This document shows, one piece after another, positions 1 through 64,000 of a stretch of 64,000 nucleotides of DNA. The notes beneath the pieces are model-generated. The model did not search any database. It had not been told where the DNA came from and worked only from the letters and a program-made list of their open reading frames with translations. The DNA comes from Acidobacteriota bacterium (GTDB taxonomy: Bacteria; Acidobacteriota; Blastocatellia; UBA7656). The position numbers and the translations under genes were made by a program. The stretch is from positions 1 through 64,000 of the forward strand of contig JBFMDH010000027.1 of NCBI GenBank assembly GCA_040754075.1, read 5' to 3'. How positions within the stretch are numbered: the stretch's first letter is position 1; each line of letters starts with the position of its first letter.

Positions 1-80
1 GCCTTTTGTTGACCTTTGCTGATCAGGGCTGTCAAATAACTCTCATCTTTTTCGCTTAGTTTTATATGTTCTTTTTTCAT
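1..80 (-). CDS. IS630-type transposase, N-terminal fragment clipped by the window edge
   Basis: An ATG at position 80 opens a frame running off the left edge; the 26 full codons read MKKEHIKLSEKDESYLTALI then SKGQQK. The pattern (short basic start, 'LS/T-E-x-D/E', 'L..LISKG') resembles the start of the helix-turn-helix domain of IS630-family transposases and related domesticated proteins. Only the N-terminus is visible, so completeness and activity cannot be judged. It reads in the same direction as the toxin-antitoxin pair just upstream of it, and the toxin stop lies only 7 bases away. The family call rests on pattern resemblance alone. Confidence 0.45.
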   Translation of the reverse strand, partial: MKKEHIKLSEKDESYLTALISKGQQK

Positions 81-87
81 GATAAAA

Positions 88-525
88 CTAAATGACTAAA
101 AGACGTAAAAACTTAGAAAACGGTGTATTAGGTACACGATTAAAATCCTTTAAGTTTCTTGAAAGCAGCGTCGCATTATTGACCAGCACGATAGCTGCAA
201 TTTTTAAATCCATTGTGCCAATCCTTATGCGAGATTTTTGTAGCCGTTGAAATTCCTCAGCCGCTTTGTTGTCAAACTCTAAAACCGGTATGGTTCGGTA
301 ATTTTCGATGTGACGATTGAGACGGTGATAGGCTTCGACCTCGTGATTAAGTGAACGAGCCTTGGCGAGATACACCATCCATCCCCGCATTTGTTCTTCA
401 AAGGTAATAATGGTTGTCACCACTTCGTCAAAGTTAATTTCGCTGAGACGGTGTTGCAAACGGTGAGATTCAGAGGAACTGCCACGTTCTAATAAACTGA
501 TATGGTCTGTATCTAAGATAATCAT
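88..525 (-). CDS. vapC: PIN-domain toxin, VapC-like ribonuclease
   Basis: A 145-residue PIN domain. It shows the opening MIILDTDHIS motif (Asp5), acidic residues Glu43/Glu44, Asp106 in GTMDLKIAAI, and a late SRNLKDF motif (Asn124, Asp127). These are the positions where PIN nucleases hold their metal-binding acids. VapC toxins typically cleave tRNA or rRNA and are held inactive by an antitoxin. Here the ATG begins one base after the stop codon of the upstream 72-residue protein, so the two are translationally coupled. The RNA target cannot be read from sequence. The family call is strong; toxin activity is inferred from family and arrangement. Confidence 0.8.
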   Translation of the reverse strand: MIILDTDHISLLERGSSSESHRLQHRLSEINFDEVVTTIITFEEQMRGWMVYLAKARSLNHEVEAYHRLNRHIENYRTIPVLEFDNKAAEEFQRLQKSRIRIGTMDLKIAAIVLVNNATLLSRNLKDFNRVPNTPFSKFLRLLVI

Positions 526-526
526 C

Positions 527-745
527 TTAGTCTTTTCGCAACTTTGTGGATTTGGGTTTTTGTGATTTTCGATATTGACGTCCCATTTTCATCGCTTCGT
601 CATAGATCGGGTCATCAGCAAAGGTTCCGGCTATTTTTTCCCACCAGGGCTGAGCAGGTCTTTCAATCGTTTCGATTTTATTTTTTAAACGGGTCAATTC
701 GGCTTCCAAAATAGCGACTCTGCTTTCTAATTTTGAACTAGCCAT
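527..745 (-). CDS. Putative antitoxin partner of the PIN toxin
   Basis: A 72-residue protein starting MASSKLESRVAILEAEL, with an N-terminal heptad pattern of about 25 residues consistent with a coiled coil. A tryptophan-containing middle segment (PWWEKIAGTF) and a basic Lys/Arg-rich tail follow. Short proteins of this build often precede VapC genes in cyanobacteria and acidobacteria and act as antitoxins, with the middle part wrapping the toxin. AAAGGAT lies just upstream of the ATG. No known DNA-binding domain (AbrB, RHH, Phd) is recognisable, so autoregulation by the pair is uncertain. The role is inferred mainly from the one-base spacing to the toxin gene. Confidence 0.6.
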   Translation of the reverse strand: MASSKLESRVAILEAELTRLKNKIETIERPAQPWWEKIAGTFADDPIYDEAMKMGRQYRKSQKPKSTKLRKD

Positions 746-1049
746 GCAGCTTTATCCTTTCGTACCTATTTCCTACTGATGCTCCCAATATATCTCTTGA
801 TACTTACTGTGGCAACGCCAAGAAAATCTACAGCACTTGCTTCGATGAGGTTATTTAGCAACACATTTAATCGCTTGGCAGAATCCGTAACGTCGCTTTA
901 GCTCAAACGAAGTTCATTTAAAAATTTTCACCCGTTAAATTTTTTGTGATTCATTTTTTCAAGTTTCCTCGCGTTAAGGGACAGATGAAAAATTTGGGCG
1001 CAAAACAAACCGAGTTTTTCATCCTGAGTTTATTCATACGAGGGAGAAA
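746..1049. other. Divergent intergenic region, no gene seen
   Basis: About 300 bases between the leftward antitoxin gene and the rightward methyltransferase gene. It must hold both promoters. No convincing ORF, tRNA, strong hairpin or repeat was found. The methyltransferase ribosome-binding site (GAGGGAGA) is at its right end. Confidence 0.6.
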
Positions 1050-2087
1050 ATGACAACGGCAAATCAGCAAGCATCAACACCGGAAATCCCGGCGGAAGCT
1101 TATCTCGTACAAGTCGCATTCAGCGCACTGATGACGCAGGCGCTCTACGTTGCGGCAAAACTTGGAATCGCCGACCTGCTCGCGGAAAAGCCACAAACCG
1201 TGAGCCAACTGGCAGAAGCGACGAAAACCCACGAGCGCGCGCTTTATCGCGTGTTACGCTCGCTTGCGGGCATCGGCGTTTTTCAAGAAACCGACCCGAA
1301 AGTTTTTGCGCTTACGCCTTATGCCGAACCGCTTCGTTCAGACGCGCCGACCTCATTTCGTAACGGCGCCATTTTTATGGGCGAAAACTGGCACTGGCAG
1401 GTTTGGGGTGAATTGTTGCAAAGCGTCAAGACCGGTAAAACCGCGTGGGGATATGTTCACGGCGCGGAAGTGTTTGATTATTTTGCGACCCACACAACCC
1501 AATCGGAAATTTTCAATAGCGCCATGACCGATATGTCCGTCGGCACAGCCCCCGTGGTTGTCGGGTCATATGATTTTTCGGGCTTCAATACTTTGGTTGA
1601 TATTGCCGGCGGGCACGGTTATTTGCTCGCGCAAATTTTAAAAGCCAACCCTGAACTGCAAGGCGTGCTTTTTGACGTGCCGTCGGTGATTGCCGGAGCG
1701 CCCGCATTACTTGAACGCGAAGGCGTCGGTGAGCGCGTTGAAACCGTAGCGGGCAATTTCTTTGAATCGGTTCCGGCAAATGCTGATGCTTATATTATGA
1801 AACACATCATTCACGATTGGGATGATGAGCAGGCTATTGCGATTTTGCGAAACATTCGCAAAGGCATTCGGCGCGACGGCAAAATCTTAGTCGTTGAAAC
1901 TGTGGTTCCCGCAGGTAACGACCCGCATTACAGCAAACTCCTTGACCTTGAAATGCTGGTTTCACCGGGCGGCGTCGAACGCGCCGCCGAAGCGTATCGT
2001 GAACTGTTTGCCGCCGCGGGTTTCCGCCTGACGCGCATTGTTGAAACCCCGTCGCCTTACAGCATCATTGAAGGCGCGCCGGAATAG
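1050..2087 (+). CDS. SAM-dependent O-methyltransferase, plant-type/hydroxyneurosporene type
   Basis: A 345-residue two-domain methyltransferase. Residues about 20-100 form the winged-helix dimerisation domain (ALYVAAKLGIADLLAEKP, ALYRVLRSLAGIGVF). Residues about 165-330 form the catalytic Methyltransf_2 domain, with the SAM-binding glycine-rich motif DIAGGHGYLLAQILKANP and the motif MKHIIHDWDDEQA, in which the His-Asp pair is typical of the family. These enzymes transfer a methyl group to hydroxyl groups of small aromatic or polyketide substrates, so a role in a secondary metabolite is possible. The gene stands alone and nothing nearby names a substrate. GAGGGAGA precedes the ATG at the usual distance. 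Confidence 0.85.
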   Translation: MTTANQQASTPEIPAEAYLVQVAFSALMTQALYVAAKLGIADLLAEKPQTVSQLAEATKTHERALYRVLRSLAGIGVFQETDPKVFALTPYAEPLRSDAPTSFRNGAIFMGENWHWQVWGELLQSVKTGKTAWGYVHGAEVFDYFATHTTQSEIFNSAMTDMSVGTAPVVVGSYDFSGFNTLVDIAGGHGYLLAQILKANPELQGVLFDVPSVIAGAPALLEREGVGERVETVAGNFFESVPANADAYIMKHIIHDWDDEQAIAILRNIRKGIRRDGKILVVETVVPAGNDPHYSKLLDLEMLVSPGGVERAAEAYRELFAAAGFRLTRIVETPSPYSIIEGAPE

Positions 2088-2101
2088 GCGCGAAAGCTGC
2101 G

Positions 2102-2233
2102 TTCAGTAAATTTTTATAGTCCCCGTGTAGCCGGCGCTTTGCGATTGAGAAATTCTCAGGAAAAGGAAAACTTGCGACTTGCCTTAAATCGTTTCTGAGC
2201 CTTTCGCTTGCAAAGCGCCGCATTTTTACTGAA
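2102..2233. terminator. Long imperfect palindrome between convergent genes, likely bidirectional terminator
   Basis: Outer arms TTCAGTAAA (2102-2110) and TTTACTGAA (2225-2233) enclose inner arms CGGCGCTTTGC (2132-2142) and GCAAAGCGCCG (2210-2220), both perfect. T/A-rich stretches follow the arms on both sides. The right arm runs slightly into the end of ywbE. The position between a rightward and a leftward stop codon fits a shared terminator; the nested arms could also be a remnant of a small palindromic element. Confidence 0.55.
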
Positions 2234-2441
2234 GCGATGATGAATTATCGCTGATAATTTCTTTGACTCGACCGATAGCGCCGCTCTCCAGCCGCACCTT
2301 GATGCCGTGCGGGTGAAAAGCCGATTTGGTGAGAATGTCTTTGACAATCCCGCGTGTGGTTTTGCCGCTTCGTTGATCTTGTTTGAGCACAATATCAACT
2401 TCGATTCCCGCTTTGATGTGCTTTTTATCTTTTCCACTCAT
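2226..2441 (-). CDS. ywbE: YwbE family protein (DUF2196)
   Basis: A 71-residue protein with the family's signature stretches IKAGIEVDIVLKQDQRSGK, TRGIVKDILT and HPHGIKVRLESGAIGRV. It is close to the usual 60-70 residue length. The fold is expected to be a small beta-barrel. The biochemical role of the family is not established. The gene lies about 30 bases downstream of the following secreted-protein gene on the same strand and could be co-transcribed with it in reverse order of coordinates. Identification rests on strong motif recognition. Confidence 0.85.
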   Translation of the reverse strand: MSGKDKKHIKAGIEVDIVLKQDQRSGKTTRGIVKDILTKSAFHPHGIKVRLESGAIGRVKEIISDNSSSLQ

Positions 2442-2472
2442 TACAGCTTTGTGTCTCTCTTTAGCAAATGAA

Positions 2473-2964
2473 TTATTTTACTTCTTTAAATCGCTCGACC
2501 AGCCAGAGCCATTCGGGCTTTTCATTTGTGGCAGTCTCACCCATACGAAGCAGGTAGAGTTCAACCGCTTCGCCTTGCTTAACGCTTTCCTGAAATTTCG
2601 GCAGCAGGTTTTTGTTGATCACCAACCAATGCTCCGTACTGCCTTCAACAAATAACATTTCTGTATCATAAGGCACGATGTAATGGTCTGGGCTACCGGC
2701 ATGTAAATTCGCCCAACGGCGAATCAATTCTCTGGCGGATGGCGCGATGGGGCGCGTCGAACCGGTGAAATTCACTTTGACTTTGAAAGGCAATAGACTG
2801 GCTTTGGGTTCAATCGTGTTGATTTCTTTTAATGTCGAAAGGCGATAATCAGCGTCGGTTCGCGGGCGTTTAACCTGAGTTTCGGAATTTGCAAAACCAG
2901 CGATTGGATGGTTACTCAACAAACCGGCAATGAGCAAAAATAAAAGAGAAATTTTGTATTTCAA
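2473..2964 (-). CDS. Secreted protein of unknown function
   Basis: A 163-residue protein whose start is a TTG at 2964, supported by a strong AGGAGG seven bases upstream. Residues 1 to about 26 form a signal peptide (KYKISLLFLLIAGLLSN, then PIAGFANS), so the product is exported. The mature part has no motif I recognise. It contains several Trp/Tyr and an alternating polar pattern (VKVNFTGS, DHYIVPYDTEMLFVEGS, HWLVINKNLLPKF) compatible with a small beta-rich domain. The stop lies 31 bases before ywbE, suggesting one transcript. No function is proposed. Confidence 0.65.
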   Translation of the reverse strand: MKYKISLLFLLIAGLLSNHPIAGFANSETQVKRPRTDADYRLSTLKEINTIEPKASLLPFKVKVNFTGSTRPIAPSARELIRRWANLHAGSPDHYIVPYDTEMLFVEGSTEHWLVINKNLLPKFQESVKQGEAVELYLLRMGETATNEKPEWLWLVERFKEVK

Positions 2965-3186
2965 ACTTTTGCCTCCTCTAAAACCCGATGGTCAAACTAC
3001 TGTTCAGATTGAACCCATCGCCATTATTTCATAGCCGGACTGATGCGGCAAAGCAGGGTTCTTGGATTGATGAGATGAATGAAACACCCTGCATTACAAT
3101 CACCGGAATTCAACAAGCAACGCCTGCTTGCTGCGGTCAATCTCAGAGTGGGATAATCGAAAACAATGTTTAATCAAGAGGTCAGC

Positions 3187-5664
3187 ATGTTTCGTTTTTG
3201 CGTTTTGTTTTTGCTGCTAACGTTTGGCGGTTTTGCATTGCAAGCCAATGCCCAGAATATTCAAACCAAAGCCCGGGAAATTCGCGCGGCAATGGAGGCG
3301 CGGGATTTTGACCGCGCTGAATCTTTAACCAGAGAGCTTCGTGCCGCGAACCCGCAAGCTTTCGCGGCAAATAATTACGATTATCTGCTCGGCAGGCTCG
3401 CCGAACGCAAAGGCAGTTATGCAGAAGCCCAAGCGCACTACATGGCGGTTTTAAATCGCGGGTCGATTCTTGCGCCCTACGCGCTCTGGCATCTGGCGAC
3501 ACTGGCGCGCGCGACGGGAGATTTTGCCACCGAACGCCAACACCTGACGCGCCTGACGGTCTCTTTTCCATCAAGCGTCGCGGCGCGCAAAGCCCGTGAC
3601 CGCATGGTCAATAGCCTGCGCGACAGCGGCGAGTTTCGCGCCACGATTCCGCTTTTGCGTCCGCTTGCCTCAACCAGTGGGGTTGCCGGTCGCAAAGCTT
3701 TGGCACAACTCGGCGAAGCCTATTTGAAAACCGGTGATGCTCAAACGGCGCGAACCTATTTCGACCAACTGACCAACACCCGCGACGATTATGCGCTGGC
3801 GGCTTGCGAAGGGCTTGACCAGATTGACGCCAATGCGCCCAATGAATTTGAGGCGCTCAGACGGGCGCGAATATATCTCACCAATCGTCACTGGGCGGAA
3901 GCGCGAAAACATTTGCTCTATATCGTCAATAATTTCCCGCAAAGCCAGAATCGCGCCGAGGCGCTTTATCAAATCGGGTTCGCTTTTTATCGCGAAGACA
4001 ATTATCCCGATGCCATCAAATGGTTCGAGCAAGCCTACCAAGAATTCCCGCAAAAGAAGGAAGGTTCCGAGGGCTACTATTTTGTCGCCACCGCTTTGCA
4101 GAAAGCCCAACGTTACGATGAAGCGGCGCGGCGCTACATTGACTTTATTTCAGCCTATCCCGACAGCGACCGCATCGAAGGCGCGTATCGCAACATCGTC
4201 GATAGTTTCCGCTACGCGGGCAAATACGAAGAAGCGATTCAATGGACGCGCAAGATGGGCGAAGTTTATGCCAATAAACCGCTGCAAACCGTTGCCGTGT
4301 ACAACGAAGCGCGCATTGAAATGGCGCGCGGGCGTTGGGAGGTGGCGCTCACCCTGCTCACCAGATTGCAAGCCCTGCCTGCCGTGCCGAAAGTTGCCGG
4401 AGGTAATATTTCAGGCGAAACCAATTTTCTTCGCGTTCTGGCAATCGAACAACTGGGAAGGCTCGCGGAAGCCGCGCGGTTGTATTTAGCGATTCCTGAC
4501 GACCGCGATAACTATTTCGGGCAACGCGCAACGGCGAGACTCAAAATGCTTGCTGCCACGAAAGAAGGTCGTTCAATCATTGGGGCGTTATTAAATGATT
4601 ACCGCGCGCAAGCGAAATCGGCGCTTGCCGCCGGTCGTTACCTCGAAGCGAAAAACGCCGCGTCGCAGGCGCTTCGTCTCACGGGTGATGAAAACACGGT
4701 GCGCGATTTGTTGACCGTGTTGCGCGCCAGTTATAACAATCTCGCTTCATACAATTCGGTTTGGAAATATCGCTTGATTCCGGTCGGTCGAAGCATTTTG
4801 AGTGCAGGCGAGCGCGGCGACGCCACCAACGCCGGACTTGCAGCCGAGCTTTTGTTTTTCGGTTTGTATGATGAGGGCGTGACGGAACTCAGGCTCGGCG
4901 GCTTCAGCGCCATGCAAAAGAGCGCAATGACCGATGCCAGTTCAACCTTAGCCGATGCCAACGCGCCGCTTGCGCCGCCGGTGAACGGGGCAATGAAATC
5001 GGTTGTGGCGGCATCGTCAACTGCGTCACAAGTGAGCGGCGATTATTCCTTTTCGATGGCGGTCTACAGCAATCGCGGCGACCAGTCGAATTACGCCATC
5101 GGTTACGCCGAGCCGCTTTTCGGTTCGGTTCCCAAAGATTATCGCGTTGAACTCATGCCGCGGGATTTGATTGAATTGATGTACCCCGCGCCCTACAAAG
5201 ATGCCTTCAATGCTTATGCGCCGAAATTGAATGTTGACCCGCGCTTGATTCTGGGACTTGCAAGACAAGAGAGCCGATTCAATCCGGCGGTAAAAAGCCA
5301 TGCGGCGGCGCGCGGTCTGTTGCAGTTTATCGCCGAGACTGCCGAGAAACTCGCAAACGAAGAAAAGCTGAACGGGTTTGAACTTGATGATGTGTATGAA
5401 CCGGAAATCGCTGTGCGACTCGCAGCGCGGTACGTTTACGATTTGCAAACCCTCTTTCCGAATAATTCGCAGGCGATTGCCGCTTCGTATAACTCCGGCG
5501 AACAAGGCGTTGAGCGTTGGATTTTCCGCGCCAAAAGCAGTGATGTTGACCGTTTGTTTGCCGAAATCGCTTTGCCGGAAACCAAAGATTATGTCGCCAA
5601 AGTTTTGTGTAACTACCGCGCTTATGAACAACTCTTCACTAAAGAACTAAAACCGAGAAAATAG
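3187..5664 (+). CDS. slt: Soluble lytic murein transglycosylase with long TPR-like N-terminal region
   Basis: An 825-residue exported protein when started at the ATG at 3187, which has GAGGT six bases upstream and directly opens the signal peptide (MFRFCVLFLLLTFGGFALQA). An in-frame ATG 21 bases earlier has no ribosome site. Residues about 25-480 are helical repeats of the TPR/Sel1 kind (for example ALYQIGFAFYREDNYPDAIK). The C-terminal SLT domain (about 670-800) has the catalytic Glu695 in ARQESRF, the AARGLLQFIAETA motif and ASYNSGEQGVERW. Such enzymes cleave the MurNAc-GlcNAc bond of peptidoglycan to form 1,6-anhydro ends. The architecture matches Slt70-like proteins but with a longer repeat region. 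Confidence 0.88.
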   Translation: MFRFCVLFLLLTFGGFALQANAQNIQTKAREIRAAMEARDFDRAESLTRELRAANPQAFAANNYDYLLGRLAERKGSYAEAQAHYMAVLNRGSILAPYALWHLATLARATGDFATERQHLTRLTVSFPSSVAARKARDRMVNSLRDSGEFRATIPLLRPLASTSGVAGRKALAQLGEAYLKTGDAQTARTYFDQLTNTRDDYALAACEGLDQIDANAPNEFEALRRARIYLTNRHWAEARKHLLYIVNNFPQSQNRAEALYQIGFAFYREDNYPDAIKWFEQAYQEFPQKKEGSEGYYFVATALQKAQRYDEAARRYIDFISAYPDSDRIEGAYRNIVDSFRYAGKYEEAIQWTRKMGEVYANKPLQTVAVYNEARIEMARGRWEVALTLLTRLQALPAVPKVAGGNISGETNFLRVLAIEQLGRLAEAARLYLAIPDDRDNYFGQRATARLKMLAATKEGRSIIGALLNDYRAQAKSALAAGRYLEAKNAASQALRLTGDENTVRDLLTVLRASYNNLASYNSVWKYRLIPVGRSILSAGERGDATNAGLAAELLFFGLYDEGVTELRLGGFSAMQKSAMTDASSTLADANAPLAPPVNGAMKSVVAASSTASQVSGDYSFSMAVYSNRGDQSNYAIGYAEPLFGSVPKDYRVELMPRDLIELMYPAPYKDAFNAYAPKLNVDPRLILGLARQESRFNPAVKSHAAARGLLQFIAETAEKLANEEKLNGFELDDVYEPEIAVRLAARYVYDLQTLFPNNSQAIAASYNSGEQGVERWIFRAKSSDVDRLFAEIALPETKDYVAKVLCNYRAYEQLFTKELKPRK

Positions 5665-5785
5665 TGATGAGTAATGAGTAGCGAAAGCATCAAGCATAGT
5701 CAATTGTGTTGCGATACTTTCATCACTTACTTCTCACGTAACAAGACCTCCTCACTATTCTACCCATCACTCATCACTCATCACT
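5663..5785. repeat. Inverted pair of heptad tandem repeats (unit ATGAGTG-like)
   Basis: Left arm 5663-5681 reads AGTGATGAGTAATGAGTAG. Right arm 5760-5785 is its complement, built from three ATCACTC heptads. The left arm begins inside the stop region of the transglycosylase gene and the right arm is followed by a run of A. It could fold as a hairpin and act as a terminator. It is one of several such elements in the window with different unit sequences. Confidence 0.65.
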
Positions 5786-5907
5786 AAAAAAGACCTGCCT
5801 GAAAAATATTTCCTCATAATTTTTCCCGAACTCTAACTTTTTCGATGTTGTATGACTCTATAAAAGTATAAGGCTTTTGCAGGCGCAAAAGTTTTATGGA
5901 GAGATGA

Positions 5908-6495
5908 ATGGCAAAGGCAGTCACAGAACCGCCTGATGAAATGCTCGTGGTTGCAGCGATTTTAGGTGACCTCGATGCATTCGATGAACTGGTGCTCAGG
6001 TATCGTGCAGCTACGGTGCGCGTCGCACAAGCCATCGTCGGACGCGAATATGCCGAAGATGTCGCGCAGGATGCGCTACTTTTAGCGTTTAAAGCTTTGC
6101 CTTCGATTGAAGACCCGACGAAATTTGCCGCCTGGCTTTCGGCAATTACCAGGCATCGGGCGCTGCGAATGGGCAAACGCGAAAGCGCCCATCAAAAGGG
6201 GCGTGTGGTTATTGACGAAGTGCTGCTTGAAGAGGTCGAAGCCCTGTCGCGCCCGTTCGTGCAGGAGGGGTCTACGGAACTGGCGCGGGCGCTTGAACAG
6301 GTTGCCGACGATTATGCGCTGGTGTTGCGTATGCGGTTTCTGGATGAGATGCCGCTCAAACGCATCGCCGCTTTTTTAGGGGTGGCGGTTTCGACTGTGA
6401 AATGGCGCGTTCATCAGGGAAAAAAACTTTTGCGTGAAGAGCTACAAAAATTAAGAGGTGACCAATGGAAAGAGAAAAAGAAATCGCAAAATTGA
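5908..6495 (+). CDS. ECF-type RNA polymerase sigma factor
   Basis: A 195-residue sigma-70 family protein. Region 2 lies at about residues 20-90 (FDELVLRYRAATVRVAQAI, then YAEDVAQDALLLAFKAL). Region 4, with its helix-turn-helix, lies at about 130-185 (LRMRFLDEMPLKRIAAFLG, VAVSTVKWRVHQGKKLLREE). The start has GGAGA a few bases upstream. No anti-sigma factor follows. Instead the gene overlaps by 31 bases the first of two paralogous small proteins of unknown function, which may be partners or targets. It would direct transcription of a stress or envelope regulon in this phylum; the signal is unknown. Confidence 0.88.
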   Translation: MAKAVTEPPDEMLVVAAILGDLDAFDELVLRYRAATVRVAQAIVGREYAEDVAQDALLLAFKALPSIEDPTKFAAWLSAITRHRALRMGKRESAHQKGRVVIDEVLLEEVEALSRPFVQEGSTELARALEQVADDYALVLRMRFLDEMPLKRIAAFLGVAVSTVKWRVHQGKKLLREELQKLRGDQWKEKKKSQN

Positions 6496-6800
6496 CTCAG
6501 GTGCTGAGACGCATTGCGCGCTCATCGCAATACGCCGCCTGGAATCGCAACGACGAAGCGACGCGCTTTTGCGTCAAACAATATAACGCAGTGCTCACCA
6601 GACTCACGGAACTTGAACCGCAGGTCGCTTATGCGTTTACCCGGCTTGCGGAAGGCGCGTCGGCAGAAGTTGTGCGTATCGCCGCGCGCGAACTGTCGGC
6701 GTATTTTGAAGCGGAAAGCGAACCACAGCAAAGCGAATGGGCTTATCAAGGTTGCTGGCGTCCGCGTGGGGCGACAACCAGAATGCACCGTCGCTGTTAG
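6465..6800 (+). CDS. Orphan 111-residue protein overlapping the sigma factor gene (paralogue 1)
   Basis: It starts at an ATG inside the sigma gene, preceded by AAGAGGTG, and overlaps it by 31 bases, so translation is probably coupled. The N-terminal 80 residues are clearly related to the protein at 7054-7494: both begin MERE-EI-KL--VLRR and share FCV-QYN-VL-RL-EL and an A---R-L-AY-E segment. The C-terminal 30 residues (ending RGATTRMHRRC) have no counterpart in the paralogue and look shortened. No known family is recognised; the helical, charged N-terminus has no signal peptide, so it is likely cytoplasmic. The conserved position after an ECF sigma gene makes a regulatory role possible but unproven. 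Confidence 0.7.
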   Translation: MEREKEIAKLTQVLRRIARSSQYAAWNRNDEATRFCVKQYNAVLTRLTELEPQVAYAFTRLAEGASAEVVRIAARELSAYFEAESEPQQSEWAYQGCWRPRGATTRMHRRC

Positions 6801-6888
6801 GGTTTTTGATTGGTTGTTGACCGCGAAAAATTCGACCCTGAAAAATATGGTTAAGAAGCGGTCTGAAAAACCGCGATAGATTTTAAAC

Positions 6889-7036
6889 GGAAATCAGCAG
6901 CCGGAAGTCAGGATGCAGAAAATTGAACGGGACGCAAAACGAAGACGGATGCTTGTCGCCGCAAAGCTTCACAAGTGTCAATCATCGTTCGCAAATCAAT
7001 TCATTCTGCTCGCCTGACTTCTGACTCCTGATTTCC
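6889..7036. repeat. Inverted repeat of about 32 bp built from TCAGAAG-like heptads
   Basis: Left arm 6889-6920 (GGAAATCAGCAGCCGGAAGT, then CAGGATGCAGAA) pairs imperfectly with right arm 7004-7036, whose complement begins GGAAATCAGGAGTCAGAAGT. It fills the spacer between the two paralogous small genes and ends 18 bases before the second start codon. The heptad texture (TCAGGAG-TCAGAAG-TCAGG) places it with the other intergenic tandem-repeat hairpins. Confidence 0.6.
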
Positions 7037-7053
7037 AAAACAGAGGTGAAAAA

Positions 7054-7494
7054 ATGGAAAGAGAACAAGAAATTATTAAACTGGTCAATGTCTTGCGCAG
7101 AACCTCGCGCATGGCTTTGCAGTCGGAATGGACGGGCAGTGCCGCCGACACGGCAGCGTTTTGCGTTGAGCAATATAACCGTGTGCTGGCGCGCCTCAAA
7201 GAACTCGATGGCAGCAACACGGTCATCTTTGAACCGCTTCCGGTGGGAAGCTCTTTAACGGTAGCGGCGATGGCTTGCCGACAACTGGCGGCTTACTACG
7301 AAGACGAAGTGCCACGCGGGAATTGGGAAGCCAAATGGGCGAAAGATTTCACCTTCTTTGACCCCAGACCCTTCAAAGAATTCTGGGAAAAGTCTGCGCG
7401 TGAAATCGAAGATTTCGGTGAATACATTCGCGAAAGCTTTGACGAATGGGCACGCCAGCGCAAAGCCAAACAGGGCGAAAAACCGCAGGAGTGA
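7054..7494 (+). CDS. Orphan 146-residue protein (paralogue 2)
   Basis: Paralogue of the gene at 6465, with the same AGAGGTG ribosome-binding site. The shared N-terminal part (about residues 1-85) is followed by a longer C-terminal half rich in Trp, Phe and charged residues (FTFFDPRPFKEFWEKSAR, then GEYIRESFDEWARQRKAK), predicted helical and possibly amphipathic. There is no signal peptide or transmembrane segment. I do not recognise the family. A tandem duplication downstream of an ECF sigma factor, with one copy shortened, suggests a lineage-specific regulator or sigma-associated protein. This is inference from position only. Confidence 0.75.
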   Translation: MEREQEIIKLVNVLRRTSRMALQSEWTGSAADTAAFCVEQYNRVLARLKELDGSNTVIFEPLPVGSSLTVAAMACRQLAAYYEDEVPRGNWEAKWAKDFTFFDPRPFKEFWEKSAREIEDFGEYIRESFDEWARQRKAKQGEKPQE

Positions 7495-7495
7495 A

Positions 7496-7639
<144 letters not shown>

Positions 7640-7710
7640 CTTTGACAATCCCCGCCTCCCGCCAGCATACTTCTCCTTAACTTTCAATCCCTTCTTTAGA
7701 GGCTTAACCA

Positions 7711-8631
7711 ATGTCAGCAAATATTTTGGATGGCACAAGCGTCGCCAAAGCAATTAAACAAGAGGTCGCAGATGAAGTCGCTCAATACGCCGCAAAAGGC
7801 TTGCGACCGGGGCTTGCGGTGGTGATTGTGGGCAACGACCCGGCTTCGCAGATTTACGTTTCCACTAAAGCCAAGACCTGTGAGCAACTCGGCATTTATT
7901 CCGAAAAAATTGAATTGCCGGAAGCGACAACCACCGAAGAACTGCTTGGACTGGTTAATGAATTGAATGCGCGTGATGAAATTGACGGCATCCTCGTGCA
8001 GACCCCGTTGCCAAAACAGATTGATAGCAATTTCATTTTGAATTCTATTGATCCGGCAAAAGATGTTGATGGCTTTCATCCGGTCAATGTCGGCAGGCTG
8101 GCGCTCAACGAAGAGGGGTTCAGAGCTTGTACGCCTGCCGGAATCATCGAAATGTTAGACCGCTACCAAATCAATTTAAGCGGCGCGCGGTGCGTGGTGT
8201 TGGGTCGCAGCCGCACCGTCGGACTTCCCATGTCGCTGCTGTTGTTGCACAGAAACGCGACGGTGACGATTTGCCATTCGCGCACCAAAGATTTGGCTGG
8301 TGTAGCGCGTCAGGCAGACATTTTGATTGCCGCCATCGGACGCATGGCGATGGTGGATGCGACATTTATTAAACCCGGTGCTGTCGTCGTTGATGTCGGC
8401 ACGAACCAGGTCACGACCAGCGAAGACTTTGAACGATTATATGGCGATAATCCGAAAAAACGCGCCGCATTCGAGAAGAACGGTTCGGTTCTGGTTGGCG
8501 ATGTCAATCCGCGTGATGCAATGGAAGCGGCAAGTTATTTTACTCCTGTGCCCGGCGGCGTCGGTCCTTTGACGATTGCCATGCTGATGAAAAACACCTT
8601 GAAAGCCCTGCAACTCCGACGCGGTAAGTAA
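7711..8631 (+). CDS. folD: Bifunctional methylenetetrahydrofolate dehydrogenase/cyclohydrolase FolD
   Basis: A 306-residue cytosolic enzyme that interconverts 5,10-methylene-, 5,10-methenyl- and 10-formyl-tetrahydrofolate, supplying one-carbon units for purines and formyl-Met. Visible signatures are the catalytic Tyr/Lys motif YVSTKAKTCEQLGI, the substrate loop ILVQTPLPKQID, VDGFHPVNVGRLAL, the NADP-binding region VVLGRSRTVGLPMSLLL, and the C-terminal PVPGGVGPLTIAMLMKNT. The length is slightly above the usual 280-300 because of a short insertion near residues 235-260 (FERLYGDNPKKRAAFEKNG). GAGG precedes the ATG. It is a single gene with no pathway neighbours. Confidence 0.95.
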   Translation: MSANILDGTSVAKAIKQEVADEVAQYAAKGLRPGLAVVIVGNDPASQIYVSTKAKTCEQLGIYSEKIELPEATTTEELLGLVNELNARDEIDGILVQTPLPKQIDSNFILNSIDPAKDVDGFHPVNVGRLALNEEGFRACTPAGIIEMLDRYQINLSGARCVVLGRSRTVGLPMSLLLLHRNATVTICHSRTKDLAGVARQADILIAAIGRMAMVDATFIKPGAVVVDVGTNQVTTSEDFERLYGDNPKKRAAFEKNGSVLVGDVNPRDAMEAASYFTPVPGGVGPLTIAMLMKNTLKALQLRRGK

Positions 8632-8779
8632 ATTTTTTGAGTGCGCAATTTCGTTTGCAATAACCGACATTCATAGTATGATTGGCAGCACATTTTGGGC
8701 TTAACAAATATTTTTGAGGAAAAAATAATTTTGGAAATCCGATTTTCGATTTAATCCGTACTATCGTGGAAGCCTGTGT

Positions 8780-9382
8780 ATGGTTACAAATCTGCAAACA
8801 AGTCAGCAGCCAGTGGAAGCGAAAGAACCGGACTGGGTGGCTGTAATTTCGCGAATCGCCCACGGCGACCAGCAAGCGATGACCGCGCTCTATAACGGTA
8901 CGAGCAAACTTGTCTTTGGACTGGTCTTGCGCATCCTGAACGATAGAGGCATGGCGGAAGAGGTTTTGCTGGATGTTTACGCGCAAGTCTGGCGGCAAGC
9001 CAATCGCTATGACACATCGCGTGGCGCGCCGCTGGGGTGGATAACCACGATTGCGCGAAGCCGTGCCATTGATCGCCTGCGTTCCGAGCGTCACAACCTG
9101 GCGGAATTTGAGTTGAACGAAGCGACAACTCGCGAACCCTCGGTTCATGCAAGTCCTGACCTGGCGAGCGAAGCCTCCGAAAAACGTCGGTTTGTTCGCC
9201 GGGCGCTTGATGCCTTGCCGATTGAGCAAAGGGAAGTCATCGAGCTTTCTTATTTCGCAGGGCTGACGCAGAGCGAAATTGCCATAAAATTAAACCAGCC
9301 GCTCGGTACGGTAAAAACAAGAACCAGGCTTGGGATGATTAAGTTGAGAGAAGTGCTCAAGCCATTGATGGAAACAACATGA
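8780..9382 (+). CDS. ECF-type sigma factor, SigK/ECF11-like, paired with a cupin anti-sigma
   Basis: A 200-residue sigma factor. Region 2 spans about residues 30-95 (MTALYNGTSKLVFGLVLRIL, VLLDVYAQVWRQANRYD, GAPLGWITTIARSRAIDRLR). Region 4 spans about 140-195 (LPIEQREVIELSYFAGLTQS, LGTVKTRTRLGMIKLRE). The stop codon overlaps the ATG of the next gene (ATGA, 9379-9382), a cupin-containing protein of the ChrR kind. Pairs of this build usually respond to singlet oxygen, peroxides or lipid oxidation; that signal is inferred from the family, not seen here. Confidence 0.88.
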   Translation: MVTNLQTSQQPVEAKEPDWVAVISRIAHGDQQAMTALYNGTSKLVFGLVLRILNDRGMAEEVLLDVYAQVWRQANRYDTSRGAPLGWITTIARSRAIDRLRSERHNLAEFELNEATTREPSVHASPDLASEASEKRRFVRRALDALPIEQREVIELSYFAGLTQSEIAIKLNQPLGTVKTRTRLGMIKLREVLKPLMETT

Positions 9383-10047
9383 AGCATAACGTAGATGAAG
9401 AACTTGAGCTGAAGGCGGCGCTCCATGCACTCGGCACCATGACGCAAAACGAAGCCAAGGCTTATGAAGAGGCGGTGTCCCAACTAGCGTCCGAAGAAAC
9501 TGCCGGCATTGACTCTCTTGCAGAGTTTGATTCAGTGGTTCACCTGCTTGGTTTTGCAGCCGAGGAAGCCGAACCTTCGCCTGTAGTCTGGGATAAATTG
9601 TCAGCGATGATGACCGAAGAGCCAAAAGTTTCGGAAACCCTCGCTGATGAGCCGATAAGTAATATGCTGGCGAATTCGGAAGTCGCGCTTGATGAGATTA
9701 AACATGCCGCTGCATCGCCCGCATTACTCACCATTCGCAAAGATGAAGGGGAATGGTTGACGGTTTCCGAAGGCGTATTCGTCAAACCGATTTTTCAAAA
9801 TCCCGACAGAGGAACTTCAACCTATCTCATCAAAATGTCGCCCGGCACCAATATCGAACGCCATCGCCATAGCGGCTTTGAAGAATGCATGATGATTGAA
9901 GGCGATTTTCATGTGGATGGCAAAGTTCTAGGACCCGGCGATTATCATTGCGCCAGCCCCGGAAGCATTCACGATAGACCCTATACGGAAACCGGCACGC
10001 TTTTCCTGGTCGTCGCCAGCGCCCGCTATGAATCGTTGGAAAATTAA
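9379..10047 (+). CDS. ChrR-like cupin anti-sigma factor without the usual zinc motif
   Basis: A 222-residue cytoplasmic protein. The N-terminal ~100 residues are helical and acidic (LHALGTMTQNEAKAYEEAV), corresponding to the anti-sigma domain. Residues about 120-215 form a cupin barrel with probable metal ligands in IERHRHSGFEECMMIEGDF and a later His in SPGSIHDRPYTETG. ChrR-type proteins bind their sigma factor and release it on an oxidative signal. Here the His-x3-Cys-x2-Cys motif seen in zinc-binding anti-sigma domains is absent, so sigma binding must rely on other contacts. Translational coupling (4-base overlap) to the sigma gene supports the partner assignment. Confidence 0.8.
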   Translation: MKHNVDEELELKAALHALGTMTQNEAKAYEEAVSQLASEETAGIDSLAEFDSVVHLLGFAAEEAEPSPVVWDKLSAMMTEEPKVSETLADEPISNMLANSEVALDEIKHAAASPALLTIRKDEGEWLTVSEGVFVKPIFQNPDRGTSTYLIKMSPGTNIERHRHSGFEECMMIEGDFHVDGKVLGPGDYHCASPGSIHDRPYTETGTLFLVVASARYESLEN

Positions 10048-10226
10048 ATTTGTGGGCGTGGACTGAATTCCCTTGTACGCCGCGCCCAATGCAACACGCA
10101 TTCACGCAATTCAACTGCACTCATTAATCATCAATCATCCCGCCTTCACCTTGACGCCGAACACTTGCGCTATAGAATTAAAACCACACCCCGTTTTCGA
10201 CAAGCAATCGTTTCAGGAGTTCTAAG

Positions 10227-11144
10227 ATGGAAGAATACCTTGATCGTTTTGAACAGCATTTAAAATACGAACGCAATGTCTCGGCGCATACCTTGCGAAA
10301 TTATATGAGCGATATGCAGCAGTTTTATGAATACCTCTGCCCGATTCAAAAAGATGGTCGGCGCAGAGAAGTGCCGATTCAAGAGATTGACCACATCACC
10401 ATACGCGAATATCTGGCGACCTTTTATAAAGACAATCATAAAAAAACCTCGATTGCGCGAAAGCTCGCCACGCTTCGCACCTTTTTCAAATTTCTTTGTC
10501 GCGAACAAATTCTCGAAATGAATCCCGCCAAACTGGTGTCGAGTCCGCGACTCGAAAAGAAAATTCCCAAGGTGCTTTCCATCGAAGAGATGATTCGTTT
10601 CATCGAATCGCCCGATACCGAAACCGTTCTGGGCAAACGCGACCGCGCCATTTTGGAATTGCTTTACGGCGCAGGCATTCGCGTGTCGGAACTTTGTGGA
10701 CTCAATATCGAAGATGTGGATTTCAAAAATCAATCCATACGGGTGCGCGGCAAAGGGCGCAAAGAACGCATCGTGCCGTTCGGTTCAAAAGCCAAAGAAG
10801 CGTTGGAAATTTATATGGAAGTGCGCGGCGAGTTACTGCTCGAAGCGCCCGTCGATAATCGCGACCCGGAGATTTTGTTTTATAACTATCAAGGCACACG
10901 CATCACCACGCGCTCGGTCGGGCGCATGCTCGATAAGTATTTAAAAGAATGCGCTATGTCGCTGGAAATCAGCCCGCATTCGCTCAGGCATTCATTCGCT
11001 ACGCATTTATTATCAGCGGGCGCAGACCTGCGCGCGATTCAGGAACTTCTGGGACATGCGCGACTTTCGACGACACAGATTTATACACAGGTTTCGATGG
11101 AAAAACTGATGCAGGAATATGACAAGGCACATCCAAAAGCGTGA
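10227..11144 (+). CDS. xerC: Tyrosine recombinase XerC/XerD
   Basis: A 305-residue site-specific recombinase of typical Xer length. The N-terminal SAM-like core-binding domain (residues 1 to about 95, [20 protein letters not shown]) precedes the catalytic domain. Catalytic residues are visible: Arg in [12 protein letters not shown], Lys in [13 protein letters not shown], His-x-x-Arg in [12 protein letters not shown], the second His in [13 protein letters not shown], and the nucleophilic Tyr in the same motif. It would resolve chromosome dimers at dif with a partner recombinase. AGGAG precedes the start. No integron, att site or phage gene is adjacent, so a housekeeping role is more likely than an element integrase. 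XerC versus XerD cannot be settled here. Confidence 0.9.
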
Positions 11145-11300
11145 AGCAGGTTTTTATCTTGATGTAATTTGAATGATTTTAACGAAGGCGATTGAGTTTT
11201 ATTTCAAGGTTGGTTTCCCGGCGGATATAGCGGATTGAGCGGATGAGGACGGATAATTTGCCGGCAGGTCGTCACTTTCTATCAAACTTTTACGAACCCA

Positions 11301-11516
11301 TCATTGCCTTGAAGCTTCACAGATACCGGCAATTAGTCGCGCCATCATTTGCACTTTGTCAAAACACGCATCGCAGGCGAAATAATGCTCCTGAAAGGCG
11401 CGGCGTTCTTCAGGTGAGAGTTGATGGCGCGCGTACCGCTCGATTATTTCGTTGTCGTCTATTTCCCGATGATTCATGCTTGTAACATAGTGTCGGTTGC
11501 TGCCGGTTTGTATCAA
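11301..11516 (-). CDS. Small zinc-finger anti-sigma-like protein
   Basis: A short protein with the zinc-binding anti-sigma signature His-x3-Cys-x2-Cys (HYFACDACF) and a preceding helix (DDNEIIERYARHQLSPEERR). A TTG at 11516 overlaps the sigma stop codon by 4 bases and gives 71 residues. An ATG at 11477 gives 58 residues and begins MNHREIDDNEI, closer to the start of the domain. Neither has a strong ribosome site, so the start is undecided. There is no transmembrane segment, so it would act in the cytoplasm on the sigma factor encoded just upstream. It probably holds that sigma inactive and may sense redox through the Cys pair. Confidence 0.7.
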   Translation of the reverse strand: MIQTGSNRHYVTSMNHREIDDNEIIERYARHQLSPEERRAFQEHYFACDACFDKVQMMARLIAGICEASRQ

Positions 11517-12157
11517 CTGCCGGTCAATTTTTTGTAAATCTCAGTAAATTTTTTGAGCGTCCGCGATTTGATTAAGCGCAGGCGGTCTTCCTGGATGCCC
11601 AGGGCGCGCGCGATTTCTGCTTTCGACTTTTCTTCAAAATAATACATTCGCAAAAACTGGCGCTCGCGCGGTTTCAAAGCTTTCGTGGCTTCTTCTACTG
11701 AACGGCGCACATCGCGATCAACAAAAGCCGATTCCAGTGACCCGGCATCGGGGATTTCGTATTCGGCGTCGGTCAGCGCCTGAGTTTTTGCGCCGACGCG
11801 ATTTTGTTCACGAATAATGTTTAACGCGATGCCGATGATGAATGAGGCGAGGGATTCGGGTTTGCGAAGTTTGCCTTCGCGTAGTGCCTGAATGACCCGC
11901 AGAAAAGTTTCGGCGCGAATGTCTTCGGCATCATCGCGGGAATGCAACTCGCTGAGCGCCAGAAAATAGATGCGTGAGGAATATTTTTCGTAAAGCGCCG
12001 TTTCCGCCGCCGTATCGCGCTCAAGAATGCGCAACACCAGTTCGGCATCCGTTGTAATGGCAACTTCCCCTTGCCTGGACTCAGAGCGTTTACGTCGGGG
12101 AATATCAGCGGGCAACGAACCCGCATAGTTGGGAAAAAGAAAATTTTTTTGATACAT
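11513..12157 (-). CDS. ECF-type sigma factor
   Basis: A 214-residue sigma factor. I choose the ATG at 12157, which has GAGGCGG upstream, over a GTG 18 bases earlier. Region 2 is at about residues 50-115 (ETALYEKYSSRIYFLALSEL, DDAEDIRAETFLRVIQAL). Region 4 is at about 150-210 (LKPRERQFLRMYYFEEKSKA, EIARALGIQEDRLRLIKSR). It is followed with overlap by a small zinc-finger anti-sigma-like gene. It is transcribed away from the secreted-protein gene at 12256, about 100 bases off, so the spacer could carry an autoregulated promoter and that gene might be a target. Confidence 0.85.
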   Translation of the reverse strand: MYQKNFLFPNYAGSLPADIPRRKRSESRQGEVAITTDAELVLRILERDTAAETALYEKYSSRIYFLALSELHSRDDAEDIRAETFLRVIQALREGKLRKPESLASFIIGIALNIIREQNRVGAKTQALTDAEYEIPDAGSLESAFVDRDVRRSVEEATKALKPRERQFLRMYYFEEKSKAEIARALGIQEDRLRLIKSRTLKKFTEIYKKLTGS

Positions 12158-12255
12158 TTCGCATCCGCCTCGCACTATGTTTACAAAGTCAGGTTGTTTG
12201 ACTGACTTGAGTGCCTGGAAGATTGAATTTTTTTTGAGTTTGATTAGGAGGCTAA

Positions 12256-13014
12256 ATGAAACGGTTTTTTATAGTGACAATGATGTTGGTATTGCTGGCT
12301 GAGGTTTGTCCGCTTTTCGCTCAGGATAAAGATAAGGATGGCGGTTCACCGCCGGAAGCCGCAGTCGGTTTGAATCTGGTCGCCTTTGGTGAATTATTCA
12401 AAGGCGCGGAAAATCTCCAGGCTTTTGAAAAAGCCGTGAATGACCCTGCGGTCGGCGTCAACAATTTGGATTTGGATGAAAACGGCGAAGTCGATTTTTT
12501 AAGAGTGCAGGAAGAGGTCGCAGACGATACCCATGTCGTGGTCGTGCAGGCGACCCTTGGAAAAGATGAAGTGCAGGATGTGGCAGCGATTGAAGTGGAA
12601 AAGGTCAGCGACAACCAGTACAACTTTCAAATCCACGGCGACGAAGAACTTTATGGAGAGGATTATTATATTGTGCCGGTCGAGGTCGAGGTTTACCGCT
12701 GGCCGATTATCAATGTGATGTACAGACCGGCTTATCGCCCCTATCGCTCGACCTTCTATTTCGGTGTTTACCCGACCTGGTACAGACCGTTTCGCCCCGT
12801 AACCTTTGGAGTTTATCGCACACGCACGGTGCGATTCACCGTAAGACCAACCTTTTCGCTGACCCGAACCACCAGAGTGCGAACCGTCAGTAAAGTGCGT
12901 TATACGCCCGCTCGTTCGACGAAGGTGAAAAGAAAAACGACCATCACCCATACGCGAGGCAAGACGACCGTCACGCGCAGCACCACAGTCAAAACCCGAA
13001 AACGTAAACCCTAA
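12256..13014 (+). CDS. Exported basic protein, Tyr/Arg/Pro-rich, unknown function
   Basis: A 252-residue protein with a signal peptide (MKRFFIVTMMLVLLAEVCPL, cleavage near FAQ). Residues about 30-140 form an acidic domain (NNLDLDENGEVDFLRVQEE, an EF-hand-like acidic stretch, then VVVVQATLGKDEVQDVAAIE). Residues about 145-185 are Tyr/Arg/Pro-rich (YRPAYRPYRSTFYFGVYPTW). The last 70 residues are strongly basic and Thr-rich. The acidic-to-basic polarity within one chain is unusual. Similar proteins occur in other soil bacteria without assigned function. AGGAGG precedes the ATG. Possible binding to polyanions or the cell envelope through the basic tail is speculation. Confidence 0.75.
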   Translation: MKRFFIVTMMLVLLAEVCPLFAQDKDKDGGSPPEAAVGLNLVAFGELFKGAENLQAFEKAVNDPAVGVNNLDLDENGEVDFLRVQEEVADDTHVVVVQATLGKDEVQDVAAIEVEKVSDNQYNFQIHGDEELYGEDYYIVPVEVEVYRWPIINVMYRPAYRPYRSTFYFGVYPTWYRPFRPVTFGVYRTRTVRFTVRPTFSLTRTTRVRTVSKVRYTPARSTKVKRKTTITHTRGKTTVTRSTTVKTRKRKP

Positions 13015-13051
13015 TCTCAAGCGTGAAAAACCTGCCTTGGAATAAGCCCTT

Positions 13052-13097
13052 GGTGATATAAGTCTGTTTGTCCATTTGGCAACAGACTTATATCACC
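13052..13097. terminator. Perfect 17-bp hairpin between two rightward genes
   Basis: Arms GGTGATATAAGTCTGTT (13052-13068) and AACAGACTTATATCACC (13081-13097) with a 12-base loop. There is no U-tract, so it may be a rho-assisted terminator, an mRNA-stabilising 3' structure, or an operator-like palindrome upstream of the lipoprotein gene at 13167. Confidence 0.6.
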
Positions 13098-13166
13098 GAA
13101 TCCCATAACCAATTTTTAGCAATCACTGTTTAGTTAATCTGAAAAATAAAAACGGAGGGAGAATAA

Positions 13167-13577
13167 ATGTTCAAGAAAATAGCTGTCTGTTTATTGATGG
13201 GACTCGCGCTGGCTTTTGCCGGCTGCAAGAAGGATGCCGAAATTAACGCCACCTTAACGGAACTCGATTCTTTTACCAAAGAACTGGTTCAGAAAGTTGA
13301 AACTGCGCAGGGCGCACCGGAAGGCATCGATGCGGCGCAACAATTTCTGGATTCCAAAAAGAGTGACCTCAAGAAAAGACTTGATGAACTGAAAAGTCTG
13401 CGCGGTTTTCAAATGAGCGACGCGACTAAAAAGACTTTAACCGAAAGCTTCACCAAAAACGCCACACAGGTGATGTCTTTGCAAATCAAATATGTGAGCC
13501 GCAGCGTCAAAGACTCGAATTACAAAGCCAAACTCGAAAAATTAATCAACGATTATCGCACCCTGCTGACGGCTTGA
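13167..13577 (+). CDS. Small lipoprotein, unknown function
   Basis: A 136-residue protein with a lipoprotein signal peptide (MFKKIAVCLLMGLALAFAGC); the lipobox Cys20 would be acylated and anchor it to a membrane. The mature part is helical and charged with no cysteine (LTELDSFTKELVQKVETA, KKSDLKKRLDELKSL), suggesting a helical bundle or coiled coil. A strong GGAGGGAG ribosome site precedes the start. It lies between two strong hairpins and is therefore probably monocistronic. I recognise no family. Confidence 0.75.
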   Translation: MFKKIAVCLLMGLALAFAGCKKDAEINATLTELDSFTKELVQKVETAQGAPEGIDAAQQFLDSKKSDLKKRLDELKSLRGFQMSDATKKTLTESFTKNATQVMSLQIKYVSRSVKDSNYKAKLEKLINDYRTLLTA

Positions 13578-13584
13578 GGTTATT

Positions 13585-13625
13585 GAAAGATTGAGGAGCG
13601 GTCACCTGCCGCTCCTCAATCTTTC
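13585..13625. terminator. Bidirectional terminator hairpin between convergent genes
   Basis: Perfect 17-bp stem GAAAGATTGAGGAGCGG (13585-13601) and CCGCTCCTCAATCTTTC (13609-13625) with a 7-base loop. It lies just after the lipoprotein stop and before the leftward hydrolase stop. Confidence 0.85.
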
Positions 13626-13655
13626 ATCCTCATGGGGCAACTAATAAATCACTGC

Positions 13656-15467
13656 CTACGGTTTCGGCGTGAGCGTGAATTTCATACCTGCCTGTTCAAG
13701 TATCATGCTCTTGGGCTTTGCGCCATCCATTTCAAACTGCGCGTAAATTTCAACTGGCGCGCCGTCAACCACAACTTTGAAGCGGTTGGCGGCAACCGGC
13801 ACAAAGGTCGCAATCGGTTGACCGGGAATGATGCCTTTGAGTTTCCCGCCAACCATCTCAAGGCTGATTTCCAGAGGCGGCGCTTTCAGTGCATATTTGC
13901 CGACATACTTTTGCAAATCGGCTTCGCTTAAATTGAGGCTTGCGACATCTTCGGCTTTTTCGGTGCGTTTGAACTCGGCAAGGTTTTCGATGCTCAAGGA
14001 TTCGACTTTACCTGCGGCATTCAGTTTAAACGTCACCAGACTCTTGCCGATGGATTTGTCGCGCCAGATTGAACGGAATGTATCATAGTGCCAGTGTTCG
14101 AGGTCGCCTTTAAATGCCGCGCCGTAGGTTGCCACCAACTTGCCGTTTTCCTCCGTCACTTTGGCTTCGCCGTACATCTCATCAGTGTAGGTGCCGACGT
14201 AATTTTTCAACGCCAATGAAGGTTGGGTATTTTTAACGCGGGCTTCCTCTTTTTTCTTCTCGGCGGTTTCGCTCTGCGCCAGTACGGCTTTGATGGATTT
14301 CAAAATCTCTGCGCTGTGGTCATGTTTGGCGCCAATCTGCGGTAAAAAATAATCGAAAATCGTATAAGCGAGCGCCGCCGTTATCATCGTGCCGTTCATA
14401 TTGGTGAGGATGACGACGCCGAGTTTTTCTTCGGGAACCATCGCCACGAAGGCGCTCATGCCGTCGATGTTGCCGCCGTGATGAACGATTTTACGGGCTT
14501 TGTAATCGTTCATAAACCACCCTAATCCATAAGCCGTAAAATGCGCTTCGGGAGAAATGATTTCCCAGACGCCTTCGCGACGAATGAGGGTTTGCGGCAT
14601 GTGCAACTCTTTGAGATTGCCGGAAGTGATAACCGTTTGACCGCTCGCTTTGCCTTCGTTGAGATGCAGGCGCACCCACTGCGCCATATCAGCCACATTG
14701 GAATTGATCGAACCCGCAGGCGCGATGTTATCAATGTTGCGCCAGGGGATGGCTGTCACTTTACCGTCAATTTTCGTGTGCGGCGTGGAAACATCACTCA
14801 TCTCAGCCAAATCTCTGATGCTGGTGTTTGACGAAGTCATGCCGAGCGGCTTGAAAATTCTCTGTTTGATGACCTCATCCCAACTCATTTTGGTGACGCC
14901 GGCGACCGCTTGCCCGGCGGCGAGATACATGATGTTTTGATAGCCGAATTGACTGCGAAAACTCCATGAAGGTTTGAGATGGCGAACTCTTTGCAAAATT
15001 TCGTCGCGACTATAGGCGCTGCCGTACCACATCAAATCGCCGCGCTCTAACCCAGAGCGATGACAGAGCAAATCGCGCATGGTGATTTCGCGTGAGGCAT
15101 AGGGGTCGAAGAGTTGAAAGCCCGGCAGATATTTGGTCGCGCCATCATCCCATTTCATTTTGCCTTCGTCCACCAGCATCGCGACTGCCGCGGCGGTAAA
15201 CGCTTTCGATGCGGAACCGATGGCAAACATGGTCTTTTCAGTTACCGGTGCCGGTTCACCGATTTTTTTTACCCCATAGCCTTTGGCGAAAATCACTTTG
15301 TCATCTTTGACGACGGCAATCGCCACGCCGGGCACTTCCCAATCCACCAAAGCCTTTTTGACATAATCATCAAAACTTGCGGGAATGGCATTCTGCTGCC
15401 CGTAAACCAACTGCGCGCTCAACAATATGAGCAGTAAAATAAAGCTAGCCGCTTTTCGTGTCCTCAT
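13656..15467 (-). CDS. Serine hydrolase, class C beta-lactamase/penicillin-binding type
   Basis: A 603-residue exported enzyme starting at 15467, where AGGTTTAGG precedes the ATG and a signal peptide follows (MRTRKAASFILLLILLSAQL). Residues about 35-370 are the beta-lactamase-fold domain with the catalytic Ser85-x-x-Lys88 (IGSASKAFTA), the YxN motif in FGYQNIMYLAAG and HGG-type motif KIVHHGGNIDGMS. The C-terminal ~200 residues are a DUF3471-like region with two beta-rich segments (LKNYVGTYTDEMYGEAKV, LQKYVGKYALKAPPLEI). Proteins of this build hydrolyse D-amino-acid peptides or esters; true beta-lactamase activity is uncertain. It is divergent from the D-threonine-aldolase-like gene. Confidence 0.88.
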   Translation of the reverse strand: MRTRKAASFILLLILLSAQLVYGQQNAIPASFDDYVKKALVDWEVPGVAIAVVKDDKVIFAKGYGVKKIGEPAPVTEKTMFAIGSASKAFTAAAVAMLVDEGKMKWDDGATKYLPGFQLFDPYASREITMRDLLCHRSGLERGDLMWYGSAYSRDEILQRVRHLKPSWSFRSQFGYQNIMYLAAGQAVAGVTKMSWDEVIKQRIFKPLGMTSSNTSIRDLAEMSDVSTPHTKIDGKVTAIPWRNIDNIAPAGSINSNVADMAQWVRLHLNEGKASGQTVITSGNLKELHMPQTLIRREGVWEIISPEAHFTAYGLGWFMNDYKARKIVHHGGNIDGMSAFVAMVPEEKLGVVILTNMNGTMITAALAYTIFDYFLPQIGAKHDHSAEILKSIKAVLAQSETAEKKKEEARVKNTQPSLALKNYVGTYTDEMYGEAKVTEENGKLVATYGAAFKGDLEHWHYDTFRSIWRDKSIGKSLVTFKLNAAGKVESLSIENLAEFKRTEKAEDVASLNLSEADLQKYVGKYALKAPPLEISLEMVGGKLKGIIPGQPIATFVPVAANRFKVVVDGAPVEIYAQFEMDGAKPKSMILEQAGMKFTLTPKP

Positions 15468-15676
15468 CCTAAACCTCCCCTTGTGGAAAATAGAATCGCT
15501 TGCCTCAGTCGCTTCTCCTCTACGACCGAGCGCCGCAGAGTGTTGCATCAATTGTTGCGTGTTGTCAAGAAAGTTGCACCGTTCGTTGCAGGGAGCGCGA
15601 AATCGGCTTGCCAGTTCGCTACCTCAACCTTTACTTTGTTCAGGCAAAAAATATTGAAAAGAGATGGGGAAACCTT

Positions 15677-16843
15677 ATGAAAGCGGCTTTCGGTTTGTCG
15701 CCTGTAATGAATGAACTCGCGGTTGACGATTATCGCATCGCGGAAATTGACCGGGTGCTCACGCCTGCGCTTGCCATCTATCCTGAAATCGTTGATGCCA
15801 ATATCGCTGCAACCATTCGTTTGCTTGGCGGCGATGCGTCGCGCTGGCGTCCGCATGTGAAAACCGCAAAACTGCAATTTGTCATGCAGCGGTTTGTCGC
15901 CGCAGGGGTAATGAATTTCAAATGCGCCACGGCGCTTGAACTCGCAACCGTTTGTGAAATCGGCGCTGCGGATGTCTTGCTCGCTTACCCCGTGGTGGGC
16001 GCAAATGCGCGCCGGGTGCGCGAAATTGCCGAACGATTTTCTGCAACGCGCATCGCCGCGCTCATTGAAACGGCGGCGCAGATCGAGGTGTGGAAAGCCG
16101 GTTCTATCGGACTGTTTATCGATGTCAACGGCGGCATGAATCGCACAGGGATCGAACAAGACCGGGTTGATGAAATTGTAAACCTGGCAAAAGCGATTCA
16201 AGACGCGGGTTGCGAATTTCGCGGGCTGCATTATTACGATGGGCACATGGCGGGTAAGGTTGATTTACGGGAACGCGAAGGCGCGGCGCACGCAGGTTAT
16301 GACCGGTTGATGAATCTGGTAGCGGCGCTTGAAGCGATGAATATTCAAGTCAGTGAAGTGATCACCGCAGGCACCCCTGCGTTTCCTTGTTCGCTATCTT
16401 ATGCGCCGTTTAGAGAAGCCCGATTCACTCATCGCATTTCGCCGGGAACCGTGGTCTATAACGACACCACGAGTCTCGCGCAATTGCCTGCGGATTACGG
16501 TTATCGCCCGGCGGCTATTGTGGTTTCAACCGTTGTGTCGCATCCGACAGCCACGCGATTAACCTGCGATGCCGGGCATAAAACCGTTTCGGCGGACGCA
16601 GGCATTCCCAATTGTTTTGTCATCGGTCACGCGGATTTAATCCCGCAACACCCAAGCGAAGAACATCTGCCGATTGAATGCGCGTCAAATAAACCGGAAA
16701 TCGGCGAAACGCTTTACCTGGTTCCGAAACATGTCTGCCCGACAGTGAATAATTTCGACCACGCCTTGATTATTGAAAAAGGCAAGATTGTCGGCGTTGA
16801 GCGCGTCACGGCGCGCGGTCGCGAAGCGCCTTTTGCCATTTGA
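15677..16843 (+). CDS. D-threonine aldolase-like PLP enzyme (alanine racemase fold)
   Basis: A 388-residue fold-type III PLP enzyme, started at the ATG at 15677 (GGGGA upstream). Lys62 in WRPHVKTAK is the expected Schiff-base lysine. The N-terminal barrel carries LFIDVNGGMNRTGI and FRGLHYYDGH. The C-terminal beta domain ends with PKHVCPTVNNFD, in which the His and Asp/Cys positions correspond to the metal site of D-threonine aldolases. These enzymes split D-threonine or D-3-hydroxyaspartate. The substrate is not determined; 3-hydroxy-D-aspartate aldolase and D-serine dehydratase are alternatives in the same family. A terminator follows at once, so it is monocistronic. Confidence 0.82.
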   Translation: MKAAFGLSPVMNELAVDDYRIAEIDRVLTPALAIYPEIVDANIAATIRLLGGDASRWRPHVKTAKLQFVMQRFVAAGVMNFKCATALELATVCEIGAADVLLAYPVVGANARRVREIAERFSATRIAALIETAAQIEVWKAGSIGLFIDVNGGMNRTGIEQDRVDEIVNLAKAIQDAGCEFRGLHYYDGHMAGKVDLREREGAAHAGYDRLMNLVAALEAMNIQVSEVITAGTPAFPCSLSYAPFREARFTHRISPGTVVYNDTTSLAQLPADYGYRPAAIVVSTVVSHPTATRLTCDAGHKTVSADAGIPNCFVIGHADLIPQHPSEEHLPIECASNKPEIGETLYLVPKHVCPTVNNFDHALIIEKGKIVGVERVTARGREAPFAI

Positions 16844-16864
16844 TTGCGGGTTTGAAGGTGGCAG

Positions 16865-16906
16865 CTAAAGCGCAAGCAAACATCAATTGCTTGCGCTTTA
16901 GTTTTT
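16865..16906 (+). terminator. Rho-independent terminator
   Basis: Perfect 15-bp stem CTAAAGCGCAAGCAA (16865-16879) and TTGCTTGCGCTTTAG (16887-16901) followed by TTTTTG. On the other strand it also closes the leftward TPR gene ending at 16921. Confidence 0.9.
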
Positions 16907-16920
16907 GAGCAGATTCAAAA

Positions 16921-18780
16921 CTACTGGTTAGAGGCTTTCGGCTTACCTTCGATTTTCGCTTTCAACCGTTCTTTTGCTTCGGGCGGTGACGGCATGGATT
17001 CGGCGGTTTGCCATCTTGATTTTGCCAGGTCAAGCTTGCCCTGTTTTTCGTAGAGGTCGCCGAGGTGTTCCTGAATGGCATAGGAATCCGGGCGAATGGC
17101 TATTGCGCGGCGCAAATATTTTTCCGCTTCATCGAGTTTTCCCAGTTTAAAATAAGCCCAGCCCAGGCTATCGAGATAAGAACCGTTATTGGGTTCTGCA
17201 TCGACGGCGCGTTGAATCATTTTCAAAGCTTCATCAAGATTTTTGCTTTGTTCAACCATTCGATAGCCGACATTATTGAGAACCAGTGAATTATTCGGCT
17301 CCAGTGCCAGCGCCATTTTGTCGTAGGTTTCGGCATCTGCAAATTTGCCGCGCGCCCCGAAAAAGCTGCTGACCGCAAGCAGCAGCCGAAGGTTTTTGGG
17401 AGCAAGCGAAGCGGCTTTGCGATACGCTGTCTCAGCCTCTTCGATTTTTTTATTGTTAAACAAAAACCCGCCCAAATTCATGTAGAGGTCGGGTTGATTG
17501 GGATTTTTTTGAATCGCTTCTCTAAGCGTCTTTTCGGCATCGTCCGGGCGTCCCATTTGTGAGTAAGCAAGAGCCAGCAATGCCGGCGCACAGACTAAAT
17601 CGGGTTTTAATTGAATAGCTTTGTTTAACGATTCGATAGCCTCATCAAAACGTTGGGATTCGATATAGGCTCTGCCCATTGGACAATAGACCTCGACATA
17701 AGAAGGATTCAATTCTCCAGCCTTTTTGAAGGCTTCAATGGCTTGGGGAAACTGGCGCGAGTTGAAATGGCAGGTTCCTTTTCCATAATAAACTTGATAG
17801 AGAAAAGCGTAAGGAAGTTTGCTCTCGATAATTTTATCGTAAGCCGCTATGGCTTCCGCAAAACGTCCTTGCCCGGCATAAGAAGCCGCAATATATTGTT
17901 GCGCTTTCAAATCGTTCGGGTTGAGTTTCACCAGGCGGAAAAGCGTTTCTCGCGCCTCATTATGACGTTGCAAACGCAGATAGACCCACCCCAGATGAAG
18001 CAAGGCTTCAGCATCTTCCGGTGTTTTATCTAAAATTTGTTTGAAGGCATCAGCGCTCTCTGCATATCGCTGTTTGCTCTCAAGGGCGATGCCAAGAGGC
18101 TTCAGCATCGTCAACGAACCGGGAACCGCTTCGAGACCTCGCTTATAAGTGGCTATTTCCAAATCGTAATTTCGCCCCTTTCGATAAATTGAACCCAGAC
18201 TGAGATACGTGGCTTCATGGTCGGGCTTGAGTTCGATGGTTTTATGATAAGCGGCTATCGCCTTGTCGTACTCCGCTTCACTTCTGTACGCCTCGCCCAA
18301 GGCAAAATGCGCTTCGTATGAATTGGGATTGGCTTGCGCCAGACGCTCGGCTTTTTCAATCTCATCGCCGCTGGTGTCGGGAGCAGGATCGGGCAAATTA
18401 AAATTAAAGGTGATGGTGCCGATGACTTTGACGGCTTCGCCTGATAGTTGAGTTGGCGTAAATTCCCAACCTCGCGCGGCAGCGACCGCCGCATCTTTCA
18501 AAAGCGGATGCCCGGAAAGGGCGCGCGCGGCGATGACTTTGCCTGCTTCATCCAATGTGACTTCGACAACCACCGCGCCTGCAACCCGCGCCGCTTTTGC
18601 GAGCGGCGGATAGGTTGGTTCGATCCGTTTGGTTGCTGACCCCACGAGCACGCCGCCGGATTTACGGATAATTTTCGGCGGTTGTGCGCTATCTTGCCTG
18701 GCAGATGTAGTGATTAAAAATAGTGAGCAGATAAGTGAAAATACGAAAAGCAATTTTGCGGCTGAGTTCATAGATTTCAT
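16921..18780 (-). CDS. Exported TonB C-terminal-domain/TPR protein (paralogue A)
   Basis: A 619-residue protein with a signal peptide (NSAAKLLFVFSLICSLFLIT). A TonB-C-like domain at about residues 45-135 reads RIEPTYPPLAKAARVAGAVV, then LSGHPLLKDAAVAAARGWEF and GTITFNFNLP. About 13 TPR repeats follow (AHFALGEAYRSEAEYDKAIA, SLDSLGWAYFKLGKL-type units) to the C-terminus. In Acidobacteriota this domain order is common; the protein is presumably periplasmic and scaffolds other proteins rather than energising transport, since it lacks the TonB anchor and Pro-rich spacer. GGAGG precedes the ATG. It is paralogous to 19086-20180 over the first 140 residues and shares a promoter element with it. Confidence 0.82.
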   Translation of the reverse strand: MKSMNSAAKLLFVFSLICSLFLITTSARQDSAQPPKIIRKSGGVLVGSATKRIEPTYPPLAKAARVAGAVVVEVTLDEAGKVIAARALSGHPLLKDAAVAAARGWEFTPTQLSGEAVKVIGTITFNFNLPDPAPDTSGDEIEKAERLAQANPNSYEAHFALGEAYRSEAEYDKAIAAYHKTIELKPDHEATYLSLGSIYRKGRNYDLEIATYKRGLEAVPGSLTMLKPLGIALESKQRYAESADAFKQILDKTPEDAEALLHLGWVYLRLQRHNEARETLFRLVKLNPNDLKAQQYIAASYAGQGRFAEAIAAYDKIIESKLPYAFLYQVYYGKGTCHFNSRQFPQAIEAFKKAGELNPSYVEVYCPMGRAYIESQRFDEAIESLNKAIQLKPDLVCAPALLALAYSQMGRPDDAEKTLREAIQKNPNQPDLYMNLGGFLFNNKKIEEAETAYRKAASLAPKNLRLLLAVSSFFGARGKFADAETYDKMALALEPNNSLVLNNVGYRMVEQSKNLDEALKMIQRAVDAEPNNGSYLDSLGWAYFKLGKLDEAEKYLRRAIAIRPDSYAIQEHLGDLYEKQGKLDLAKSRWQTAESMPSPPEAKERLKAKIEGKPKASNQ

Positions 18781-18886
18781 GTTTACGCCTCCAAAACAAA
18801 AGCGGGTTGGTTAATGATGCTGTACTCGATTTCGGCACGAGCCGGACGATGCGACTCAATCAATTTTACTGAACTGACTGGGCGCG

Positions 18887-18915
18887 ATTATACGCTATGT
18901 GGGTTTTTAATTGCG
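18887..18915 (-). promoter_or_regulatory. Promoter of TPR paralogue A, shared with paralogue B
   Basis: Reading leftward, CATAGCGTATAATCGCGC contains a perfect TATAAT (18892-18887) about 105 bases before the start codon. A weak -35 (GCAATT) sits 16 bases upstream. The same 18-mer precedes the paralogous gene at 20293-20310, although the flanking sequence has diverged. Confidence 0.6.
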
Positions 18916-19085
18916 AACAAATTTTTTAGCGGTTGGCGAATATAATCGGTAAGAATATTACATCAGGATGTTGAGCGGATGCTTTCGGTTAAGGCTTGCT
19001 GATTGAGTGAAAAAACTCGTCGGTAAAATTGTCAAAACCTTTTATCACGAGCCCCTGACCCGATGTTTAAGAGTTTCTTACCGGT

Positions 19086-20180
19086 TTATTTCATACCTAA
19101 CTTTTCTTTCAGACGTTTTTTCTGGCTTTCCCCCGAAGAACGCATCAATGCCTGATGCCAAGAGCGATTGGCTAATTCCATTTTGCCTTGTTGATAATAG
19201 AGATCGCCAAGCGATTCCGATGCGTCTGGCAAAACCGCATTTAGCTTTACGGCTTCAAGTAAATGAGGTTCGGCTTCTTCCAGCTTGCCAACCTTCATAT
19301 AAGCCTGACCGAGAAGCAGATTTGCGCGAAAATCATTGCCATCCTTGAGCGCCACTGACAGATTGGCAATACACTCTTCATAACGTTCAAGATGAAAATA
19401 GCACTCGCCGATTTCCACCAGTCCGACAAAGTGATTGGTATCCATCTCCAGAAATTTTTTATAAGCCTCGGTGGCCGCATCGTACTTTTTCTGATCCATC
19501 AAGGTTTTCGCGAGTTTATGGGCAATCTCCGTAGAATTGGGAAGCATTTCAAATGCTTTTTGGTAAGTGGTAAGTTCCTGGTCATCGAGTTTCAATCCGG
19601 CGAATAAAGAAGCTAGCTTCAGATATGCCGCTTCATTCGCTGGGTCAAGTTCTATCACTTTTTTATAAGCTTCAATGGCTTCATCAGGCAAAGCATTGGC
19701 TTCATAAGCCTTGCCTAAGTCGCTATAGGCTTCGCCTGAATCAGGATTTTCCAAAACCGTCTGCCTGGCTTTGGCTAAATCTGCTGCCGCACCCGGCAAG
19801 TTAAATTTGAAGGTGATAGTGCCGATGACTTTGCTGATTTCGCCGGATATCACAGTTGGTTTGAATTGCCATTGTTGCGCGGCAGCGACCGCCGCATCTT
19901 TCAACATTGGATGCCCCGATAGGGCGCGCGCGGCGATGACTTTGCCTGCTTCATCGATTGTCACTTCGACAACCACTGCGCCTGAAACCCGCGCCGCTTT
20001 TGCAAGCGGCGGGTAAGCGGGTTCGACCCGTTTGATTGGCATAGGATTGACGATGCCGCCGGAGCCTACGATTTTCGGTGCTTGCGCAGGGTCTTGTTGT
20101 GCGCGGGCGATGGTCGAAAATACCAAACTAAAAACCGCCAATATAAAAAACCATTTTGTCGCTGGATTTACAGATTCCAT
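19086..20180 (-). CDS. Exported TonB C-terminal-domain/TPR protein (paralogue B)
   Basis: A 364-residue protein started at the ATG at 20180 (TTTGGAG upstream), with a signal peptide (PATKWFFILAVFSLVFSTIA, cleavage near RAQ). The TonB-C-like domain (about residues 45-135; RVEPAYPPLAKAARVSGAVV, LSGHPMLKDAAVAAAQQWQF) is nearly identical to that of the gene at 16921. It is followed by about six TPR units (AYSDLGKAYEANALPDEAIE, GLVEIGECYFHLERYEECI), so it is roughly half as long. The near-identity of the N-terminal domain suggests a recent duplication or gene conversion. Periplasmic scaffold role inferred from domains. Confidence 0.82.
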   Translation of the reverse strand: MESVNPATKWFFILAVFSLVFSTIARAQQDPAQAPKIVGSGGIVNPMPIKRVEPAYPPLAKAARVSGAVVVEVTIDEAGKVIAARALSGHPMLKDAAVAAAQQWQFKPTVISGEISKVIGTITFKFNLPGAAADLAKARQTVLENPDSGEAYSDLGKAYEANALPDEAIEAYKKVIELDPANEAAYLKLASLFAGLKLDDQELTTYQKAFEMLPNSTEIAHKLAKTLMDQKKYDAATEAYKKFLEMDTNHFVGLVEIGECYFHLERYEECIANLSVALKDGNDFRANLLLGQAYMKVGKLEEAEPHLLEAVKLNAVLPDASESLGDLYYQQGKMELANRSWHQALMRSSGESQKKRLKEKLGMK

Positions 20181-20292
20181 GTTCACAACTCCAAATTGAA
20201 AGCAGACCGGCTTAACGATACGGTAAGCGATTGGCACAAAGCGCATAACCAAAGCTCAGGGCGTGCCTGTTTTCCTGAATTGACAGAGCGCG

Positions 20293-20321
20293 ATTATACG
20301 CTATGCGAGTTTTGCATAGCG
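20293..20321 (-). promoter_or_regulatory. Promoter of TPR paralogue B with an 8-bp palindromic operator candidate
   Basis: Reading leftward, TATAAT (20298-20293) is preceded directly by a perfect inverted repeat CGCTATGC (20321-20314 on the minus strand) and GCATAGCG (20306-20299) with 7 bases between. The palindrome ends right at the -10 box, so a bound protein would block polymerase. Paralogue A retains only the promoter-proximal half. Confidence 0.55.
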
Positions 20322-20399
20322 AATCAAATGTTTTATGGATGGCGAAAATGATTGATGGGAATAGTTTGAGGAAATCGTAAAGTCCAAACCACGCTGATT

Positions 20400-20625
20400 T
20401 ATTAACTGATGTTACGCAGTGAAAATCTTAGCTTTTAATTTGACAACCGAAAAACTTCTGTAAAATGGCTGTTAATACCGCATAAAACTTGCTGCAAGGC
20501 TGCCCAAATAGCTTTCTTGCTGCAATTTGAGCGAGTTTTGCAGAATTATTCAAAACCGCCATTTTATTGGCTTTTTCTGCGTCAAGCGAAACTCAACATT
20601 TTTTGCTGCGTAACATCAGTTATTA
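20400..20625. mobile_element. MITE-like non-autonomous insertion element with 5-bp target duplication
   Basis: Terminal inverted repeats ACTGATGTTACGCAG (20405-20419) and CTGCGTAACATCAGT (20606-20620) are perfect over 15 bp. They are flanked by direct TATTA copies at 20400-20404 and 20621-20625, as expected for a target-site duplication. The 216-bp interior has no ORF and carries two CTTGCTGCAA copies. It therefore looks like an element mobilised in trans by an IS transposase; the parent IS is not in the window and its family is not assigned. Confidence 0.75.
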
Positions 20626-20692
20626 ATGAGTGAGCGATTGGAGCGACCATCAATGGTGAGCCAACGCAATTACAAATTCAGAAAGGCTGCTA

Positions 20693-20733
20693 CAGGCGAA
20701 GCTTGTTCTGGGTCAATGACAAGACTTCGCCTG
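20693..20733 (-). terminator. Hairpin at the end of the sigma/HEAT operon
   Basis: Arms CAGGCGAAGCTTGT (20693-20706) and ACAAGACTTCGCCTG (20719-20733) pair with one bulged base. It lies about 50 bases beyond the last leftward stop codon. There is no clear U-tract. Confidence 0.55.
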
Positions 20734-20784
20734 AGCAGGTTTGAACCTGAAATAAAATTTTCGGTTTTTTCTCAAGGTTTTTCG

Positions 20785-21930
20785 CTATTTCGAGAGAATT
20801 TCTTTGAAGAGTTCGAGCGCGCGTTCGTCATCAACCTGACCGAGCCAAAACAATGCCTGTTTGCGGACTTCGGGTTTCGGATGGGTCTTCGCGAGTTTGA
20901 CGAGCATCGGCACCGATTCATCTTTTTTGCGCTGGCTGATGGCAAAAACTGCCTGTTTTTGCACCTCTGTATCTTCGTCTGTGCGTTCAACCGTTTGTCC
21001 TAAAACTTCGAGCGAGCGTTGCCCGGCTTTTTGTCCAAGCCAAAAGATTGCCTGTTTGCGGGTTTCGCGGTCGGTCTCTTTTTCGGCAATCTGAATCAGG
21101 AAATCGACAGCCGCATCGCTGTTTTTATTATTGACGAATGCCCCGAAAATCACCTGTTTTTTCACTTCGCGGTTGCTGACTTGTGAATAGAGATTTTGCA
21201 AAGCGGTGAGCGCCTGCGCGTCCTGACTGACGCCGATAGCAAAAGCCGCCTGTTTGCGAATCTCTGTGCTCTCCTGGTCATTGCGCACCAGTTCGCTGAG
21301 AAACATGGTTTCGCCTTCGGTTTGTCCGAGCCAGAAGACCGCCGATTTGCGTATGCGTTCGGCTGTGGAATTGCGCACGATGCTTTCAAGCATCTGTCCG
21401 ATACGGCTGTCATCGTGAATCGCCAACGCCATTGTGGCGCGTTCGCCGACCTTTTCGGTCGCGTCGCGGTCAATCAATTCTTTCAGCCGAGCGAAACTTT
21501 CATCATTGGTGGCGCGTCCGAGCCAATAAACCGGGTAGCCATTAAAGTCGTGCTGGCGTTCAAGGTTATAGACCTCGACGCGGGTAATCTTGTCGCTTTC
21601 GTCTTCGCGCAGGAAAAAGATGCCGAGGTTGCGCGTCTCATATTTTTCCGTAGATGAACGTTCGCCTTTTTTGCCTTGCCACTCCACATCAACCGTAATG
21701 CCCGGTTTGACGTTGAATTGATAACCTGTCCAATATTTTCCGCTGCGGGCGCTGGCGCGTCCGAGCCTCACTGCCGCATCCATTTTCGCTTTCAAACTGC
21801 CGCCTTCGACCGGAATGAAATTTTGATTGGCGACCTGCGCCGCAGCCGGTTCAGCGGGCATTTCCATAGGCGTGCTCACAGCAAAATCGAAAATCAGCAG
21901 TGCCATCAGCATGAAAGAAGTAATCATCAT
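20785..21930 (-). CDS. Exported HEAT-repeat protein (operon gene 4)
   Basis: A 381-residue protein from the ATG at 21930 (a second ATG follows directly; AAAGGA lies about a dozen bases upstream). A signal or anchor segment comes first (MMITSFMLMALLIFDFAVS). Residues about 50-130 are a beta-rich region (YWTGYQFNVKPGITVDVEW). From about 135 on there are seven to eight HEAT repeats of about 34 residues with a recurring RKQAVFWLGQ-type core. HEAT arrays are protein-binding scaffolds. The start overlaps slightly with the end of the upstream gene at 21954 in the operon sense (gap 23 bases), and the two proteins share the repeat type, so they are probably partners or duplicates. Confidence 0.78.
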   Translation of the reverse strand: MMITSFMLMALLIFDFAVSTPMEMPAEPAAAQVANQNFIPVEGGSLKAKMDAAVRLGRASARSGKYWTGYQFNVKPGITVDVEWQGKKGERSSTEKYETRNLGIFFLREDESDKITRVEVYNLERQHDFNGYPVYWLGRATNDESFARLKELIDRDATEKVGERATMALAIHDDSRIGQMLESIVRNSTAERIRKSAVFWLGQTEGETMFLSELVRNDQESTEIRKQAAFAIGVSQDAQALTALQNLYSQVSNREVKKQVIFGAFVNNKNSDAAVDFLIQIAEKETDRETRKQAIFWLGQKAGQRSLEVLGQTVERTDEDTEVQKQAVFAISQRKKDESVPMLVKLAKTHPKPEVRKQALFWLGQVDDERALELFKEILSK

Positions 21931-21953
21931 ATCTTGAGGTGTCCTTTCTGAAT

Positions 21954-23321
21954 TTATTTGAGAATGTCTTCGATAAACTTGCGGGCTTCGGGGTCGCGAC
22001 TTTGACCTAGCCACATCACCGCGCGTTTTCGCAGTTCAACCGAAGGGCTGGTTTTGGCAATTTCAATTAGTTTTTGAACGGCGCGTTTGTTCTGTGATTG
22101 CGACAGCGCAAAAAGAATTTGCTCTTTCACTTCATCGCTTTTTTCCGTGTCATACAGTTGAATGATGCTATCGACTGCCCCGTCGCCGCCGCGTTGCAGA
22201 AACCAGAAGACCGCCATTTTGCGAATTTCGGTGTTGGTTTCGTTGCGGACAATCTCCTGCAATTTCGCCTGACTGCGCGCCCCGCCATGCATCGCAAAAG
22301 CGGTGAGGATTTGTTTCTTGATTTCAACATCGGCTTCCGCATTGTAGAGCGTCAATAACTCATCAAAAGCCGCATCACCGCCGCCTATGCCGAGATGCAC
22401 AATCGCGGTTTTGCGAATTTCGGGCGAGGTGTTGGAGCGCGCAATCTCTAACAGCAAAGCGCGGGCTTTCGGGTTGCGACTTTGCGACACCGCAACGATT
22501 GCCGCATTCATCAACTCGTTGTCTGTACCTTGCGTGAGGGTTTCTTTAAGAAAATCAAAGGCGCGGTCATCGCCGGTCATCCCCAACCACATAATCGCCG
22601 TGCTGCGTAACTCTTTATCCTGCTGGTTGCGAATCACATTCAGCAGCAGGTCTGTAGCGCGCGCGCCGCCGCGTTGCGCCAGCAGAGTGAGCGCCATGCG
22701 TTTTAAATTCTTGCTGGCTTTTGAATCCGGTTTGAGCAACTCTTCGATAGTCGGCATGGCGCGCTCAGGGTTAGACATAATCAGGCTTTGCAGCGCAATG
22801 ATTTTCAATTCTTCGTCCTGCTGGTCATTAATGGCGCGATCAATGGTCGTTTGATTGCCAAGTTGCGGAGCGATTTCCAGGCGCAGGGCTTCGGCATCAT
22901 CTTTCCAGTTGGATTTTGGGTGCTCTTTAATCAAGCGTTCAAGGGTGCGGTCGGCATCGGCGAATCTGCCCTGTTTTTTCAAAGCGAAGGCTTGCCAGTA
23001 GAGCGCCGCATCGACGCTTTTATGTCGCGGGTAGGCGTTGACGAAGGCAATAAAATTTTCGGCGGCTTCTTCCCACTTTTCGTCTTCAATCAATTCGCGT
23101 CCCACGCGCAAAGATTTCGCCGCAGGGTCGCTCGCGTTGCCATCCTGCTCGGCGGAAAATTTATTGAGCAGGTTGTTGGTAAAGCGTTCAGGTGAACGAT
23201 TGTTTTGGGCAGTGGTTATCAAGGTCGAACCGATTAATACAGTGAGCACAACAGCGAAAACGATGCTCGCTGAGGTGACCGTAAGTTTTGAATGGTTTTG
23301 TAAACGAACTCGAAAAATCAT
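21954..23321 (-). CDS. Exported TPR/HEAT-repeat protein (operon gene 3)
   Basis: A 455-residue protein with an N-terminal membrane/signal segment (ASIVFAVVLTVLIGSTLITT). A TPR-like region follows at about residues 65-150 (WEEAAENFIAFVNAYPRHKS, YWQAFALKKQGRFADADRTL) resembling outer-membrane assembly lipoproteins. About eight HEAT repeats then run to the C-terminus (RSTAIMWLGMTGDDRAFDFL, RKRAVMWLGQSRDPEARKF). No enzymatic motif is visible. It sits 25 bases after the anti-sigma gene, in one operon with the sigma factor. A periplasmic sensing or scaffolding function linked to the anti-sigma factor is a reasonable guess. Confidence 0.78.
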   Translation of the reverse strand: MIFRVRLQNHSKLTVTSASIVFAVVLTVLIGSTLITTAQNNRSPERFTNNLLNKFSAEQDGNASDPAAKSLRVGRELIEDEKWEEAAENFIAFVNAYPRHKSVDAALYWQAFALKKQGRFADADRTLERLIKEHPKSNWKDDAEALRLEIAPQLGNQTTIDRAINDQQDEELKIIALQSLIMSNPERAMPTIEELLKPDSKASKNLKRMALTLLAQRGGARATDLLLNVIRNQQDKELRSTAIMWLGMTGDDRAFDFLKETLTQGTDNELMNAAIVAVSQSRNPKARALLLEIARSNTSPEIRKTAIVHLGIGGGDAAFDELLTLYNAEADVEIKKQILTAFAMHGGARSQAKLQEIVRNETNTEIRKMAVFWFLQRGGDGAVDSIIQLYDTEKSDEVKEQILFALSQSQNKRAVQKLIEIAKTSPSVELRKRAVMWLGQSRDPEARKFIEDILK

Positions 23322-23345
23322 TTTGCGTTTCCTTTTCTTGAAACT

Positions 23346-24359
23346 TCAATTGAAGTCGGCTTTTGCCATTACCGTGCGCGTTGAATAAAGCTGCAACGTG
23401 GGGATGATCTCTTTCTTTTGCATGCGTTCACGAATGGCGCGAAGGTCACTGGCGACAGGCGAATCGGAGAGATTGGCTATATCAATCAGCACCGGCTCCA
23501 GGTCATCGAGCACCTGTCGAACGGGGAGATTCCCCCGCGCTTCGGCTTCGCGTCTGAGCAAGACATTTTGATAGAGCAGGGCGCGCGAACGCTCGGTTTC
23601 ATCGGCAAGCATCGCCTTTGAATCGCTATCTGCGAGATTGAGATTGCGAAACGCGCGCAATAACAGTTGCGCTTTTTCAAAATGTCTGGCGGTCTCTTCA
23701 TCGGCTAGAGAAATCACCGGCAAAGTCGGCAAGGCATTTACATTTGCAGCGATAAATTCGTCCTGAACCGGTTTTTCGATTTTGGGTGCCGATTGGGTAT
23801 TGTGCTGAGCAACCTGTGGCGCATTTGGTTGATGAATCGCTGGCTTTTTCGGCTGCTGATTTTGCGCCAGTTTTTGTTCACGCCGGTCTTGGTTTTTAGA
23901 GGATGAACCGGGGTTGTCTTTTGGATTAGGGTTTTCCTGCGGTAGCGTCAGGGTCTGTGCGCTAACTGCGATTTGCAGTGTGGATGGCTGCAACGGTTGT
24001 TTGAGATACGCCCACAACAACAGGGTTATCACAATTAATGCGGCGACGGACATCGCCCACGCAGGTCGTAAAACGCTCACGCGCATCGCTTCAACCAGGC
24101 GTTGCCATAATCGCGGCTTCTCATCTGTTGCAAGTCGTGCCTGCAAACGCGCTTCATAACCCGACCAATACGTTTCATCGGGCAACATTAAATCTGCGGC
24201 TTGGTCGAAAACCGCGAGCGCCGCTTTGAATGAAAGATATTGTGCGTGGCAAGCCTCGCAGCTTTCGATTTCAGACAGCGCCTGAAGTTTTGCCGGTTCG
24301 TTTAACTCAGCAAAAATTAAATCGGTTAAACAGGCTTCGATTTTTTGACAATCGTGCAT
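23346..24359 (-). CDS. Membrane-anchored zinc-finger anti-sigma factor (operon gene 2)
   Basis: A 337-residue protein started at the ATG at 24359 (TAGGA upstream), 10 bases after the sigma stop codon. The cytoplasmic N-terminus has the zinc-finger anti-sigma pattern (CLTDLIFAELNEP, then SEIESCEACHAQYLSF). A single transmembrane helix at about residues 105-125 (AWAMSVAALIVITLLLWAYL) is followed by a Pro/Gln/Asn-rich linker and a helical periplasmic part (EKAQLLLRAFRNLNLADSD). It would hold the adjacent ECF sigma at the membrane and release it on an envelope signal. The two HEAT proteins downstream may be its sensors or targets. Confidence 0.8.
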   Translation of the reverse strand: MHDCQKIEACLTDLIFAELNEPAKLQALSEIESCEACHAQYLSFKAALAVFDQAADLMLPDETYWSGYEARLQARLATDEKPRLWQRLVEAMRVSVLRPAWAMSVAALIVITLLLWAYLKQPLQPSTLQIAVSAQTLTLPQENPNPKDNPGSSSKNQDRREQKLAQNQQPKKPAIHQPNAPQVAQHNTQSAPKIEKPVQDEFIAANVNALPTLPVISLADEETARHFEKAQLLLRAFRNLNLADSDSKAMLADETERSRALLYQNVLLRREAEARGNLPVRQVLDDLEPVLIDIANLSDSPVASDLRAIRERMQKKEIIPTLQLYSTRTVMAKADFN

Positions 24360-24369
24360 CACGTTTTTC

Positions 24370-25080
24370 CTATGTCGTTTTACTGGCGACAAGTGTCGTC
24401 GCCTCTTTGGCTTCGATTTGAATGCCTAATCGCTCACGAATTTTCTGCACGGCGCGAAACAGCGATTTTTTCACCGTGCCGGTTGAAACATTGCAGACCT
24501 GGGCAATCTCTTCGCCCGACATGCCTTCGCGGTGTTTCAGCAAAAAGATGAGCCGTTGTTGTGCGGTGAGTTCTCCAAGCGCCGCGCTCACGCGCTCAAC
24601 CATCTGGCGTTGCATCAACACCGCTTCAACATCGGGCGTTTGTGCATCCGCCAATCGCTCGATTTCATCTGTGGTCAACGGTTGGTTATCGGTTAAGCCG
24701 TTTTCAACTGTCATGGTTTTTGCTTCCCGTTGATGATTCAAAAAGGTGTTGACGGCAATGCGCCGCAACCAGGTATAAAAACTCGCATCGCCGCGAAAGT
24801 TACCGATAGCGCGAAAGGCTTTCAACCAGACTTCCTGCGACAAATCTTCGGCATCGTGAGCGTCGCGCGCGTAGTAAAGCGCCAAGGCGTACAACCGGCG
24901 CTCATAATGTCGCGCCAATTCGCAAAAGGCTTCCCGGTCGCCGGTCTTGGCGCGCTTTATCAATGCCGCTTCGCTCAAATCCTTTTTACCTTTTCCTTTG
25001 GTCACAACTATAGACACGCTTAACGAAATTCGGTTGGCAGTAAGTGAGAAAAAATTTGTTTTTGTTGCAAAAGCGTGCAA
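24370..25080 (-). CDS. ECF-type sigma factor, RpoE-like (operon gene 1)
   Basis: A sigma factor of up to 236 residues. Region 2 lies at about residues 40-110 (FCELARHYERRLYALALYYA, DAEDLSQEVWLKAFRAIGNF). Region 4 lies at about 165-225 (LTAQQRLIFLLKHREGMSGE, STGTVKKSLFRAVQKIRERL). The start is uncertain: the first ATG at 25080 gives a 25-residue N-terminal extension not needed for the fold, and a GTG near residue 25-26 is an alternative. It heads a four-gene operon with an anti-sigma factor and two HEAT-repeat proteins, an arrangement typical of envelope-stress control. Confidence 0.87.
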   Translation of the reverse strand: MHAFATKTNFFSLTANRISLSVSIVVTKGKGKKDLSEAALIKRAKTGDREAFCELARHYERRLYALALYYARDAHDAEDLSQEVWLKAFRAIGNFRGDASFYTWLRRIAVNTFLNHQREAKTMTVENGLTDNQPLTTDEIERLADAQTPDVEAVLMQRQMVERVSAALGELTAQQRLIFLLKHREGMSGEEIAQVCNVSTGTVKKSLFRAVQKIRERLGIQIEAKEATTLVASKTT

Positions 25081-25333
25081 ATCAGAAGCGTTCGATGTTT
25101 ACCGGCAAAGTCAATCGCTCACCAACAAAAGGTCAATCTTAACCCCGGATGAAACGGATGAAGCGAATTGGTTGAACAAATTTTAATCCGGCAAATCCAC
25201 TTTATCGGTTCAATCCGAGGTTAAACTTTTGCCTTCATGAGCATACATTTGATCATTTTGGTGAAAACTGTATGGCAGTGCATTCGCAGAGGTTTTGACT
25301 GCGAATCGGCAGGTCGAAAATCCCGCTTGAATA

Positions 25334-25365
25334 GCAGAAGAGAGAGGTTCACCTCCCCCTTCTGC
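25334..25365 (-). terminator. Hairpin after the delta-60 repeat gene
   Basis: GCAGAAG (25334-25340) pairs with CTTCTGC (25359-25365), with further pairing of AGGT and ACCT inside. It lies just past the leftward stop codon at 25372. Confidence 0.5.
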
Positions 25366-25371
25366 ATGATT

Positions 25372-27408
25372 TTATTCAACCATCAGGGTAACGGTTGCCG
25401 TGCGGGTTCTGCCCGATTCATCTTTACCGGTAAATGTCAGGCTATGCGGGCCGAGTTCCGCCCAGCCTTTAATTTTGAATTTCCAGGCTACTGTCGGGTC
25501 GGTCCCGGTAATCGGTTCCGGAAATTTCGGCACGATGCCTTCTGCAACAAGGTCAGGCGGCGTCACCGTCACATTTCCGCTGAAACCGCCTGTGCGGTTG
25601 ATATTAACTCTGATTTTAACCTTGGTGCCGCGCACCCCGGTTACCGTGGGCGAGTCAAAAGCGAGAGAAAAATCAATGCCGGGGACGATGGTCAGCGTGA
25701 CGTTAACGGTCTTGACCATCTCGCCTTCGATGCCTTTGATGGTGATGACATAATCGCCCGGCGGCGTGTCTGTCGTGGTGTTGACCATCAACGTTGAACT
25801 CGCGCCTGCGCCAATGCTGGCAGGCGTAAAGCTTGTGGTGATGCCAACGCCCGGCGGACTAATCGTAGCACTCAGGTTGACTGCTGTTGCCGGAGGGTTG
25901 GTGAGGGCTGCGACGTTGACGTTGAAATTAGCCGATGAACCTGCGGTAACCGTTTGTTGAGTGGTATCGGCAAGCATCGAAAAATCTCCTTCGATAGCGC
26001 CGCGCGTGTAGCACGCCAGCATAAACGCATCCGTGTAGTCGCGGTCTGTACAATATCCCGTGGCGATGATGTTGCCATCGGGGTTGAACGTTGCGCCGAA
26101 CGCTGCCGACGGATAGCCTGAATAATAGGTAGTGGTGGTTTTGCCGCCAGCGCCAAATCCTGTATCCAAACTGCCATTCGGATTGAAACGCGCGACAGCA
26201 AAATATTTGGTGAAAAGCGATACGCGCGCGCTTCCCAGGGCAATGGCTTTGCCATCGGGTTGCAGCAATAAGGCATAAGCCAAATCGGCGCGATAGGCGA
26301 AATCGGCAGTTGCTTTACCATTGATTCCGAAACTGTTATCCAGACTGCCATCCGGGTTATAGCGAATGAGCGCAAAGTCCGCACTGTCGCGGTCGCTATT
26401 CCTTAGCGCGGTGCCTGCGGCGACAATCTTGCCGCTTGGCAGAATATCTGCGGCGAAAGCGCCATCCACATTGCCGAAGAAATCCGTCACCACCAATCCT
26501 GAATTGCCAAAAGTGGTATCCAGGCTGCCATCGGCGTTGAATCTTGCGAGAGCAAAATCCATACTCGGATCATCGGGTTGATAAAAATCCTGCCAGAGCA
26601 CAGGGTTGCTGCCGACTGCGCCGGAAACAATGATTTTTTCATCCGCTTGCAGGCGAAAGGCGCGCGCCGCCGCATTGATGTAAGAAAAATCTGTCGCGGT
26701 TTTTCCATTGGTGCCAAAGCTGGTGTCAAGACTGCCATCGGCATTGAAACGGGCAAGACCAATCGCTTCATTGCCGTCCGGTTTGCTGATGGTTCCACCG
26801 GCTACGATTTTGCCATTCGCGAGTAGCAATGCAGTGAATGCTGAACCCGTTGCCTCGCCTAATGGAACGCCGCCAAAATCAATCAGCGACTTGCCATCAG
26901 AACCAAAGCCTGAATCAATGCTGCCATCGCTGTTAAACCGCGCCAGAGCGAAATGAGAGACCGCTCCCATCGCATTACTGAGTCCTGCAAGGACGAGTTT
27001 GCCATCCGGTTGAATGGCAATACCAAAAGCGATGAAGTGTTCATCAATGACGATTCCATTGTTGCCAAAATCCAAATCCGGACTTCCATTGGCAAGATAG
27101 CGCGCAAGCACCAGTGTGGAGGGACTTGTCATATCGCTGGTATCAATAAATCCGGCAATCACGATTTTGCCATCCGGCTGAATGGCGACGGTCTGTGCGA
27201 GCAGGTCTTGATTGGCAACATAGGTAACTGCTATTCCACCGCTTCCGAATCCCTGATCGAGATCACCCGGAGCCGATGCCAGAACGCGCGTCGGGTAAGG
27301 ACGATTGCAAAATAAAAATAGCGCGACAACGGCGATACTCAAAATGAATCTGCGGTTGTAGGTGTGTCGGGCAAGAAAGCGGGTTAAATGTATTTTCTGT
27401 TTCATCAT
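25372..27408 (-). CDS. Secreted delta-60 repeat protein with C-terminal Ig-like domain
   Basis: A 678-residue exported protein (signal region LSIAVVALFLFCNRPYPTR). Residues about 50-450 contain eight or so delta-60 repeats of about 50-60 residues. Each has the pattern 'LA-R-NADGSLDTSFG-NGK-TTDF' followed by 'A-A--LQPDGKI--AG', predicted to form a beta-propeller-like fold. The C-terminal ~200 residues are beta-sandwich (SSTLMVNTTTDTPPGDYVIT, SLTFTGKDESGRTRTATVT). AGGAGGT precedes the ATG. These proteins are widespread in environmental bacteria and likely extracellular, but no activity is established. It is probably monocistronic. Confidence 0.88.
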   Translation of the reverse strand: MMKQKIHLTRFLARHTYNRRFILSIAVVALFLFCNRPYPTRVLASAPGDLDQGFGSGGIAVTYVANQDLLAQTVAIQPDGKIVIAGFIDTSDMTSPSTLVLARYLANGSPDLDFGNNGIVIDEHFIAFGIAIQPDGKLVLAGLSNAMGAVSHFALARFNSDGSIDSGFGSDGKSLIDFGGVPLGEATGSAFTALLLANGKIVAGGTISKPDGNEAIGLARFNADGSLDTSFGTNGKTATDFSYINAAARAFRLQADEKIIVSGAVGSNPVLWQDFYQPDDPSMDFALARFNADGSLDTTFGNSGLVVTDFFGNVDGAFAADILPSGKIVAAGTALRNSDRDSADFALIRYNPDGSLDNSFGINGKATADFAYRADLAYALLLQPDGKAIALGSARVSLFTKYFAVARFNPNGSLDTGFGAGGKTTTTYYSGYPSAAFGATFNPDGNIIATGYCTDRDYTDAFMLACYTRGAIEGDFSMLADTTQQTVTAGSSANFNVNVAALTNPPATAVNLSATISPPGVGITTSFTPASIGAGASSTLMVNTTTDTPPGDYVITIKGIEGEMVKTVNVTLTIVPGIDFSLAFDSPTVTGVRGTKVKIRVNINRTGGFSGNVTVTPPDLVAEGIVPKFPEPITGTDPTVAWKFKIKGWAELGPHSLTFTGKDESGRTRTATVTLMVE

Positions 27409-28001
27409 ACACCTCCTTTTCCCAAGCCTTTTTCCGGTCTTATAGGTGGCTTGGGCATCGCATGGGTTAAGGGCGCTTTTACTGCTTTGCTTCTGTTTGA
27501 ATCCATTAGTGATTGAGCAGGGTAGGAAACCGACCTTAACGAATGCGGGTTCTCATTGATTAATTGAATGCGGAACGTCACCCCCTTGCGGGCTTCAAAT
27601 CAAATGAACCGATACAGGCGATTTGAAGAAATTGGGTTTCACTATGTGGAGACTGACTTGGTGATGGATACAACTTTCCTGATGCTTATAACGATAGACG
27701 CAATGAACGTGCCACTTGAAAACCGCTACGAAAATGGCAAAAACTCGAAATTACTGAATAAACTCATCGGAAATTGCCAGGCGTTGGACAGGATGGGGGA
27801 AATCACTCTGGCGCAGTGGGCAAATTCCGCAAGCTAATCCGGTGAAAACCTCATACCCGATTTAATTTCTGTTGTGGGCAAAGGTGCTGGCAAGCTTTTC
27901 AACAACCGTCGAATCATCTTGTACAACCGCTTGTCCCTTCAAAATCTGAACGCCATTTGACTTGCGCTTTCGCAGTGAATGGCGCGCAAATTATGCAAAC
28001 G
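27409..28001. other. Intergenic region with no supported gene
   Basis: About 590 bases upstream of the delta-60 gene. It must hold that gene's leftward promoter. The longest open frame (27568-27837, rightward, 89 codons) has no ribosome site and no recognisable protein character, so I do not call it. No repeat or strong hairpin was found before the terminator at 28002. Confidence 0.5.
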
Positions 28002-28051
28002 GTAAAAACGAAAAGCGCGAGAAGGGCACCTCTCGCGCTTTCTACTTTTAC
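28002..28051 (-). terminator. Terminator of the phosphatase gene
   Basis: A long stem: the core AAAGCGCGAGA (28012-28022) with TCTCGCGCTTT (28031-28041) is perfect. It extends with mismatches to GTAAAA/TTTTAC at the ends. It lies 20 bases past the leftward stop codon. Confidence 0.8.
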
Positions 28052-28070
28052 CCCGAAAAAATGATTTGGC

Positions 28071-28694
28071 TTATTTTGGGTTGCCGGTTGTGGCTGAATG
28101 TCCGACGGCGTTTTGCTGTTCTTTATGCGAGTAGTAATTGTACACATAATCTTTCAAATCACCGTGTCCGAAGCCGTAACCGAAATCGAATTGCTTCATT
28201 TCTTCATATGCCTGGTCAGCCGTCCAGCCATCGTGTTCGATGCGATAGACAGCCGTGACCAGCCCTGTGCGATGACGCCCCCCTTTGCAATGCACATAAA
28301 TCGGTTGATTGGCAGGGTCGTTGGCAAGGCTCAGAAATTTTTGCACATCAGCATCATTGGGTGAATCACTGTCGCTCATCCCGATGCGGATAAATTTTAA
28401 TCCGGCGGCTTCGGCTTTCTGTTGCGCCTCCTGGTCGCCTTTACGTTCCAGATTGATGATGGTTTTCACACCCATCGCTGCCAATGATTGGTAATCTTGG
28501 TCAGCCGGGCGAGCGCCGCGAAAATAGTTGTTATTGATTTGTCCGAAATTTTTGAGCTTGAGCGTTGGTTTGAACTCAACGGATTTAGGTAATGAAGTGG
28601 ATTTATCATTTTGTGCAATGGCGCTCACGACCAGAGCCAAAACAGAAATCACAGTAATTGTCGATACCTTTACAGTTCTTCTAAACACGCGCAT
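28071..28694 (-). CDS. Exported dual-specificity/tyrosine phosphatase
   Basis: A 207-residue protein from the ATG at 28694 (GGGAG upstream), with a signal peptide (TITVISVLALVVSAIAQ). The phosphatase domain (about residues 45-180) has the Cys-x5-Arg P-loop CKGGRHRTG (Cys136, Arg142) preceded by IYVHC, and a conserved NYFRGARPADQDYQSLAAMG segment. This matches bacterial DSP-like phosphatases and the plant/fungal atypical DSP group. The signal peptide suggests a periplasmic or extracellular site, where phosphoprotein, phosphoinositide or other phosphate esters are candidate substrates. The general acid is probably one of the Asp in MSDSDSPNDAD. Confidence 0.85.
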   Translation of the reverse strand: MRVFRRTVKVSTITVISVLALVVSAIAQNDKSTSLPKSVEFKPTLKLKNFGQINNNYFRGARPADQDYQSLAAMGVKTIINLERKGDQEAQQKAEAAGLKFIRIGMSDSDSPNDADVQKFLSLANDPANQPIYVHCKGGRHRTGLVTAVYRIEHDGWTADQAYEEMKQFDFGYGFGHGDLKDYVYNYYSHKEQQNAVGHSATTGNPK

Positions 28695-28796
28695 GAAACT
28701 TTTATCTCCCTTAGAATCTCTTATTTTTTCGGGGGTGACGCTCAAGTATGATAACTGTCTTTTGAAAATCGATGCAATAAAAATTTTTTGCGGCTG

Positions 28797-31196
28797 TTAC
28801 AAAGGATGAATTTCTGCCGGATGACTGGACAGCTTTGGTTGTTCGCCGCGCAAACCTGAGGGTGCCGTTTGAGTGGCGAATTGTCCGCACCGCTCAAGCG
28901 CATTTTGCAGTTGGTCAATTTTTACGGGCTTATTGATGTAATCGTCCATCCCGGCGCGCAAACAAACCTCTTTATCATCTTCCATCGCATCGGCGGTCAA
29001 AGCAATGATGCGGGGCTGTTGTTCTTTCATCCATTGTTCGCGAATCTGTTTGGTGGCTTCCAAGCCATCCATCTCCGGCATATGCACATCCATCAACACC
29101 ACATCATAGGGCTGGCGGCGCAAGGCTTCTATCACCTCTTTGCCGGTGCTGACGGCATCCGCCCGATAGCCTAATCTTTCCAGCATGCGGATGGCAACCT
29201 TTTGATTCACCATATTATCTTCGGCAAGCAGAATGCGCAGCGGAATTCTTTCACCCAGGGTGCGATCAATGGTTGGCGATTCGATGACTTTCGCTGTCCG
29301 GGTAAATTGTTTCGCAAGCGTATCGACTAAAATATCGTAGAGTTGTGAAGGTTTGATGGGTTTGGTTAACAGTGCGGAAAACAGTGTGTGACCGGCTTTG
29401 TCGGACTTTCGCGGGTAATAACCGGAAGACAGCAAGACCAGTGGAAATGTCTGCGAACTGAATTGCTTGCGAATTTCCCAAGCCAGCGTCTCGCCATCCA
29501 TTTCAGGCATATGCATATCGAGAATAGCGAGGTCGAAAGTTGCGCCCGAAGCGAGCAACTGTAATGCCTCTTTTGCAGACGCAACCGCCGTGGGATTCAT
29601 GCCCCAGGATTGCGATTGTTGCAGTAATATTTTGCGATTGGTGAAATTGTCATCTACGACCAACAACCGTTTGCCGTCAAGCTGCGCCAGCATTCCCGGC
29701 GGATGAATGTGACGATGGCGTCTGGCAGCTTCGGCTTTAATCGTAAAGTAAAACGTTGAACCCCTGCCGACCGCGCTTTCGACCCACATTCTGCCGCCCA
29801 TGATTTCGCAGAGTCGTTTACTGATGGCAAGCCCCAACCCTGTACCGCCATATTGGCGCGTGGTTGAAGCATCCACCTGACTGAACGAACGGAATAACTT
29901 ATCCATTTTATCGTGGGGAATGCCGATGCCTGTGTCTTTAATCATCACAATAATTTCATAACGGTTTTCGGCAGTTTTTTCGGCGGAAATGGTCGCCACA
30001 ATTTCGCCTGAATGGGTAAATTTCACGGCGTTATTCAATAGATTGACGAAAATTTGTCTAAGTCTGGTGACATCGCCGATGATGGCTTCGGGAACTTGTG
30101 GTTCAAGCACATAGGCGAGGTCTAACTCTTTTTCCGCAGCTTTTTGACTAATCAGGTCGAAAGCCTCTTCAATGCAATCGCTCAAAAAGAAAGGTTGGTT
30201 TTCGAGTTCGAGTTGTCCCGCTTCGATTTTTGAAAAGCTGAGGATGTCGTTAATGACCGTCATTAAGGAATCGCCGCCCGTGCGGATGGTTTCAACAAAT
30301 TCGCGTTGTTCACTGGTCAAGGGGGTATCCAGCAACAATCCGGTCATACCAATTACCGCATTCATTGGGGTGCGGATTTCGTGACTCATATTGGCAAGAA
30401 ATTCGCTCTTGGCGCGGGTCGCGGCTTCGGCAGCCTCTTTGGCTTTCTGCATCTCTTCCTGAGCGTGGATGCGTTCGGCTACCTCTTTTTCAAGTTCAAA
30501 ATTAATATCTATCAGTTGGACAGTGCGTTCCGACACCCGATATTCGAGATTGATATTGAGATTTTCAATTTCCGCATTTCGCCGGGAAATATCCCACATC
30601 TCGCTGACACTTTTTTTAATTGCAATAAACAGAAAAATATCTTCAAACAGCACCCATCCGGCGTGCTCCATCCAACGCCATTCATGGGTGCCGGTCACGC
30701 CGTAAACCGATTGCGGGAAATAATGACCGCGTAAAATATGGTCAAAAGCAATCACCATGGTTGCCGGAATCAACACCCGCCAGTCCCTGTAAAAAGATAA
30801 AAATGCCAGCGAACCGAAAATGTGGAAATGGGTTTCGATGCGTCCGCCTGAGATATATATGAGTAACGCCGCCATCAACATTTGGGTAATCGCAATGACA
30901 TAGCGCGTCAATCCTTTGCCGGGTTGGAAAATTGCCAGCGCAATAGGCACGAGACTGAGCAGCCCGCCGCCAATCACTGCTGCCCAGATGCTCAGTTGAA
31001 TCTGACCCAGCGCAGCTATCCAGGTTTTCGGCGAAATAAGGCAAGCGGCAATGATTGCCGCAACCCACTGAAGCGCCATCAATACAGCAAACATTCGATC
31101 CGTACGTTTGAATATTGCCTGCTGAGCTTCATTAAATATTTCAGTCGCTCGCGTAGTAATGGTGAGGTTATTTAAATGTTGTTCTATTGATCGCAT
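28797..31196 (-). CDS. Hybrid sensor histidine kinase with two receiver domains
   Basis: A 799-residue membrane kinase from the ATG at 31196 (AAGGGA upstream). Residues about 35-195 hold some six transmembrane helices (for example [20 protein letters not shown]). A coiled coil runs at about 205-262. HisKA carries His272 ([14 protein letters not shown]). The ATPase domain at about 375-500 has [15 protein letters not shown] and [14 protein letters not shown]. Two REC domains follow, with the phosphoacceptor Asp in [13 protein letters not shown] (first) and [13 protein letters not shown] (second). There is no HPt domain or output module, so signalling likely needs separate partners. The ligand of the membrane part is unknown. 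No response-regulator gene is adjacent. Confidence 0.9.
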
Positions 31197-31304
31197 GATT
31201 TCCCTTTTTACTTGGTTCGATAAAGCACAACCAAAACCCAGCGTCCTGTCGTATCCCGTTTTTTCATTGGTAATGAGCGAGACCCGCGCTTGATACCTGA
31301 TAGG

Positions 31305-31347
31305 ATTGCCAACCTTGCCACGCGAACCGGTAGGGCAAGCAGGCAAT
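31305..31347 (-). promoter_or_regulatory. Stem-loop in the presumed leader of the histidine kinase gene
   Basis: ATTGCC-AAC-CTTGCC (31305-31319 on the plus strand reads ATTGCCAACCTTGCC) pairs with GGCAAG-CA-GGCAAT (31334-31347), loop about 14 bases. It lies about 110-150 bases upstream of the kinase start in the divergent spacer with hemF (31197-31581, which otherwise shows no gene). It could be an attenuator or an operator; no known riboswitch consensus was recognised. Confidence 0.35.
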
Positions 31348-31581
31348 TCTGTAATCCAACAACCTGCGATTAGCCATTGAATTTTTCAAACGAGAATGTT
31401 GCAAAGGAAGCGTAAAGCCGGAGGGAATTAATTACAGTTCATCCTCTCACAAGGTTTTAGACTTAACAATAGTTTTAACAAATGGGGTGGAATGACTTCA
31501 CTTTTATTTTTTCGCGACTTCCTGCGATGTGCTACCTTTGCTTGTCTGGCGTAAGGTTTATAGATGACCAGAGGAACTAAA

Positions 31582-32493
31582 ATGGAAAATCAACAACCCC
31601 TTAAAGAACGCGCGCAAAATTTTTTCTCTAACTTGCAGGATGAAATTTGCCAGGCGCTTGAAAGTTTGGACGGCAAAGCCGGGTTTCGTGAAGACCTGTG
31701 GCAACGCGAAGGCGGCGGCGGTGGACGCACACGGGTACTGGAACAGGGCGCAGTATTTGAAAAAGCCGGAGTGAATTTTTCCGCCGTGCACGGCAATTTT
31801 CCCGAAGCCTTCGCGGCGACGATGCCGGTCGGCAGCGGGACGCAGTTTTTTGCCACCGGCATATCGTTGGTTTTGCATCCTTACAATCCATTCGCGCCGA
31901 CGGTTCACGCAAACTTCCGTTACCTTGAACGAGGCTCTGGTGGCTGGTTTGGCGGCGGCGCGGATTTAACGCCCGCCTATCCTTACCGCGAAGACGTCAT
32001 CCATTTTCACCAGACCTTGAAAGCTGCCTGCGACCCGTTTGACGCGACTTATTACCCGCGATTTAAAAAATGGTGCGACGATTATTTCACCATTAAATAC
32101 CGTCAGGAGATGCGCGGCGTCGGCGGCATCTTTTTCGATTACCTGACGCCCGAACAGGAAAACCGCGACCGTGAATTTTTATTCGCCTTTCAACAAGCCG
32201 TGGGTCGCGCTTTTTTGCCCGCCTACTTGCCCATCGTCGAACGGCGCAAAGATGAAGCCTACAGCGAACGCGAACGCCACTTTCAACTGATTCGGCGCGG
32301 GCGTTATGTGGAGTTCAATCTGGTTTATGACCGGGGCACGAAATTCGGACTGGAGACCGGCGGGCGCATCGAATCGATTTTAATGTCGCTTCCGGCAGAA
32401 GCGCGCTGGGTTTACGATTACCAACCCGAACCCGCGAGCCGCGAAGCCGAAGCCTTAAAATATTTTCAACCGCACGATTGGCTGACCACCTGA
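31582..32493 (+). CDS. hemF: Oxygen-dependent coproporphyrinogen III oxidase
   Basis: A 303-residue enzyme, started at the ATG at 31582 because AGAGGA lies seven bases upstream. An in-frame ATG at 31564 has no such site. It catalyses oxidative decarboxylation of coproporphyrinogen III to protoporphyrinogen IX in heme synthesis, using O2. Signatures are NFRYLERGSGGWFGGGADLT, the following PAYPY, FKKWCDDYFTIKYR, GVGGIFFDYL and the C-terminal RGRYVEFNLVYDRGTKFGLE. The length is that of the family. The O2-dependent form indicates aerobic growth. A hairpin region follows, so it is a single-gene unit. Confidence 0.96.
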   Translation: MENQQPLKERAQNFFSNLQDEICQALESLDGKAGFREDLWQREGGGGGRTRVLEQGAVFEKAGVNFSAVHGNFPEAFAATMPVGSGTQFFATGISLVLHPYNPFAPTVHANFRYLERGSGGWFGGGADLTPAYPYREDVIHFHQTLKAACDPFDATYYPRFKKWCDDYFTIKYRQEMRGVGGIFFDYLTPEQENRDREFLFAFQQAVGRAFLPAYLPIVERRKDEAYSERERHFQLIRRGRYVEFNLVYDRGTKFGLETGGRIESILMSLPAEARWVYDYQPEPASREAEALKYFQPHDWLTT

Positions 32494-32512
32494 CCTTTAA
32501 AGGGTTTTAACT

Positions 32513-32607
32513 GCAATCTAAGAAAAACAACGGAACAAACGAAAAAATAAAATCCGGTTTCCGTTTGTTCCGTCATTTCAAGCAACTTTAAGTTGTTGTT
32601 AGATTGC
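32513..32607. repeat. Nested hairpin between convergent genes with CGGAACAAACG core
   Basis: Outer arms GCAATCTAA (32513-32521) and TTAGATTGC (32599-32607) enclose the core arms CGGAACAAACG (32531-32541) and CGTTTGTTCCG (32562-32572), all perfect. It lies between the hemF stop and the leftward dehydrogenase stop, so it probably acts as a shared terminator. The same core recurs at 43443-43530. Confidence 0.7.
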
Positions 32608-32626
32608 TTGCGAAGGGCGACACACG

Positions 32627-34801
32627 TCATTTGCCCTGACTTGGGGTTTTGCGATTTTTTTCATCATTGGCGCGTTTGATGATGTATGCCTGAATCCATT
32701 TGATTTGCTCGATGCTTAATTCATCCCGGTAATCGGGCATGCCTCGCGTCGCCAAACCGTTTTGCACAATGCCGACGAATGATTGATGACGCGATTTGCT
32801 GAGATAACGCAAATCGCGAATCGCGCCGCCGCCGACTGCCGCAAGCCCGTGACAGAAAACGCAATAGGTGTGATAGAGGTCGCGCCCTTTTTGCACCGCT
32901 TCTACGGAAGCGGTCGCCGCCGGAATATCGGGCATCGGCTCTTCATCGGCAAGCGGCGGAAGCGTGGCTTTGCCGCCAACCTTAAACACCAACACACGCG
33001 CAATCGAACGGGTCTTCGCGGCTCTGGCTATGTCGCCGCCTACGAGTCCCAACGCCCCGCCCCATCCCACGGAAATCGCCAGGTATTGTTCGCCATCAAC
33101 CATATAGGTCATAGGCGGGGCAATCACGCCGGTTTGCGCCGCCGCTTGCCACAACGCTTCGCCCTTGTCCGCCGAATAAGCGACAACGCGACCATCAGCA
33201 GTGCCGGTGAAGACGAGATTCCCGGCGGTCGTCAGCACGCCGCCGTTCCAGGGGTTGTCGAAATCAACCTTCCAAACCTCTTTCTGTTTTACAGGGTCCC
33301 AGGCGGAAAGCTTGCCACTGGTCGAAGCTAAAATCGCGCTCACCGAAAAACCGTCTTCGGGAATGCCCAGCGCAATCAATCCCAACCCGTTATTGAAACC
33401 GCGTTTGCGCGCTTTGAAATTCGGGTCGTTGACATAAACGAACGGCACTTCCTGCGCCGGGATGTAAACCAATCCGGTCTGCGGGCTGTAAGCCATCGGT
33501 TGCCAGTTGTGCCCACCGTAAGGACTCGGAAACGTCAGTTGCGGTTGCTTTACATAATCGGCGCTATCTGAAAGAATCGGACGACCGGTAGTCTTATCAA
33601 TGCCTGTCGCCCAGGTTACTTTCACATACGCTTCGGCAGATATGAGTTTGCCGGTGGCGCGGTCAAGCACGTAAAAGAAACCGTTTTTCGGCGCTTGCAT
33701 CAACACTTTTCGAGTCGCGCCATTGATATTCAAATCGGCAAGAATCAGGTGTTGAGTTGCGGTGTAATCCCATTTGTCGCCCGGCGTGGTTTGATAATGC
33801 CAGACGTATTCGCCGGTATCTGCATTCAATGCGACGATGGATGAAAGGAATAAATTATCGCCACCTTCGGGGCTGCGATAATGTTGATTCCAGGGTGCGC
33901 CGTTGCCAACACCTATGTAGAGCAGATTCAAATCCGGGTCATAAGCCATCGAATCCCAAACCGTGCCGCCGCCGCCATATTCCCAATACTTGTTGCCCGT
34001 CCAGGTTTTCGCAGCCATCTCCAGGGTCTTCGATTCGTAAGATTTTTTCGGGTCGCCCGGCACTGTGAAAAATCGCCAAGCCTGTTTTCCGGTCTTCGCG
34101 TCGTAAGCCGTCACATAACCGCGCACGCCGAATTCCGCGCCGCCGTTGCCGATAAAGATTTTGCCGTGGGCGATGCGTGGCGCGCCGGTGATGGTGTATT
34201 TGCGCGAACGGTCAATCACCGTATCAACTTTCCAAGCGACTTTGCCGGTTGCGGCATCAAGCGCGACCAGGTAACCGTCAAGGGTTGCGACATAAACTTT
34301 ACCTTCGAGCACCGCGACGCCGCGATTGACCGCATCACAACAAGCGCGTTCGGCATAATCGCGCGCCACTTGCGGGTCGTATTTCCACAGCAGTTTCCCG
34401 CTTTTGGCATCGAGCGCATAAACGAAGCTATACGCGCCGGTGGTGTACATCACGCCGTCAACGACAATCGGTGTGGCTTCCGTGCCGCGGTCAACATCGA
34501 GTTTAAAAGCCCAGGCGAGATTGAGGTCTTTGACATTTTTATCGTTGATTTGTTTGAGCGGGCTGAAACGTTGTTCGTTAAATGTCCGTCCGTGCGCCAG
34601 CCAGTTGCCCTCTTCGCCAGCGCCTTTTTCGGCGGCAAGAATGCGTTTTTCGCTGTTTGCCCCTTTGCGCGATTTCGCCGTCACGGGTCTGGTTTTTTGG
34701 GTGACCGCAAACACCGATTGCAGGTCAAGGTTTTGCCCAACAATCCAGACAGACATTAATGTCAATGCGACAAATCTTTTGAGACTGAGATGGCTCATCA
34801 T
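32627..34801 (-). CDS. PQQ-dependent quinohemoprotein dehydrogenase with C-terminal cytochrome c domain
   Basis: A 724-residue exported enzyme from the first of two ATGs at 34801 (GAAGGG upstream), with a signal peptide (LKRFVALTLMSVWIVGQN). Residues about 70-590 form the eight-bladed PQQ propeller with W-motifs, the vicinal Cys pair characteristic of alcohol dehydrogenases (ERACCDAVNRG) and NGGVLTTAGNLVFTGTADG. The last ~100 residues carry a heme c site Cys-x2-Cys-His (YCVFCHGLAAVGG) and a Met ligand candidate in TRGMPDYRDELS. It would oxidise an alcohol or aldehyde in the periplasm and pass electrons to the respiratory chain. The substrate is unknown, and no PQQ synthesis genes are in the window. 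Confidence 0.9.
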   Translation of the reverse strand: MMSHLSLKRFVALTLMSVWIVGQNLDLQSVFAVTQKTRPVTAKSRKGANSEKRILAAEKGAGEEGNWLAHGRTFNEQRFSPLKQINDKNVKDLNLAWAFKLDVDRGTEATPIVVDGVMYTTGAYSFVYALDAKSGKLLWKYDPQVARDYAERACCDAVNRGVAVLEGKVYVATLDGYLVALDAATGKVAWKVDTVIDRSRKYTITGAPRIAHGKIFIGNGGAEFGVRGYVTAYDAKTGKQAWRFFTVPGDPKKSYESKTLEMAAKTWTGNKYWEYGGGGTVWDSMAYDPDLNLLYIGVGNGAPWNQHYRSPEGGDNLFLSSIVALNADTGEYVWHYQTTPGDKWDYTATQHLILADLNINGATRKVLMQAPKNGFFYVLDRATGKLISAEAYVKVTWATGIDKTTGRPILSDSADYVKQPQLTFPSPYGGHNWQPMAYSPQTGLVYIPAQEVPFVYVNDPNFKARKRGFNNGLGLIALGIPEDGFSVSAILASTSGKLSAWDPVKQKEVWKVDFDNPWNGGVLTTAGNLVFTGTADGRVVAYSADKGEALWQAAAQTGVIAPPMTYMVDGEQYLAISVGWGGALGLVGGDIARAAKTRSIARVLVFKVGGKATLPPLADEEPMPDIPAATASVEAVQKGRDLYHTYCVFCHGLAAVGGGAIRDLRYLSKSRHQSFVGIVQNGLATRGMPDYRDELSIEQIKWIQAYIIKRANDEKNRKTPSQGK

Positions 34802-35018
34802 CGGTTTACCCTTCTTTCGCCTGGTCTTTTCGAGGAATTTTATTGAAAGCGCGGTCATTCTAGCACTCGCATTTTCACCGCTCAACTACGTCGTAATAAA
34901 AATCTGAATCCTTTTCAATTTTCGTACTTGACTTTGTGCGAACAAACAAAATACTCTCGCACATGGAAAAGCTCTCGTTTCCTTCAATCTCATTTTCAAA
35001 TTAAGGAGTCATTGCCTG

Positions 35019-36110
35019 ATGAGTACAAGAATGTACACGCTCCCTGTCGAGCAGACGCAGTGGCAAGTTGAGACCAACGGTGTTGAAACGGTCTTCAACT
35101 GGGAATATGACGAAGGTCGTGACCGTTTGCTCAACCTTTACGAAAAAGGCAAAACCAGACAGTGGAATGCCAATGAACGAATCGATTGGTCGCACGAAAT
35201 TGATTTGGAAAATCCGCTGGGATTTCCTGATTATTTCGTTTCGATTTATGGTTCGCCGACCTGGAACAAACTTGATGACAAAGGCAAAGCCGAAGTCCGT
35301 CATCATCTGGAAGCCTGGCGCTTCTCGCAATTCTTGCATGGCGAACAGGGCGCGTTGATTTGCACAGCAAAAATTGTGCAGACGGTTCCCGACATTGACG
35401 CGAAATTTTATGCGGCGACGCAAGTGATTGATGAAGCCCGTCACGTTGAAGTCTATTCGCGTTTCCTGCGCGAAAAAATTCAACTGGCGTATCCCATCAA
35501 TGTGCATTTGAAAACCCTCATCGAACAAGGCATCACCGACACGCGCTGGGATTTCACTTATCTTGCCATGCAGGTCATCATCGAAGGCTTGGCGCTTGCC
35601 GCCTTCGGCACGATTCGCGACCTGGCAACCGACCCGCTCGGCAAAGCGATTAACGCTTACGTGATGGAAGACGAAGCGCGTCACGTCGCCTTCGGACGCC
35701 TGGCGCTCAGAGATTATTATCCGCAACTCACCGAAAAAGAACGCGACGAGCGCGAAGAGTTCGCTGTCGAAGCCTGTTATTTGATGCGCGATAGATTTTT
35801 GGGCGAAGAAATCTGGCAACGACTCGGATTTGATTTGCAAGAGTTGATGAACTTTTTGGAAAACGCCGAAATCATGTTGCAATTTCGCAAGCGTCTGTTT
35901 ACGCGCATCGTGCCGACGATTAAAGACATTGGGCTTTGGGGACCGCGCATTAAAAAAGCCTTCGTCGATATGGGCATCATCGAGTTTGCCGAAGTCGATG
36001 TCGAAAAGCTCTCCACCGAAGATGAAAACGTCGCCGCCGAATTAGACCGTTTGCGCCGCGACGCTTATGTAAATGCTGTGGTTGGCGAAGGCGCTTCGCA
36101 AGGAGATTGA
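35019..36110 (+). CDS. Ferritin-like di-iron oxygenase, ribonucleotide-reductase-R2-like fold
   Basis: A 363-residue helical protein with two E-x2-H di-iron motifs in the right spacing. Glu in FLHGEQGAL and DEARHVEVYSRFL form the first set, and Glu in IIEGLALAAFG with EDEARHVAFGRLAL the second. This is the four-helix-bundle iron site of the R2/AurF/AlkB-like oxygenase superfamily. No radical Tyr can be assigned with confidence. Function could be N-oxygenation, hydroxylation or fatty-acid chemistry. It is not adjacent to nrdJ, and a class II reductase is encoded elsewhere in the window, so an R2 role is unlikely. AAGGAG precedes the start. Confidence 0.8.
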   Translation: MSTRMYTLPVEQTQWQVETNGVETVFNWEYDEGRDRLLNLYEKGKTRQWNANERIDWSHEIDLENPLGFPDYFVSIYGSPTWNKLDDKGKAEVRHHLEAWRFSQFLHGEQGALICTAKIVQTVPDIDAKFYAATQVIDEARHVEVYSRFLREKIQLAYPINVHLKTLIEQGITDTRWDFTYLAMQVIIEGLALAAFGTIRDLATDPLGKAINAYVMEDEARHVAFGRLALRDYYPQLTEKERDEREEFAVEACYLMRDRFLGEEIWQRLGFDLQELMNFLENAEIMLQFRKRLFTRIVPTIKDIGLWGPRIKKAFVDMGIIEFAEVDVEKLSTEDENVAAELDRLRRDAYVNAVVGEGASQGD

Positions 36111-36111
36111 T

Positions 36112-36185
36112 GGCAGCGGGCAGTAAGCAGTAGGCAGTAGGCAGCAGTGGCAAATCAGGCTAATGACTGTTTATTGCCTATTCTG
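36112..36185. repeat. Degenerate AGTAGGC heptad hairpin
   Basis: Heptads AGTAAGC-AGTAGGC-AGTAGGC at 36121-36143 begin a dozen bases after the di-iron gene stop. A decayed complement (ACTGTTTATTGCCTATTCTG, 36166-36185) lies just before the ribosome site of the next gene. The unit is the same as at 7496-7639. Confidence 0.6.
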
Positions 36186-36199
36186 TTTTTAGGAGAAAT

Positions 36200-37366
36200 G
36201 TGCTGAAGAAAATATTAATTGCTCTGGTTATGGTTATCATTGTTGGCTTGCTGGTGCTGTTTTTCGTGGTGCCTGCGCGGGTTGACAAAAGCATGAATGT
36301 GACGCTCAATCCGCCACCTTATCCGGCTTCGGAGCGCGCCCAGGAACTCCATAAAAAATTGCTTGTCGCCGACCTGCACGCCGATTCGCTGCTCTGGAAT
36401 CGCGATTTACTGGAACGCGCTACTTATGGGCATGTAGATGTGCCGCGCCTCATCGAAGGCAATGTCGCCATTCAAGCTTTTACTATCGTCACCAAAACCC
36501 CGCGCAATATGAATATCGAAGCCAATGACGATTCGACCGATAACATCACCTTGCTGGCGATTGCCCAGCGTTGGCCCTTTGCGGCAATCAACAGTTTGAC
36601 GGCGCGCGCGCTCTATCAATCCAAACGCCTGCATGATTTCGCCGCCCGTTCCAACGGCAAATTCACCATCATTAAGACCGCGAATGATTTGCATAACTAC
36701 CTCGAACGTCGAAAAAACGATGCAGCAATCACCGCAGGCTATCTCGGCATCGAAGGCGCGCACGCTCTGGATGGCGATTTGAATAACCTTGATAAGCTCT
36801 TTGACGCAGGCATACGCATGATGGCTCCGACCCATTTTTTCGATAACGACATAGCCGGTTCCGCGCACGGCGTCAAAAAAGAAGGACTCACCGAAAAAGG
36901 CAAAGAGATGATTCGCCGCCTGGAAGCCAAACACATGATTGTTGACATCGCCCACGCTTCGCCGCGCACGATTGACGATGTGCTGGCAATGGCGACGCGC
37001 CCGGTGTTTGTTTCGCACACCGGGGTTAAAGGCACTTGCGACAACACACGCAATCTGAGCGACGACCAGTTGAAAGCGATTGCCAAAACCGGCGGCGTGG
37101 TCGGCATCGGTTATTGGGACACGGCGACTTGTGGCAACGACGCCAAAGCGATTGCCCGAGCGATTCGCTACACGGCGAACCTGATAGGCGTTGACCACAT
37201 CGCTTTAGGTTCCGATTATGACGGGGCGATTCCCGCGCCCTTTGATACCACGGGGTTGGTGCAAATCACTGATGCCTTGTTGCAGGAAGGTTTCAACGAA
37301 GAAGAGATAGGGAAAATTATGGGCGGCAATGTCATTCGCTTGTTGAAAGAATTATTGCCGCAATGA
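36200..37366 (+). CDS. Membrane dipeptidase, peptidase family M19
   Basis: A 388-residue protein starting at GTG 36200. AGGAG lies just upstream, and the ATG two bases earlier is out of frame and stops after two codons. An N-terminal membrane anchor (LIALVMVIIVGLLVLFFVV) precedes an amidohydrolase barrel with zinc ligands in VADLHADSLLW (His-x-Asp), the bridging Glu in YLGIEGAHALDG, and His in IVDIAHASPRT and VSHTGVKGT. The family hydrolyses dipeptides, often with a D-residue at the C-terminal side. Being anchored outside the membrane it may recycle peptidoglycan peptides. AGGAGAAATG-type overlap of two start codons is unusual but decides the frame. Confidence 0.9.
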   Translation: MLKKILIALVMVIIVGLLVLFFVVPARVDKSMNVTLNPPPYPASERAQELHKKLLVADLHADSLLWNRDLLERATYGHVDVPRLIEGNVAIQAFTIVTKTPRNMNIEANDDSTDNITLLAIAQRWPFAAINSLTARALYQSKRLHDFAARSNGKFTIIKTANDLHNYLERRKNDAAITAGYLGIEGAHALDGDLNNLDKLFDAGIRMMAPTHFFDNDIAGSAHGVKKEGLTEKGKEMIRRLEAKHMIVDIAHASPRTIDDVLAMATRPVFVSHTGVKGTCDNTRNLSDDQLKAIAKTGGVVGIGYWDTATCGNDAKAIARAIRYTANLIGVDHIALGSDYDGAIPAPFDTTGLVQITDALLQEGFNEEEIGKIMGGNVIRLLKELLPQ

Positions 37367-37440
37367 ACAGGATTAAAAACGTCCCTTTGGTGTTGCAATT
37401 CTTGGGACTGTAAATTTTGCGCTTAACCGATAAGTAAAAA

Positions 37441-38526
37441 TTATTTTTTCAATGAGAATGTGCGCTTGGCTTTTTCGATTTCGCTTTGCAGTGTTTTTTC
37501 ATCAGGCAACAGCATCAGGTATTCACGAGCGACGACTTTGTTGGGCAAATCTTCGAGCGCATAACGCGCTAAAGCTTCACCTTTGTGCGAACAGAGAATC
37601 AAGCCAATCGGCGGATTTTCATCTTCGAGCATCCAATGCGCTTTGGCGTAGTTGGTATAGAGGTGCATTTGTCCGATGTCTGCGTGGGTGAGTTTGCCGA
37701 GTTTCAAATCAATCAGGATTAAACAGCGCAAACGCCTGTGATAGAAAACCAAATCCACACGAAACCATTCATCATCAATCCGTAAACGTTTTTGTCTGCC
37801 GACGAAAGTGAAATCTGCGCCAAGTTCCAGAAGAAAATTCTCTAAGTGTTTGATGATTAACTCTTCGAGTTCAAGTTCGGAGTATTCATCCTTTAAATTC
37901 AAAAACTCCAAAACCAACGGGTCGCGGATTTCTTCATCGGGCGACACCGCATCTTCGGGTTTTGGCGATGCACCTTTTTTAAGCATTGCGGCTTTGTTTT
38001 TAGAGAGCAGCGCACGCTCATAAAACAGCGAGTTGATTTGCCGGTCAAGTTGGCGCACCGACCAACCGCCGCGCAGGGCTTCATCTTCGTAAAATTTCCG
38101 CGCGTCGGCTGTTTTGACAGCAAGGAGTTTGACATAGTGCGACCACGAAAGCGGCAACTGTTTCGCGATTTCCGCAAGATGAGATTTGCCAGACAGCGTC
38201 TGGCAAATCTCTTGGTGAGCCAAGTAAAACAGCCTCATCTGTTGTAGGTTTTGTCTTGAAAATCCGCGTCCGAATCGTGCAGTCAAATCTTTGGCAAGGC
38301 GTTTGAGCAATGCTTCACCGTATTCGGCGCGACCTTTGCCACCCTGTTCGATTTCGACGATGCGCCTGCCGATTTCCCAGTAGGTCGCGGTCATGATGGA
38401 ATTAACAGCACGCGCGGTCGCCCGCCGCGAAGCTTCCAGTAAAGCGACAAATTCATTAAGCGTGGCGTCGTAGGTCATCGCCGATTTCGTTTTGATTAAA
38501 CTTTTATTTTGACGTGGTTCTTTCAT
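37441..38526 (-). CDS. YhcG/DUF1016 family PDDEXK nuclease
   Basis: A 361-residue protein from the ATG at 38526 (GGGAG seven bases upstream). The N-terminal DUF1016 helical domain (about residues 15-170) has the conserved TATYWEIGRRIVEIEQGGK and LARAVN-like helices, and GFSRQNLQQMRLFYLAH. The C-terminal nuclease domain (about 210-350) has the PD-(D/E)xK core: Asp in FRVDLVFYH, then LRCLILIDLKLGKLTHADIG. The family is linked to mobile elements and DNA repair, and its natural substrate is unclear. Here it is solitary, without restriction or methylase genes. It is convergent with the dipeptidase gene. Confidence 0.85.
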   Translation of the reverse strand: MKEPRQNKSLIKTKSAMTYDATLNEFVALLEASRRATARAVNSIMTATYWEIGRRIVEIEQGGKGRAEYGEALLKRLAKDLTARFGRGFSRQNLQQMRLFYLAHQEICQTLSGKSHLAEIAKQLPLSWSHYVKLLAVKTADARKFYEDEALRGGWSVRQLDRQINSLFYERALLSKNKAAMLKKGASPKPEDAVSPDEEIRDPLVLEFLNLKDEYSELELEELIIKHLENFLLELGADFTFVGRQKRLRIDDEWFRVDLVFYHRRLRCLILIDLKLGKLTHADIGQMHLYTNYAKAHWMLEDENPPIGLILCSHKGEALARYALEDLPNKVVAREYLMLLPDEKTLQSEIEKAKRTFSLKK

Positions 38527-38683
38527 CGTCATACTCCCTGGCGTTCAGGCAAGAGCATCTGCATTGAGCAGGTATAGTAAACCGGCTAAAAAATGCCGTG
38601 AATCGCAGAATCGAATGATTTTCGGTTTTAAAAAATTGCCCCTGGCTTCGGGTGATTTATTTTCGCGATCAGATTGCCAGTAG

Positions 38684-40138
38684 TCAACAGCAATCGCAGC
38701 CGCAGTCACAACCGTCGCAGCAGTTACACCCATCACAACAATCGCAATGGCAGCCATCAGAACAGTCGCAACAGTCGCAGCAATCACAGCAATCACAACT
38801 GTCGCAACAACCGCTGTCGGAATTATCGCCGCTACCACCGCGTCGTTTTCTGCCAACTTGATTTGCGGAAGCCAACGGTTGATTAAAATTCGGAGGCGGG
38901 ATTTGTCCGCCGCTATTGGGCATCGCAAATTGAATCGGCTTGCTAATCAAAGCCGCAATTGCATTGAGCGCCGCGCCGATAAACATCAAATTCAAACCGA
39001 GGCTCAGGCATTCACCGAAAGAATTCGCCGTGGTCGCCTGTTGCGGATTGACAAAAGCAATCGGTAACACCAGCAGAAAAATGAGCGGCGCAAGCCATCG
39101 CCCGAACTTTCTCGCGTGTTCAGCTCGGTAACGTCTGGCAAGCGTTTGACTGAAATCAACTGCCTGACGAAAACGTGTTTTGAAACTGAGTTTGGTCGGA
39201 CAAATTGCCGACGCGGTTTTGCAAATGGGTTGAATAACCGGCAACGCGCCGATTTTGCCTGATAGGTTATGGCGCAAACGATTGATGAGCATTTCAGCAA
39301 ACGTTGCGCTCATTGGCAGGGCGCGAATTTTATCTTCGAGTTGGAAAGCCAGTTGATGACATTCGCGTTTAACCTCTGCGCAAAGGTCATCGGGCATTTT
39401 TATCGTTGAAGGGTCGTTGACGATTCGATAAGCAGCGCGAATGGCATTGAAATCGCCTTTGCGTAAATCTTTTTCATAATCTTCAAAAGCATCGAGCAGG
39501 TAAATGAGTTTTCCGAAAACATAACCCATCTGCTCAAGCAACTCTTCGGCGTCGAGGTTACCTGTGAGCCGCGCTCCCTCTCGGCAAAACATGGCTGTGG
39601 CAAGCGCCGTCGGCGCGGCTAAATCATCAAGTATTTCACCCGCCGATTGATTGCTGCGAAGGGCGTTGATTTCGCGCGATTGCTGCGAAAGTAAAATGTT
39701 TTGCAGTTCATCGAAAGGGAATTGCCAGGCAATGAGTTGCGCCCGCGCTTTACGAAAATCCCCGGCAAAAATTTTACCCGCCGATTTCCACAGAAAATGT
39801 TTGGAATCGTTGATGTGGTCGGTGATTTTGAACTGCGCGAGAATGACGGTTGCCGTCGCGGCGATTTGCAAAGCGAGCGGCAGCCGGTCTTGGGCGGTTG
39901 GCAATGCCAGACAATTAAATGATTGATAAGCGCGTTGCCACTCGCGCAAATTTTCATCCGGCGCGGCGATTGCCGAAAGCATCTCTGCTAAGAAAACCGT
40001 GTCGTGATTGAGCAGGATTCGCGATTTCTGCCCGTAAAGACTGCCCAGCGTTTTGCAGGTGCCGCAATAGTGCAAACGGCGATGCAATTTGAGTTCTACG
40101 GGCTGCGTGCAGGTGCGCGCTTTCATCAATCCGAACAT
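38684..40138 (-). CDS. DUF5685-like protein with an extreme cysteine-rich C-terminal tail
   Basis: A 484-residue protein. The start MFGLMKARTCTQP and the YCGTCKTLGSLYGQKSR motif match the DUF5685 family; the paired Cys around residues 25-28 may bind metal. The middle is helical (about 60-330). A hydrophobic segment near residues 350-370 (APLIFLLVLPIAFVNPQ) and another near 385-410 (LGLNLMFIGAALNAIAALIS) suggest membrane association. After a Pro/Asn/Gly linker the last 42 residues contain 22 cysteines, arranged as CDCC and CDGC units with only Gly, Asp, Ser, His and Asn between them. Function of the family is unknown; metal binding or modification of the tail is likely. Confidence 0.78.
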   Translation of the reverse strand: MFGLMKARTCTQPVELKLHRRLHYCGTCKTLGSLYGQKSRILLNHDTVFLAEMLSAIAAPDENLREWQRAYQSFNCLALPTAQDRLPLALQIAATATVILAQFKITDHINDSKHFLWKSAGKIFAGDFRKARAQLIAWQFPFDELQNILLSQQSREINALRSNQSAGEILDDLAAPTALATAMFCREGARLTGNLDAEELLEQMGYVFGKLIYLLDAFEDYEKDLRKGDFNAIRAAYRIVNDPSTIKMPDDLCAEVKRECHQLAFQLEDKIRALPMSATFAEMLINRLRHNLSGKIGALPVIQPICKTASAICPTKLSFKTRFRQAVDFSQTLARRYRAEHARKFGRWLAPLIFLLVLPIAFVNPQQATTANSFGECLSLGLNLMFIGAALNAIAALISKPIQFAMPNSGGQIPPPNFNQPLASANQVGRKRRGGSGDNSDSGCCDSCDCCDCCDCCDCSDGCHCDCCDGCNCCDGCDCGCDCC

Positions 40139-40171
40139 TGCATTTTTCCGTGTCGAGAAATTAGCAGGCTA

Positions 40172-40209
40172 AAACTTTGCCTCGCCCGGTTATGAGCGAG
40201 GCAAAGTTT
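40172..40209 (-). terminator. Rho-independent terminator of the M15 peptidase gene
   Basis: Perfect 14-bp stem AAACTTTGCCTCGC (40172-40185) and GCGAGGCAAAGTTT (40196-40209), 10-base loop, followed on the minus strand by TTTTAG. It separates the peptidase gene from the downstream DUF5685 gene. Confidence 0.85.
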
Positions 40210-40237
40210 GACATAGCCACACTTTTGCAGCAAGCCG

Positions 40238-41026
40238 CTATTTGATAACTGCGACTTCAAAATGCATACCGTCTTTGCGATTTTTGAAATGTCCACCCCA
40301 ATAAAATCCGTGCGCGTTGGCGATTTGTACGAGTTCGCGCACACTGCCTTTTTCGCCGACCAGTTTCGGCACCGCGCCGAGCGAATTAAACGCCGCATTA
40401 ATATCAAACGCCGAACCGAAAGCGTGGTTGCTCAGTGTGGTTACACTGCCGCGTTGAAACCTCGGAACGAAACTGCCTTCCCAACTGAGCACACGATCAA
40501 GCAGGTTGGCGGTTTCCCAGGCTGCCCATAAATCGGCGAATTGTTTGGCGGCGAGTTTGTGAAAGCGCACCTTGCCTGATGATGGTGCGCCTTTGACACC
40601 CGCGAGTTGGGGAATCTGGACTTTCACAATGTTGGTGTTTTCCCAGTTGTCGGTAATCACGATGTTCTCTCTATTGCCGGGAACCGGCTGGTGTTTAAAG
40701 GCGAATTTACCGAATACCGCCTGTCGCGCCGCTGTGCCGACGAGCGGTGAAAAGTTTGGCAAGGGTGGAAAGCTGGCGCTTACATTGCCGTTGACGGTTG
40801 GGTCTTCGACAATGCCAAAGCCTAAAAGCAAGGCTTTACCGAGTGTTTGATTGCCCACAAATCCATCGCCCGGAAGTTTATTTTTGGTTTGAAAATCAAT
40901 GGTTGCCGCGGCGGTTTTCTTGCCAAATTTGCCATCTGCCGCGCCCGGATCAAATTTTTGTCCGATTAAAAATAATTGCCAACGTTTAACGTCAGCGCCC
41001 TGCGTGTTCAATTTTAAAACTCTCAT
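40238..41026 (-). CDS. Peptidoglycan-binding domain plus M15 (VanY-like) peptidase
   Basis: A 262-residue protein with GGAG seven bases before the ATG. Residues 1 to about 65 are a PG_binding_1 domain (DVKRWQLFLIGQKFDPGAAD, AATIDFQTKNKLPGDGFVG). The C-terminal ~110 residues are the zinc peptidase with His-x6-Asp (NHAFGSAFDINAAFN) and the later DGMHFEV motif. It resembles phage endolysins and D-Ala-D-Ala carboxypeptidases, which cut peptide bonds in cell-wall stems. No signal peptide is seen, so export may need a holin, a lytic release or another route. No other phage gene is nearby. Confidence 0.85.
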   Translation of the reverse strand: MRVLKLNTQGADVKRWQLFLIGQKFDPGAADGKFGKKTAAATIDFQTKNKLPGDGFVGNQTLGKALLLGFGIVEDPTVNGNVSASFPPLPNFSPLVGTAARQAVFGKFAFKHQPVPGNRENIVITDNWENTNIVKVQIPQLAGVKGAPSSGKVRFHKLAAKQFADLWAAWETANLLDRVLSWEGSFVPRFQRGSVTTLSNHAFGSAFDINAAFNSLGAVPKLVGEKGSVRELVQIANAHGFYWGGHFKNRKDGMHFEVAVIK

Positions 41027-41300
41027 AAGGCTTCTCCTTTTTTAACGTTGAATGGTTCGGGCTACACGTTTGCCAATAGTTCGTTCAATCAGTTATGCGA
41101 AAAAGGCAGAAACCTTACAGGCTTGAATTGCTGGGCATTTCTATCCGGCAAAGTCAGGGATATAAACGTCTGGCAGTACAATGCAAAAAAAACGATCCGG
41201 CTTTACGCCACTATGCATGAAGTTGCGAAAGCCGGACGCGCCATTTATGATTGCCGCCTGAGCAAATTCTTCATCTTTACTTTGATAATCGGGAGACCCT

Positions 41301-42200
41301 ATGCAAAAGCTTACACGAAGGGAATGGAACAAACTTGCGCTTTCAGGGCTTGTAGTAACGGCTTTGCCCGTAAAGAGGTTTGCGAAAACTAAAATGATTG
41401 ATTCGCGGGTGAAAGGCGTGTTGCTTGGCGCGCAGAGTTACAGTTTTCGCGACCGTCCGGTTGATAAAGTTGTCGAAGCGATGGCAGCCGTCGGGCTTGG
41501 CAGTTGTGAACTCTGGGATGGCGGTCACGTCAGCCCTGCAACGTTTGCTGATTCCCAGTTGCCGCGCCGCGATGCGCTTCGCCAGTGGCGAATCAAGACG
41601 GGAGTAGGTCGTTGCAAAGAGATTCGCCAACTCTTTAACAACGCGGGCGTCGATATTTATGCCTTCAATTACAGTTTCCGCGATGATTTTACCGACGAAG
41701 AGTTGGATAAAGGCTTTCAAATGGCGCAGGCATTAGGGGCGCGCTGCATCACCGCAAGCGGCACCGTCAGTGTCGCCAAACGGGTTGATGGGTATGCCAA
41801 AAAATACAAGATGCGCGTCGGCTTTCACAATCATTCAAACATCAAAGAGAACGAATACGCCACTGCCGAAGATTTCGCCAAAGCCATGCAGGGAACTTCC
41901 GAATACATCTGCGTCAATCTCGACATCGGACATTTCACCGCGGCAAATTTCGATGCGGTGGATTATTTGAGCAAGAATTATCAACGCATCGTCACCCTGC
42001 ACATCAAAGACCGCAAGCGCAATCAGGGCGCAAACCTGCCCTTCGGCGAAGGCGATACGCCAATCAAGCAAGTGCTGGCTTTTTTGCGCGATAAAAAATT
42101 AAAAATCCCGGCAAATATCGAATATGAATACAAGGGCAGCGATACCCTTGAAGAGATGAAAAACTGCTTTGCCTATTGCAAACAGGCATTGCTTGCCTGA
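41301..42200 (+). CDS. Tat-exported sugar phosphate isomerase/epimerase-like TIM barrel
   Basis: A 299-residue protein. The N-terminus has a twin-arginine pattern (KLTRREWNKLALSGLVVTAL), so a folded, probably metal-loaded enzyme is exported. The xylose-isomerase-like barrel follows (LGAQSYSFRDRPVDKVVEAM, GSCELWDGGHVSP, MRVGFHNHSNIKENEY, YICVNLDIGHFTAANF). Metal ligands are likely the Glu in CELWDG, the Asp in NLDIGHF and the late Glu in NIEYEYKG. GGGAG precedes the ATG. The family includes tagatose, inosose and hydroxypyruvate isomerases and many uncharacterised members. The substrate is unknown. Confidence 0.82.
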   Translation: MQKLTRREWNKLALSGLVVTALPVKRFAKTKMIDSRVKGVLLGAQSYSFRDRPVDKVVEAMAAVGLGSCELWDGGHVSPATFADSQLPRRDALRQWRIKTGVGRCKEIRQLFNNAGVDIYAFNYSFRDDFTDEELDKGFQMAQALGARCITASGTVSVAKRVDGYAKKYKMRVGFHNHSNIKENEYATAEDFAKAMQGTSEYICVNLDIGHFTAANFDAVDYLSKNYQRIVTLHIKDRKRNQGANLPFGEGDTPIKQVLAFLRDKKLKIPANIEYEYKGSDTLEEMKNCFAYCKQALLA

Positions 42201-42333
42201 ATCCGCGTCGGGAATTGTCAGGTTGAAGCCGAGTAACGCTTAAAAGATTTATTAAAAATTAACTCACGGGCTTGGATTGTCTGTTTCAAAATCGTGGGCG
42301 GGTTGTTAGAATGAGGTACGTTCTTTGGAATAC

Positions 42334-42442
42334 ATGGCATTAAGCTAGAATCAGGAGCGGCACACTCCACCCAATCTGGACGTTGCCTCAGGTAATTGCA
42401 AGCCGGGTAAAATTTGCACTTCGGGTTTTAGCTTAATGCCAT
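42334..42442 (+). promoter_or_regulatory. Paired 13-bp inverted repeat in the desaturase leader
   Basis: ATGGCATTAAGCT (42334-42346) and AGCTTAATGCCAT (42430-42442) are perfectly complementary, with 83 bases between. It lies just upstream of the desaturase ribosome site. If transcribed it would make a long-range stem closing a structured loop; no known riboswitch consensus was recognised. Small-element terminal repeats are an alternative reading. Confidence 0.45.
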
Positions 42443-42477
42443 TGTTGTATCAGGATAGAAATTTTTTAGGAGAAAGA

Positions 42478-43407
42478 ATGTTAGAAGTAAAAGTTACGGA
42501 TTTCACGCCAATCACGTCGGACAGAGTTGAACCGGATAAAAAAACTGTGCCGGTATTTCCTTTGGATGGACCAGACAAAATCTCAATAAAAATCATTCCC
42601 TTTACCCTGCTTCATGTTGCCTGCATCGGGGTGTTTTTTACCGGCGTAAGCTGGTGGGCAGTTTTACTGATGGTGGCAACCTACATGTTGCGTATGTGGG
42701 GAGTGACTGCCGGTTATCATCGCTATTTTGCGCATCGCAGTTATAAAACCAGTCGCGCTTTTCAATTCGTTCTGGCGTGGATTGGTTGTTCGGCTTTGCA
42801 AAAGGGGCCGCTGTGGTGGGCGGCGCATCATCGTCGTCATCATAAATATTCCGACCAGGAAGGCGATATTCATTCGCCCATTCAGGAAGGTTTCTGGCAA
42901 TCACACATCGGCTGGATTATCAGCGAAAAATACAAAGCCACGGATTTCGATGCCATCAAAGATTTCGCCAAATACCCGGAACTGCGCTGGCTCGATAATT
43001 ATCACTGGATTCCCGGCATCACGCTGGCGGTCATCTGTTTTCTGTTGCTTGGCTGGCAAGGCTTGTTCTGGGGCTTTTTTGTGAGCACCATCGTTTTATA
43101 TCACTGTACCTTTTCGATTAACTCGCTGGCGCATGTCTGGGGCACCCGCCGATATAAAACTACCGATGCCAGTCGCAATAATTTCTTACTGGCATTGATT
43201 ACCGGCGGTGAAGGCTGGCACAACAACCACCATCACTACATGGCTTCGGTCAAACAAGGCTTTTTCTGGTGGGAAATTGATTTCAGCTACTACGTGTTGA
43301 AAGTTTTATCATGGGTTAAGGTCGTCAAGGATTTGCGGTTGCCGCCCGCGCACTTGCTCATCAAACATATTAAACCGCAAGAAGCGGCATTTTCGGAACG
43401 CACCTAG
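42478..43407 (+). CDS. Acyl-CoA/acyl-lipid delta-9 fatty acid desaturase
   Basis: A 309-residue membrane di-iron enzyme from the ATG at 42478 (TAGGAGAAAGA upstream); an in-frame ATG at 42436 lacks a ribosome site. It has the three histidine boxes of the stearoyl-CoA desaturase family (HRYFAHRSY, HHRRHHK, HNNHHHY) and four predicted transmembrane helices (IIPFTLLHVACIGVFFTGVS, AVLLMVATYMLRMWG, GITLAVICFLLLGWQGLFWG). It introduces a cis double bond in saturated acyl chains with O2 and an electron donor, adjusting membrane fluidity. The structured leader could respond to temperature or lipid state, by inference. Confidence 0.92.
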   Translation: MLEVKVTDFTPITSDRVEPDKKTVPVFPLDGPDKISIKIIPFTLLHVACIGVFFTGVSWWAVLLMVATYMLRMWGVTAGYHRYFAHRSYKTSRAFQFVLAWIGCSALQKGPLWWAAHHRRHHKYSDQEGDIHSPIQEGFWQSHIGWIISEKYKATDFDAIKDFAKYPELRWLDNYHWIPGITLAVICFLLLGWQGLFWGFFVSTIVLYHCTFSINSLAHVWGTRRYKTTDASRNNFLLALITGGEGWHNNHHHYMASVKQGFFWWEIDFSYYVLKVLSWVKVVKDLRLPPAHLLIKHIKPQEAAFSERT

Positions 43408-43432
43408 GGTTTAAAGTTGTTCCATTCAAATT

Positions 43433-43537
43433 GAAAAGAGCGTACGGAACAAACGGAAATAACGAAACCGACGGAAAAATTAATGACGTTGAGCTAATCA
43501 GCAAATTTATCTGTTTTCGTTTGTTCCGTACTCTTTC
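43433..43537. repeat. Hairpin with CGGAACAAACG core between convergent genes (second copy)
   Basis: TACGGAACAAACG (43443-43455) and CGTTTGTTCCGTA (43518-43530) are perfect, and flanking GAAAAGAG/CTCTTTC adds imperfect pairing. It lies between the desaturase and ROK kinase stops. It shares its core with the element at 32531-32572 though the outer arms differ. Confidence 0.7.
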
Positions 43538-43592
43538 AAAGGCGTTGAACTTTAAGCCTTTGGATAAAAAGCGCAACTTTAAAACCGGTCTT

Positions 43593-44579
43593 TCAATTTG
43601 CGCTGGCGGCTTTGTTGCCAATCGCTTCACGCGCCAGCATCGCCGCGCCGGTAATGCCCGCATCGTCGCCAAGCTGGGCTTTTACCACTTTCACATTTTG
43701 CATGCTGAACTCGAAAGCATTGCGGCGAATCTCTTTTTCAATGCGGCGAATAAAATCTTCTCCTAATGCCTCGACCACGCCGCCGCCGAAAACAATCACT
43801 TCGGGACTCAAGACATTCACCAGAGAGCCGATACCCGCGCCAATGTATTCGGCAGCGCGATTGACGATTTTTTTTACCACTTTGTCGCCTGCGTCATAGC
43901 ACTCCTTAATGTCGCCGCTGGTGATGACCCCTTCTTTATTCATCTTTTTTGACATCAGCGATTTTTTGCCGTTCTTCATGGCGCGTTTAATATCGCGGGC
44001 AATCGACGGGCGACTGGCGAGCGCCTCCATACAACCGCGATTGCCGCAACCGCATCGGGGACCGCCCATACGAATGACGATGTGTCCGATTTCGGCAGCG
44101 TTTTTGTTAAAGCCATTATACAGTTTGCCATCAATGATGAGTCCGCCGCCGATGCCTGTGCCGACAAACACCCCTAAAACGAATCTGGCTTGTTGCGCCG
44201 CGCCTTTGCGAAATTCACCATACGTTCCCGCGTCCACATCGTTGTTCAACACCACAGGGCAATTGTTGAACTGTTCGGCGAGCCGCGGCGCTAAGGGGAA
44301 ATCTCTGAAGGGCAAGTTAGCGGTTTCGATAATGTGACCGGTGTCGGGGTCAAGGGGGCCCGGCGAACCGATGCCAATCGCCGCGATTTGCGCGAATTCA
44401 ATGCGGGCGTTGGTTATCGCTTGACGCGCCACCATCACGATGCGTTCCAGGACTTCGTCTTGTCCGCGCCAGGCTTCGGTTTTATCGCGATGGCGTCCGG
44501 CGATTTTGCCTTCGTCATCAAATACCGCTGCTTCAATTTTTGTTCCGCCTAAATCGATTCCCAAAACGTATGAACTCAT
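43593..44579 (-). CDS. ROK family sugar kinase (glucokinase-like)
   Basis: A 328-residue cytosolic protein from the ATG at 44579 (AGAGGA upstream). It has the N-terminal ATP motif VLGIDLGGTKIEAAVF, the sugar-binding ENDV-type segment (VVLNNDVDAGTYGEFRKG), GTGIGGGLIIDGKLYNG, and the ROK zinc signature GCGNRGCMEALAS. There is no helix-turn-helix, so it is a kinase rather than a repressor. An insertion of about 30 residues rich in Lys/Gly (KNGKKSLMSKKMNKEGVIT) between the zinc motif and the second ATP motif is also common in polyphosphate/ATP glucokinase relatives. The substrate is probably glucose, by family. Confidence 0.9.
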   Translation of the reverse strand: MSSYVLGIDLGGTKIEAAVFDDEGKIAGRHRDKTEAWRGQDEVLERIVMVARQAITNARIEFAQIAAIGIGSPGPLDPDTGHIIETANLPFRDFPLAPRLAEQFNNCPVVLNNDVDAGTYGEFRKGAAQQARFVLGVFVGTGIGGGLIIDGKLYNGFNKNAAEIGHIVIRMGGPRCGCGNRGCMEALASRPSIARDIKRAMKNGKKSLMSKKMNKEGVITSGDIKECYDAGDKVVKKIVNRAAEYIGAGIGSLVNVLSPEVIVFGGGVVEALGEDFIRRIEKEIRRNAFEFSMQNVKVVKAQLGDDAGITGAAMLAREAIGNKAASAN

Positions 44580-44903
44580 TATTTCCTCTTTGTAGATTTG
44601 TCGTCGCGCGTAACTATAAAAAGGCAAACGTAAAAAGGCAAATCAGCGCCGTTGGTGCCACTGACCGAGCGCGCTAAGAGAGGCTTGCTTTGCAGTGCGG
44701 TGACTCGCCGCCACGTTTACGTAAGTGCCTGAGCGCATCCGAGCACGCAATTGGTTTGCTGCAAAATAAAAGCGGTAACCAGTTATCGCACGCCAAATAG
44801 AAGCGGCTTACCTTAACCCCTTAACACTTCATCAAGAAGTTATTTGCGTCAGGCGTGAAAGCTGATTCGCCCTTCTCATTGTGCGTCTATTGACAACTAT
44901 TTA
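44580..44903. other. Intergenic region with no gene
   Basis: About 320 bases upstream of the ROK gene and downstream of the threonine dehydratase gene, both leftward. It must contain the ROK promoter. No tRNA, ORF or long inverted repeat was found. Confidence 0.5.
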
Positions 44904-45863
44904 TTAAGCCTGACTCAACGCCTGCTGCAAATGTTCGACGGTCGAGTTGCCGCCCGAACAAACCACGCCGACTTTTTTGCCTGCTAAGCGGTCGCGCAAT
45001 TTGTAGGCAGCGGCAAGCGACGAAGCGCCCGCGCCTTCGGCAAGCGAATGGGCGCGTTCAATCATCCAGTACATCGCCTGTAAAATTTCCGCATCGCTCA
45101 CCAACACGAAATCATCAAGCATCTGCCACAAAATCTGTTGCGGGAAATTGAACCCCATGGCGGTCGCCAGCCCTTCGGCAAATGTCTGGTTCGGGCGTTC
45201 GACAATCTGTTTGGCTCGCCACGATTCATACGCCGCAGGCGCGGCATCCGATTGCACAGCGATGACGCGAATGTTTGCACTGACGGCTTTTGCGGCAATG
45301 CAACAACCGGCAGCGCCGCTTCCGCCGCCGACCGGGACGATAATCACATCGAGCGTGGGCTTGGCTTCGAGCATCTCCAGGGCTTCGGTTGCCACCCCCG
45401 CAATCAACAGCGGTTCATCGCCCGAATGCACGTAACGATAGCCATGTTTTTCGGCTAAGGCTTCGCAATGCTTGCGCGCATCGTCAAATTTTTCGCCGTG
45501 AAAAATGACTTCCGCGCCGCGCCCGCGCATCGATGCGACCTTGCCGGGATTGGCATTTTCGGGAACCACGATGCGCGCCGCGACATTAAACAACTGCGCC
45601 GCATAGGCGACCGATTGTCCGTGATTGCCTGTGGATGCAGCAATCACCCCGCGGGCTTTTTCTTCGGCGCTTAACTGCGAAATCAGATTGATGCCGCCGC
45701 GCACTTTGAAAGCGCAAACCGGCTGGCAGTTTTCGTGTTTGATGAATACCTCGGTGCCAATCAATTCATTGATTGCCGGATAAGAATTCATCGGCGTCGG
45801 TTGCAGATAAGGTTTGATTCTTTGTTTTGCTAATAACACATCTTGAAGAGTTGGTATTTTCAT
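44904..45863 (-). CDS. Threonine/serine dehydratase, PLP fold type II
   Basis: A 319-residue enzyme of the catabolic TdcB/serine racemase-like length, without the ACT regulatory domain of biosynthetic IlvA. Lys53 in CAFKVRGGINL is the PLP lysine. SerGAs in ASTGNHGQSVAYAAQ and the glycine-rich phosphate loop VGGGSGAAGCC are present, and a Ser/Cys near the end (GVVCSGGNS) contacts the pyridine nitrogen. It deaminates threonine to 2-oxobutanoate (and probably serine to pyruvate). The ATG directly abuts a heptad repeat array, leaving no normal ribosome site. Confidence 0.88.
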   Translation of the reverse strand: MKIPTLQDVLLAKQRIKPYLQPTPMNSYPAINELIGTEVFIKHENCQPVCAFKVRGGINLISQLSAEEKARGVIAASTGNHGQSVAYAAQLFNVAARIVVPENANPGKVASMRGRGAEVIFHGEKFDDARKHCEALAEKHGYRYVHSGDEPLLIAGVATEALEMLEAKPTLDVIIVPVGGGSGAAGCCIAAKAVSANIRVIAVQSDAAPAAYESWRAKQIVERPNQTFAEGLATAMGFNFPQQILWQMLDDFVLVSDAEILQAMYWMIERAHSLAEGAGASSLAAAYKLRDRLAGKKVGVVCSGGNSTVEHLQQALSQA

Positions 45864-45964
45864 AGTTCGTAGTCCGTAGTCCGTAGTCCGTAGTCATTAG
45901 CCCGTAGTTGATTCACGCCATCGTTGCGTCGCATCAATAGGCAAAATGTTACGGACTACGGACT
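45864..45964. repeat. AGTCCGT heptad array with inverted partner, at the dehydratase start
   Basis: The array of AGTCCGT-like units spans 45864-45908, starting one base after the start codon of the leftward gene. A perfect 14-base inverted partner (ACGGACTACGGACT) lies at 45951-45964. On the gene's strand the array occupies the ribosome-binding position. Confidence 0.75.
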
Positions 45965-45968
45965 AAAA

Positions 45969-46010
45969 AATAATCCGCTGACAACGTTGAAACATCATCA
46001 GCGGATTATT
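45969..46010 (-). terminator. Rho-independent terminator of the subtilisin-like protease gene
   Basis: Perfect 13-bp stem AATAATCCGCTGA (45969-45981) and TCAGCGGATTATT (45998-46010). On the minus strand the stem is followed by TTTTAG. Confidence 0.88.
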
Positions 46011-46051
46011 CAAACATACGGCTTGCGCTTTAACAAACGCCATGCCGATAT

Positions 46052-49000
46052 TTATTGGACGGTCACATCATCAACACGGAATGAGGTGATGAGTGAACCG
46101 TCGGTTGTGGCGCGGAATTGAATGCGCACGGTTTGCCCTGCCCACGATGCCAGACTGTAGGGACCTCGCAAGACATAGACACCTGCTGTGCCCTTATTCA
46201 AATTGCTGAAGGTCGCAAGCGTGCCAAGCAAAGTTCCCGATGTACTTCGCACTTCGATAAACAAGCGGTCGAATTGCGTCGTCGTGGTGGTTTCGCTCGA
46301 CGTGACATTCAACCAGAAGCTCAGGTTCTTCGAGCAACCGGCAGGAATGGTGATTGCTTGATACTCGGTGTGCGTGGCGCGGTTGACGCCGCCGAGAATG
46401 CTGTAGGCGATACCGCTATGTGGATATGCGCCGGTACTGCGCACTGCGCCGCTTAACACCCAGGGCGTGGTGCCGCTTTCAAATCCGCCGTTGACGATTA
46501 ACTCACCCGTACAACCGCCGCCCGATGGATTCACCGTTAGTGTAACCGGAACCGACAAAGGCGTATTGGTCGCGCCGGTCGCGCTTATGGTGATTGCGCC
46601 GTTGTAGGTGCCCGCCGCAAGCCCCGTGATGTTGACCGAAACGGTTGCGGTTGACGGAGCGGTGCCCGAGGTTGGGCTGACGCTCAACCACGTCTGGTTG
46701 CTTGAGGCTGTCCAGTTCAAGGTGCCGCCGCCGGTGTTGGTGATGCTCAAGGATTGGTTTGCGGGATTTGCGCCGCCAGCGGTTGCCGTAAAGCTCAGAC
46801 TTGACGGGCTGACGCCAATCGTCGGTGAAGGCGAACCGCCGGTTGTGGCGTTGTAAATCACCAAAGCGAAATCCTGGTCGGTGGTGTCGGCATTGCCCGG
46901 AACGCCATCACCTGCGATGTTGGTGGCGCGCACGGTGACGGTGAAATTACCCGATGTGCCTGCCGGTAAAAATACCGACTCGACATTGTTTTTGCCATCA
47001 GCCGTGCCGCCGCTTACAGAGTTTGCGCCGGAAAAGACGTTGCCTTTGTAGGTCGTCGCGCCGACCGTTACTTCGAGGTCGAGATTGTTGACCCACGGCG
47101 CGCCTGTGGTCGGTCCCGCTGCATCTGTCCACGCGAGGGTAATGCGAAGCGGTTGCGAAGTTGAAACTACAGAGCCTGTGATTTGATAAGTATTGCCGGT
47201 TGCGCCAAGCACCTGCGTCTGGTCAACCAGTATGCGTTGCGAACTGTCAAAAGAACGCCCTAAATCCATGCGTCCCATCCCTTGACTGTTTGACGGCAAG
47301 TTGCCGCCCGCGCCTGTGCCGGTCATATATGCCGCCGAGTTCATCAACGCGGCTTTGACCATCGCCGGGCTTGGAGCCGCGAGTCCTTTGTTGAGGAAGT
47401 CCTGATAGACGAGGGTTGCGCCGCCTGCAACTGCGGGGCAGGAATGCGAGGTGCCGCTTGACCATCCGTAAAGCGTTTGTCCTGTGGGCCAATACTGGTT
47501 GCAGACGCTGCTGCCGTTATAGTTGGATTGCGGAACGCCCGCTTCGATGTGAGTGCCGGGCGCGACGATGTCGGGTTTGACGCGACCGTCGCCGCCGGTT
47601 GAATTGACTGGCCCGCGTGAAGAGAAACTGATGATGTCGTTGGCGGAATCTGCGCCGGTGTTGCCAATGCCGCAACCATCAGTTCCGGTTTGCCGGACAT
47701 TTTCGCTTGCGCCTACGGTGATGACGTTTTTCGCGGTAGCAGGGGAACTGACGGTGTTGGCGCCTGACCCGTCGTTACCGGCTGCAAAAACCACTGTGAG
47801 TTGCTGGTTTCCGGTGGTTCCGCTTTGCGCGTCGCGAACGATGCGGTCGTACTCTTGCGAGTTGGCATCGTAATCGGCGACCGGTCCGCCGGTTTGGGTT
47901 TGAAATCCCCAGGAGTTGCTCGATATGCGCGCGCTCTGTCCATAAGCGGTGTTTTCCCAGGTTGTCGGGCTTGAGGTGCCGCCTCCGAAAATTGCCGTCG
48001 AACCGACTCTCGCAAACGGCGCGATGCCTAAGCCGTAGTCGTAGCCATTGGCATCTTCGACGGCTGAACCGGTGCCGCTATTGATGCCGCCAATAATGTG
48101 GGCATTCAAAAATCCATGTCCGCCCTGTGCGCCGGTTTGACTGGTGGGGTTATTGGTGAAAGCGACTCGCGAGGTGGCAAGGTCAGGATGCCCTGTGAGC
48201 GAGGTTGCATCATCAACCACGTTGACGGCAAAAGTGGTGAATTGCGAACTGGTGAAACCTTTGCCCGCAAGCCAGCTTAAATAACCGGGCGCGCTTGGCA
48301 GGTTGCCCGTGAGGTTTCCGGCAACGATTTGCCCCTGGGCTTCGTCGAGTCTGCGAATCTGCCCGCGCTCTTCGATGCCGAATACGTTATCGAGTCTGGC
48401 AATGGCTTCAATCTGGTCAGCGGTGATGGTCAATGCGACATTGTGATAATTCATCACCTGACGCGAACCGACAAATTCTCTGGCAAGATTGGCAAGAGTT
48501 TTGACGGTGCTTTCGGCGTCTGTGCCATCAATCACTTGAACGGTGACTGGAACCTCTTTGTCGGAGGCGCTCATTGCCGCGCGCAGTGATGGCGAGACGC
48601 GATAAGCCGGTTCATAATCGCCGACAAATTGCACATAACCGTTCTGCGATTTGTAAAACGGTAAGCTGGCGGCGGCATTGAAATCGGCACGCACCACATA
48701 AGCGTTGTTGCTCATGTAGCTGACGATTTCCGCGCCGGTTCCTTTAAGCGTTTCAAGCCAGGCGTCCTGTACGGGACCGGCAAATTGAATCAGGTAAAGA
48801 CCGCTATCGGCATTGATGCCGCGTGCCATAGCCTCTGCCATTTTGGTTTGTCGCAAGTTGGCAGGCAATTGTTTGTAGGTGGTTTCAGGGTTTGTGGTAT
48901 CAAGTACAAAACCATTTAAAGCAATTAAGTTTTGTTCATCGCTGGTGGTTGTCAGTTGTTGCAATGCATCGCGTCCGCCAACTGCCTGTTCATTGACGAC

Positions 49001-49249
49001 GACGAGTTTGAAACTGCCGTAATTAATCTCGTCGGTGATCGCATTTCTTGCGAGTAATTCGTTGTAAATTTGGGTTTCCTCTGCGCCGATGATGACTTTA
49101 TGAAACGCGCCTGTGTTCATATAGCCTTGCGCCATGACATCTGCGACCGAGGATAAATTTTGGCTGGGTTCTTGTTGCATCAATGCTGTGGTGCCGCTTA
49201 AAAAAAGCGCCCCGACAACGATGATGACAAACAGCGTTGTACGCTTCAT
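46052..49249 (-). CDS. Secreted subtilisin-like serine protease with BACON and C-terminal beta domains
   Basis: A 1065-residue exported protease with GGAGG before the ATG and a signal peptide (RTTLFVIIVVGALFLSGTTA). Residues about 30-310 are an N-terminal propeptide-like region. The S8 catalytic domain (about 320-670) shows Asp in NVVDDATSLTGHPDLA, His in GGHGFLNAHIIGG, the oxyanion Asn in VVFAAGNDGSGANTV and the nucleophile in SSGTSHSCPAVAGG. A PPC/P-type beta domain at about 680-800 precedes a BACON-like domain (SLSFTATAGGANPANQSLSI, LSVSPTSGTAPSTATVSVNI). A final beta sandwich of about 150 residues may bind carbohydrate. It probably degrades external protein. Confidence 0.9.
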   Translation of the reverse strand: MKRTTLFVIIVVGALFLSGTTALMQQEPSQNLSSVADVMAQGYMNTGAFHKVIIGAEETQIYNELLARNAITDEINYGSFKLVVVNEQAVGGRDALQQLTTTSDEQNLIALNGFVLDTTNPETTYKQLPANLRQTKMAEAMARGINADSGLYLIQFAGPVQDAWLETLKGTGAEIVSYMSNNAYVVRADFNAAASLPFYKSQNGYVQFVGDYEPAYRVSPSLRAAMSASDKEVPVTVQVIDGTDAESTVKTLANLAREFVGSRQVMNYHNVALTITADQIEAIARLDNVFGIEERGQIRRLDEAQGQIVAGNLTGNLPSAPGYLSWLAGKGFTSSQFTTFAVNVVDDATSLTGHPDLATSRVAFTNNPTSQTGAQGGHGFLNAHIIGGINSGTGSAVEDANGYDYGLGIAPFARVGSTAIFGGGTSSPTTWENTAYGQSARISSNSWGFQTQTGGPVADYDANSQEYDRIVRDAQSGTTGNQQLTVVFAAGNDGSGANTVSSPATAKNVITVGASENVRQTGTDGCGIGNTGADSANDIISFSSRGPVNSTGGDGRVKPDIVAPGTHIEAGVPQSNYNGSSVCNQYWPTGQTLYGWSSGTSHSCPAVAGGATLVYQDFLNKGLAAPSPAMVKAALMNSAAYMTGTGAGGNLPSNSQGMGRMDLGRSFDSSQRILVDQTQVLGATGNTYQITGSVVSTSQPLRITLAWTDAAGPTTGAPWVNNLDLEVTVGATTYKGNVFSGANSVSGGTADGKNNVESVFLPAGTSGNFTVTVRATNIAGDGVPGNADTTDQDFALVIYNATTGGSPSPTIGVSPSSLSFTATAGGANPANQSLSITNTGGGTLNWTASSNQTWLSVSPTSGTAPSTATVSVNITGLAAGTYNGAITISATGATNTPLSVPVTLTVNPSGGGCTGELIVNGGFESGTTPWVLSGAVRSTGAYPHSGIAYSILGGVNRATHTEYQAITIPAGCSKNLSFWLNVTSSETTTTTQFDRLFIEVRSTSGTLLGTLATFSNLNKGTAGVYVLRGPYSLASWAGQTVRIQFRATTDGSLITSFRVDDVTVQ

Positions 49250-49561
49250 CGAATTCCTCCTAAATCGATATTGAGTTTTTCAGAAAAACTATTTTGTGTG
49301 TTCAGGGATTTGAACGCTCTGTTGATGGAACAGAGTTGCAATTACGCTTGCCGTATGAGAGTGAGGCTACGCGAGCATAACAGCAAGCGCGCATTTTACC
49401 TCAACCTATCAGGGTTTGCACAAGGAATTCTGATTAACGTCAGAAAATTTTATCAATAACTTTTAGTTGACCAGCGCGAAGCTCTGTGAATAAAATCTCG
49501 GCTTTGTCAGTTCCAACTGACCGAGGTCGAAATCATTATCAAGGAGATTGAAAAATCAGCT
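49250..49561. other. Divergent promoter region, no gene supported
   Basis: About 310 bases between the leftward protease gene and the small rightward gene at 49562. It contains AAGGAG at 49541-49546. The inner sequence CAGTTCCAACTG with CTCGG/CCGAG on its flanks may form a small hairpin near 49497-49527. Nothing else was recognised. Confidence 0.45.
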
Positions 49562-49720
49562 ATGAGAATGCGGAATAAAGAGATCAATCAAAGACGACAT
49601 CGCAAAGAGAAACGGCGTAAATTGCGCGCCAAACTCGGAGCCGCAAGCGATGAGGCGACACGCCACGCCATTCAAGAAAAGATTCGCAAAACCTATCCGA
49701 AAAATACGCCCGCTGAATAG
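49562..49720 (+). CDS. Small basic protein, DUF6800-like
   Basis: A 52-residue protein, MRMRNKEINQRRHRKEKRRK then LRAKLGAASDEATRHAIQ, rich in Arg/Lys and helical. The pattern (basic R/K block, short turn, second helix, 'IR...P') resembles the DUF6800 family of tiny proteins found in planctomycetes and others, function unknown. AAGGAG lies about 15 bases before the ATG, somewhat far. It is followed by a strong terminator, which supports real expression. The protein could bind nucleic acid or ribosomes by its charge; this is speculation. Confidence 0.6.
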   Translation: MRMRNKEINQRRHRKEKRRKLRAKLGAASDEATRHAIQEKIRKTYPKNTPAE

Positions 49721-49768
49721 TAATTCGGACGACGTCAATCCTGAAAATATAAACACCTTGAGCAAAGA

Positions 49769-49800
49769 AAAAGGGTAAGCCCATTAGGACTTACCCTTTT
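49769..49800. terminator. Bidirectional terminator
   Basis: AAAAGGGTAAG (49769-49779) and CTTACCCTTTT (49790-49800), perfect 11-bp stem with A-tract on the left and T-tract on the right. It closes the small gene on the plus strand and nrdJ on the minus strand. Confidence 0.9.
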
Positions 49801-49823
49801 CTTTTCAGGGGGCGGACAAAACC

Positions 49824-52800
49824 TTAACACTCGGAATAGCCGCAGGCATAGCAGGTGTGGCAGCCTTCGCTGCGCACGAAGGTCGAATCGCCGCAACTCG
49901 GACACAAATCGCCGTTTGCGCCCGCCATTGCCTGCTCAATTTTTTCTGTCGGGTCATCTAAAAGCGATTCCACGCCCATCACCGAACCTTGCCCGGCTTC
50001 TTCCGTGCCGGTGGCAACGCCCAGATAATTTTCCGCCAGCGCCTGACCCACGGCGTCCGGCAGCGACAGCACCCGACGTTTGCCAAAGCCATAAGAGCGC
50101 GCGCCGCCAATGCCGGTGATCTGTTTGACGATTTCGCGAACCCGTTCATCGGGCGACACCGGCGATTCGATGCGCAGGACGAGCGACATCAGTCTCCCCA
50201 GAGCTTCCGCCATCGCTTTGATATCGGAACCCGCTTTGCCGATTTCCAGAAAGACCTCAAACGGCTGACTTTCGTCATCGTCGTTCATGGTGATATGCGC
50301 CGTGCCCGAAGGCGTCGCTTTGCTCACCGTGCAACCGCGACGTTTGTAAGGACGCGGGCGAATCTTGGGCTTGGCAGCGTGATCGATTTGCGTAACCATT
50401 TTGATTTCGGGTTGCGTTTCAACGGTTGCAGGGGTTGCGGGCGACTCTGCGACTTCAGCGGATTTTGCTTTCTCTTCTTCTTTCTTGAGATTTAAAACCT
50501 GCACGTCGCGTGAACCATCGCGATAAATCGTGCCGCCTTTGCAGCCGAGTTTATAGAGCAATTCGTAAATTTCGCGAGTCTGGTCAACCGTGTAGTTGTT
50601 TGGCAGGTTGCAGGTCTTCGAGATAGACGAATCCACCCAGCGTTGAATGGCTGCCTGCACTTTGACATGCTCTTCGGGCGCCAGGTCCATCGCGGTGACG
50701 AAATAATCCGGCAACGCTTCATTCGGGTGCGCCGTCTGCCATTCTTCTAAAACTTTGACGCGCTCTTCATGACTGCCGAGTCGCGATTTGCGGAAATAGC
50801 TCCAGAAATAGAAAGGTTCGATCCCCGTCGAAGTCCCGACCATGGTGCCGATGGTATTGTGTGCGACGATGCCATTAGCGACATAGGTGTTGGTATCCGG
50901 CACGCTCAAATCAAAGGTGAACGATTCGCTCAATTGAATGTTTGCCGCAACATCGAAGAATAAACTGCCAGCAAGCAAATACGCCGAAGGCAAGTTGCCA
51001 AGCGCGGGATTGGCGCTTGCCAGACTGCGCCATTTTTCCTGCGTCATGCCGCTCTTAATGGCGCTGGCAATCTCCTGACGAATGGTTGTCGGCAAGCCTG
51101 CGGATTCGTCATAAAGTTTTTTGAGCAAGGCGGCAGGAATCGAATCTGCGCGGCTGCCTCTATCTTCACAAGCATCCAAAAGCGCCTGTTTACGTTGACT
51201 GACGAACCCAACGCTATCACGGAAGCGCAGAACTTCGCTGCTGTTGAGCACGCGAACTTCGTGACGCAGGCTTGCGCCGTAACGACCTGCTTCCGGCTCA
51301 AGGCTTCTGCGTGTCGAGACAATGCCAAGTCCGAGCAAGGCAATTTGCACCTCGCGCGCCAGACGTTCCGAAGCGCTTACGAAAGAGATGACGCCATTTG
51401 AGATGCTGCCATCGCTTTCAAACAACCCGCGCAGAAATGCCGAGACTGTTGCTGCGCCGCCCGCAAGCACGGCTTCGGGAATGTGCGCGTCCAAAGCATT
51501 GGCTTTCGCCAAGCCATTGGCGCGCAGCCATCTGGGAATAAAATAGGACGCCGCCCACACCAACAGGCAATTGCGTTCGGTGTCTTCAACCTTGGCGTCG
51601 AGATTGAAAGTTCTGCCAATGAGTTCCTGCAATCTGCCGACCACATCGGTGTCACGCGCATCAACGGCGATGCCCAATCCGCGCCGCTCTTTTAAATAGC
51701 CGTCGCCGATGTAAAAGCCTAGCAGTTCGGCAAGCTCTGCGGTCAGCATTTCAGGCAAACGCAACGTTGAACGACGCTTCCTGGTTGAAACCGCTGCAAG
51801 CGTTGGCACCTCAGCGCGCCCTAACCCGCCGCGCGCCATTACCAGAACATCGCCCGGTTGCACTTCGCCCATCTGTTTCCATTCGTAGTTGCCCTCGCAG
51901 TCAATTACCCGAACCCGATGTTGCAAAGTTGCCGCAAGGTTGAACCCTCTTGCCGTCGCGATTTCAACAACCTCCTGATAGCCGTTCACATAAAACTTAT
52001 TGACCGCTTTCGCGCCGGTATCGGAATGCGTGGTCAAGGCAATATCTTGCCATTGTTCGCCGTCCGCGTCGCCAAGCGTAGCGATGGGGCGCAATCCGCC
52101 ATCTGCAAAAACCAGCGTGTCAGGAGTCACGCAACCATTGGGCGCTTGCGTCAGCAGCGTCACATTGCGCATACCTTTTTCGCGCACCATCTGGCGAATG
52201 TCTTCGGGCATGCGCTGCATATAACCGGACTGCAAAAACTTCTCGGCATCAAACATCGGGAACGCGCCTTTTTCGGCGGCAATGTCAGCCGATGCTTTAT
52301 AAGAATTGCTGGCGATGAAACGATAGAGCCGTTCGATGAATTCCGTCGATTCGTCCGAACCATAACGAATGCCCAGGCGAATGAGCATCTCGGCAAGCCC
52401 CATCGTATTTAAGCCGACGCGACGTTCGGCATTTTGTTGTTTGTAATTTTCATCAAAGAAATAGGGCGTCGCGTCAATGACGTTATCAAGGAAGCGCACC
52501 GCGTAACGCACCGCTTTACCGAGGTCGTCCCATTGCACTTCGCCATCCTGAACGAATTTCGATAAATTAATCGCGCCGAGATTGCAGACCCCGAACCCTG
52601 GCAAAGGTTGCTCGCCGCACGGGTTGGTGCATCCCAGATAACCTGAATCGTAATACCACGAATTTGAATCTTTGTTGGCGCGTTCGATGAAAAAGACGCC
52701 GGGTTCTGCCGATGCCCAGGCGGATTGAATAATGGTGTCCCAAATTTCACGGGCTTTGACGGTTTTATAGGTGATGACATTTCTGCCCATCGCCTGCCAT

Positions 52801-55800
52801 TTATCGAGATTGCCGTCCCAGACCTCTTCATAATCGTCATAAGAGGTATCGGGGAAAACCAAATCCCAATCGGCATCGGCATGAACCGCATCCATGAATT
52901 TATCGGTAATCCCGACCGAGATATTGGCATTGTTGATTTTGCCCATGTCGCGTTTGGCATTGATGAATTCAAACACATCCGGGTGCCAGCAATTCAAAAT
53001 CAACATCAACGCGCCCCTGCGACTATTATGCGTAACCATGCCGTTGGCAAGATAGGTGTGGTTGTCATCAACTTCGATGTCAAGCGTAAGCTGCCGCCCG
53101 GCTTTTTGCACTGCCTTAACATAGACAAACCAAGTGTCGTTTATCGGCGGCGCATTTTCGGCAAACGCTTGGTGCCTATGATAAAGATTGGCATAAGCCG
53201 ACAGCGTCAGATTGCGGTCGCCGCGCGTGTAGCGCTGAAGTTTTCGTCTGAGCGCCTGGTCGGTCGCCTTAATCCGCTTGCCGGCTGCCTGATGGTCAAT
53301 TTGCGGCAACGCCTTTGCTGCGAGCACCGGCTCAAGCCAATAATTTGCCTCGGGCAGTTTATAGCTGGTCTCTCTATTGGTGTCTGGAGCGAAGCTTAAA
53401 CAGGTGGCAAAACGTGAACGCGCATCACAACCGATATTCGCCTGCCAACTTTCCAATCCTTTGAACGAATTGATTCTCAATCGCCACAGCGGTTTGTCGC
53501 CGTAATGATTTGCGCCCATTGGCTGAGGCTCAATTTTTACCGGGCATCCTAAACCGATTAACAGCGTCGCTACCTCATCAATCAAGCGTTTGGAGGTTGA
53601 GGTCAACATCGGATAGTGATGCGAGACGCTGCCATCAGCTTCAAATAGACCGCGTAAATAGGCGCTGACGACTGATGGCGGACTTTGACGGATGAGGCGC
53701 GGTACGCTGACTTCTGCGCTTTTGGCTTTATTGAATCCGTTGCTGGTCAAAAATTCTTTGACGGCGCGATTGCTGATGACATAAATCAACGACGCATCAT
53801 TTTCTTTCTGTTGAACGCGAACTTGCGCGCCCTTGAATAGCCGCTCGATGAGCATAGGCATTTCATCAATCAAATAGCTGTCGTGCGATACGGCGACGCC
53901 TAAACGCCAATCTCCTTTACGTTGCGTCATAAAGCCGTCGCCCGCGAAATAACCTAAAAAGAAGGCGAGTTCTTCATCCAGCGTTTCCGGGAATTCAACC
54001 GGGTCTTGATTGTGATGGTGATATTCGGGTTTGCGTAATCTTTGCAGGGTTCCCTGATGTTGTCCGAGTGTAACCATCATCGCATCGCCGGGTTTGAGTT
54101 CATCAACCCGCCGCCACACAGCGCCACTATCGGTCATTACTTTGACTTTATGATTTGGCGTTCCGGTAAGTGAAAGCCCGGCGTCCGTTTTGATGGTTAA
54201 AACATCCGCTATGCCATTATTGAATGCCTGACGTGATAGACGTTCACCTTCGTCGGTCATCATAATGAGGTCGTGTTCACGCCAACCTTGCTCTTGATGG
54301 GTGACAATTTCATCAAGCCGCAACAACCCTTTTTCAGTAAAGACCAACGACTCCGGCGTGAGACAACCCCCCTGTTCGATCAGTCCGGTAACGAATGAAT
54401 AGAGTCCGCCCCACGAAACCGAACCCGACGAACGACCGTTGACGCCTTTCACATAAGAATGGCGCGGGCGCAAACTGCTGACATTGATGCCGACGCCGCC
54501 GCCACGCGACATGATTTCCATCATCTGCGAGAGCGTTTCAACGATGCCGCGCCGCGAATCCCTCGGGGACGGCACCACATAACAATTGCTTACGACTATC
54601 CCTGCCGAAACAAACGAATGGTCTTCCTCGACCTCCAGATCAAGAACCGCTCCTGAATAATCTTCGACGGCAATTTCCGCGATTCGCGCCCAACGAAGCC
54701 CATCGTGTTCAAAATAATATTTCAAATCTATTTCGGCTGTCGGCGCTTGCTTACCGAAAAAGTCTTTGAACAAATCGGCGCATTCATTGGCGGTTGCCTG
54801 TAGTCTGTATGCCGGTCGTTTGCCCAATCGGTGAGTGTTCTCTTTAATCGAAAAGAAATAACCCAAACGCATCAACAATTGATGTACCTGCGTCGCTAAT
54901 GTGCGATTGGAAAGCAAAATGCCAAGCTTGTTATCTGAGGTGTATCCATCCGCCGTAAACAACCCTTTCAACAATTCGAGGGTCAACTCATCAGGCATTC
55001 GCAGCAGATGACTGGGTATGCGTTTACCATAGCTGTAACTTCCCAGAAAGGCTTTGAAAAATTGCCCTAAAGGCATTGAGTTTGCCCACAGGTCGAGCCA
55101 GCGTTCGGTACTGCTCATCTTGATGGCAGTTGGTACGCCGAATTTGTCTTCAATGATGCGAGCAAGGCGTTCGGCATCCTCTCGCTCATCAAGCCCGAAA
55201 ACGATTTTAATACCCGAAGGAATGTCGGTCTTGGTGCGATGCGTCACGCAACCATCGCCCAACCAACGTCCAAATAAGAAGCATAAGTCGCGGTCAACAA
55301 TCAATCGGTTATTGAGCGCATATTTAGTTCCGCCTTCTTCCAGATAACCGTGATAATCACTGCGCGCTTGTGGCTTAAACAGTTTGCCGTCACTGACCTG
55401 ATAGCCTGAAATATATTCCGAGATGATGATTGCTTGAACCGGCGCTTGCTCGGCGTCATAAGCCGCAGCAATAAAATCATTGGGCTTTAATTCTTTGGCA
55501 GGAATCCACTCGGCTGGTTGTTGAAGCTTTAATCCATCACGGCTTCTGTGGGTGTTTACCCATTCGGATTTGATGGCAAGTATTTTATGTTCGCCGGTGA
55601 CGCGAAGGTCATCATAGCCGAGTTTCTTTGCCTTAATGATATACATTGGCTCTGCGGTTTCGCGCTCAAATTTATGCAGAACTTTTCGCAGACGATTGCG
55701 ATGCGTGACCACATAATCGCCGACATTTACCTCGGCAATCGGTTGGTATCCGTTGGCTGTCAATATCTCTTGCTCAGGCGGCATACAATTATAAAATGTG

Positions 55801-56315
55801 AGCTGTTGGTCGGTGCCGGCGGCGGTCAGGATGCGACCGGCGGGAACGAATTTCCAACCGTTCAACAGCCAGCGGAAGCGTTCATACCAGGCATCGGCTT
55901 GCGCGCCTTCGATGGCGGCAATGCCGCGGGCGACGCGCTCCATCATCTGTTCGGGAGCGGTCTCTATCGGCTTTGAGATATGTTCGGTCAAACGCTCGAC
56001 GATGGTGCCATCCTTTAATTCGACATGGACTTTGCCGACGCCGCCGCTTGCCAGCGGGTCATATTCGACAATGGTGCCGATTTCCCGCTGCCCGGTTTTG
56101 TCATCGACGCAAACAATCACTAAATCGCCAATCGCCAGGGTGCGTTTTTTGGCGTCTTTGACCGCATAACGATCAAGAAAAATCTTTTGCCCGAGTTCGT
56201 TGAGGATATTGATGCCCACGCTTTCGCTCGAATGCGCGGTCTCAGCATCCGGCGCGAATCCCTCTTCCACTTTGCCATTGGTTTTTTGAATTTCGCCGAT
56301 AGTTCCGGTAGCCAT
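49824..56315 (-). CDS. nrdJ: Adenosylcobalamin-dependent (class II) ribonucleotide reductase with three inteins
   Basis: A 2163-residue precursor; removing the three inteins (residues 177-577, 651-1097, 1395-1820) leaves about 889 residues, the normal NrdJ size. The enzyme reduces ribonucleotides to deoxyribonucleotides using a B12-generated thiyl radical. Extein motifs are YN/CYVV (first redox Cys578), the finger loop NPCGEQPLP (Asn1231, Cys1233, Glu1235), and QAPNG/TIGTMVGTSTG, the phosphate-binding motif. A TSCPD-like region comes near residues 1980-2070, and the C-terminal zinc/redox tail CPSCGDSTFVRSEGCHTC ends CYACGYSEC. Residues about 55-115 are an insertion relative to standard NrdJ. 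AAAGGAG precedes the ATG. Confidence 0.95.
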   Translation of the reverse strand: MATGTIGEIQKTNGKVEEGFAPDAETAHSSESVGINILNELGQKIFLDRYAVKDAKKRTLAIGDLVIVCVDDKTGQREIGTIVEYDPLASGGVGKVHVELKDGTIVERLTEHISKPIETAPEQMMERVARGIAAIEGAQADAWYERFRWLLNGWKFVPAGRILTAAGTDQQLTFYNCMPPEQEILTANGYQPIAEVNVGDYVVTHRNRLRKVLHKFERETAEPMYIIKAKKLGYDDLRVTGEHKILAIKSEWVNTHRSRDGLKLQQPAEWIPAKELKPNDFIAAAYDAEQAPVQAIIISEYISGYQVSDGKLFKPQARSDYHGYLEEGGTKYALNNRLIVDRDLCFLFGRWLGDGCVTHRTKTDIPSGIKIVFGLDEREDAERLARIIEDKFGVPTAIKMSSTERWLDLWANSMPLGQFFKAFLGSYSYGKRIPSHLLRMPDELTLELLKGLFTADGYTSDNKLGILLSNRTLATQVHQLLMRLGYFFSIKENTHRLGKRPAYRLQATANECADLFKDFFGKQAPTAEIDLKYYFEHDGLRWARIAEIAVEDYSGAVLDLEVEEDHSFVSAGIVVSNCYVVPSPRDSRRGIVETLSQMMEIMSRGGGVGINVSSLRPRHSYVKGVNGRSSGSVSWGGLYSFVTGLIEQGGCLTPESLVFTEKGLLRLDEIVTHQEQGWREHDLIMMTDEGERLSRQAFNNGIADVLTIKTDAGLSLTGTPNHKVKVMTDSGAVWRRVDELKPGDAMMVTLGQHQGTLQRLRKPEYHHHNQDPVEFPETLDEELAFFLGYFAGDGFMTQRKGDWRLGVAVSHDSYLIDEMPMLIERLFKGAQVRVQQKENDASLIYVISNRAVKEFLTSNGFNKAKSAEVSVPRLIRQSPPSVVSAYLRGLFEADGSVSHHYPMLTSTSKRLIDEVATLLIGLGCPVKIEPQPMGANHYGDKPLWRLRINSFKGLESWQANIGCDARSRFATCLSFAPDTNRETSYKLPEANYWLEPVLAAKALPQIDHQAAGKRIKATDQALRRKLQRYTRGDRNLTLSAYANLYHRHQAFAENAPPINDTWFVYVKAVQKAGRQLTLDIEVDDNHTYLANGMVTHNSRRGALMLILNCWHPDVFEFINAKRDMGKINNANISVGITDKFMDAVHADADWDLVFPDTSYDDYEEVWDGNLDKWQAMGRNVITYKTVKAREIWDTIIQSAWASAEPGVFFIERANKDSNSWYYDSGYLGCTNPCGEQPLPGFGVCNLGAINLSKFVQDGEVQWDDLGKAVRYAVRFLDNVIDATPYFFDENYKQQNAERRVGLNTMGLAEMLIRLGIRYGSDESTEFIERLYRFIASNSYKASADIAAEKGAFPMFDAEKFLQSGYMQRMPEDIRQMVREKGMRNVTLLTQAPNGCVTPDTLVFADGGLRPIATLGDADGEQWQDIALTTHSDTGAKAVNKFYVNGYQEVVEIATARGFNLAATLQHRVRVIDCEGNYEWKQMGEVQPGDVLVMARGGLGRAEVPTLAAVSTRKRRSTLRLPEMLTAELAELLGFYIGDGYLKERRGLGIAVDARDTDVVGRLQELIGRTFNLDAKVEDTERNCLLVWAASYFIPRWLRANGLAKANALDAHIPEAVLAGGAATVSAFLRGLFESDGSISNGVISFVSASERLAREVQIALLGLGIVSTRRSLEPEAGRYGASLRHEVRVLNSSEVLRFRDSVGFVSQRKQALLDACEDRGSRADSIPAALLKKLYDESAGLPTTIRQEIASAIKSGMTQEKWRSLASANPALGNLPSAYLLAGSLFFDVAANIQLSESFTFDLSVPDTNTYVANGIVAHNTIGTMVGTSTGIEPFYFWSYFRKSRLGSHEERVKVLEEWQTAHPNEALPDYFVTAMDLAPEEHVKVQAAIQRWVDSSISKTCNLPNNYTVDQTREIYELLYKLGCKGGTIYRDGSRDVQVLNLKKEEEKAKSAEVAESPATPATVETQPEIKMVTQIDHAAKPKIRPRPYKRRGCTVSKATPSGTAHITMNDDDESQPFEVFLEIGKAGSDIKAMAEALGRLMSLVLRIESPVSPDERVREIVKQITGIGGARSYGFGKRRVLSLPDAVGQALAENYLGVATGTEEAGQGSVMGVESLLDDPTEKIEQAMAGANGDLCPSCGDSTFVRSEGCHTCYACGYSEC
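50856..52133 (-). mobile_element. Intein 3 of NrdJ (426 residues, LAGLIDADG type)
   Basis: Begins at Cys1395 (CVTPDTLVFADGGLRPIATL) and ends at His-Asn1820 (NTYVANGIVAHN), followed by Thr1821. Block B is T1463-L-Q-H1466. Endonuclease motifs are LLGFYIGDG (1531-1539) and FLRGLFESDG (1627-1636). It splits QAPNG/TIGTM, the phosphate-binding motif of all ribonucleotide reductases (APTGTIS in other members). Confidence 0.94.
53025..54365 (-). mobile_element. Intein 2 of NrdJ (447 residues, LAGLIDADG type)
   Basis: Begins at Cys651 (CLTPESLVFTEKGLLRLDEI) and ends at His-Asn1097 (HTYLANGMVTHN), followed by Ser1098. Block B is T719-P-N-H722. Endonuclease motifs are FFLGYFAGDG (785-794) and YLRGLFEADG (886-895). 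It interrupts the conserved EQGG/SRRGALM sequence. It is the longest of the three and has canonical splice residues at both ends. Confidence 0.94.
54585..55787 (-). mobile_element. Intein 1 of NrdJ (401 residues, LAGLIDADG type)
   Basis: Begins at Cys177 (CMPPEQEILTANGYQPIAEV) and ends at Asn577 (HSFVSAGIVVSN), followed by Cys578. Splicing block B is T240-G-E-H243. The homing endonuclease motifs are LFGRWLGDG (about 347-355) and LLKGLFTADG (about 448-457), each with its acidic residue. The penultimate residue is Ser instead of the usual His. It is inserted directly before the first active-site cysteine of the reductase. Confidence 0.92.
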
Positions 56316-56741
56316 GTCTTGAAGCTCTCCTTTAATTGTTCTCTGATGGGGCAGGCAAAGACTAGATTATATTGCTAAAGAGAAGCGAATGCCATCTCCC
56401 GAACTAGCCCACAGTTTTGGGGTCGTACTGAACTTTGACCTGCTATGTTGAGTTGTATTTTAAGCTCGCCCTGGCAATCCTGCACTGGGGCCGGGAAGCT
56501 TTCATGTAGGAAGGGAGTGGTTTCCTGTAAAACAAAAAACCGCTTCGTTAACCCAGGTTGAACGAAACCTCAACACTGTTCTAACGAACCGATTTTACAA
56601 CGCCTTTGCGAACCCCTTGATCCATCCACAGATTGCTTGTTTGTCTGCTTGCTTCCCCACAAGCCACAGACAAAAAAAGATCAAAAGCACCCATCGTTTT
56701 ATTAAATTTTTTATTGGATGAATACCCTTTGACGGGGTCGG
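56316..56741 (-). promoter_or_regulatory. Long nrdJ leader; possible second, proximal promoter
   Basis: About 420 bases separate the distal promoter from the nrdJ ATG. No ORF with a ribosome site and no cobalamin-riboswitch consensus was recognised. A TATAAT (56371-56366) lies about 50 bases before the ATG with a poor -35 (TGGCAT), perhaps a proximal promoter. DnaA-like sites with 7 of 9 matches occur at 56653-56661 (TTCCCCACA) and near 56622 (CCATCCACA). Upstream of the promoter, 56825-56905 is AT-rich, as an UP element would be; the remainder to 56955 holds nothing else seen. Confidence 0.45.
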
Positions 56742-56802
56742 AGTTTACTCCATACCTAGTCCCATGTCAATCACAAAATACAACATATTGTGGTTATCCA
56801 CA
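56742..56802 (-). promoter_or_regulatory. nrdJ promoter with tandem NrdR-like boxes and a DnaA box
   Basis: On the minus strand TTGACA (56770-56765) and TAAACT (56747-56742) are separated by exactly 17 bases. Two 16-bp sites match the NrdR consensus ACACWAWATATWGTGT: ATACAACATATTGTGG (56778-56793) at 13 of 16 positions, and ACTCCATACCTAGTCC (56747-56762) at 10 of 16. Their starts are 31 bp apart, the spacing usual for NrdR pairs, and the -35 box lies in the spacer. TTATCCACA, a perfect DnaA box, adjoins at 56794-56802. Confidence 0.7.
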
Positions 56803-56955
56803 GCCCAGACCCAAGCCAAATGATGCGTGAAAAAGGCTTTTAAAAATTAAAAAAATATTTTCAACAGGCACAATCAATTTCAGGAAAAATTTACAAGGTC
56901 AGGGAAGGCGTTGAGCCAAAATTTGTCGTGAAAATTTTTGAATCCAATTCAGTTT

Positions 56956-58005
56956 TTAGGTTTGATTGGCGCGATTTTTTATCAGGGCATGAAGCTCGGC
57001 AGGTGTATGAATTCCAGCCTGCAAGCCTTCCGTAAACATGCGGTTGACGATTTCCAGTAGCGCCGAATTGTACGGCGTCGGCAGGTTCAATCGTTTACCC
57101 AGTTTGATGATTTCGCCATTGAGGTAGTCGGCTTCGTGGGTTTTGCGACCGAGCATCAGGTCTTGATGCATCGAGGCATAGGTGCGCAAAGGTTCGGGCA
57201 ACTGCAACGCCTCGTCGAGCGGTTGCCGGGTCTGGCGGATGCGCTCAGTCCACTTGCTGATACGAATCGGCGAGGGTTCAGCTTCGGGCGGTTCAGCGGC
57301 AATCCCCGCGGCGGCTAATGTGCGCATGCCTTCTTCTCGCACAGCAATCGTCAACTCGCGCATCTCCGGGTCGGCTGCGCCAAGTTCGACCCAGTAACCG
57401 GTGATGGCGTGCGTCGCGTTATTCAAATTGGCAATCAACTTGCCCCACTTCATCGCCATCACATAAGGTGAAGCGAGCGCCTCGAATCCAGATTGCGCTA
57501 AATCTTCACAGATTGCCTGCAAAAGTTTATCAACGCGGTCAGGATAAAGCCCGATGGCAATCGAACGCCCGCGCGGCATGGTAATCAGTTGCGGGTCGAG
57601 TTGCACGGCGGAAAACAACACCAGCGCCGCGTAAACATTTTCAAAATGCTCGGCGGCAACAGCTTCGTTACTCACGCCGTTTTGCAAACAGACAACCGGA
57701 ATGCGTTTATCGCACGCGGCAGCGAGTTCTTCGATTGCCTCGCGCATCACCTGTGATTTGACGGTGACCACGACGACATCGCCCGGCTGATAGCGCAACT
57801 GATTGGCAGCGGTCACAGCCTCTGCCTGACAAAAAACTTCCCGGTCTTCCTGTTTGATGGTGACGCCGCGTTTTAAGGCATCGGCAAAAATCGGGCGCGC
57901 AATGAACGCGACGCGCTTGCCAAGGTTCAGCAACAGTGCGCCAACGGCTATGCCAATCGCGCCCGCTCCAAAAATGATGTAACGTTCAGGCTTTCCCTCG
58001 CTCAT
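56956..58005 (-). CDS. panE: 2-dehydropantoate 2-reductase
   Basis: A 349-residue enzyme (ATG at 58005; an in-frame ATG at 58026 would add seven residues, and neither has a clear ribosome site). The N-terminal Rossmann domain has YIIFGAGAIGIAVGALLLNL, the VVVTVKSQ motif and VVCLQNGVSNE. The C-terminal helical domain has the catalytic-Lys region MKWGKLIANLNNATHAITG. It reduces ketopantoate to pantoate with NADPH in pantothenate and CoA synthesis. The gene ends about 640 bases upstream of nrdJ and has no pan neighbours. Length is slightly above the usual 300. Some relatives act on other 2-keto acids, so substrate certainty is moderate. Confidence 0.85.
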   Translation of the reverse strand: MSEGKPERYIIFGAGAIGIAVGALLLNLGKRVAFIARPIFADALKRGVTIKQEDREVFCQAEAVTAANQLRYQPGDVVVVTVKSQVMREAIEELAAACDKRIPVVCLQNGVSNEAVAAEHFENVYAALVLFSAVQLDPQLITMPRGRSIAIGLYPDRVDKLLQAICEDLAQSGFEALASPYVMAMKWGKLIANLNNATHAITGYWVELGAADPEMRELTIAVREEGMRTLAAAGIAAEPPEAEPSPIRISKWTERIRQTRQPLDEALQLPEPLRTYASMHQDLMLGRKTHEADYLNGEIIKLGKRLNLPTPYNSALLEIVNRMFTEGLQAGIHTPAELHALIKNRANQT

Positions 58006-58101
58006 AGAATTTCGATAATATCGCATCTACGCGATGCAAAAACAAATCGCCAGGAAAAAGTTCAAGCCAAATTTCAACTCGAAGGTTTATCAATTGAAGC
58101 C

Positions 58102-58791
58102 ATGATTATCGAACAATCCGTAGAACAAACCATCAAAATGCATTATGACCTCTATGTCCCTGAGCGCGAAGATGCGACGCAACCCTTGCCGTTGCTGATT
58201 GCTTTGCACGGGTACGAAGGCAATAAAGAGTCGATGATGAATCTCGCGCAAAAAATCAACGCCGAAGATTGCATCATTGCTTCTTTGCAAGCGCCGAATG
58301 GCTTTTTTATTCGTGAAGGCAGTGAAGGGGGAATGCCGCGCATCGGTTTCGGCTGGATGATGACCTACAAATCGCCCGAAACTATTTCCCTCCATCATCG
58401 CACAGTGACCGCGATGATTGAAAAGATTGCTGAGGAATATCCGATTAATCGCCAGCAGATTTTTTTGCTGGCGTTTTCCCAATCCTGTTCGCTCAATTAT
58501 CGTTTTGCCTTCACGCATCCCAACCAGATTCGCGGTGTCGTCGCGGTTTGTGGTGGCATCCCCGGCGATTGGCAGGAAGACAAATATCAAAAGAGCGATA
58601 CAGACATATTGATTATTGCCGGTGAAAGCGATGAATTTTATCCGATTGAACGTGTGCGAACTTTTCAACCGGCAATGCAGATGCGAGCTGGTCGGGTCGA
58701 TTTCCAAAGCTTTCCCGTCGGTCATATTTTCATGCGCGAAGCCCTGCCGGTGATTAACCACTGGCTGCTTGAGCGAATCAACCAACGATAG
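58102..58791 (+). CDS. Alpha/beta hydrolase, phospholipase/carboxylesterase family
   Basis: A 229-residue cytosolic serine hydrolase. It has the LIALHGYEGNKESMM oxyanion region, the nucleophile elbow LLAFSQSCSLNYRFA (G-x-S-x-G-like with Ala at the first position), the catalytic Asp in IIAGESDEFYPIERV, and the catalytic His in FPVGHIFMREALP. Family members act as carboxylesterases, lysophospholipases or thioesterases. It is divergent from panE with about 95 bases between, no clear ribosome site, and is followed by a repeat hairpin. The substrate is unknown. Confidence 0.82.
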   Translation: MIIEQSVEQTIKMHYDLYVPEREDATQPLPLLIALHGYEGNKESMMNLAQKINAEDCIIASLQAPNGFFIREGSEGGMPRIGFGWMMTYKSPETISLHHRTVTAMIEKIAEEYPINRQQIFLLAFSQSCSLNYRFAFTHPNQIRGVVAVCGGIPGDWQEDKYQKSDTDILIIAGESDEFYPIERVRTFQPAMQMRAGRVDFQSFPVGHIFMREALPVINHWLLERINQR

Positions 58792-58806
58792 CAGGAATTC
58801 ACCACA

Positions 58807-58968
58807 GGGAAGAAGAAGGGGAGAAGGGGGGAAAGGGAGAAAGGGAGATAAAATTCTTCACGGCTTTTCTGATATTGATTGAGCAGAAGGTTTGTTTTTT
58901 TTGAGCAAAGGGATTAACCGTCTCCCCCTCTCCCCGTCTCCCCTTCTCCCTTTCTCCCCTTCTTCTTA
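58807..58968. repeat. Purine/pyrimidine-rich octad hairpin between convergent genes
   Basis: Left arm 58807-58848 is GGGAGAA-like (purine only). Right arm 58921-58968 is its pyrimidine complement built of TCTCCCCx octads. The first 15 bases pair perfectly (AAGAAGAAGGGGAGA with TCTCCCCTTCTTCTT) and the rest is approximate. It lies between the esterase and glycosyltransferase stops; as a long mirror-like purine tract it could also form triplex DNA. Confidence 0.7.
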
Positions 58969-58982
58969 CAGTGTCTCGGTGG

Positions 58983-60740
58983 TTAAAAATTTTCTTTGAG
59001 TTGGTAAACCACGAACGGGCGTCCGGGTTCGACGCCGATTTCGGTGTCGCGCTCATAGTGGGTTTTGATGAAATCGGTGATTTCCCGAAAAGGCAAACGC
59101 AAAAAAGTATCCGACAAATCTAAAATAATTCGCGGGCGATGGCGTTTGAGGTCTTCGATGAACTGCGCGTGAGCCGGTGAATAGAAATTTTGATTGGTCT
59201 CAGCAACATCAAGGTTTGAATCGGTGAAATTGCCTGTGAGGTAGTAGGGTTGCAGATAACGCGAAGCCGGACGACACCCCGAACGCCAGTAAACATCCAG
59301 CGCGTAATCCCAGATGTAAAGCCGGTCGCCTGCATTCAAGCGTTCGCGCAGGCGCTTGGCGACAATTGCAGTTTCGCGCTCGCGCACCGTCATCCCCCAA
59401 GCTTCGCTGAGACGCGTGCGCGTGCCGGTCAAGGTTTCATAAGCGAGAATCGCCGTGCGATTATGCATTCGTACCAATCCGATAATGAAAAAAAACAGCA
59501 GTAACCCAGTCGCCAGCAAAGCGCGACGTTTGCGCCCGGGATTCTTTACCTGTTCAATCAACCACTCGCCACTACCAGCGGCGAGAATCGCCAGCGCCGG
59601 AAGCATTTGAATGAAGTAATGTCCGAAAAATCGCCCGCCAGTAAACGCGCCCGACCACGAAGCCAATGCCCACAGCCCGATTACCCCTTCAGGGTTGACG
59701 GCAAAAGATGGTTGAAATGATTTGCGGTTGTCTTTGCGCTTTATCACTCGCCGGATGGTACACGCTGCCAATGCCCACAGGGTTAAATTGAAAAAGATAT
59801 AACCAAGGGTTCGCCCGACCATAAATTTCAACCACAAATCGCCTGGCAGTGAAGAGATGTAAAAGGTATTGACGACAAACACATTGCGCCAGAAATCGCC
59901 AAGCGACTCCGCCTGATAAAGCCATAAAAGGACGCAGGCAAAAACCACCACGACCCCGAGCGCAATCATTGCGAGGCGTTTACTTGATAGAAGAATTGCC
60001 TGAATGAGTGGTCGGGTTTTTCGCATCGCATAAATCAACCACAACTCGGTCAGGGTGAAACACAGCAAATTAAAAACGCCAATTTGTTTGAAAGCAATGG
60101 CAACCCCGGTCAAAAGTCCCGCGAAAAATAAATCAAGCGTGATGCGACGGTTTTCCGAATTTTGAGCGCGCAGAAAAAAATAAAATGAAGCCGAATAGGG
60201 AAGCGCCATCAATAGTTCGGTATTTGCCGCCATCATATCCTGCGTGAAATAGTTGGTGCTGAAATAGACGAAAACCAATGCTGACAAGAGGGCTGCACGC
60301 ACCCCATAAATTTTTTTCGCGATTAAAAAAACAACGATTGCAGTAAAAAAATTCCAGACCGTAGCCGCCAGGTGAATCGCGTCCATTGACCGCCCAAAAA
60401 ATTTAAACACCGCTGCATAAAAAAAGGTCGTCGCCGGCGGTTTGTCGGTCACAATGTCTACATAAAGCCGCGCCCCATCTAACCACTCGGTTGCCGTCAA
60501 CGCGCGCACCGCTTCATCACCGTTGACGAAATCGAAACGCAGATAAAAAACTCTGAGCAAGAGATTTAAAATGAATAGACCCGCGAAGGCATAGAAAATG
60601 GTTTTCGTTGTGGGTATGGAGGCATCGGTTTTTTGATTTTCAGGCATCGTTTTGGTCGTCGTCATTTTGTTTTGCATAGTAGCATCGCCAATGTTTGATT
60701 GCACAGTATCCGCTAATTCGCCTGATGATTTTTTATTCAC
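58983..60740 (-). CDS. GT39-type integral membrane glycosyltransferase (ArnT/Pmt-like)
   Basis: A protein of up to 585 residues starting at a GTG at 60740; later ATGs (around residues 22 or 26) are equally possible. About ten transmembrane helices are visible (IFYAFAGLFILNLLLRVFYL, NFFTAIVVFLIAKKIYGVRA, MIALGVVVVFACVLLWLYQA). The first extracellular loop has the acidic pair GDEAVRALTATEW and VDIVTDKPPATTFFY, typical of dolichyl-/undecaprenyl-phosphate sugar transferases. A periplasmic C-terminal domain of about 140 residues follows (LRERLNAGDRLYIWDYALDV). It transfers a sugar from a lipid carrier onto a cell-surface acceptor; the acceptor is unknown. Confidence 0.85.
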   Translation of the reverse strand: MNKKSSGELADTVQSNIGDATMQNKMTTTKTMPENQKTDASIPTTKTIFYAFAGLFILNLLLRVFYLRFDFVNGDEAVRALTATEWLDGARLYVDIVTDKPPATTFFYAAVFKFFGRSMDAIHLAATVWNFFTAIVVFLIAKKIYGVRAALLSALVFVYFSTNYFTQDMMAANTELLMALPYSASFYFFLRAQNSENRRITLDLFFAGLLTGVAIAFKQIGVFNLLCFTLTELWLIYAMRKTRPLIQAILLSSKRLAMIALGVVVVFACVLLWLYQAESLGDFWRNVFVVNTFYISSLPGDLWLKFMVGRTLGYIFFNLTLWALAACTIRRVIKRKDNRKSFQPSFAVNPEGVIGLWALASWSGAFTGGRFFGHYFIQMLPALAILAAGSGEWLIEQVKNPGRKRRALLATGLLLFFFIIGLVRMHNRTAILAYETLTGTRTRLSEAWGMTVRERETAIVAKRLRERLNAGDRLYIWDYALDVYWRSGCRPASRYLQPYYLTGNFTDSNLDVAETNQNFYSPAHAQFIEDLKRHRPRIILDLSDTFLRLPFREITDFIKTHYERDTEIGVEPGRPFVVYQLKENF

Positions 60741-60993
60741 TTGAGGTTGGCATTAGCGGTTTCTGACGCCATTTGCGCGGCGCAGTTCCCGCCATAAACG
60801 TAGAAGGCAGCCGGTGAAGGAGTAAAGTTATCTTGGGATCGGGCGGATGAAGCGGATGAGGTTCGTTGTTCTGAGTTACTATGGTAAGCGAATTCACAAC
60901 CAAATCGGCAATCCGCAATTGCCAGGTGCTTGACGCTTGCTTTGCGCGTTTGCTCTAATCGAATTCTCTAATTTTTTCAGAAAGACCGGCAGT

Positions 60994-62211
60994 ATGAATA
61001 AAGAAGAATTGATTTATGATTGGAATCGCGTCGGCAGCGACCTACAGATCAACCGGCGTGTGCAGTTTGACGATGAAACCTTGCGCGACGGGCTGCAATC
61101 GCCCTCGGTGATTGACCCGCCGATTGAGAAAAAAATCGAACTCTTGCATTTGATGGATTCGCTGGGCATCGATTCGGCGGACATTGGACTGCCGGGCGCA
61201 GGTCCGCGCGTGGTTTCGGATGTCACCCGGCTCGCTAAAGAGATTGTCGATTGCAAACTCGATATTCAACCCAATTGCGCGGCGCGCACGGTGATTGCAG
61301 ACATTCAACCCATCGTCGATATTTCGCAAAAAGTCGGTATGCCGATTGAAGCGGGAATGTTTATCGGTTCGAGTTTCATCCGCCAGTACGCTGAAGATTG
61401 GTCTCTGGAGCGGATGCTCACGCACACCGAAGAGGCGGTGAAATTCGCAACTTCGCACGGGCTTCCGGTGATGTATGTAACCGAAGACACCACGCGCGCC
61501 CATCCCGATACGATTCGCGCGTTGTACACCACGGCGATTGAAGCCGGAGCCAGGCGCATTTGCGTTTGCGACACGGTCGGTCACGCGACGCCCGAAGGCA
61601 CGCGCGCCCTCATTCAATTCATTAAATCCATCATTGCCGATACCGGCGAAGACATCAAAGTTGACTGGCACGGTCATCAAGACCGTGGACTTGGAGTGAT
61701 TAATTCCATCGCCGCTTTTGAAGCCGGGGCAGACCGTGTGCACGGTTCGGCGCTTGGCGTCGGCGAGCGCGTCGGCAATACGCCGATGGATCAACTGCTG
61801 GTGAATTTTCAATTGCTCGGCTATATCGAACGCGACCTCTCGAATCTGATGAAGTATTGCGAAACCGCAAGCGATGCTGTCGGCGTGCCGATTCCGATTA
61901 ATTATCCTGTAGTCGGGCGCGATGCCTTTCGCACAGCGACCGGCGTTCATGCGGCGGCGGTGATTAAGGCTTTCAAAAAAGGCGATGAATGGCTGGTGGA
62001 TGCGGTCTATTCAGGCGTCCCTGCAAAGATGTTCGGGCGCGAACAAGTGATTGAAATCGGCCCCATGAGCGGCAAATCGAATGTCGTGTTCTGGCTTGAA
62101 CGCAAGGGTATCGAACCGACCGAAGAGCGCGTTGAAAAAATTTTCAATCATGCAAAGCAAGGCAACGCGACGCTCACCAATGAAGAAATCCTGAAGGTCA
62201 TCGGATTGTAA
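60994..62211 (+). CDS. 2-isopropylmalate synthase-like enzyme (DRE-TIM metallolyase)
   Basis: A 405-residue enzyme from the ATG at 60994; an in-frame ATG at 60937 lacks a ribosome site. The barrel has the DRE-TIM motif FDDETLRDGLQSP, AFIGSS-like substrate loop (GMFIGSSFIRQYAEDWSLER), metal His-x-His in DWHGHQDRGLG and VHGSALGVGERVGNTPMDQL. The C-terminal ~75 residues are short, so the LeuA-type leucine-binding regulatory domain is missing. Family members condense acetyl-CoA with a 2-oxo acid (isopropylmalate, citramalate, homocitrate, or related). Without the regulatory domain and neighbours, the substrate is undecided. Confidence 0.82.
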   Translation: MNKEELIYDWNRVGSDLQINRRVQFDDETLRDGLQSPSVIDPPIEKKIELLHLMDSLGIDSADIGLPGAGPRVVSDVTRLAKEIVDCKLDIQPNCAARTVIADIQPIVDISQKVGMPIEAGMFIGSSFIRQYAEDWSLERMLTHTEEAVKFATSHGLPVMYVTEDTTRAHPDTIRALYTTAIEAGARRICVCDTVGHATPEGTRALIQFIKSIIADTGEDIKVDWHGHQDRGLGVINSIAAFEAGADRVHGSALGVGERVGNTPMDQLLVNFQLLGYIERDLSNLMKYCETASDAVGVPIPINYPVVGRDAFRTATGVHAAAVIKAFKKGDEWLVDAVYSGVPAKMFGREQVIEIGPMSGKSNVVFWLERKGIEPTEERVEKIFNHAKQGNATLTNEEILKVIGL

Positions 62212-62262
62212 GTTGCCAAATTTGATGGCTCGAATACAACAGCGAATTTTATCTTTCAATTA

Positions 62263-63552
62263 ATGGGTAATCCTTTAAAATCAAAAGAGAATTTACATCG
62301 GAACTCGAAAACCGAAAATAAAATGACCCCGAATTACGCGACAAAACCAGGCACAATAACGGCGCAGAATTTAGTTTTTTATCCGCAGATGCAAGCGGCG
62401 TTTGCTTTCATAGACGACATGCACGATGAAGCCACCAGAGAGTTGATTCGCATCTGTGAAATTCCCGCGCCTCCCTTCAAAGAGGCTGTGAGAGCCGATT
62501 ACATCCAGAACCGCTTTGCCGAAATCGGTCTCACAAACGTTCGCATCGACCGCGAAGGCAACGTCATTGCCGAACGTCGTGGGCAGGCAAAAAGTCCCAG
62601 CCTGATGGTTTCGGCGCACCTCGATACAGTATTTCCCGAAGGCACGGATGTGGCGGTTAAACGCGACGGGCGGAGGCTTTTTGCGCCCGGCATCAGCGAT
62701 GACTCTTGCGGGGTGATGAGTCTGGTGATGCTGGCAAAGGCTTTGAATACCTGCGGCATTCAAACCGAAGGCACGATTTATTTTGTCGCCACTGTAGGCG
62801 AAGAAGGCGAAGGCGATTTGCGCGGTGTGCGCCATCTGTTTACCGAAGGCGAATTTCAAGCGGGCGTTGATGCCTTTGTCTCGCTTGATGGCCCGGGCGT
62901 TGAACGCATTACCAACCGCGCACTCGGTTCGCGGCGTTATCGTTTAACTATCAACGGACCCGGCGGGCATTCGTGGGGCGATTTCGGGGTGGTTAATCCC
63001 GTACATGCGCTCGGACGCGCGATTGCGAAATTCTCCAGCTATACAGCGCCACTGGCGCCGCGCACCGCTTATAACGTCGGTATCATCGAAGGTGGCAATT
63101 CGGTCAACTCGATTCCCGAATCGGCGAGCATGACGGTCGATATGCGCTCGGTGTCGCGTGAAGAGATTGATAAATTGGAAGAGCATCTGCGTCGCATGGT
63201 TGACCTTGCGGTGCGTGAAGAGAATGCCCAACGCGCCATGAGCGGTACGCAACTTTCTTACAATTTTGAACCGAAAGGCAATCGTCCGTCAGGCGAAACC
63301 GCTATCGATTCACGCATCGTGCAAACGGCGGTCGAATGTTCGCGCGCGCTTGGCATCGAACCGCGCCTCGACTGTTCTTCGACGGATTCCAACATCCCGA
63401 TTTCGTTAGGCATTCCGGCAATCACCATCGGCGCGGGTGGGGTGTCGAGTAATTGTCACACTCTGGCGGAATGGTACGACCCCACGGGACGCGAATTGGG
63501 CTTGAAGCGATTGTTGTTACTCACGGTCGCACTCGCGGGACTCGCAAGCTAA
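62263..63552 (+). CDS. M20 family metallopeptidase (PepT-like)
   Basis: Up to 429 residues; starts at 62263, 62323 or 62389 are all possible and none has a clear ribosome site. Zinc ligands are visible in VSAHLDTVFPEG (His, Asp), ISDDSCGVMSL (Asp), VGEEGEGDLRG (Glu-Glu), CSSTDSNIPISLGIPA (Asp) and NCHTLAEWY (His). A dimerisation domain sits in the middle (GPGGHSWGDFGVVNPVHALG). The enzyme would cleave small peptides or related amides in the cytoplasm. It follows the LeuA-like gene by about 50 bases and may be co-transcribed with it. Confidence 0.88.
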   Translation: MGNPLKSKENLHRNSKTENKMTPNYATKPGTITAQNLVFYPQMQAAFAFIDDMHDEATRELIRICEIPAPPFKEAVRADYIQNRFAEIGLTNVRIDREGNVIAERRGQAKSPSLMVSAHLDTVFPEGTDVAVKRDGRRLFAPGISDDSCGVMSLVMLAKALNTCGIQTEGTIYFVATVGEEGEGDLRGVRHLFTEGEFQAGVDAFVSLDGPGVERITNRALGSRRYRLTINGPGGHSWGDFGVVNPVHALGRAIAKFSSYTAPLAPRTAYNVGIIEGGNSVNSIPESASMTVDMRSVSREEIDKLEEHLRRMVDLAVREENAQRAMSGTQLSYNFEPKGNRPSGETAIDSRIVQTAVECSRALGIEPRLDCSSTDSNIPISLGIPAITIGAGGVSSNCHTLAEWYDPTGRELGLKRLLLLTVALAGLAS

Positions 63553-63566
63553 TCAAGCAAGGGAAA

Positions 63567-64000
63567 TTAAAACGTCGGCGGTTTGGTTGGCGTGGGTTCA
63601 GGCGGTTTAATCGGACTCGGTTGCGGCGTCGGTGGTTTGGTTTGACTTTGCGGGTTTTGATTGGATTGAGGCGTTTGAGAATTGGGAACGATAGCCGGGT
63701 TGACCGGCGGCGGTTGATTGGGGTTTCGCCAGCTGTTTAAAAAGGTTTCGATTTCCGAGCGAATTTCCAAGTAAGGTTTATCGGCTATCAAATTGTCTTT
63801 GCCGTGCCAGCCTCTGATGATTTCTTCATTGATGACAAACATGCCATATTGAAAATTCTGGGTGCGATACAGACCGGCTTCGGAAACCAGAAAAACCAGA
63901 AGTTCCTGTCCCATGACATAAACATCATTGGCACAGGGCACATTCGATTTTGCCAGCACGTTGATTTGCTGTAGTGATGAATCGCCTTCAATCACTTCCA
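63567..64000 (-). CDS. C-terminal part of an unknown protein with a proline-rich tail (5' end outside the window)
   Basis: About 144 codons are visible and the frame stays open to the right edge, so the true start lies beyond it; a GTG at 63995 is probably internal. The visible part starts VIEGDSSLQQINVLAKSNVP and has GQELLVFLVSEAGLYRT, a pattern faintly reminiscent of NTR/TIMP-like domains. It ends with about 50 residues rich in Pro, Gln and Thr (NQPPPVNPAIVPNSQTPQ, PSPIKPPEPTPTKPPTF), which may be an extended extracellular or cell-wall linker. The family is not established. Confidence 0.55.
   Translation of the reverse strand, partial: EVIEGDSSLQQINVLAKSNVPCANDVYVMGQELLVFLVSEAGLYRTQNFQYGMFVINEEIIRGWHGKDNLIADKPYLEIRSEIETFLNSWRNPNQPPPVNPAIVPNSQTPQSNQNPQSQTKPPTPQPSPIKPPEPTPTKPPTF

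What the first reader, a model, noticed from the sequence alone, without database searches (positions are those of the whole stretch)
49824..56315. Three inteins in one class II ribonucleotide reductase
The continuous 2163-codon frame contains three complete inteins with Cys at position 1, TxxH block B, paired LAGLIDADG motifs with their acidic residues, and Asn at the end. They total 1274 residues, more than the 889-residue reductase itself. Ribonucleotide reductases are known intein hosts, but three full-length inteins with apparently intact endonucleases in one bacterial NrdJ is uncommon. An essential enzyme depends on three splicing reactions.
Basis: partly seen in the sequence, partly recalled or inferred. 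Interest (0 to 1): 0.8.

Follow-up and report, generated by a model that had tools for sequence, protein, structure and literature searches.

The report
Three inteins in one ribonucleotide reductase
One bacterial gene for the enzyme that makes DNA building blocks carries three self-removing protein inserts, each with its own DNA-cutting domain; the reading is correct, but the kind is already known, since four inserts have been reported in another bacterium's reductase and a sister genus here also has four.

Summary
The 2163-codon minus-strand frame is a class II reductase (NrdJ) interrupted by three in-frame inteins of 401, 447 and 426 aa. Each passes Pfam's cut-offs for the intein splicing domain and for LAGLIDADG_3. 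The joined 889-aa exteins align without a gap at all three joints with four intein-free NrdJ of the same family (73-76% identity). The catalytic endonuclease aspartates are present in all three. Two splicing positions are non-canonical: Ser instead of the penultimate His in intein 1, and Asn instead of the block F His in intein 3.

Inteins 1 and 2 have counterparts at the same sites in two other genera, in several stages of the homing cycle: intact, dead endonuclease, mini-intein. One of these genera (Chloracidobacterium sp. UBA7656) carries four inteins. Intein 3 sits at a site that was empty in every relative examined. All three intein-2 alleles use an AGT +1 serine codon, while seven empty alleles use TCN, which points to one origin with its flank.

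It is a new member of a known kind: Trichodesmium RNR has four inteins. 'Essential' is qualified, because the genome also carries a class III NrdD-like gene. The genome has about eleven inteins. The best lead lies outside the window: a fractured dnaE with a split intein.

The parts
55788..56315 (-). NrdJ extein 1, residues 1-176, ending ...QLTFYN
   Evidence: aligned to intein-free homologues
54585..55787 (-). Intein 1 (site 176, N|C), 401 aa, CMPPEQ...VVSN; +1 Cys is the residue aligned with T. maritima NrdJ Cys134
   Evidence: Pfam/NCBIfam; counterpart in G003 78% over 401 aa, mini-intein of 168 aa in G001
55251..55277 (-). Intein 1 first LAGLIDADG motif LFGRWLGDG
54945..54971 (-). Intein 1 second LAGLIDADG motif LKGLFTADG
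54366..54584 (-). NrdJ extein 2, residues 578-650 (73 aa), ...IEQGG
53025..54365 (-). Intein 2 (site 249, GG|S), 447 aa, CLTPES...VTHN
   Evidence: Pfam/NCBIfam; counterparts of identical length in G001 (75%) and G003 (72%)
53934..53960 (-). Intein 2 first LAGLIDADG motif FLGYFAGDG
53631..53657 (-). Intein 2 second LAGLIDADG motif LRGLFEADG (EANG in G001)
52134..53024 (-). NrdJ extein 3, residues 1098-1394, holds the TNPCGE motif (thiyl Cys region; empty here, intein site in G003 and others)
50856..52133 (-). Intein 3 (site 546, NG|T), 426 aa, CVTPDT...VAHN; not seen at this site in any relative examined
   Evidence: Pfam/NCBIfam; distribution
51699..51725 (-). Intein 3 first LAGLIDADG motif LLGFYIGDG
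51408..51434 (-). Intein 3 second LAGLIDADG motif LRGLFESDG
49824..50855 (-). NrdJ extein 4 with TSCPD domain and C-terminal Cys-rich tail (CPSCG..CHTCYACGYSEC), stop codon included

Best explanation
The gene makes one 2163-aa precursor from which three independent class 1 (Cys1) inteins excise themselves, leaving an 889-aa adenosylcobalamin-dependent class II reductase. Each intein carries a two-motif LAGLIDADG homing endonuclease that should cut the empty nrdJ allele at its own site and spread by gene conversion. Each site abuts a Cys, Ser or Thr that serves as the +1 nucleophile. Site 176 lies just before the Cys aligned with T. maritima NrdJ Cys134, site 249 in the conserved QGGSRRGA segment, and site 546 in the APNGT segment. 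Inteins 1 and 2 were present in an ancestor shared by at least three genera, or spread among them early, and have since decayed in one of those genera. Intein 3 came separately; it is a distant paralogue of intein 2. Shown by sequence: anatomy, joints, allele distribution, decay states, purifying selection, shared +1 codon. Inferred: splicing, endonuclease activity, homing.
For: Seamless joints against four empty NrdJ at 73-76% identity. All three pass Pfam's intein and LAGLIDADG cut-offs, and the boundary profiles hit the exact termini. Same-site counterparts: site 176 in G003 (401 aa, 78%) and G001 (168-aa mini-intein, endonuclease gone); site 249 in G001 and G003 (447 aa each, no indel), with catalytic D to N in G001. 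The endonuclease region of intein 2 has dN about 0.21 with dS of 1.6 or saturated, so it is constrained like the splicing part. Intein 2 to extein dN ratios are steady at 1.3-1.5 across the three host pairs, which fits long co-residence. The +1 Ser codon is AGT in all three filled alleles and TCN in seven empty ones, including three outgroups. The holders are not rejected as one clade (AU p = 0.37). Four of the six intein sites seen in these NrdJ, including sites 249 and 546, are in the top 2% of conserved positions. Mapping to 1XJE.
Against: No expression, splicing or cleavage data. Intein 1 lacks the penultimate His and intein 3 lacks the block F His; both are tolerated in some inteins (general knowledge) but could slow splicing. 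Site 176 is only moderately conserved (74th percentile). AlphaFold models of inteins 1 and 3 were poor (pLDDT 43 and 37), so the fold was not tested independently. Synonymous sites are saturated, so vertical descent cannot be cleanly separated from early transfer.
Confidence: 0.93

Rival explanations
1. The inteins splice, but their endonucleases are inactive relics kept by chance; mobility ended long ago.
For: Sister genome G001 shows such decay: a mini-intein at site 176 and a D-to-N change in the second LAGLIDADG motif at site 249. Divergence tracks the hosts, so there is no sign of recent transfer.
Against: In the window all six motif aspartates are kept. Intein 2 has the same 447-aa length in three genera and strong purifying selection over the endonuclease region.
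Confidence: 0.25
2. One or more inteins have become conditional regulators (redox, temperature or metal sensitive splicing) of dNTP supply rather than mere parasites.
For: Long retention, insertion at functional positions, unusual His positions that could slow splicing; conditional splicing is reported for mycobacterial DnaB inteins (abstracts of PMC6195587 and PMC7360933, listed).
Against: Four sister genomes live with an intein-free NrdJ, and inteins 1 and 2 are not kept uniformly. Nothing here tests regulation.
Confidence: 0.1
3. The gene is a pseudogene or non-splicing allele, and the cell relies on another reductase.
For: A class III NrdD-like gene exists in the genome, and two catalytic positions of the inteins are non-canonical.
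Against: The frame is open over 2163 codons, the exteins are under strong constraint (dN 0.13-0.19 at near-saturated dS), and no other class I/II reductase was found.
Confidence: 0.04

Closest known systems
[quoted passage not shown] read here only as cited in PMC1635734)
   Same: A bacterial ribonucleotide reductase gene carrying several inteins.
   Different: Four inteins plus introns there; three inteins and an uninterrupted single reading frame here. Site correspondence could not be checked.
RIR1 intein alleles listed by Soucy et al. 2014 (PMC4071816: rir1-b, -g, -k, -l, -m and others)
   Same: Multi-site intein invasion of RNR, including an uncultured Chloroflexi record at rir1-l, -g and -m and Ca. 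Chloracidobacterium thermophilum at rir1-b.
   Different: The passages read do not give site coordinates that could be mapped to sites 176, 249 and 546, so allele names were not assigned here.
NrdJ of Chloracidobacterium sp. UBA7656 (G003; loci L039 and L085)
   Same: Same family; counterparts of inteins 1 and 2 at the same sites with intact endonuclease motifs.
   Different: Four inteins (sites 176, 249, 384, 626); lacks intein 3. Its site-384 intein has lost the terminal His-Asn.
PI-PkoII and the V-ATPase inteins 7qsu/7qss (solved LAGLIDADG inteins)
   Same: Sequence matches to the intein and endonuclease parts.
   Different: Distant; other hosts and sites.

Membership tests
Intein (class 1, Cys1) | In-frame insert whose removal restores an uninterrupted conserved host | tested here: met
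   no gap at three joints against four empty homologues
Intein (class 1, Cys1) | N-terminal Cys/Ser, block B TxxH, C-terminal Asn, +1 Cys/Ser/Thr | tested here: met
   termini and +1 residues; TxxH
Intein (class 1, Cys1) | Block F His and penultimate His | tested here: inconclusive
   intein 2 has both; intein 1 lacks the penultimate His (Ser); intein 3 lacks the block F His (Asn). Each keeps at least one of the two.
Intein (class 1, Cys1) | Match to intein profiles above curated cut-off | tested here: met
   46.8, 50.4, 45.9 bits against 35.8
Intein (class 1, Cys1) | Self-excision and extein ligation | not testable with these tools
   needs expression
LAGLIDADG homing endonuclease (in-intein) | Two LAGLIDADG motifs with acidic residues | tested here: met
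LAGLIDADG homing endonuclease (in-intein) | Cleavage of the empty allele | not testable with these tools
   empty sites differ from the window's flank at 9-15 of 48 nt; activity unknown
Class II RNR (NrdJ) | NrdJ profile above cut-off, active-site cysteines, TSCPD and C-terminal Cys tail | tested here: met
   TIGR02504 528 bits against 400; aligned to 1XJE; Cys134 and Cys322 positions kept
Class II RNR (NrdJ) | Works with adenosylcobalamin and without a radical-generating NrdB subunit | not tested
   NrdB was not searched for in the genome; cofactor use needs an enzyme assay

The most novel reading that the evidence does not exclude
Intein 3 marks a previously unnamed RNR insertion site (APNG|T), and the AGT-versus-TCN serine switch at site 249 records an ancient homing event with co-conversion, so this family would offer a datable intein invasion with intact, dead and mini states side by side in one gene.
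Probability: 0.3. Interest if true: 0.45.

Novelty: new member of a known kind. Interest (0 to 1): 0.35.

Why it matters
One gene family shows, within one bacterial family, empty sites, full inteins, an intein with a mutated endonuclease motif and a mini-intein, plus a codon signature at the joint that separates filled from empty lineages. That makes it a good natural series for testing the homing cycle and how several inteins coexist in one gene; neighbouring inteins are reported to hinder each other's co-homing (PMC10643990). It does not change what is known about inteins as such.

Tried and rejected
AlphaFold models of inteins 1 and 3: mean pLDDT 43 and 37, too poor for a fold search. Phage sources: only distant (about 22-26%) intein relatives in phage helicases, RecA and terminases, two distant viral contigs for intein 2 and none for intein 3, so no phage donor was found. 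Recent transfer of inteins 1 and 2: rejected, because intein divergence is as large as host divergence. Repeated precise loss in the four intein-free sister genomes: less likely, because they form one clade (96/96) and share the TCN codon with outgroups. The phylum search for the dnaE free-standing endonuclease was empty, but the two genomes known to carry it gave no match, so they were evidently not in the sample and the result shows nothing. RNA families and tRNAs: none in the window.

Full report
WHAT IS THERE. The minus-strand frame 49824-56315 encodes 2163 aa. Pfam finds the ribonucleotide reductase N and barrel domains and a TSCPD domain, interrupted by three intein splicing/LAGLIDADG segments. 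NCBIfam calls the host an adenosylcobalamin-dependent reductase, NrdJ_Z, 528 bits against a cut-off of 400. Cutting at the Cys...Asn boundaries gives inteins of 401, 447 and 426 aa and an 889-aa product. The product aligns end to end, with no gap at any joint, to four intein-free NrdJ of the same family at 73-76% identity.

INTEIN ANATOMY. Each segment passes Pfam's Intein_splicing and LAGLIDADG_3 thresholds, and NCBIfam's C-terminal splicing profile ends exactly on each last residue. Block B is TGEH, TPNH and TLQH; the six LAGLIDADG motifs all keep the Asp. Two points depart from the textbook. Intein 1 ends VVSN, with Ser in place of the penultimate His, and so do its counterparts in G001 and G003 (VVSN, VLSN). 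Intein 3 has Asn where the block F His stands. Each of these two therefore has one of the two C-terminal histidines; intein 2 has both. Inteins 2 and 3 are related (27% over the full length), intein 1 only distantly.

WHERE THEY SIT. The joined sequence maps onto T. maritima NrdJ 1XJE. Site 176 is directly before the Cys aligned with Cys134, which serves as the +1 nucleophile. Site 249 lies in QGG|SRRGA, which corresponds to the QGSRRRGA segment, and site 546 in APNG|T. From general knowledge of RNR structures these are the redox cysteine, the specificity loop 2 region and the phosphate-binding segment. Sites 249 and 546 are in the top 2% of conserved positions; site 176 is at the 74th percentile. 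This fits the published rule that inteins favour conserved sites (PMC2814812).

RELATIVES. Of 58 related genomes, 57 have a match to the NrdJ profile, and several of those are interrupted. G002, G004, G005 and G006 have none. Other families have inteins at 176, 207 and 384. Site 546 was filled only in the window among those examined; in a 396-genome sample of the phylum, the intein 3 hits whose hosts were read were intein 2-type NrdJ or other proteins, and several weaker hits were not followed up.

HISTORY. Intein 1 of the window and of G003 are both 401 aa (78%); G001 holds a 168-aa mini-intein with the endonuclease gone. Intein 2 is 447 aa in all three without an indel, and in G001 the second motif reads EANG, so one catalytic Asp is lost. 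The endonuclease region of intein 2 is under purifying selection (dN about 0.21, dS 1.6 or saturated), and intein 2 to host dN ratios are steady at 1.3-1.5, which speaks for long co-residence rather than recent transfer. The four intein-free genomes form one clade (96/96); the three holders are not rejected as a clade (AU p = 0.37). The serine right after intein 2 is AGT in all three filled alleles and TCG in the four empty sisters; three outgroup NrdJ have TCC, TCG and TCT. A TCN-to-AGT switch needs two changes, so the simplest reading is one origin of the filled allele together with its flank, and an intein-free clade that never had it. GC3 of the inteins (0.49-0.59) is below that of the exteins (0.62) in the window, most for intein 1.

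HOW IT WORKS. Most likely, three autocatalytic class 1 splicing reactions give the mature reductase, and each intein's endonuclease can convert empty alleles. Splicing and cutting are inferred from anatomy; no activity was measured. The statement that an essential enzyme depends on this needs a qualifier: no other class I/II reductase was found in the genome, but a class III NrdD-like gene with a 705-aa open frame is present.

COMPARISON. Several inteins in one RNR are known: four in Trichodesmium (Liu 2003, cited in PMC1635734), an uncultured Chloroflexi record at rir1-l, -g and -m and Ca. Chloracidobacterium thermophilum at rir1-b (PMC4071816). Multi-intein genes are common in Thermococcales and Halobacteriales (PMC10643990, Table 1). 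This is therefore a new member of a known kind. Whether site 546 is a new allele could not be settled here.

THE WIDER GENOME. The organism is intein-rich: besides NrdJ, inteins lie in DnaB, SMC, GyrA, GyrB, PrkA, SpoVR and a Ro60-like vWA protein, and a split one in DnaE, about eleven in nine hosts. The dnaE case deserves its own study. In G001 and G003 the gene is broken into DnaE-N with the N-intein, a 270-aa free-standing LAGLIDADG ORF overlapping it by 38-44 nt, and the C-intein with DnaE-C starting in an ATGA overlap. In the window's genome the middle ORF is cut down to 22 codons with both overlaps kept. In G013 another ORF fills the gap, in G009 the frame is continuous, and in genus g16 the halves are unlinked (1.44 Mb apart in G021). 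The title phrase 'Fractured genes' with split inteins is cited in the literature, but that paper was not read, and no paper on such dnaE genes in Acidobacteriota was found.

Noticed in passing
Own genome G000:C9:206718-207311 (L078), with G001 L107, G003 L108, G013 L109, G009 L110, G021 L111/L112: Split dnaE intein (site FNR|C...N|SHS). G001 and G003 carry a 270-aa free-standing LAGLIDADG ORF between the halves, overlapping the N-intein by 38-44 nt and the C-intein by ATGA; G000 keeps only a 22-codon remnant MPRTAWNKRLTPEIEERITRYL with both overlaps. G013 has another ORF in the gap, G009 a continuous frame, genus g16 unlinked halves (1.44 Mb apart in G021). Looks like stages in the evolution of a split DnaE intein outside cyanobacteria.
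   Followed up: partly
L055 (G009), L056 (G013), L057 (G040): class I NrdA: A 378-aa intein-like insert with Cys1 and terminal Asn is followed by Gly at +1 (VNQ|C...N|GGKRKG), confirmed against five intein-free NrdA; conserved at 63-66% in three genera. Canonical splicing needs Cys, Ser or Thr there.
   Followed up: partly
L039 (G003) site 384; L072 (G167) site 384: Site-384 inteins, inserted before the thiyl-radical Cys, have lost the usual terminal His-Asn: VVNMG|CGE in G003 and ISLD|CGE in G167; splicing there is in doubt.
   Followed up: no
G000:C42:15706-21452 (L075): Nearby genes prkA (serine protein kinase) and spoVR, on the same strand about 1.2 kb apart, each carry a full LAGLIDADG intein.
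   Followed up: no
G000:C3:328710-330059 (L074): An intein interrupts a Ro60-like vWA protein at LLVDK|C...N|SGSM, which looks like the metal-binding DxSGS motif.
   Followed up: no
G000:C4:175812-177344 (GyrA, L079) and G000:C3:173916-175166 (GyrB, L080): Both gyrase subunits carry inteins whose central part has no Pfam LAGLIDADG match and looks like an HNH-type domain with repeats.
   Followed up: no
window site 249 joint, 54366/53025: The +1 Ser codon is AGT in the three filled alleles and TCN in seven empty ones.
   Followed up: yes
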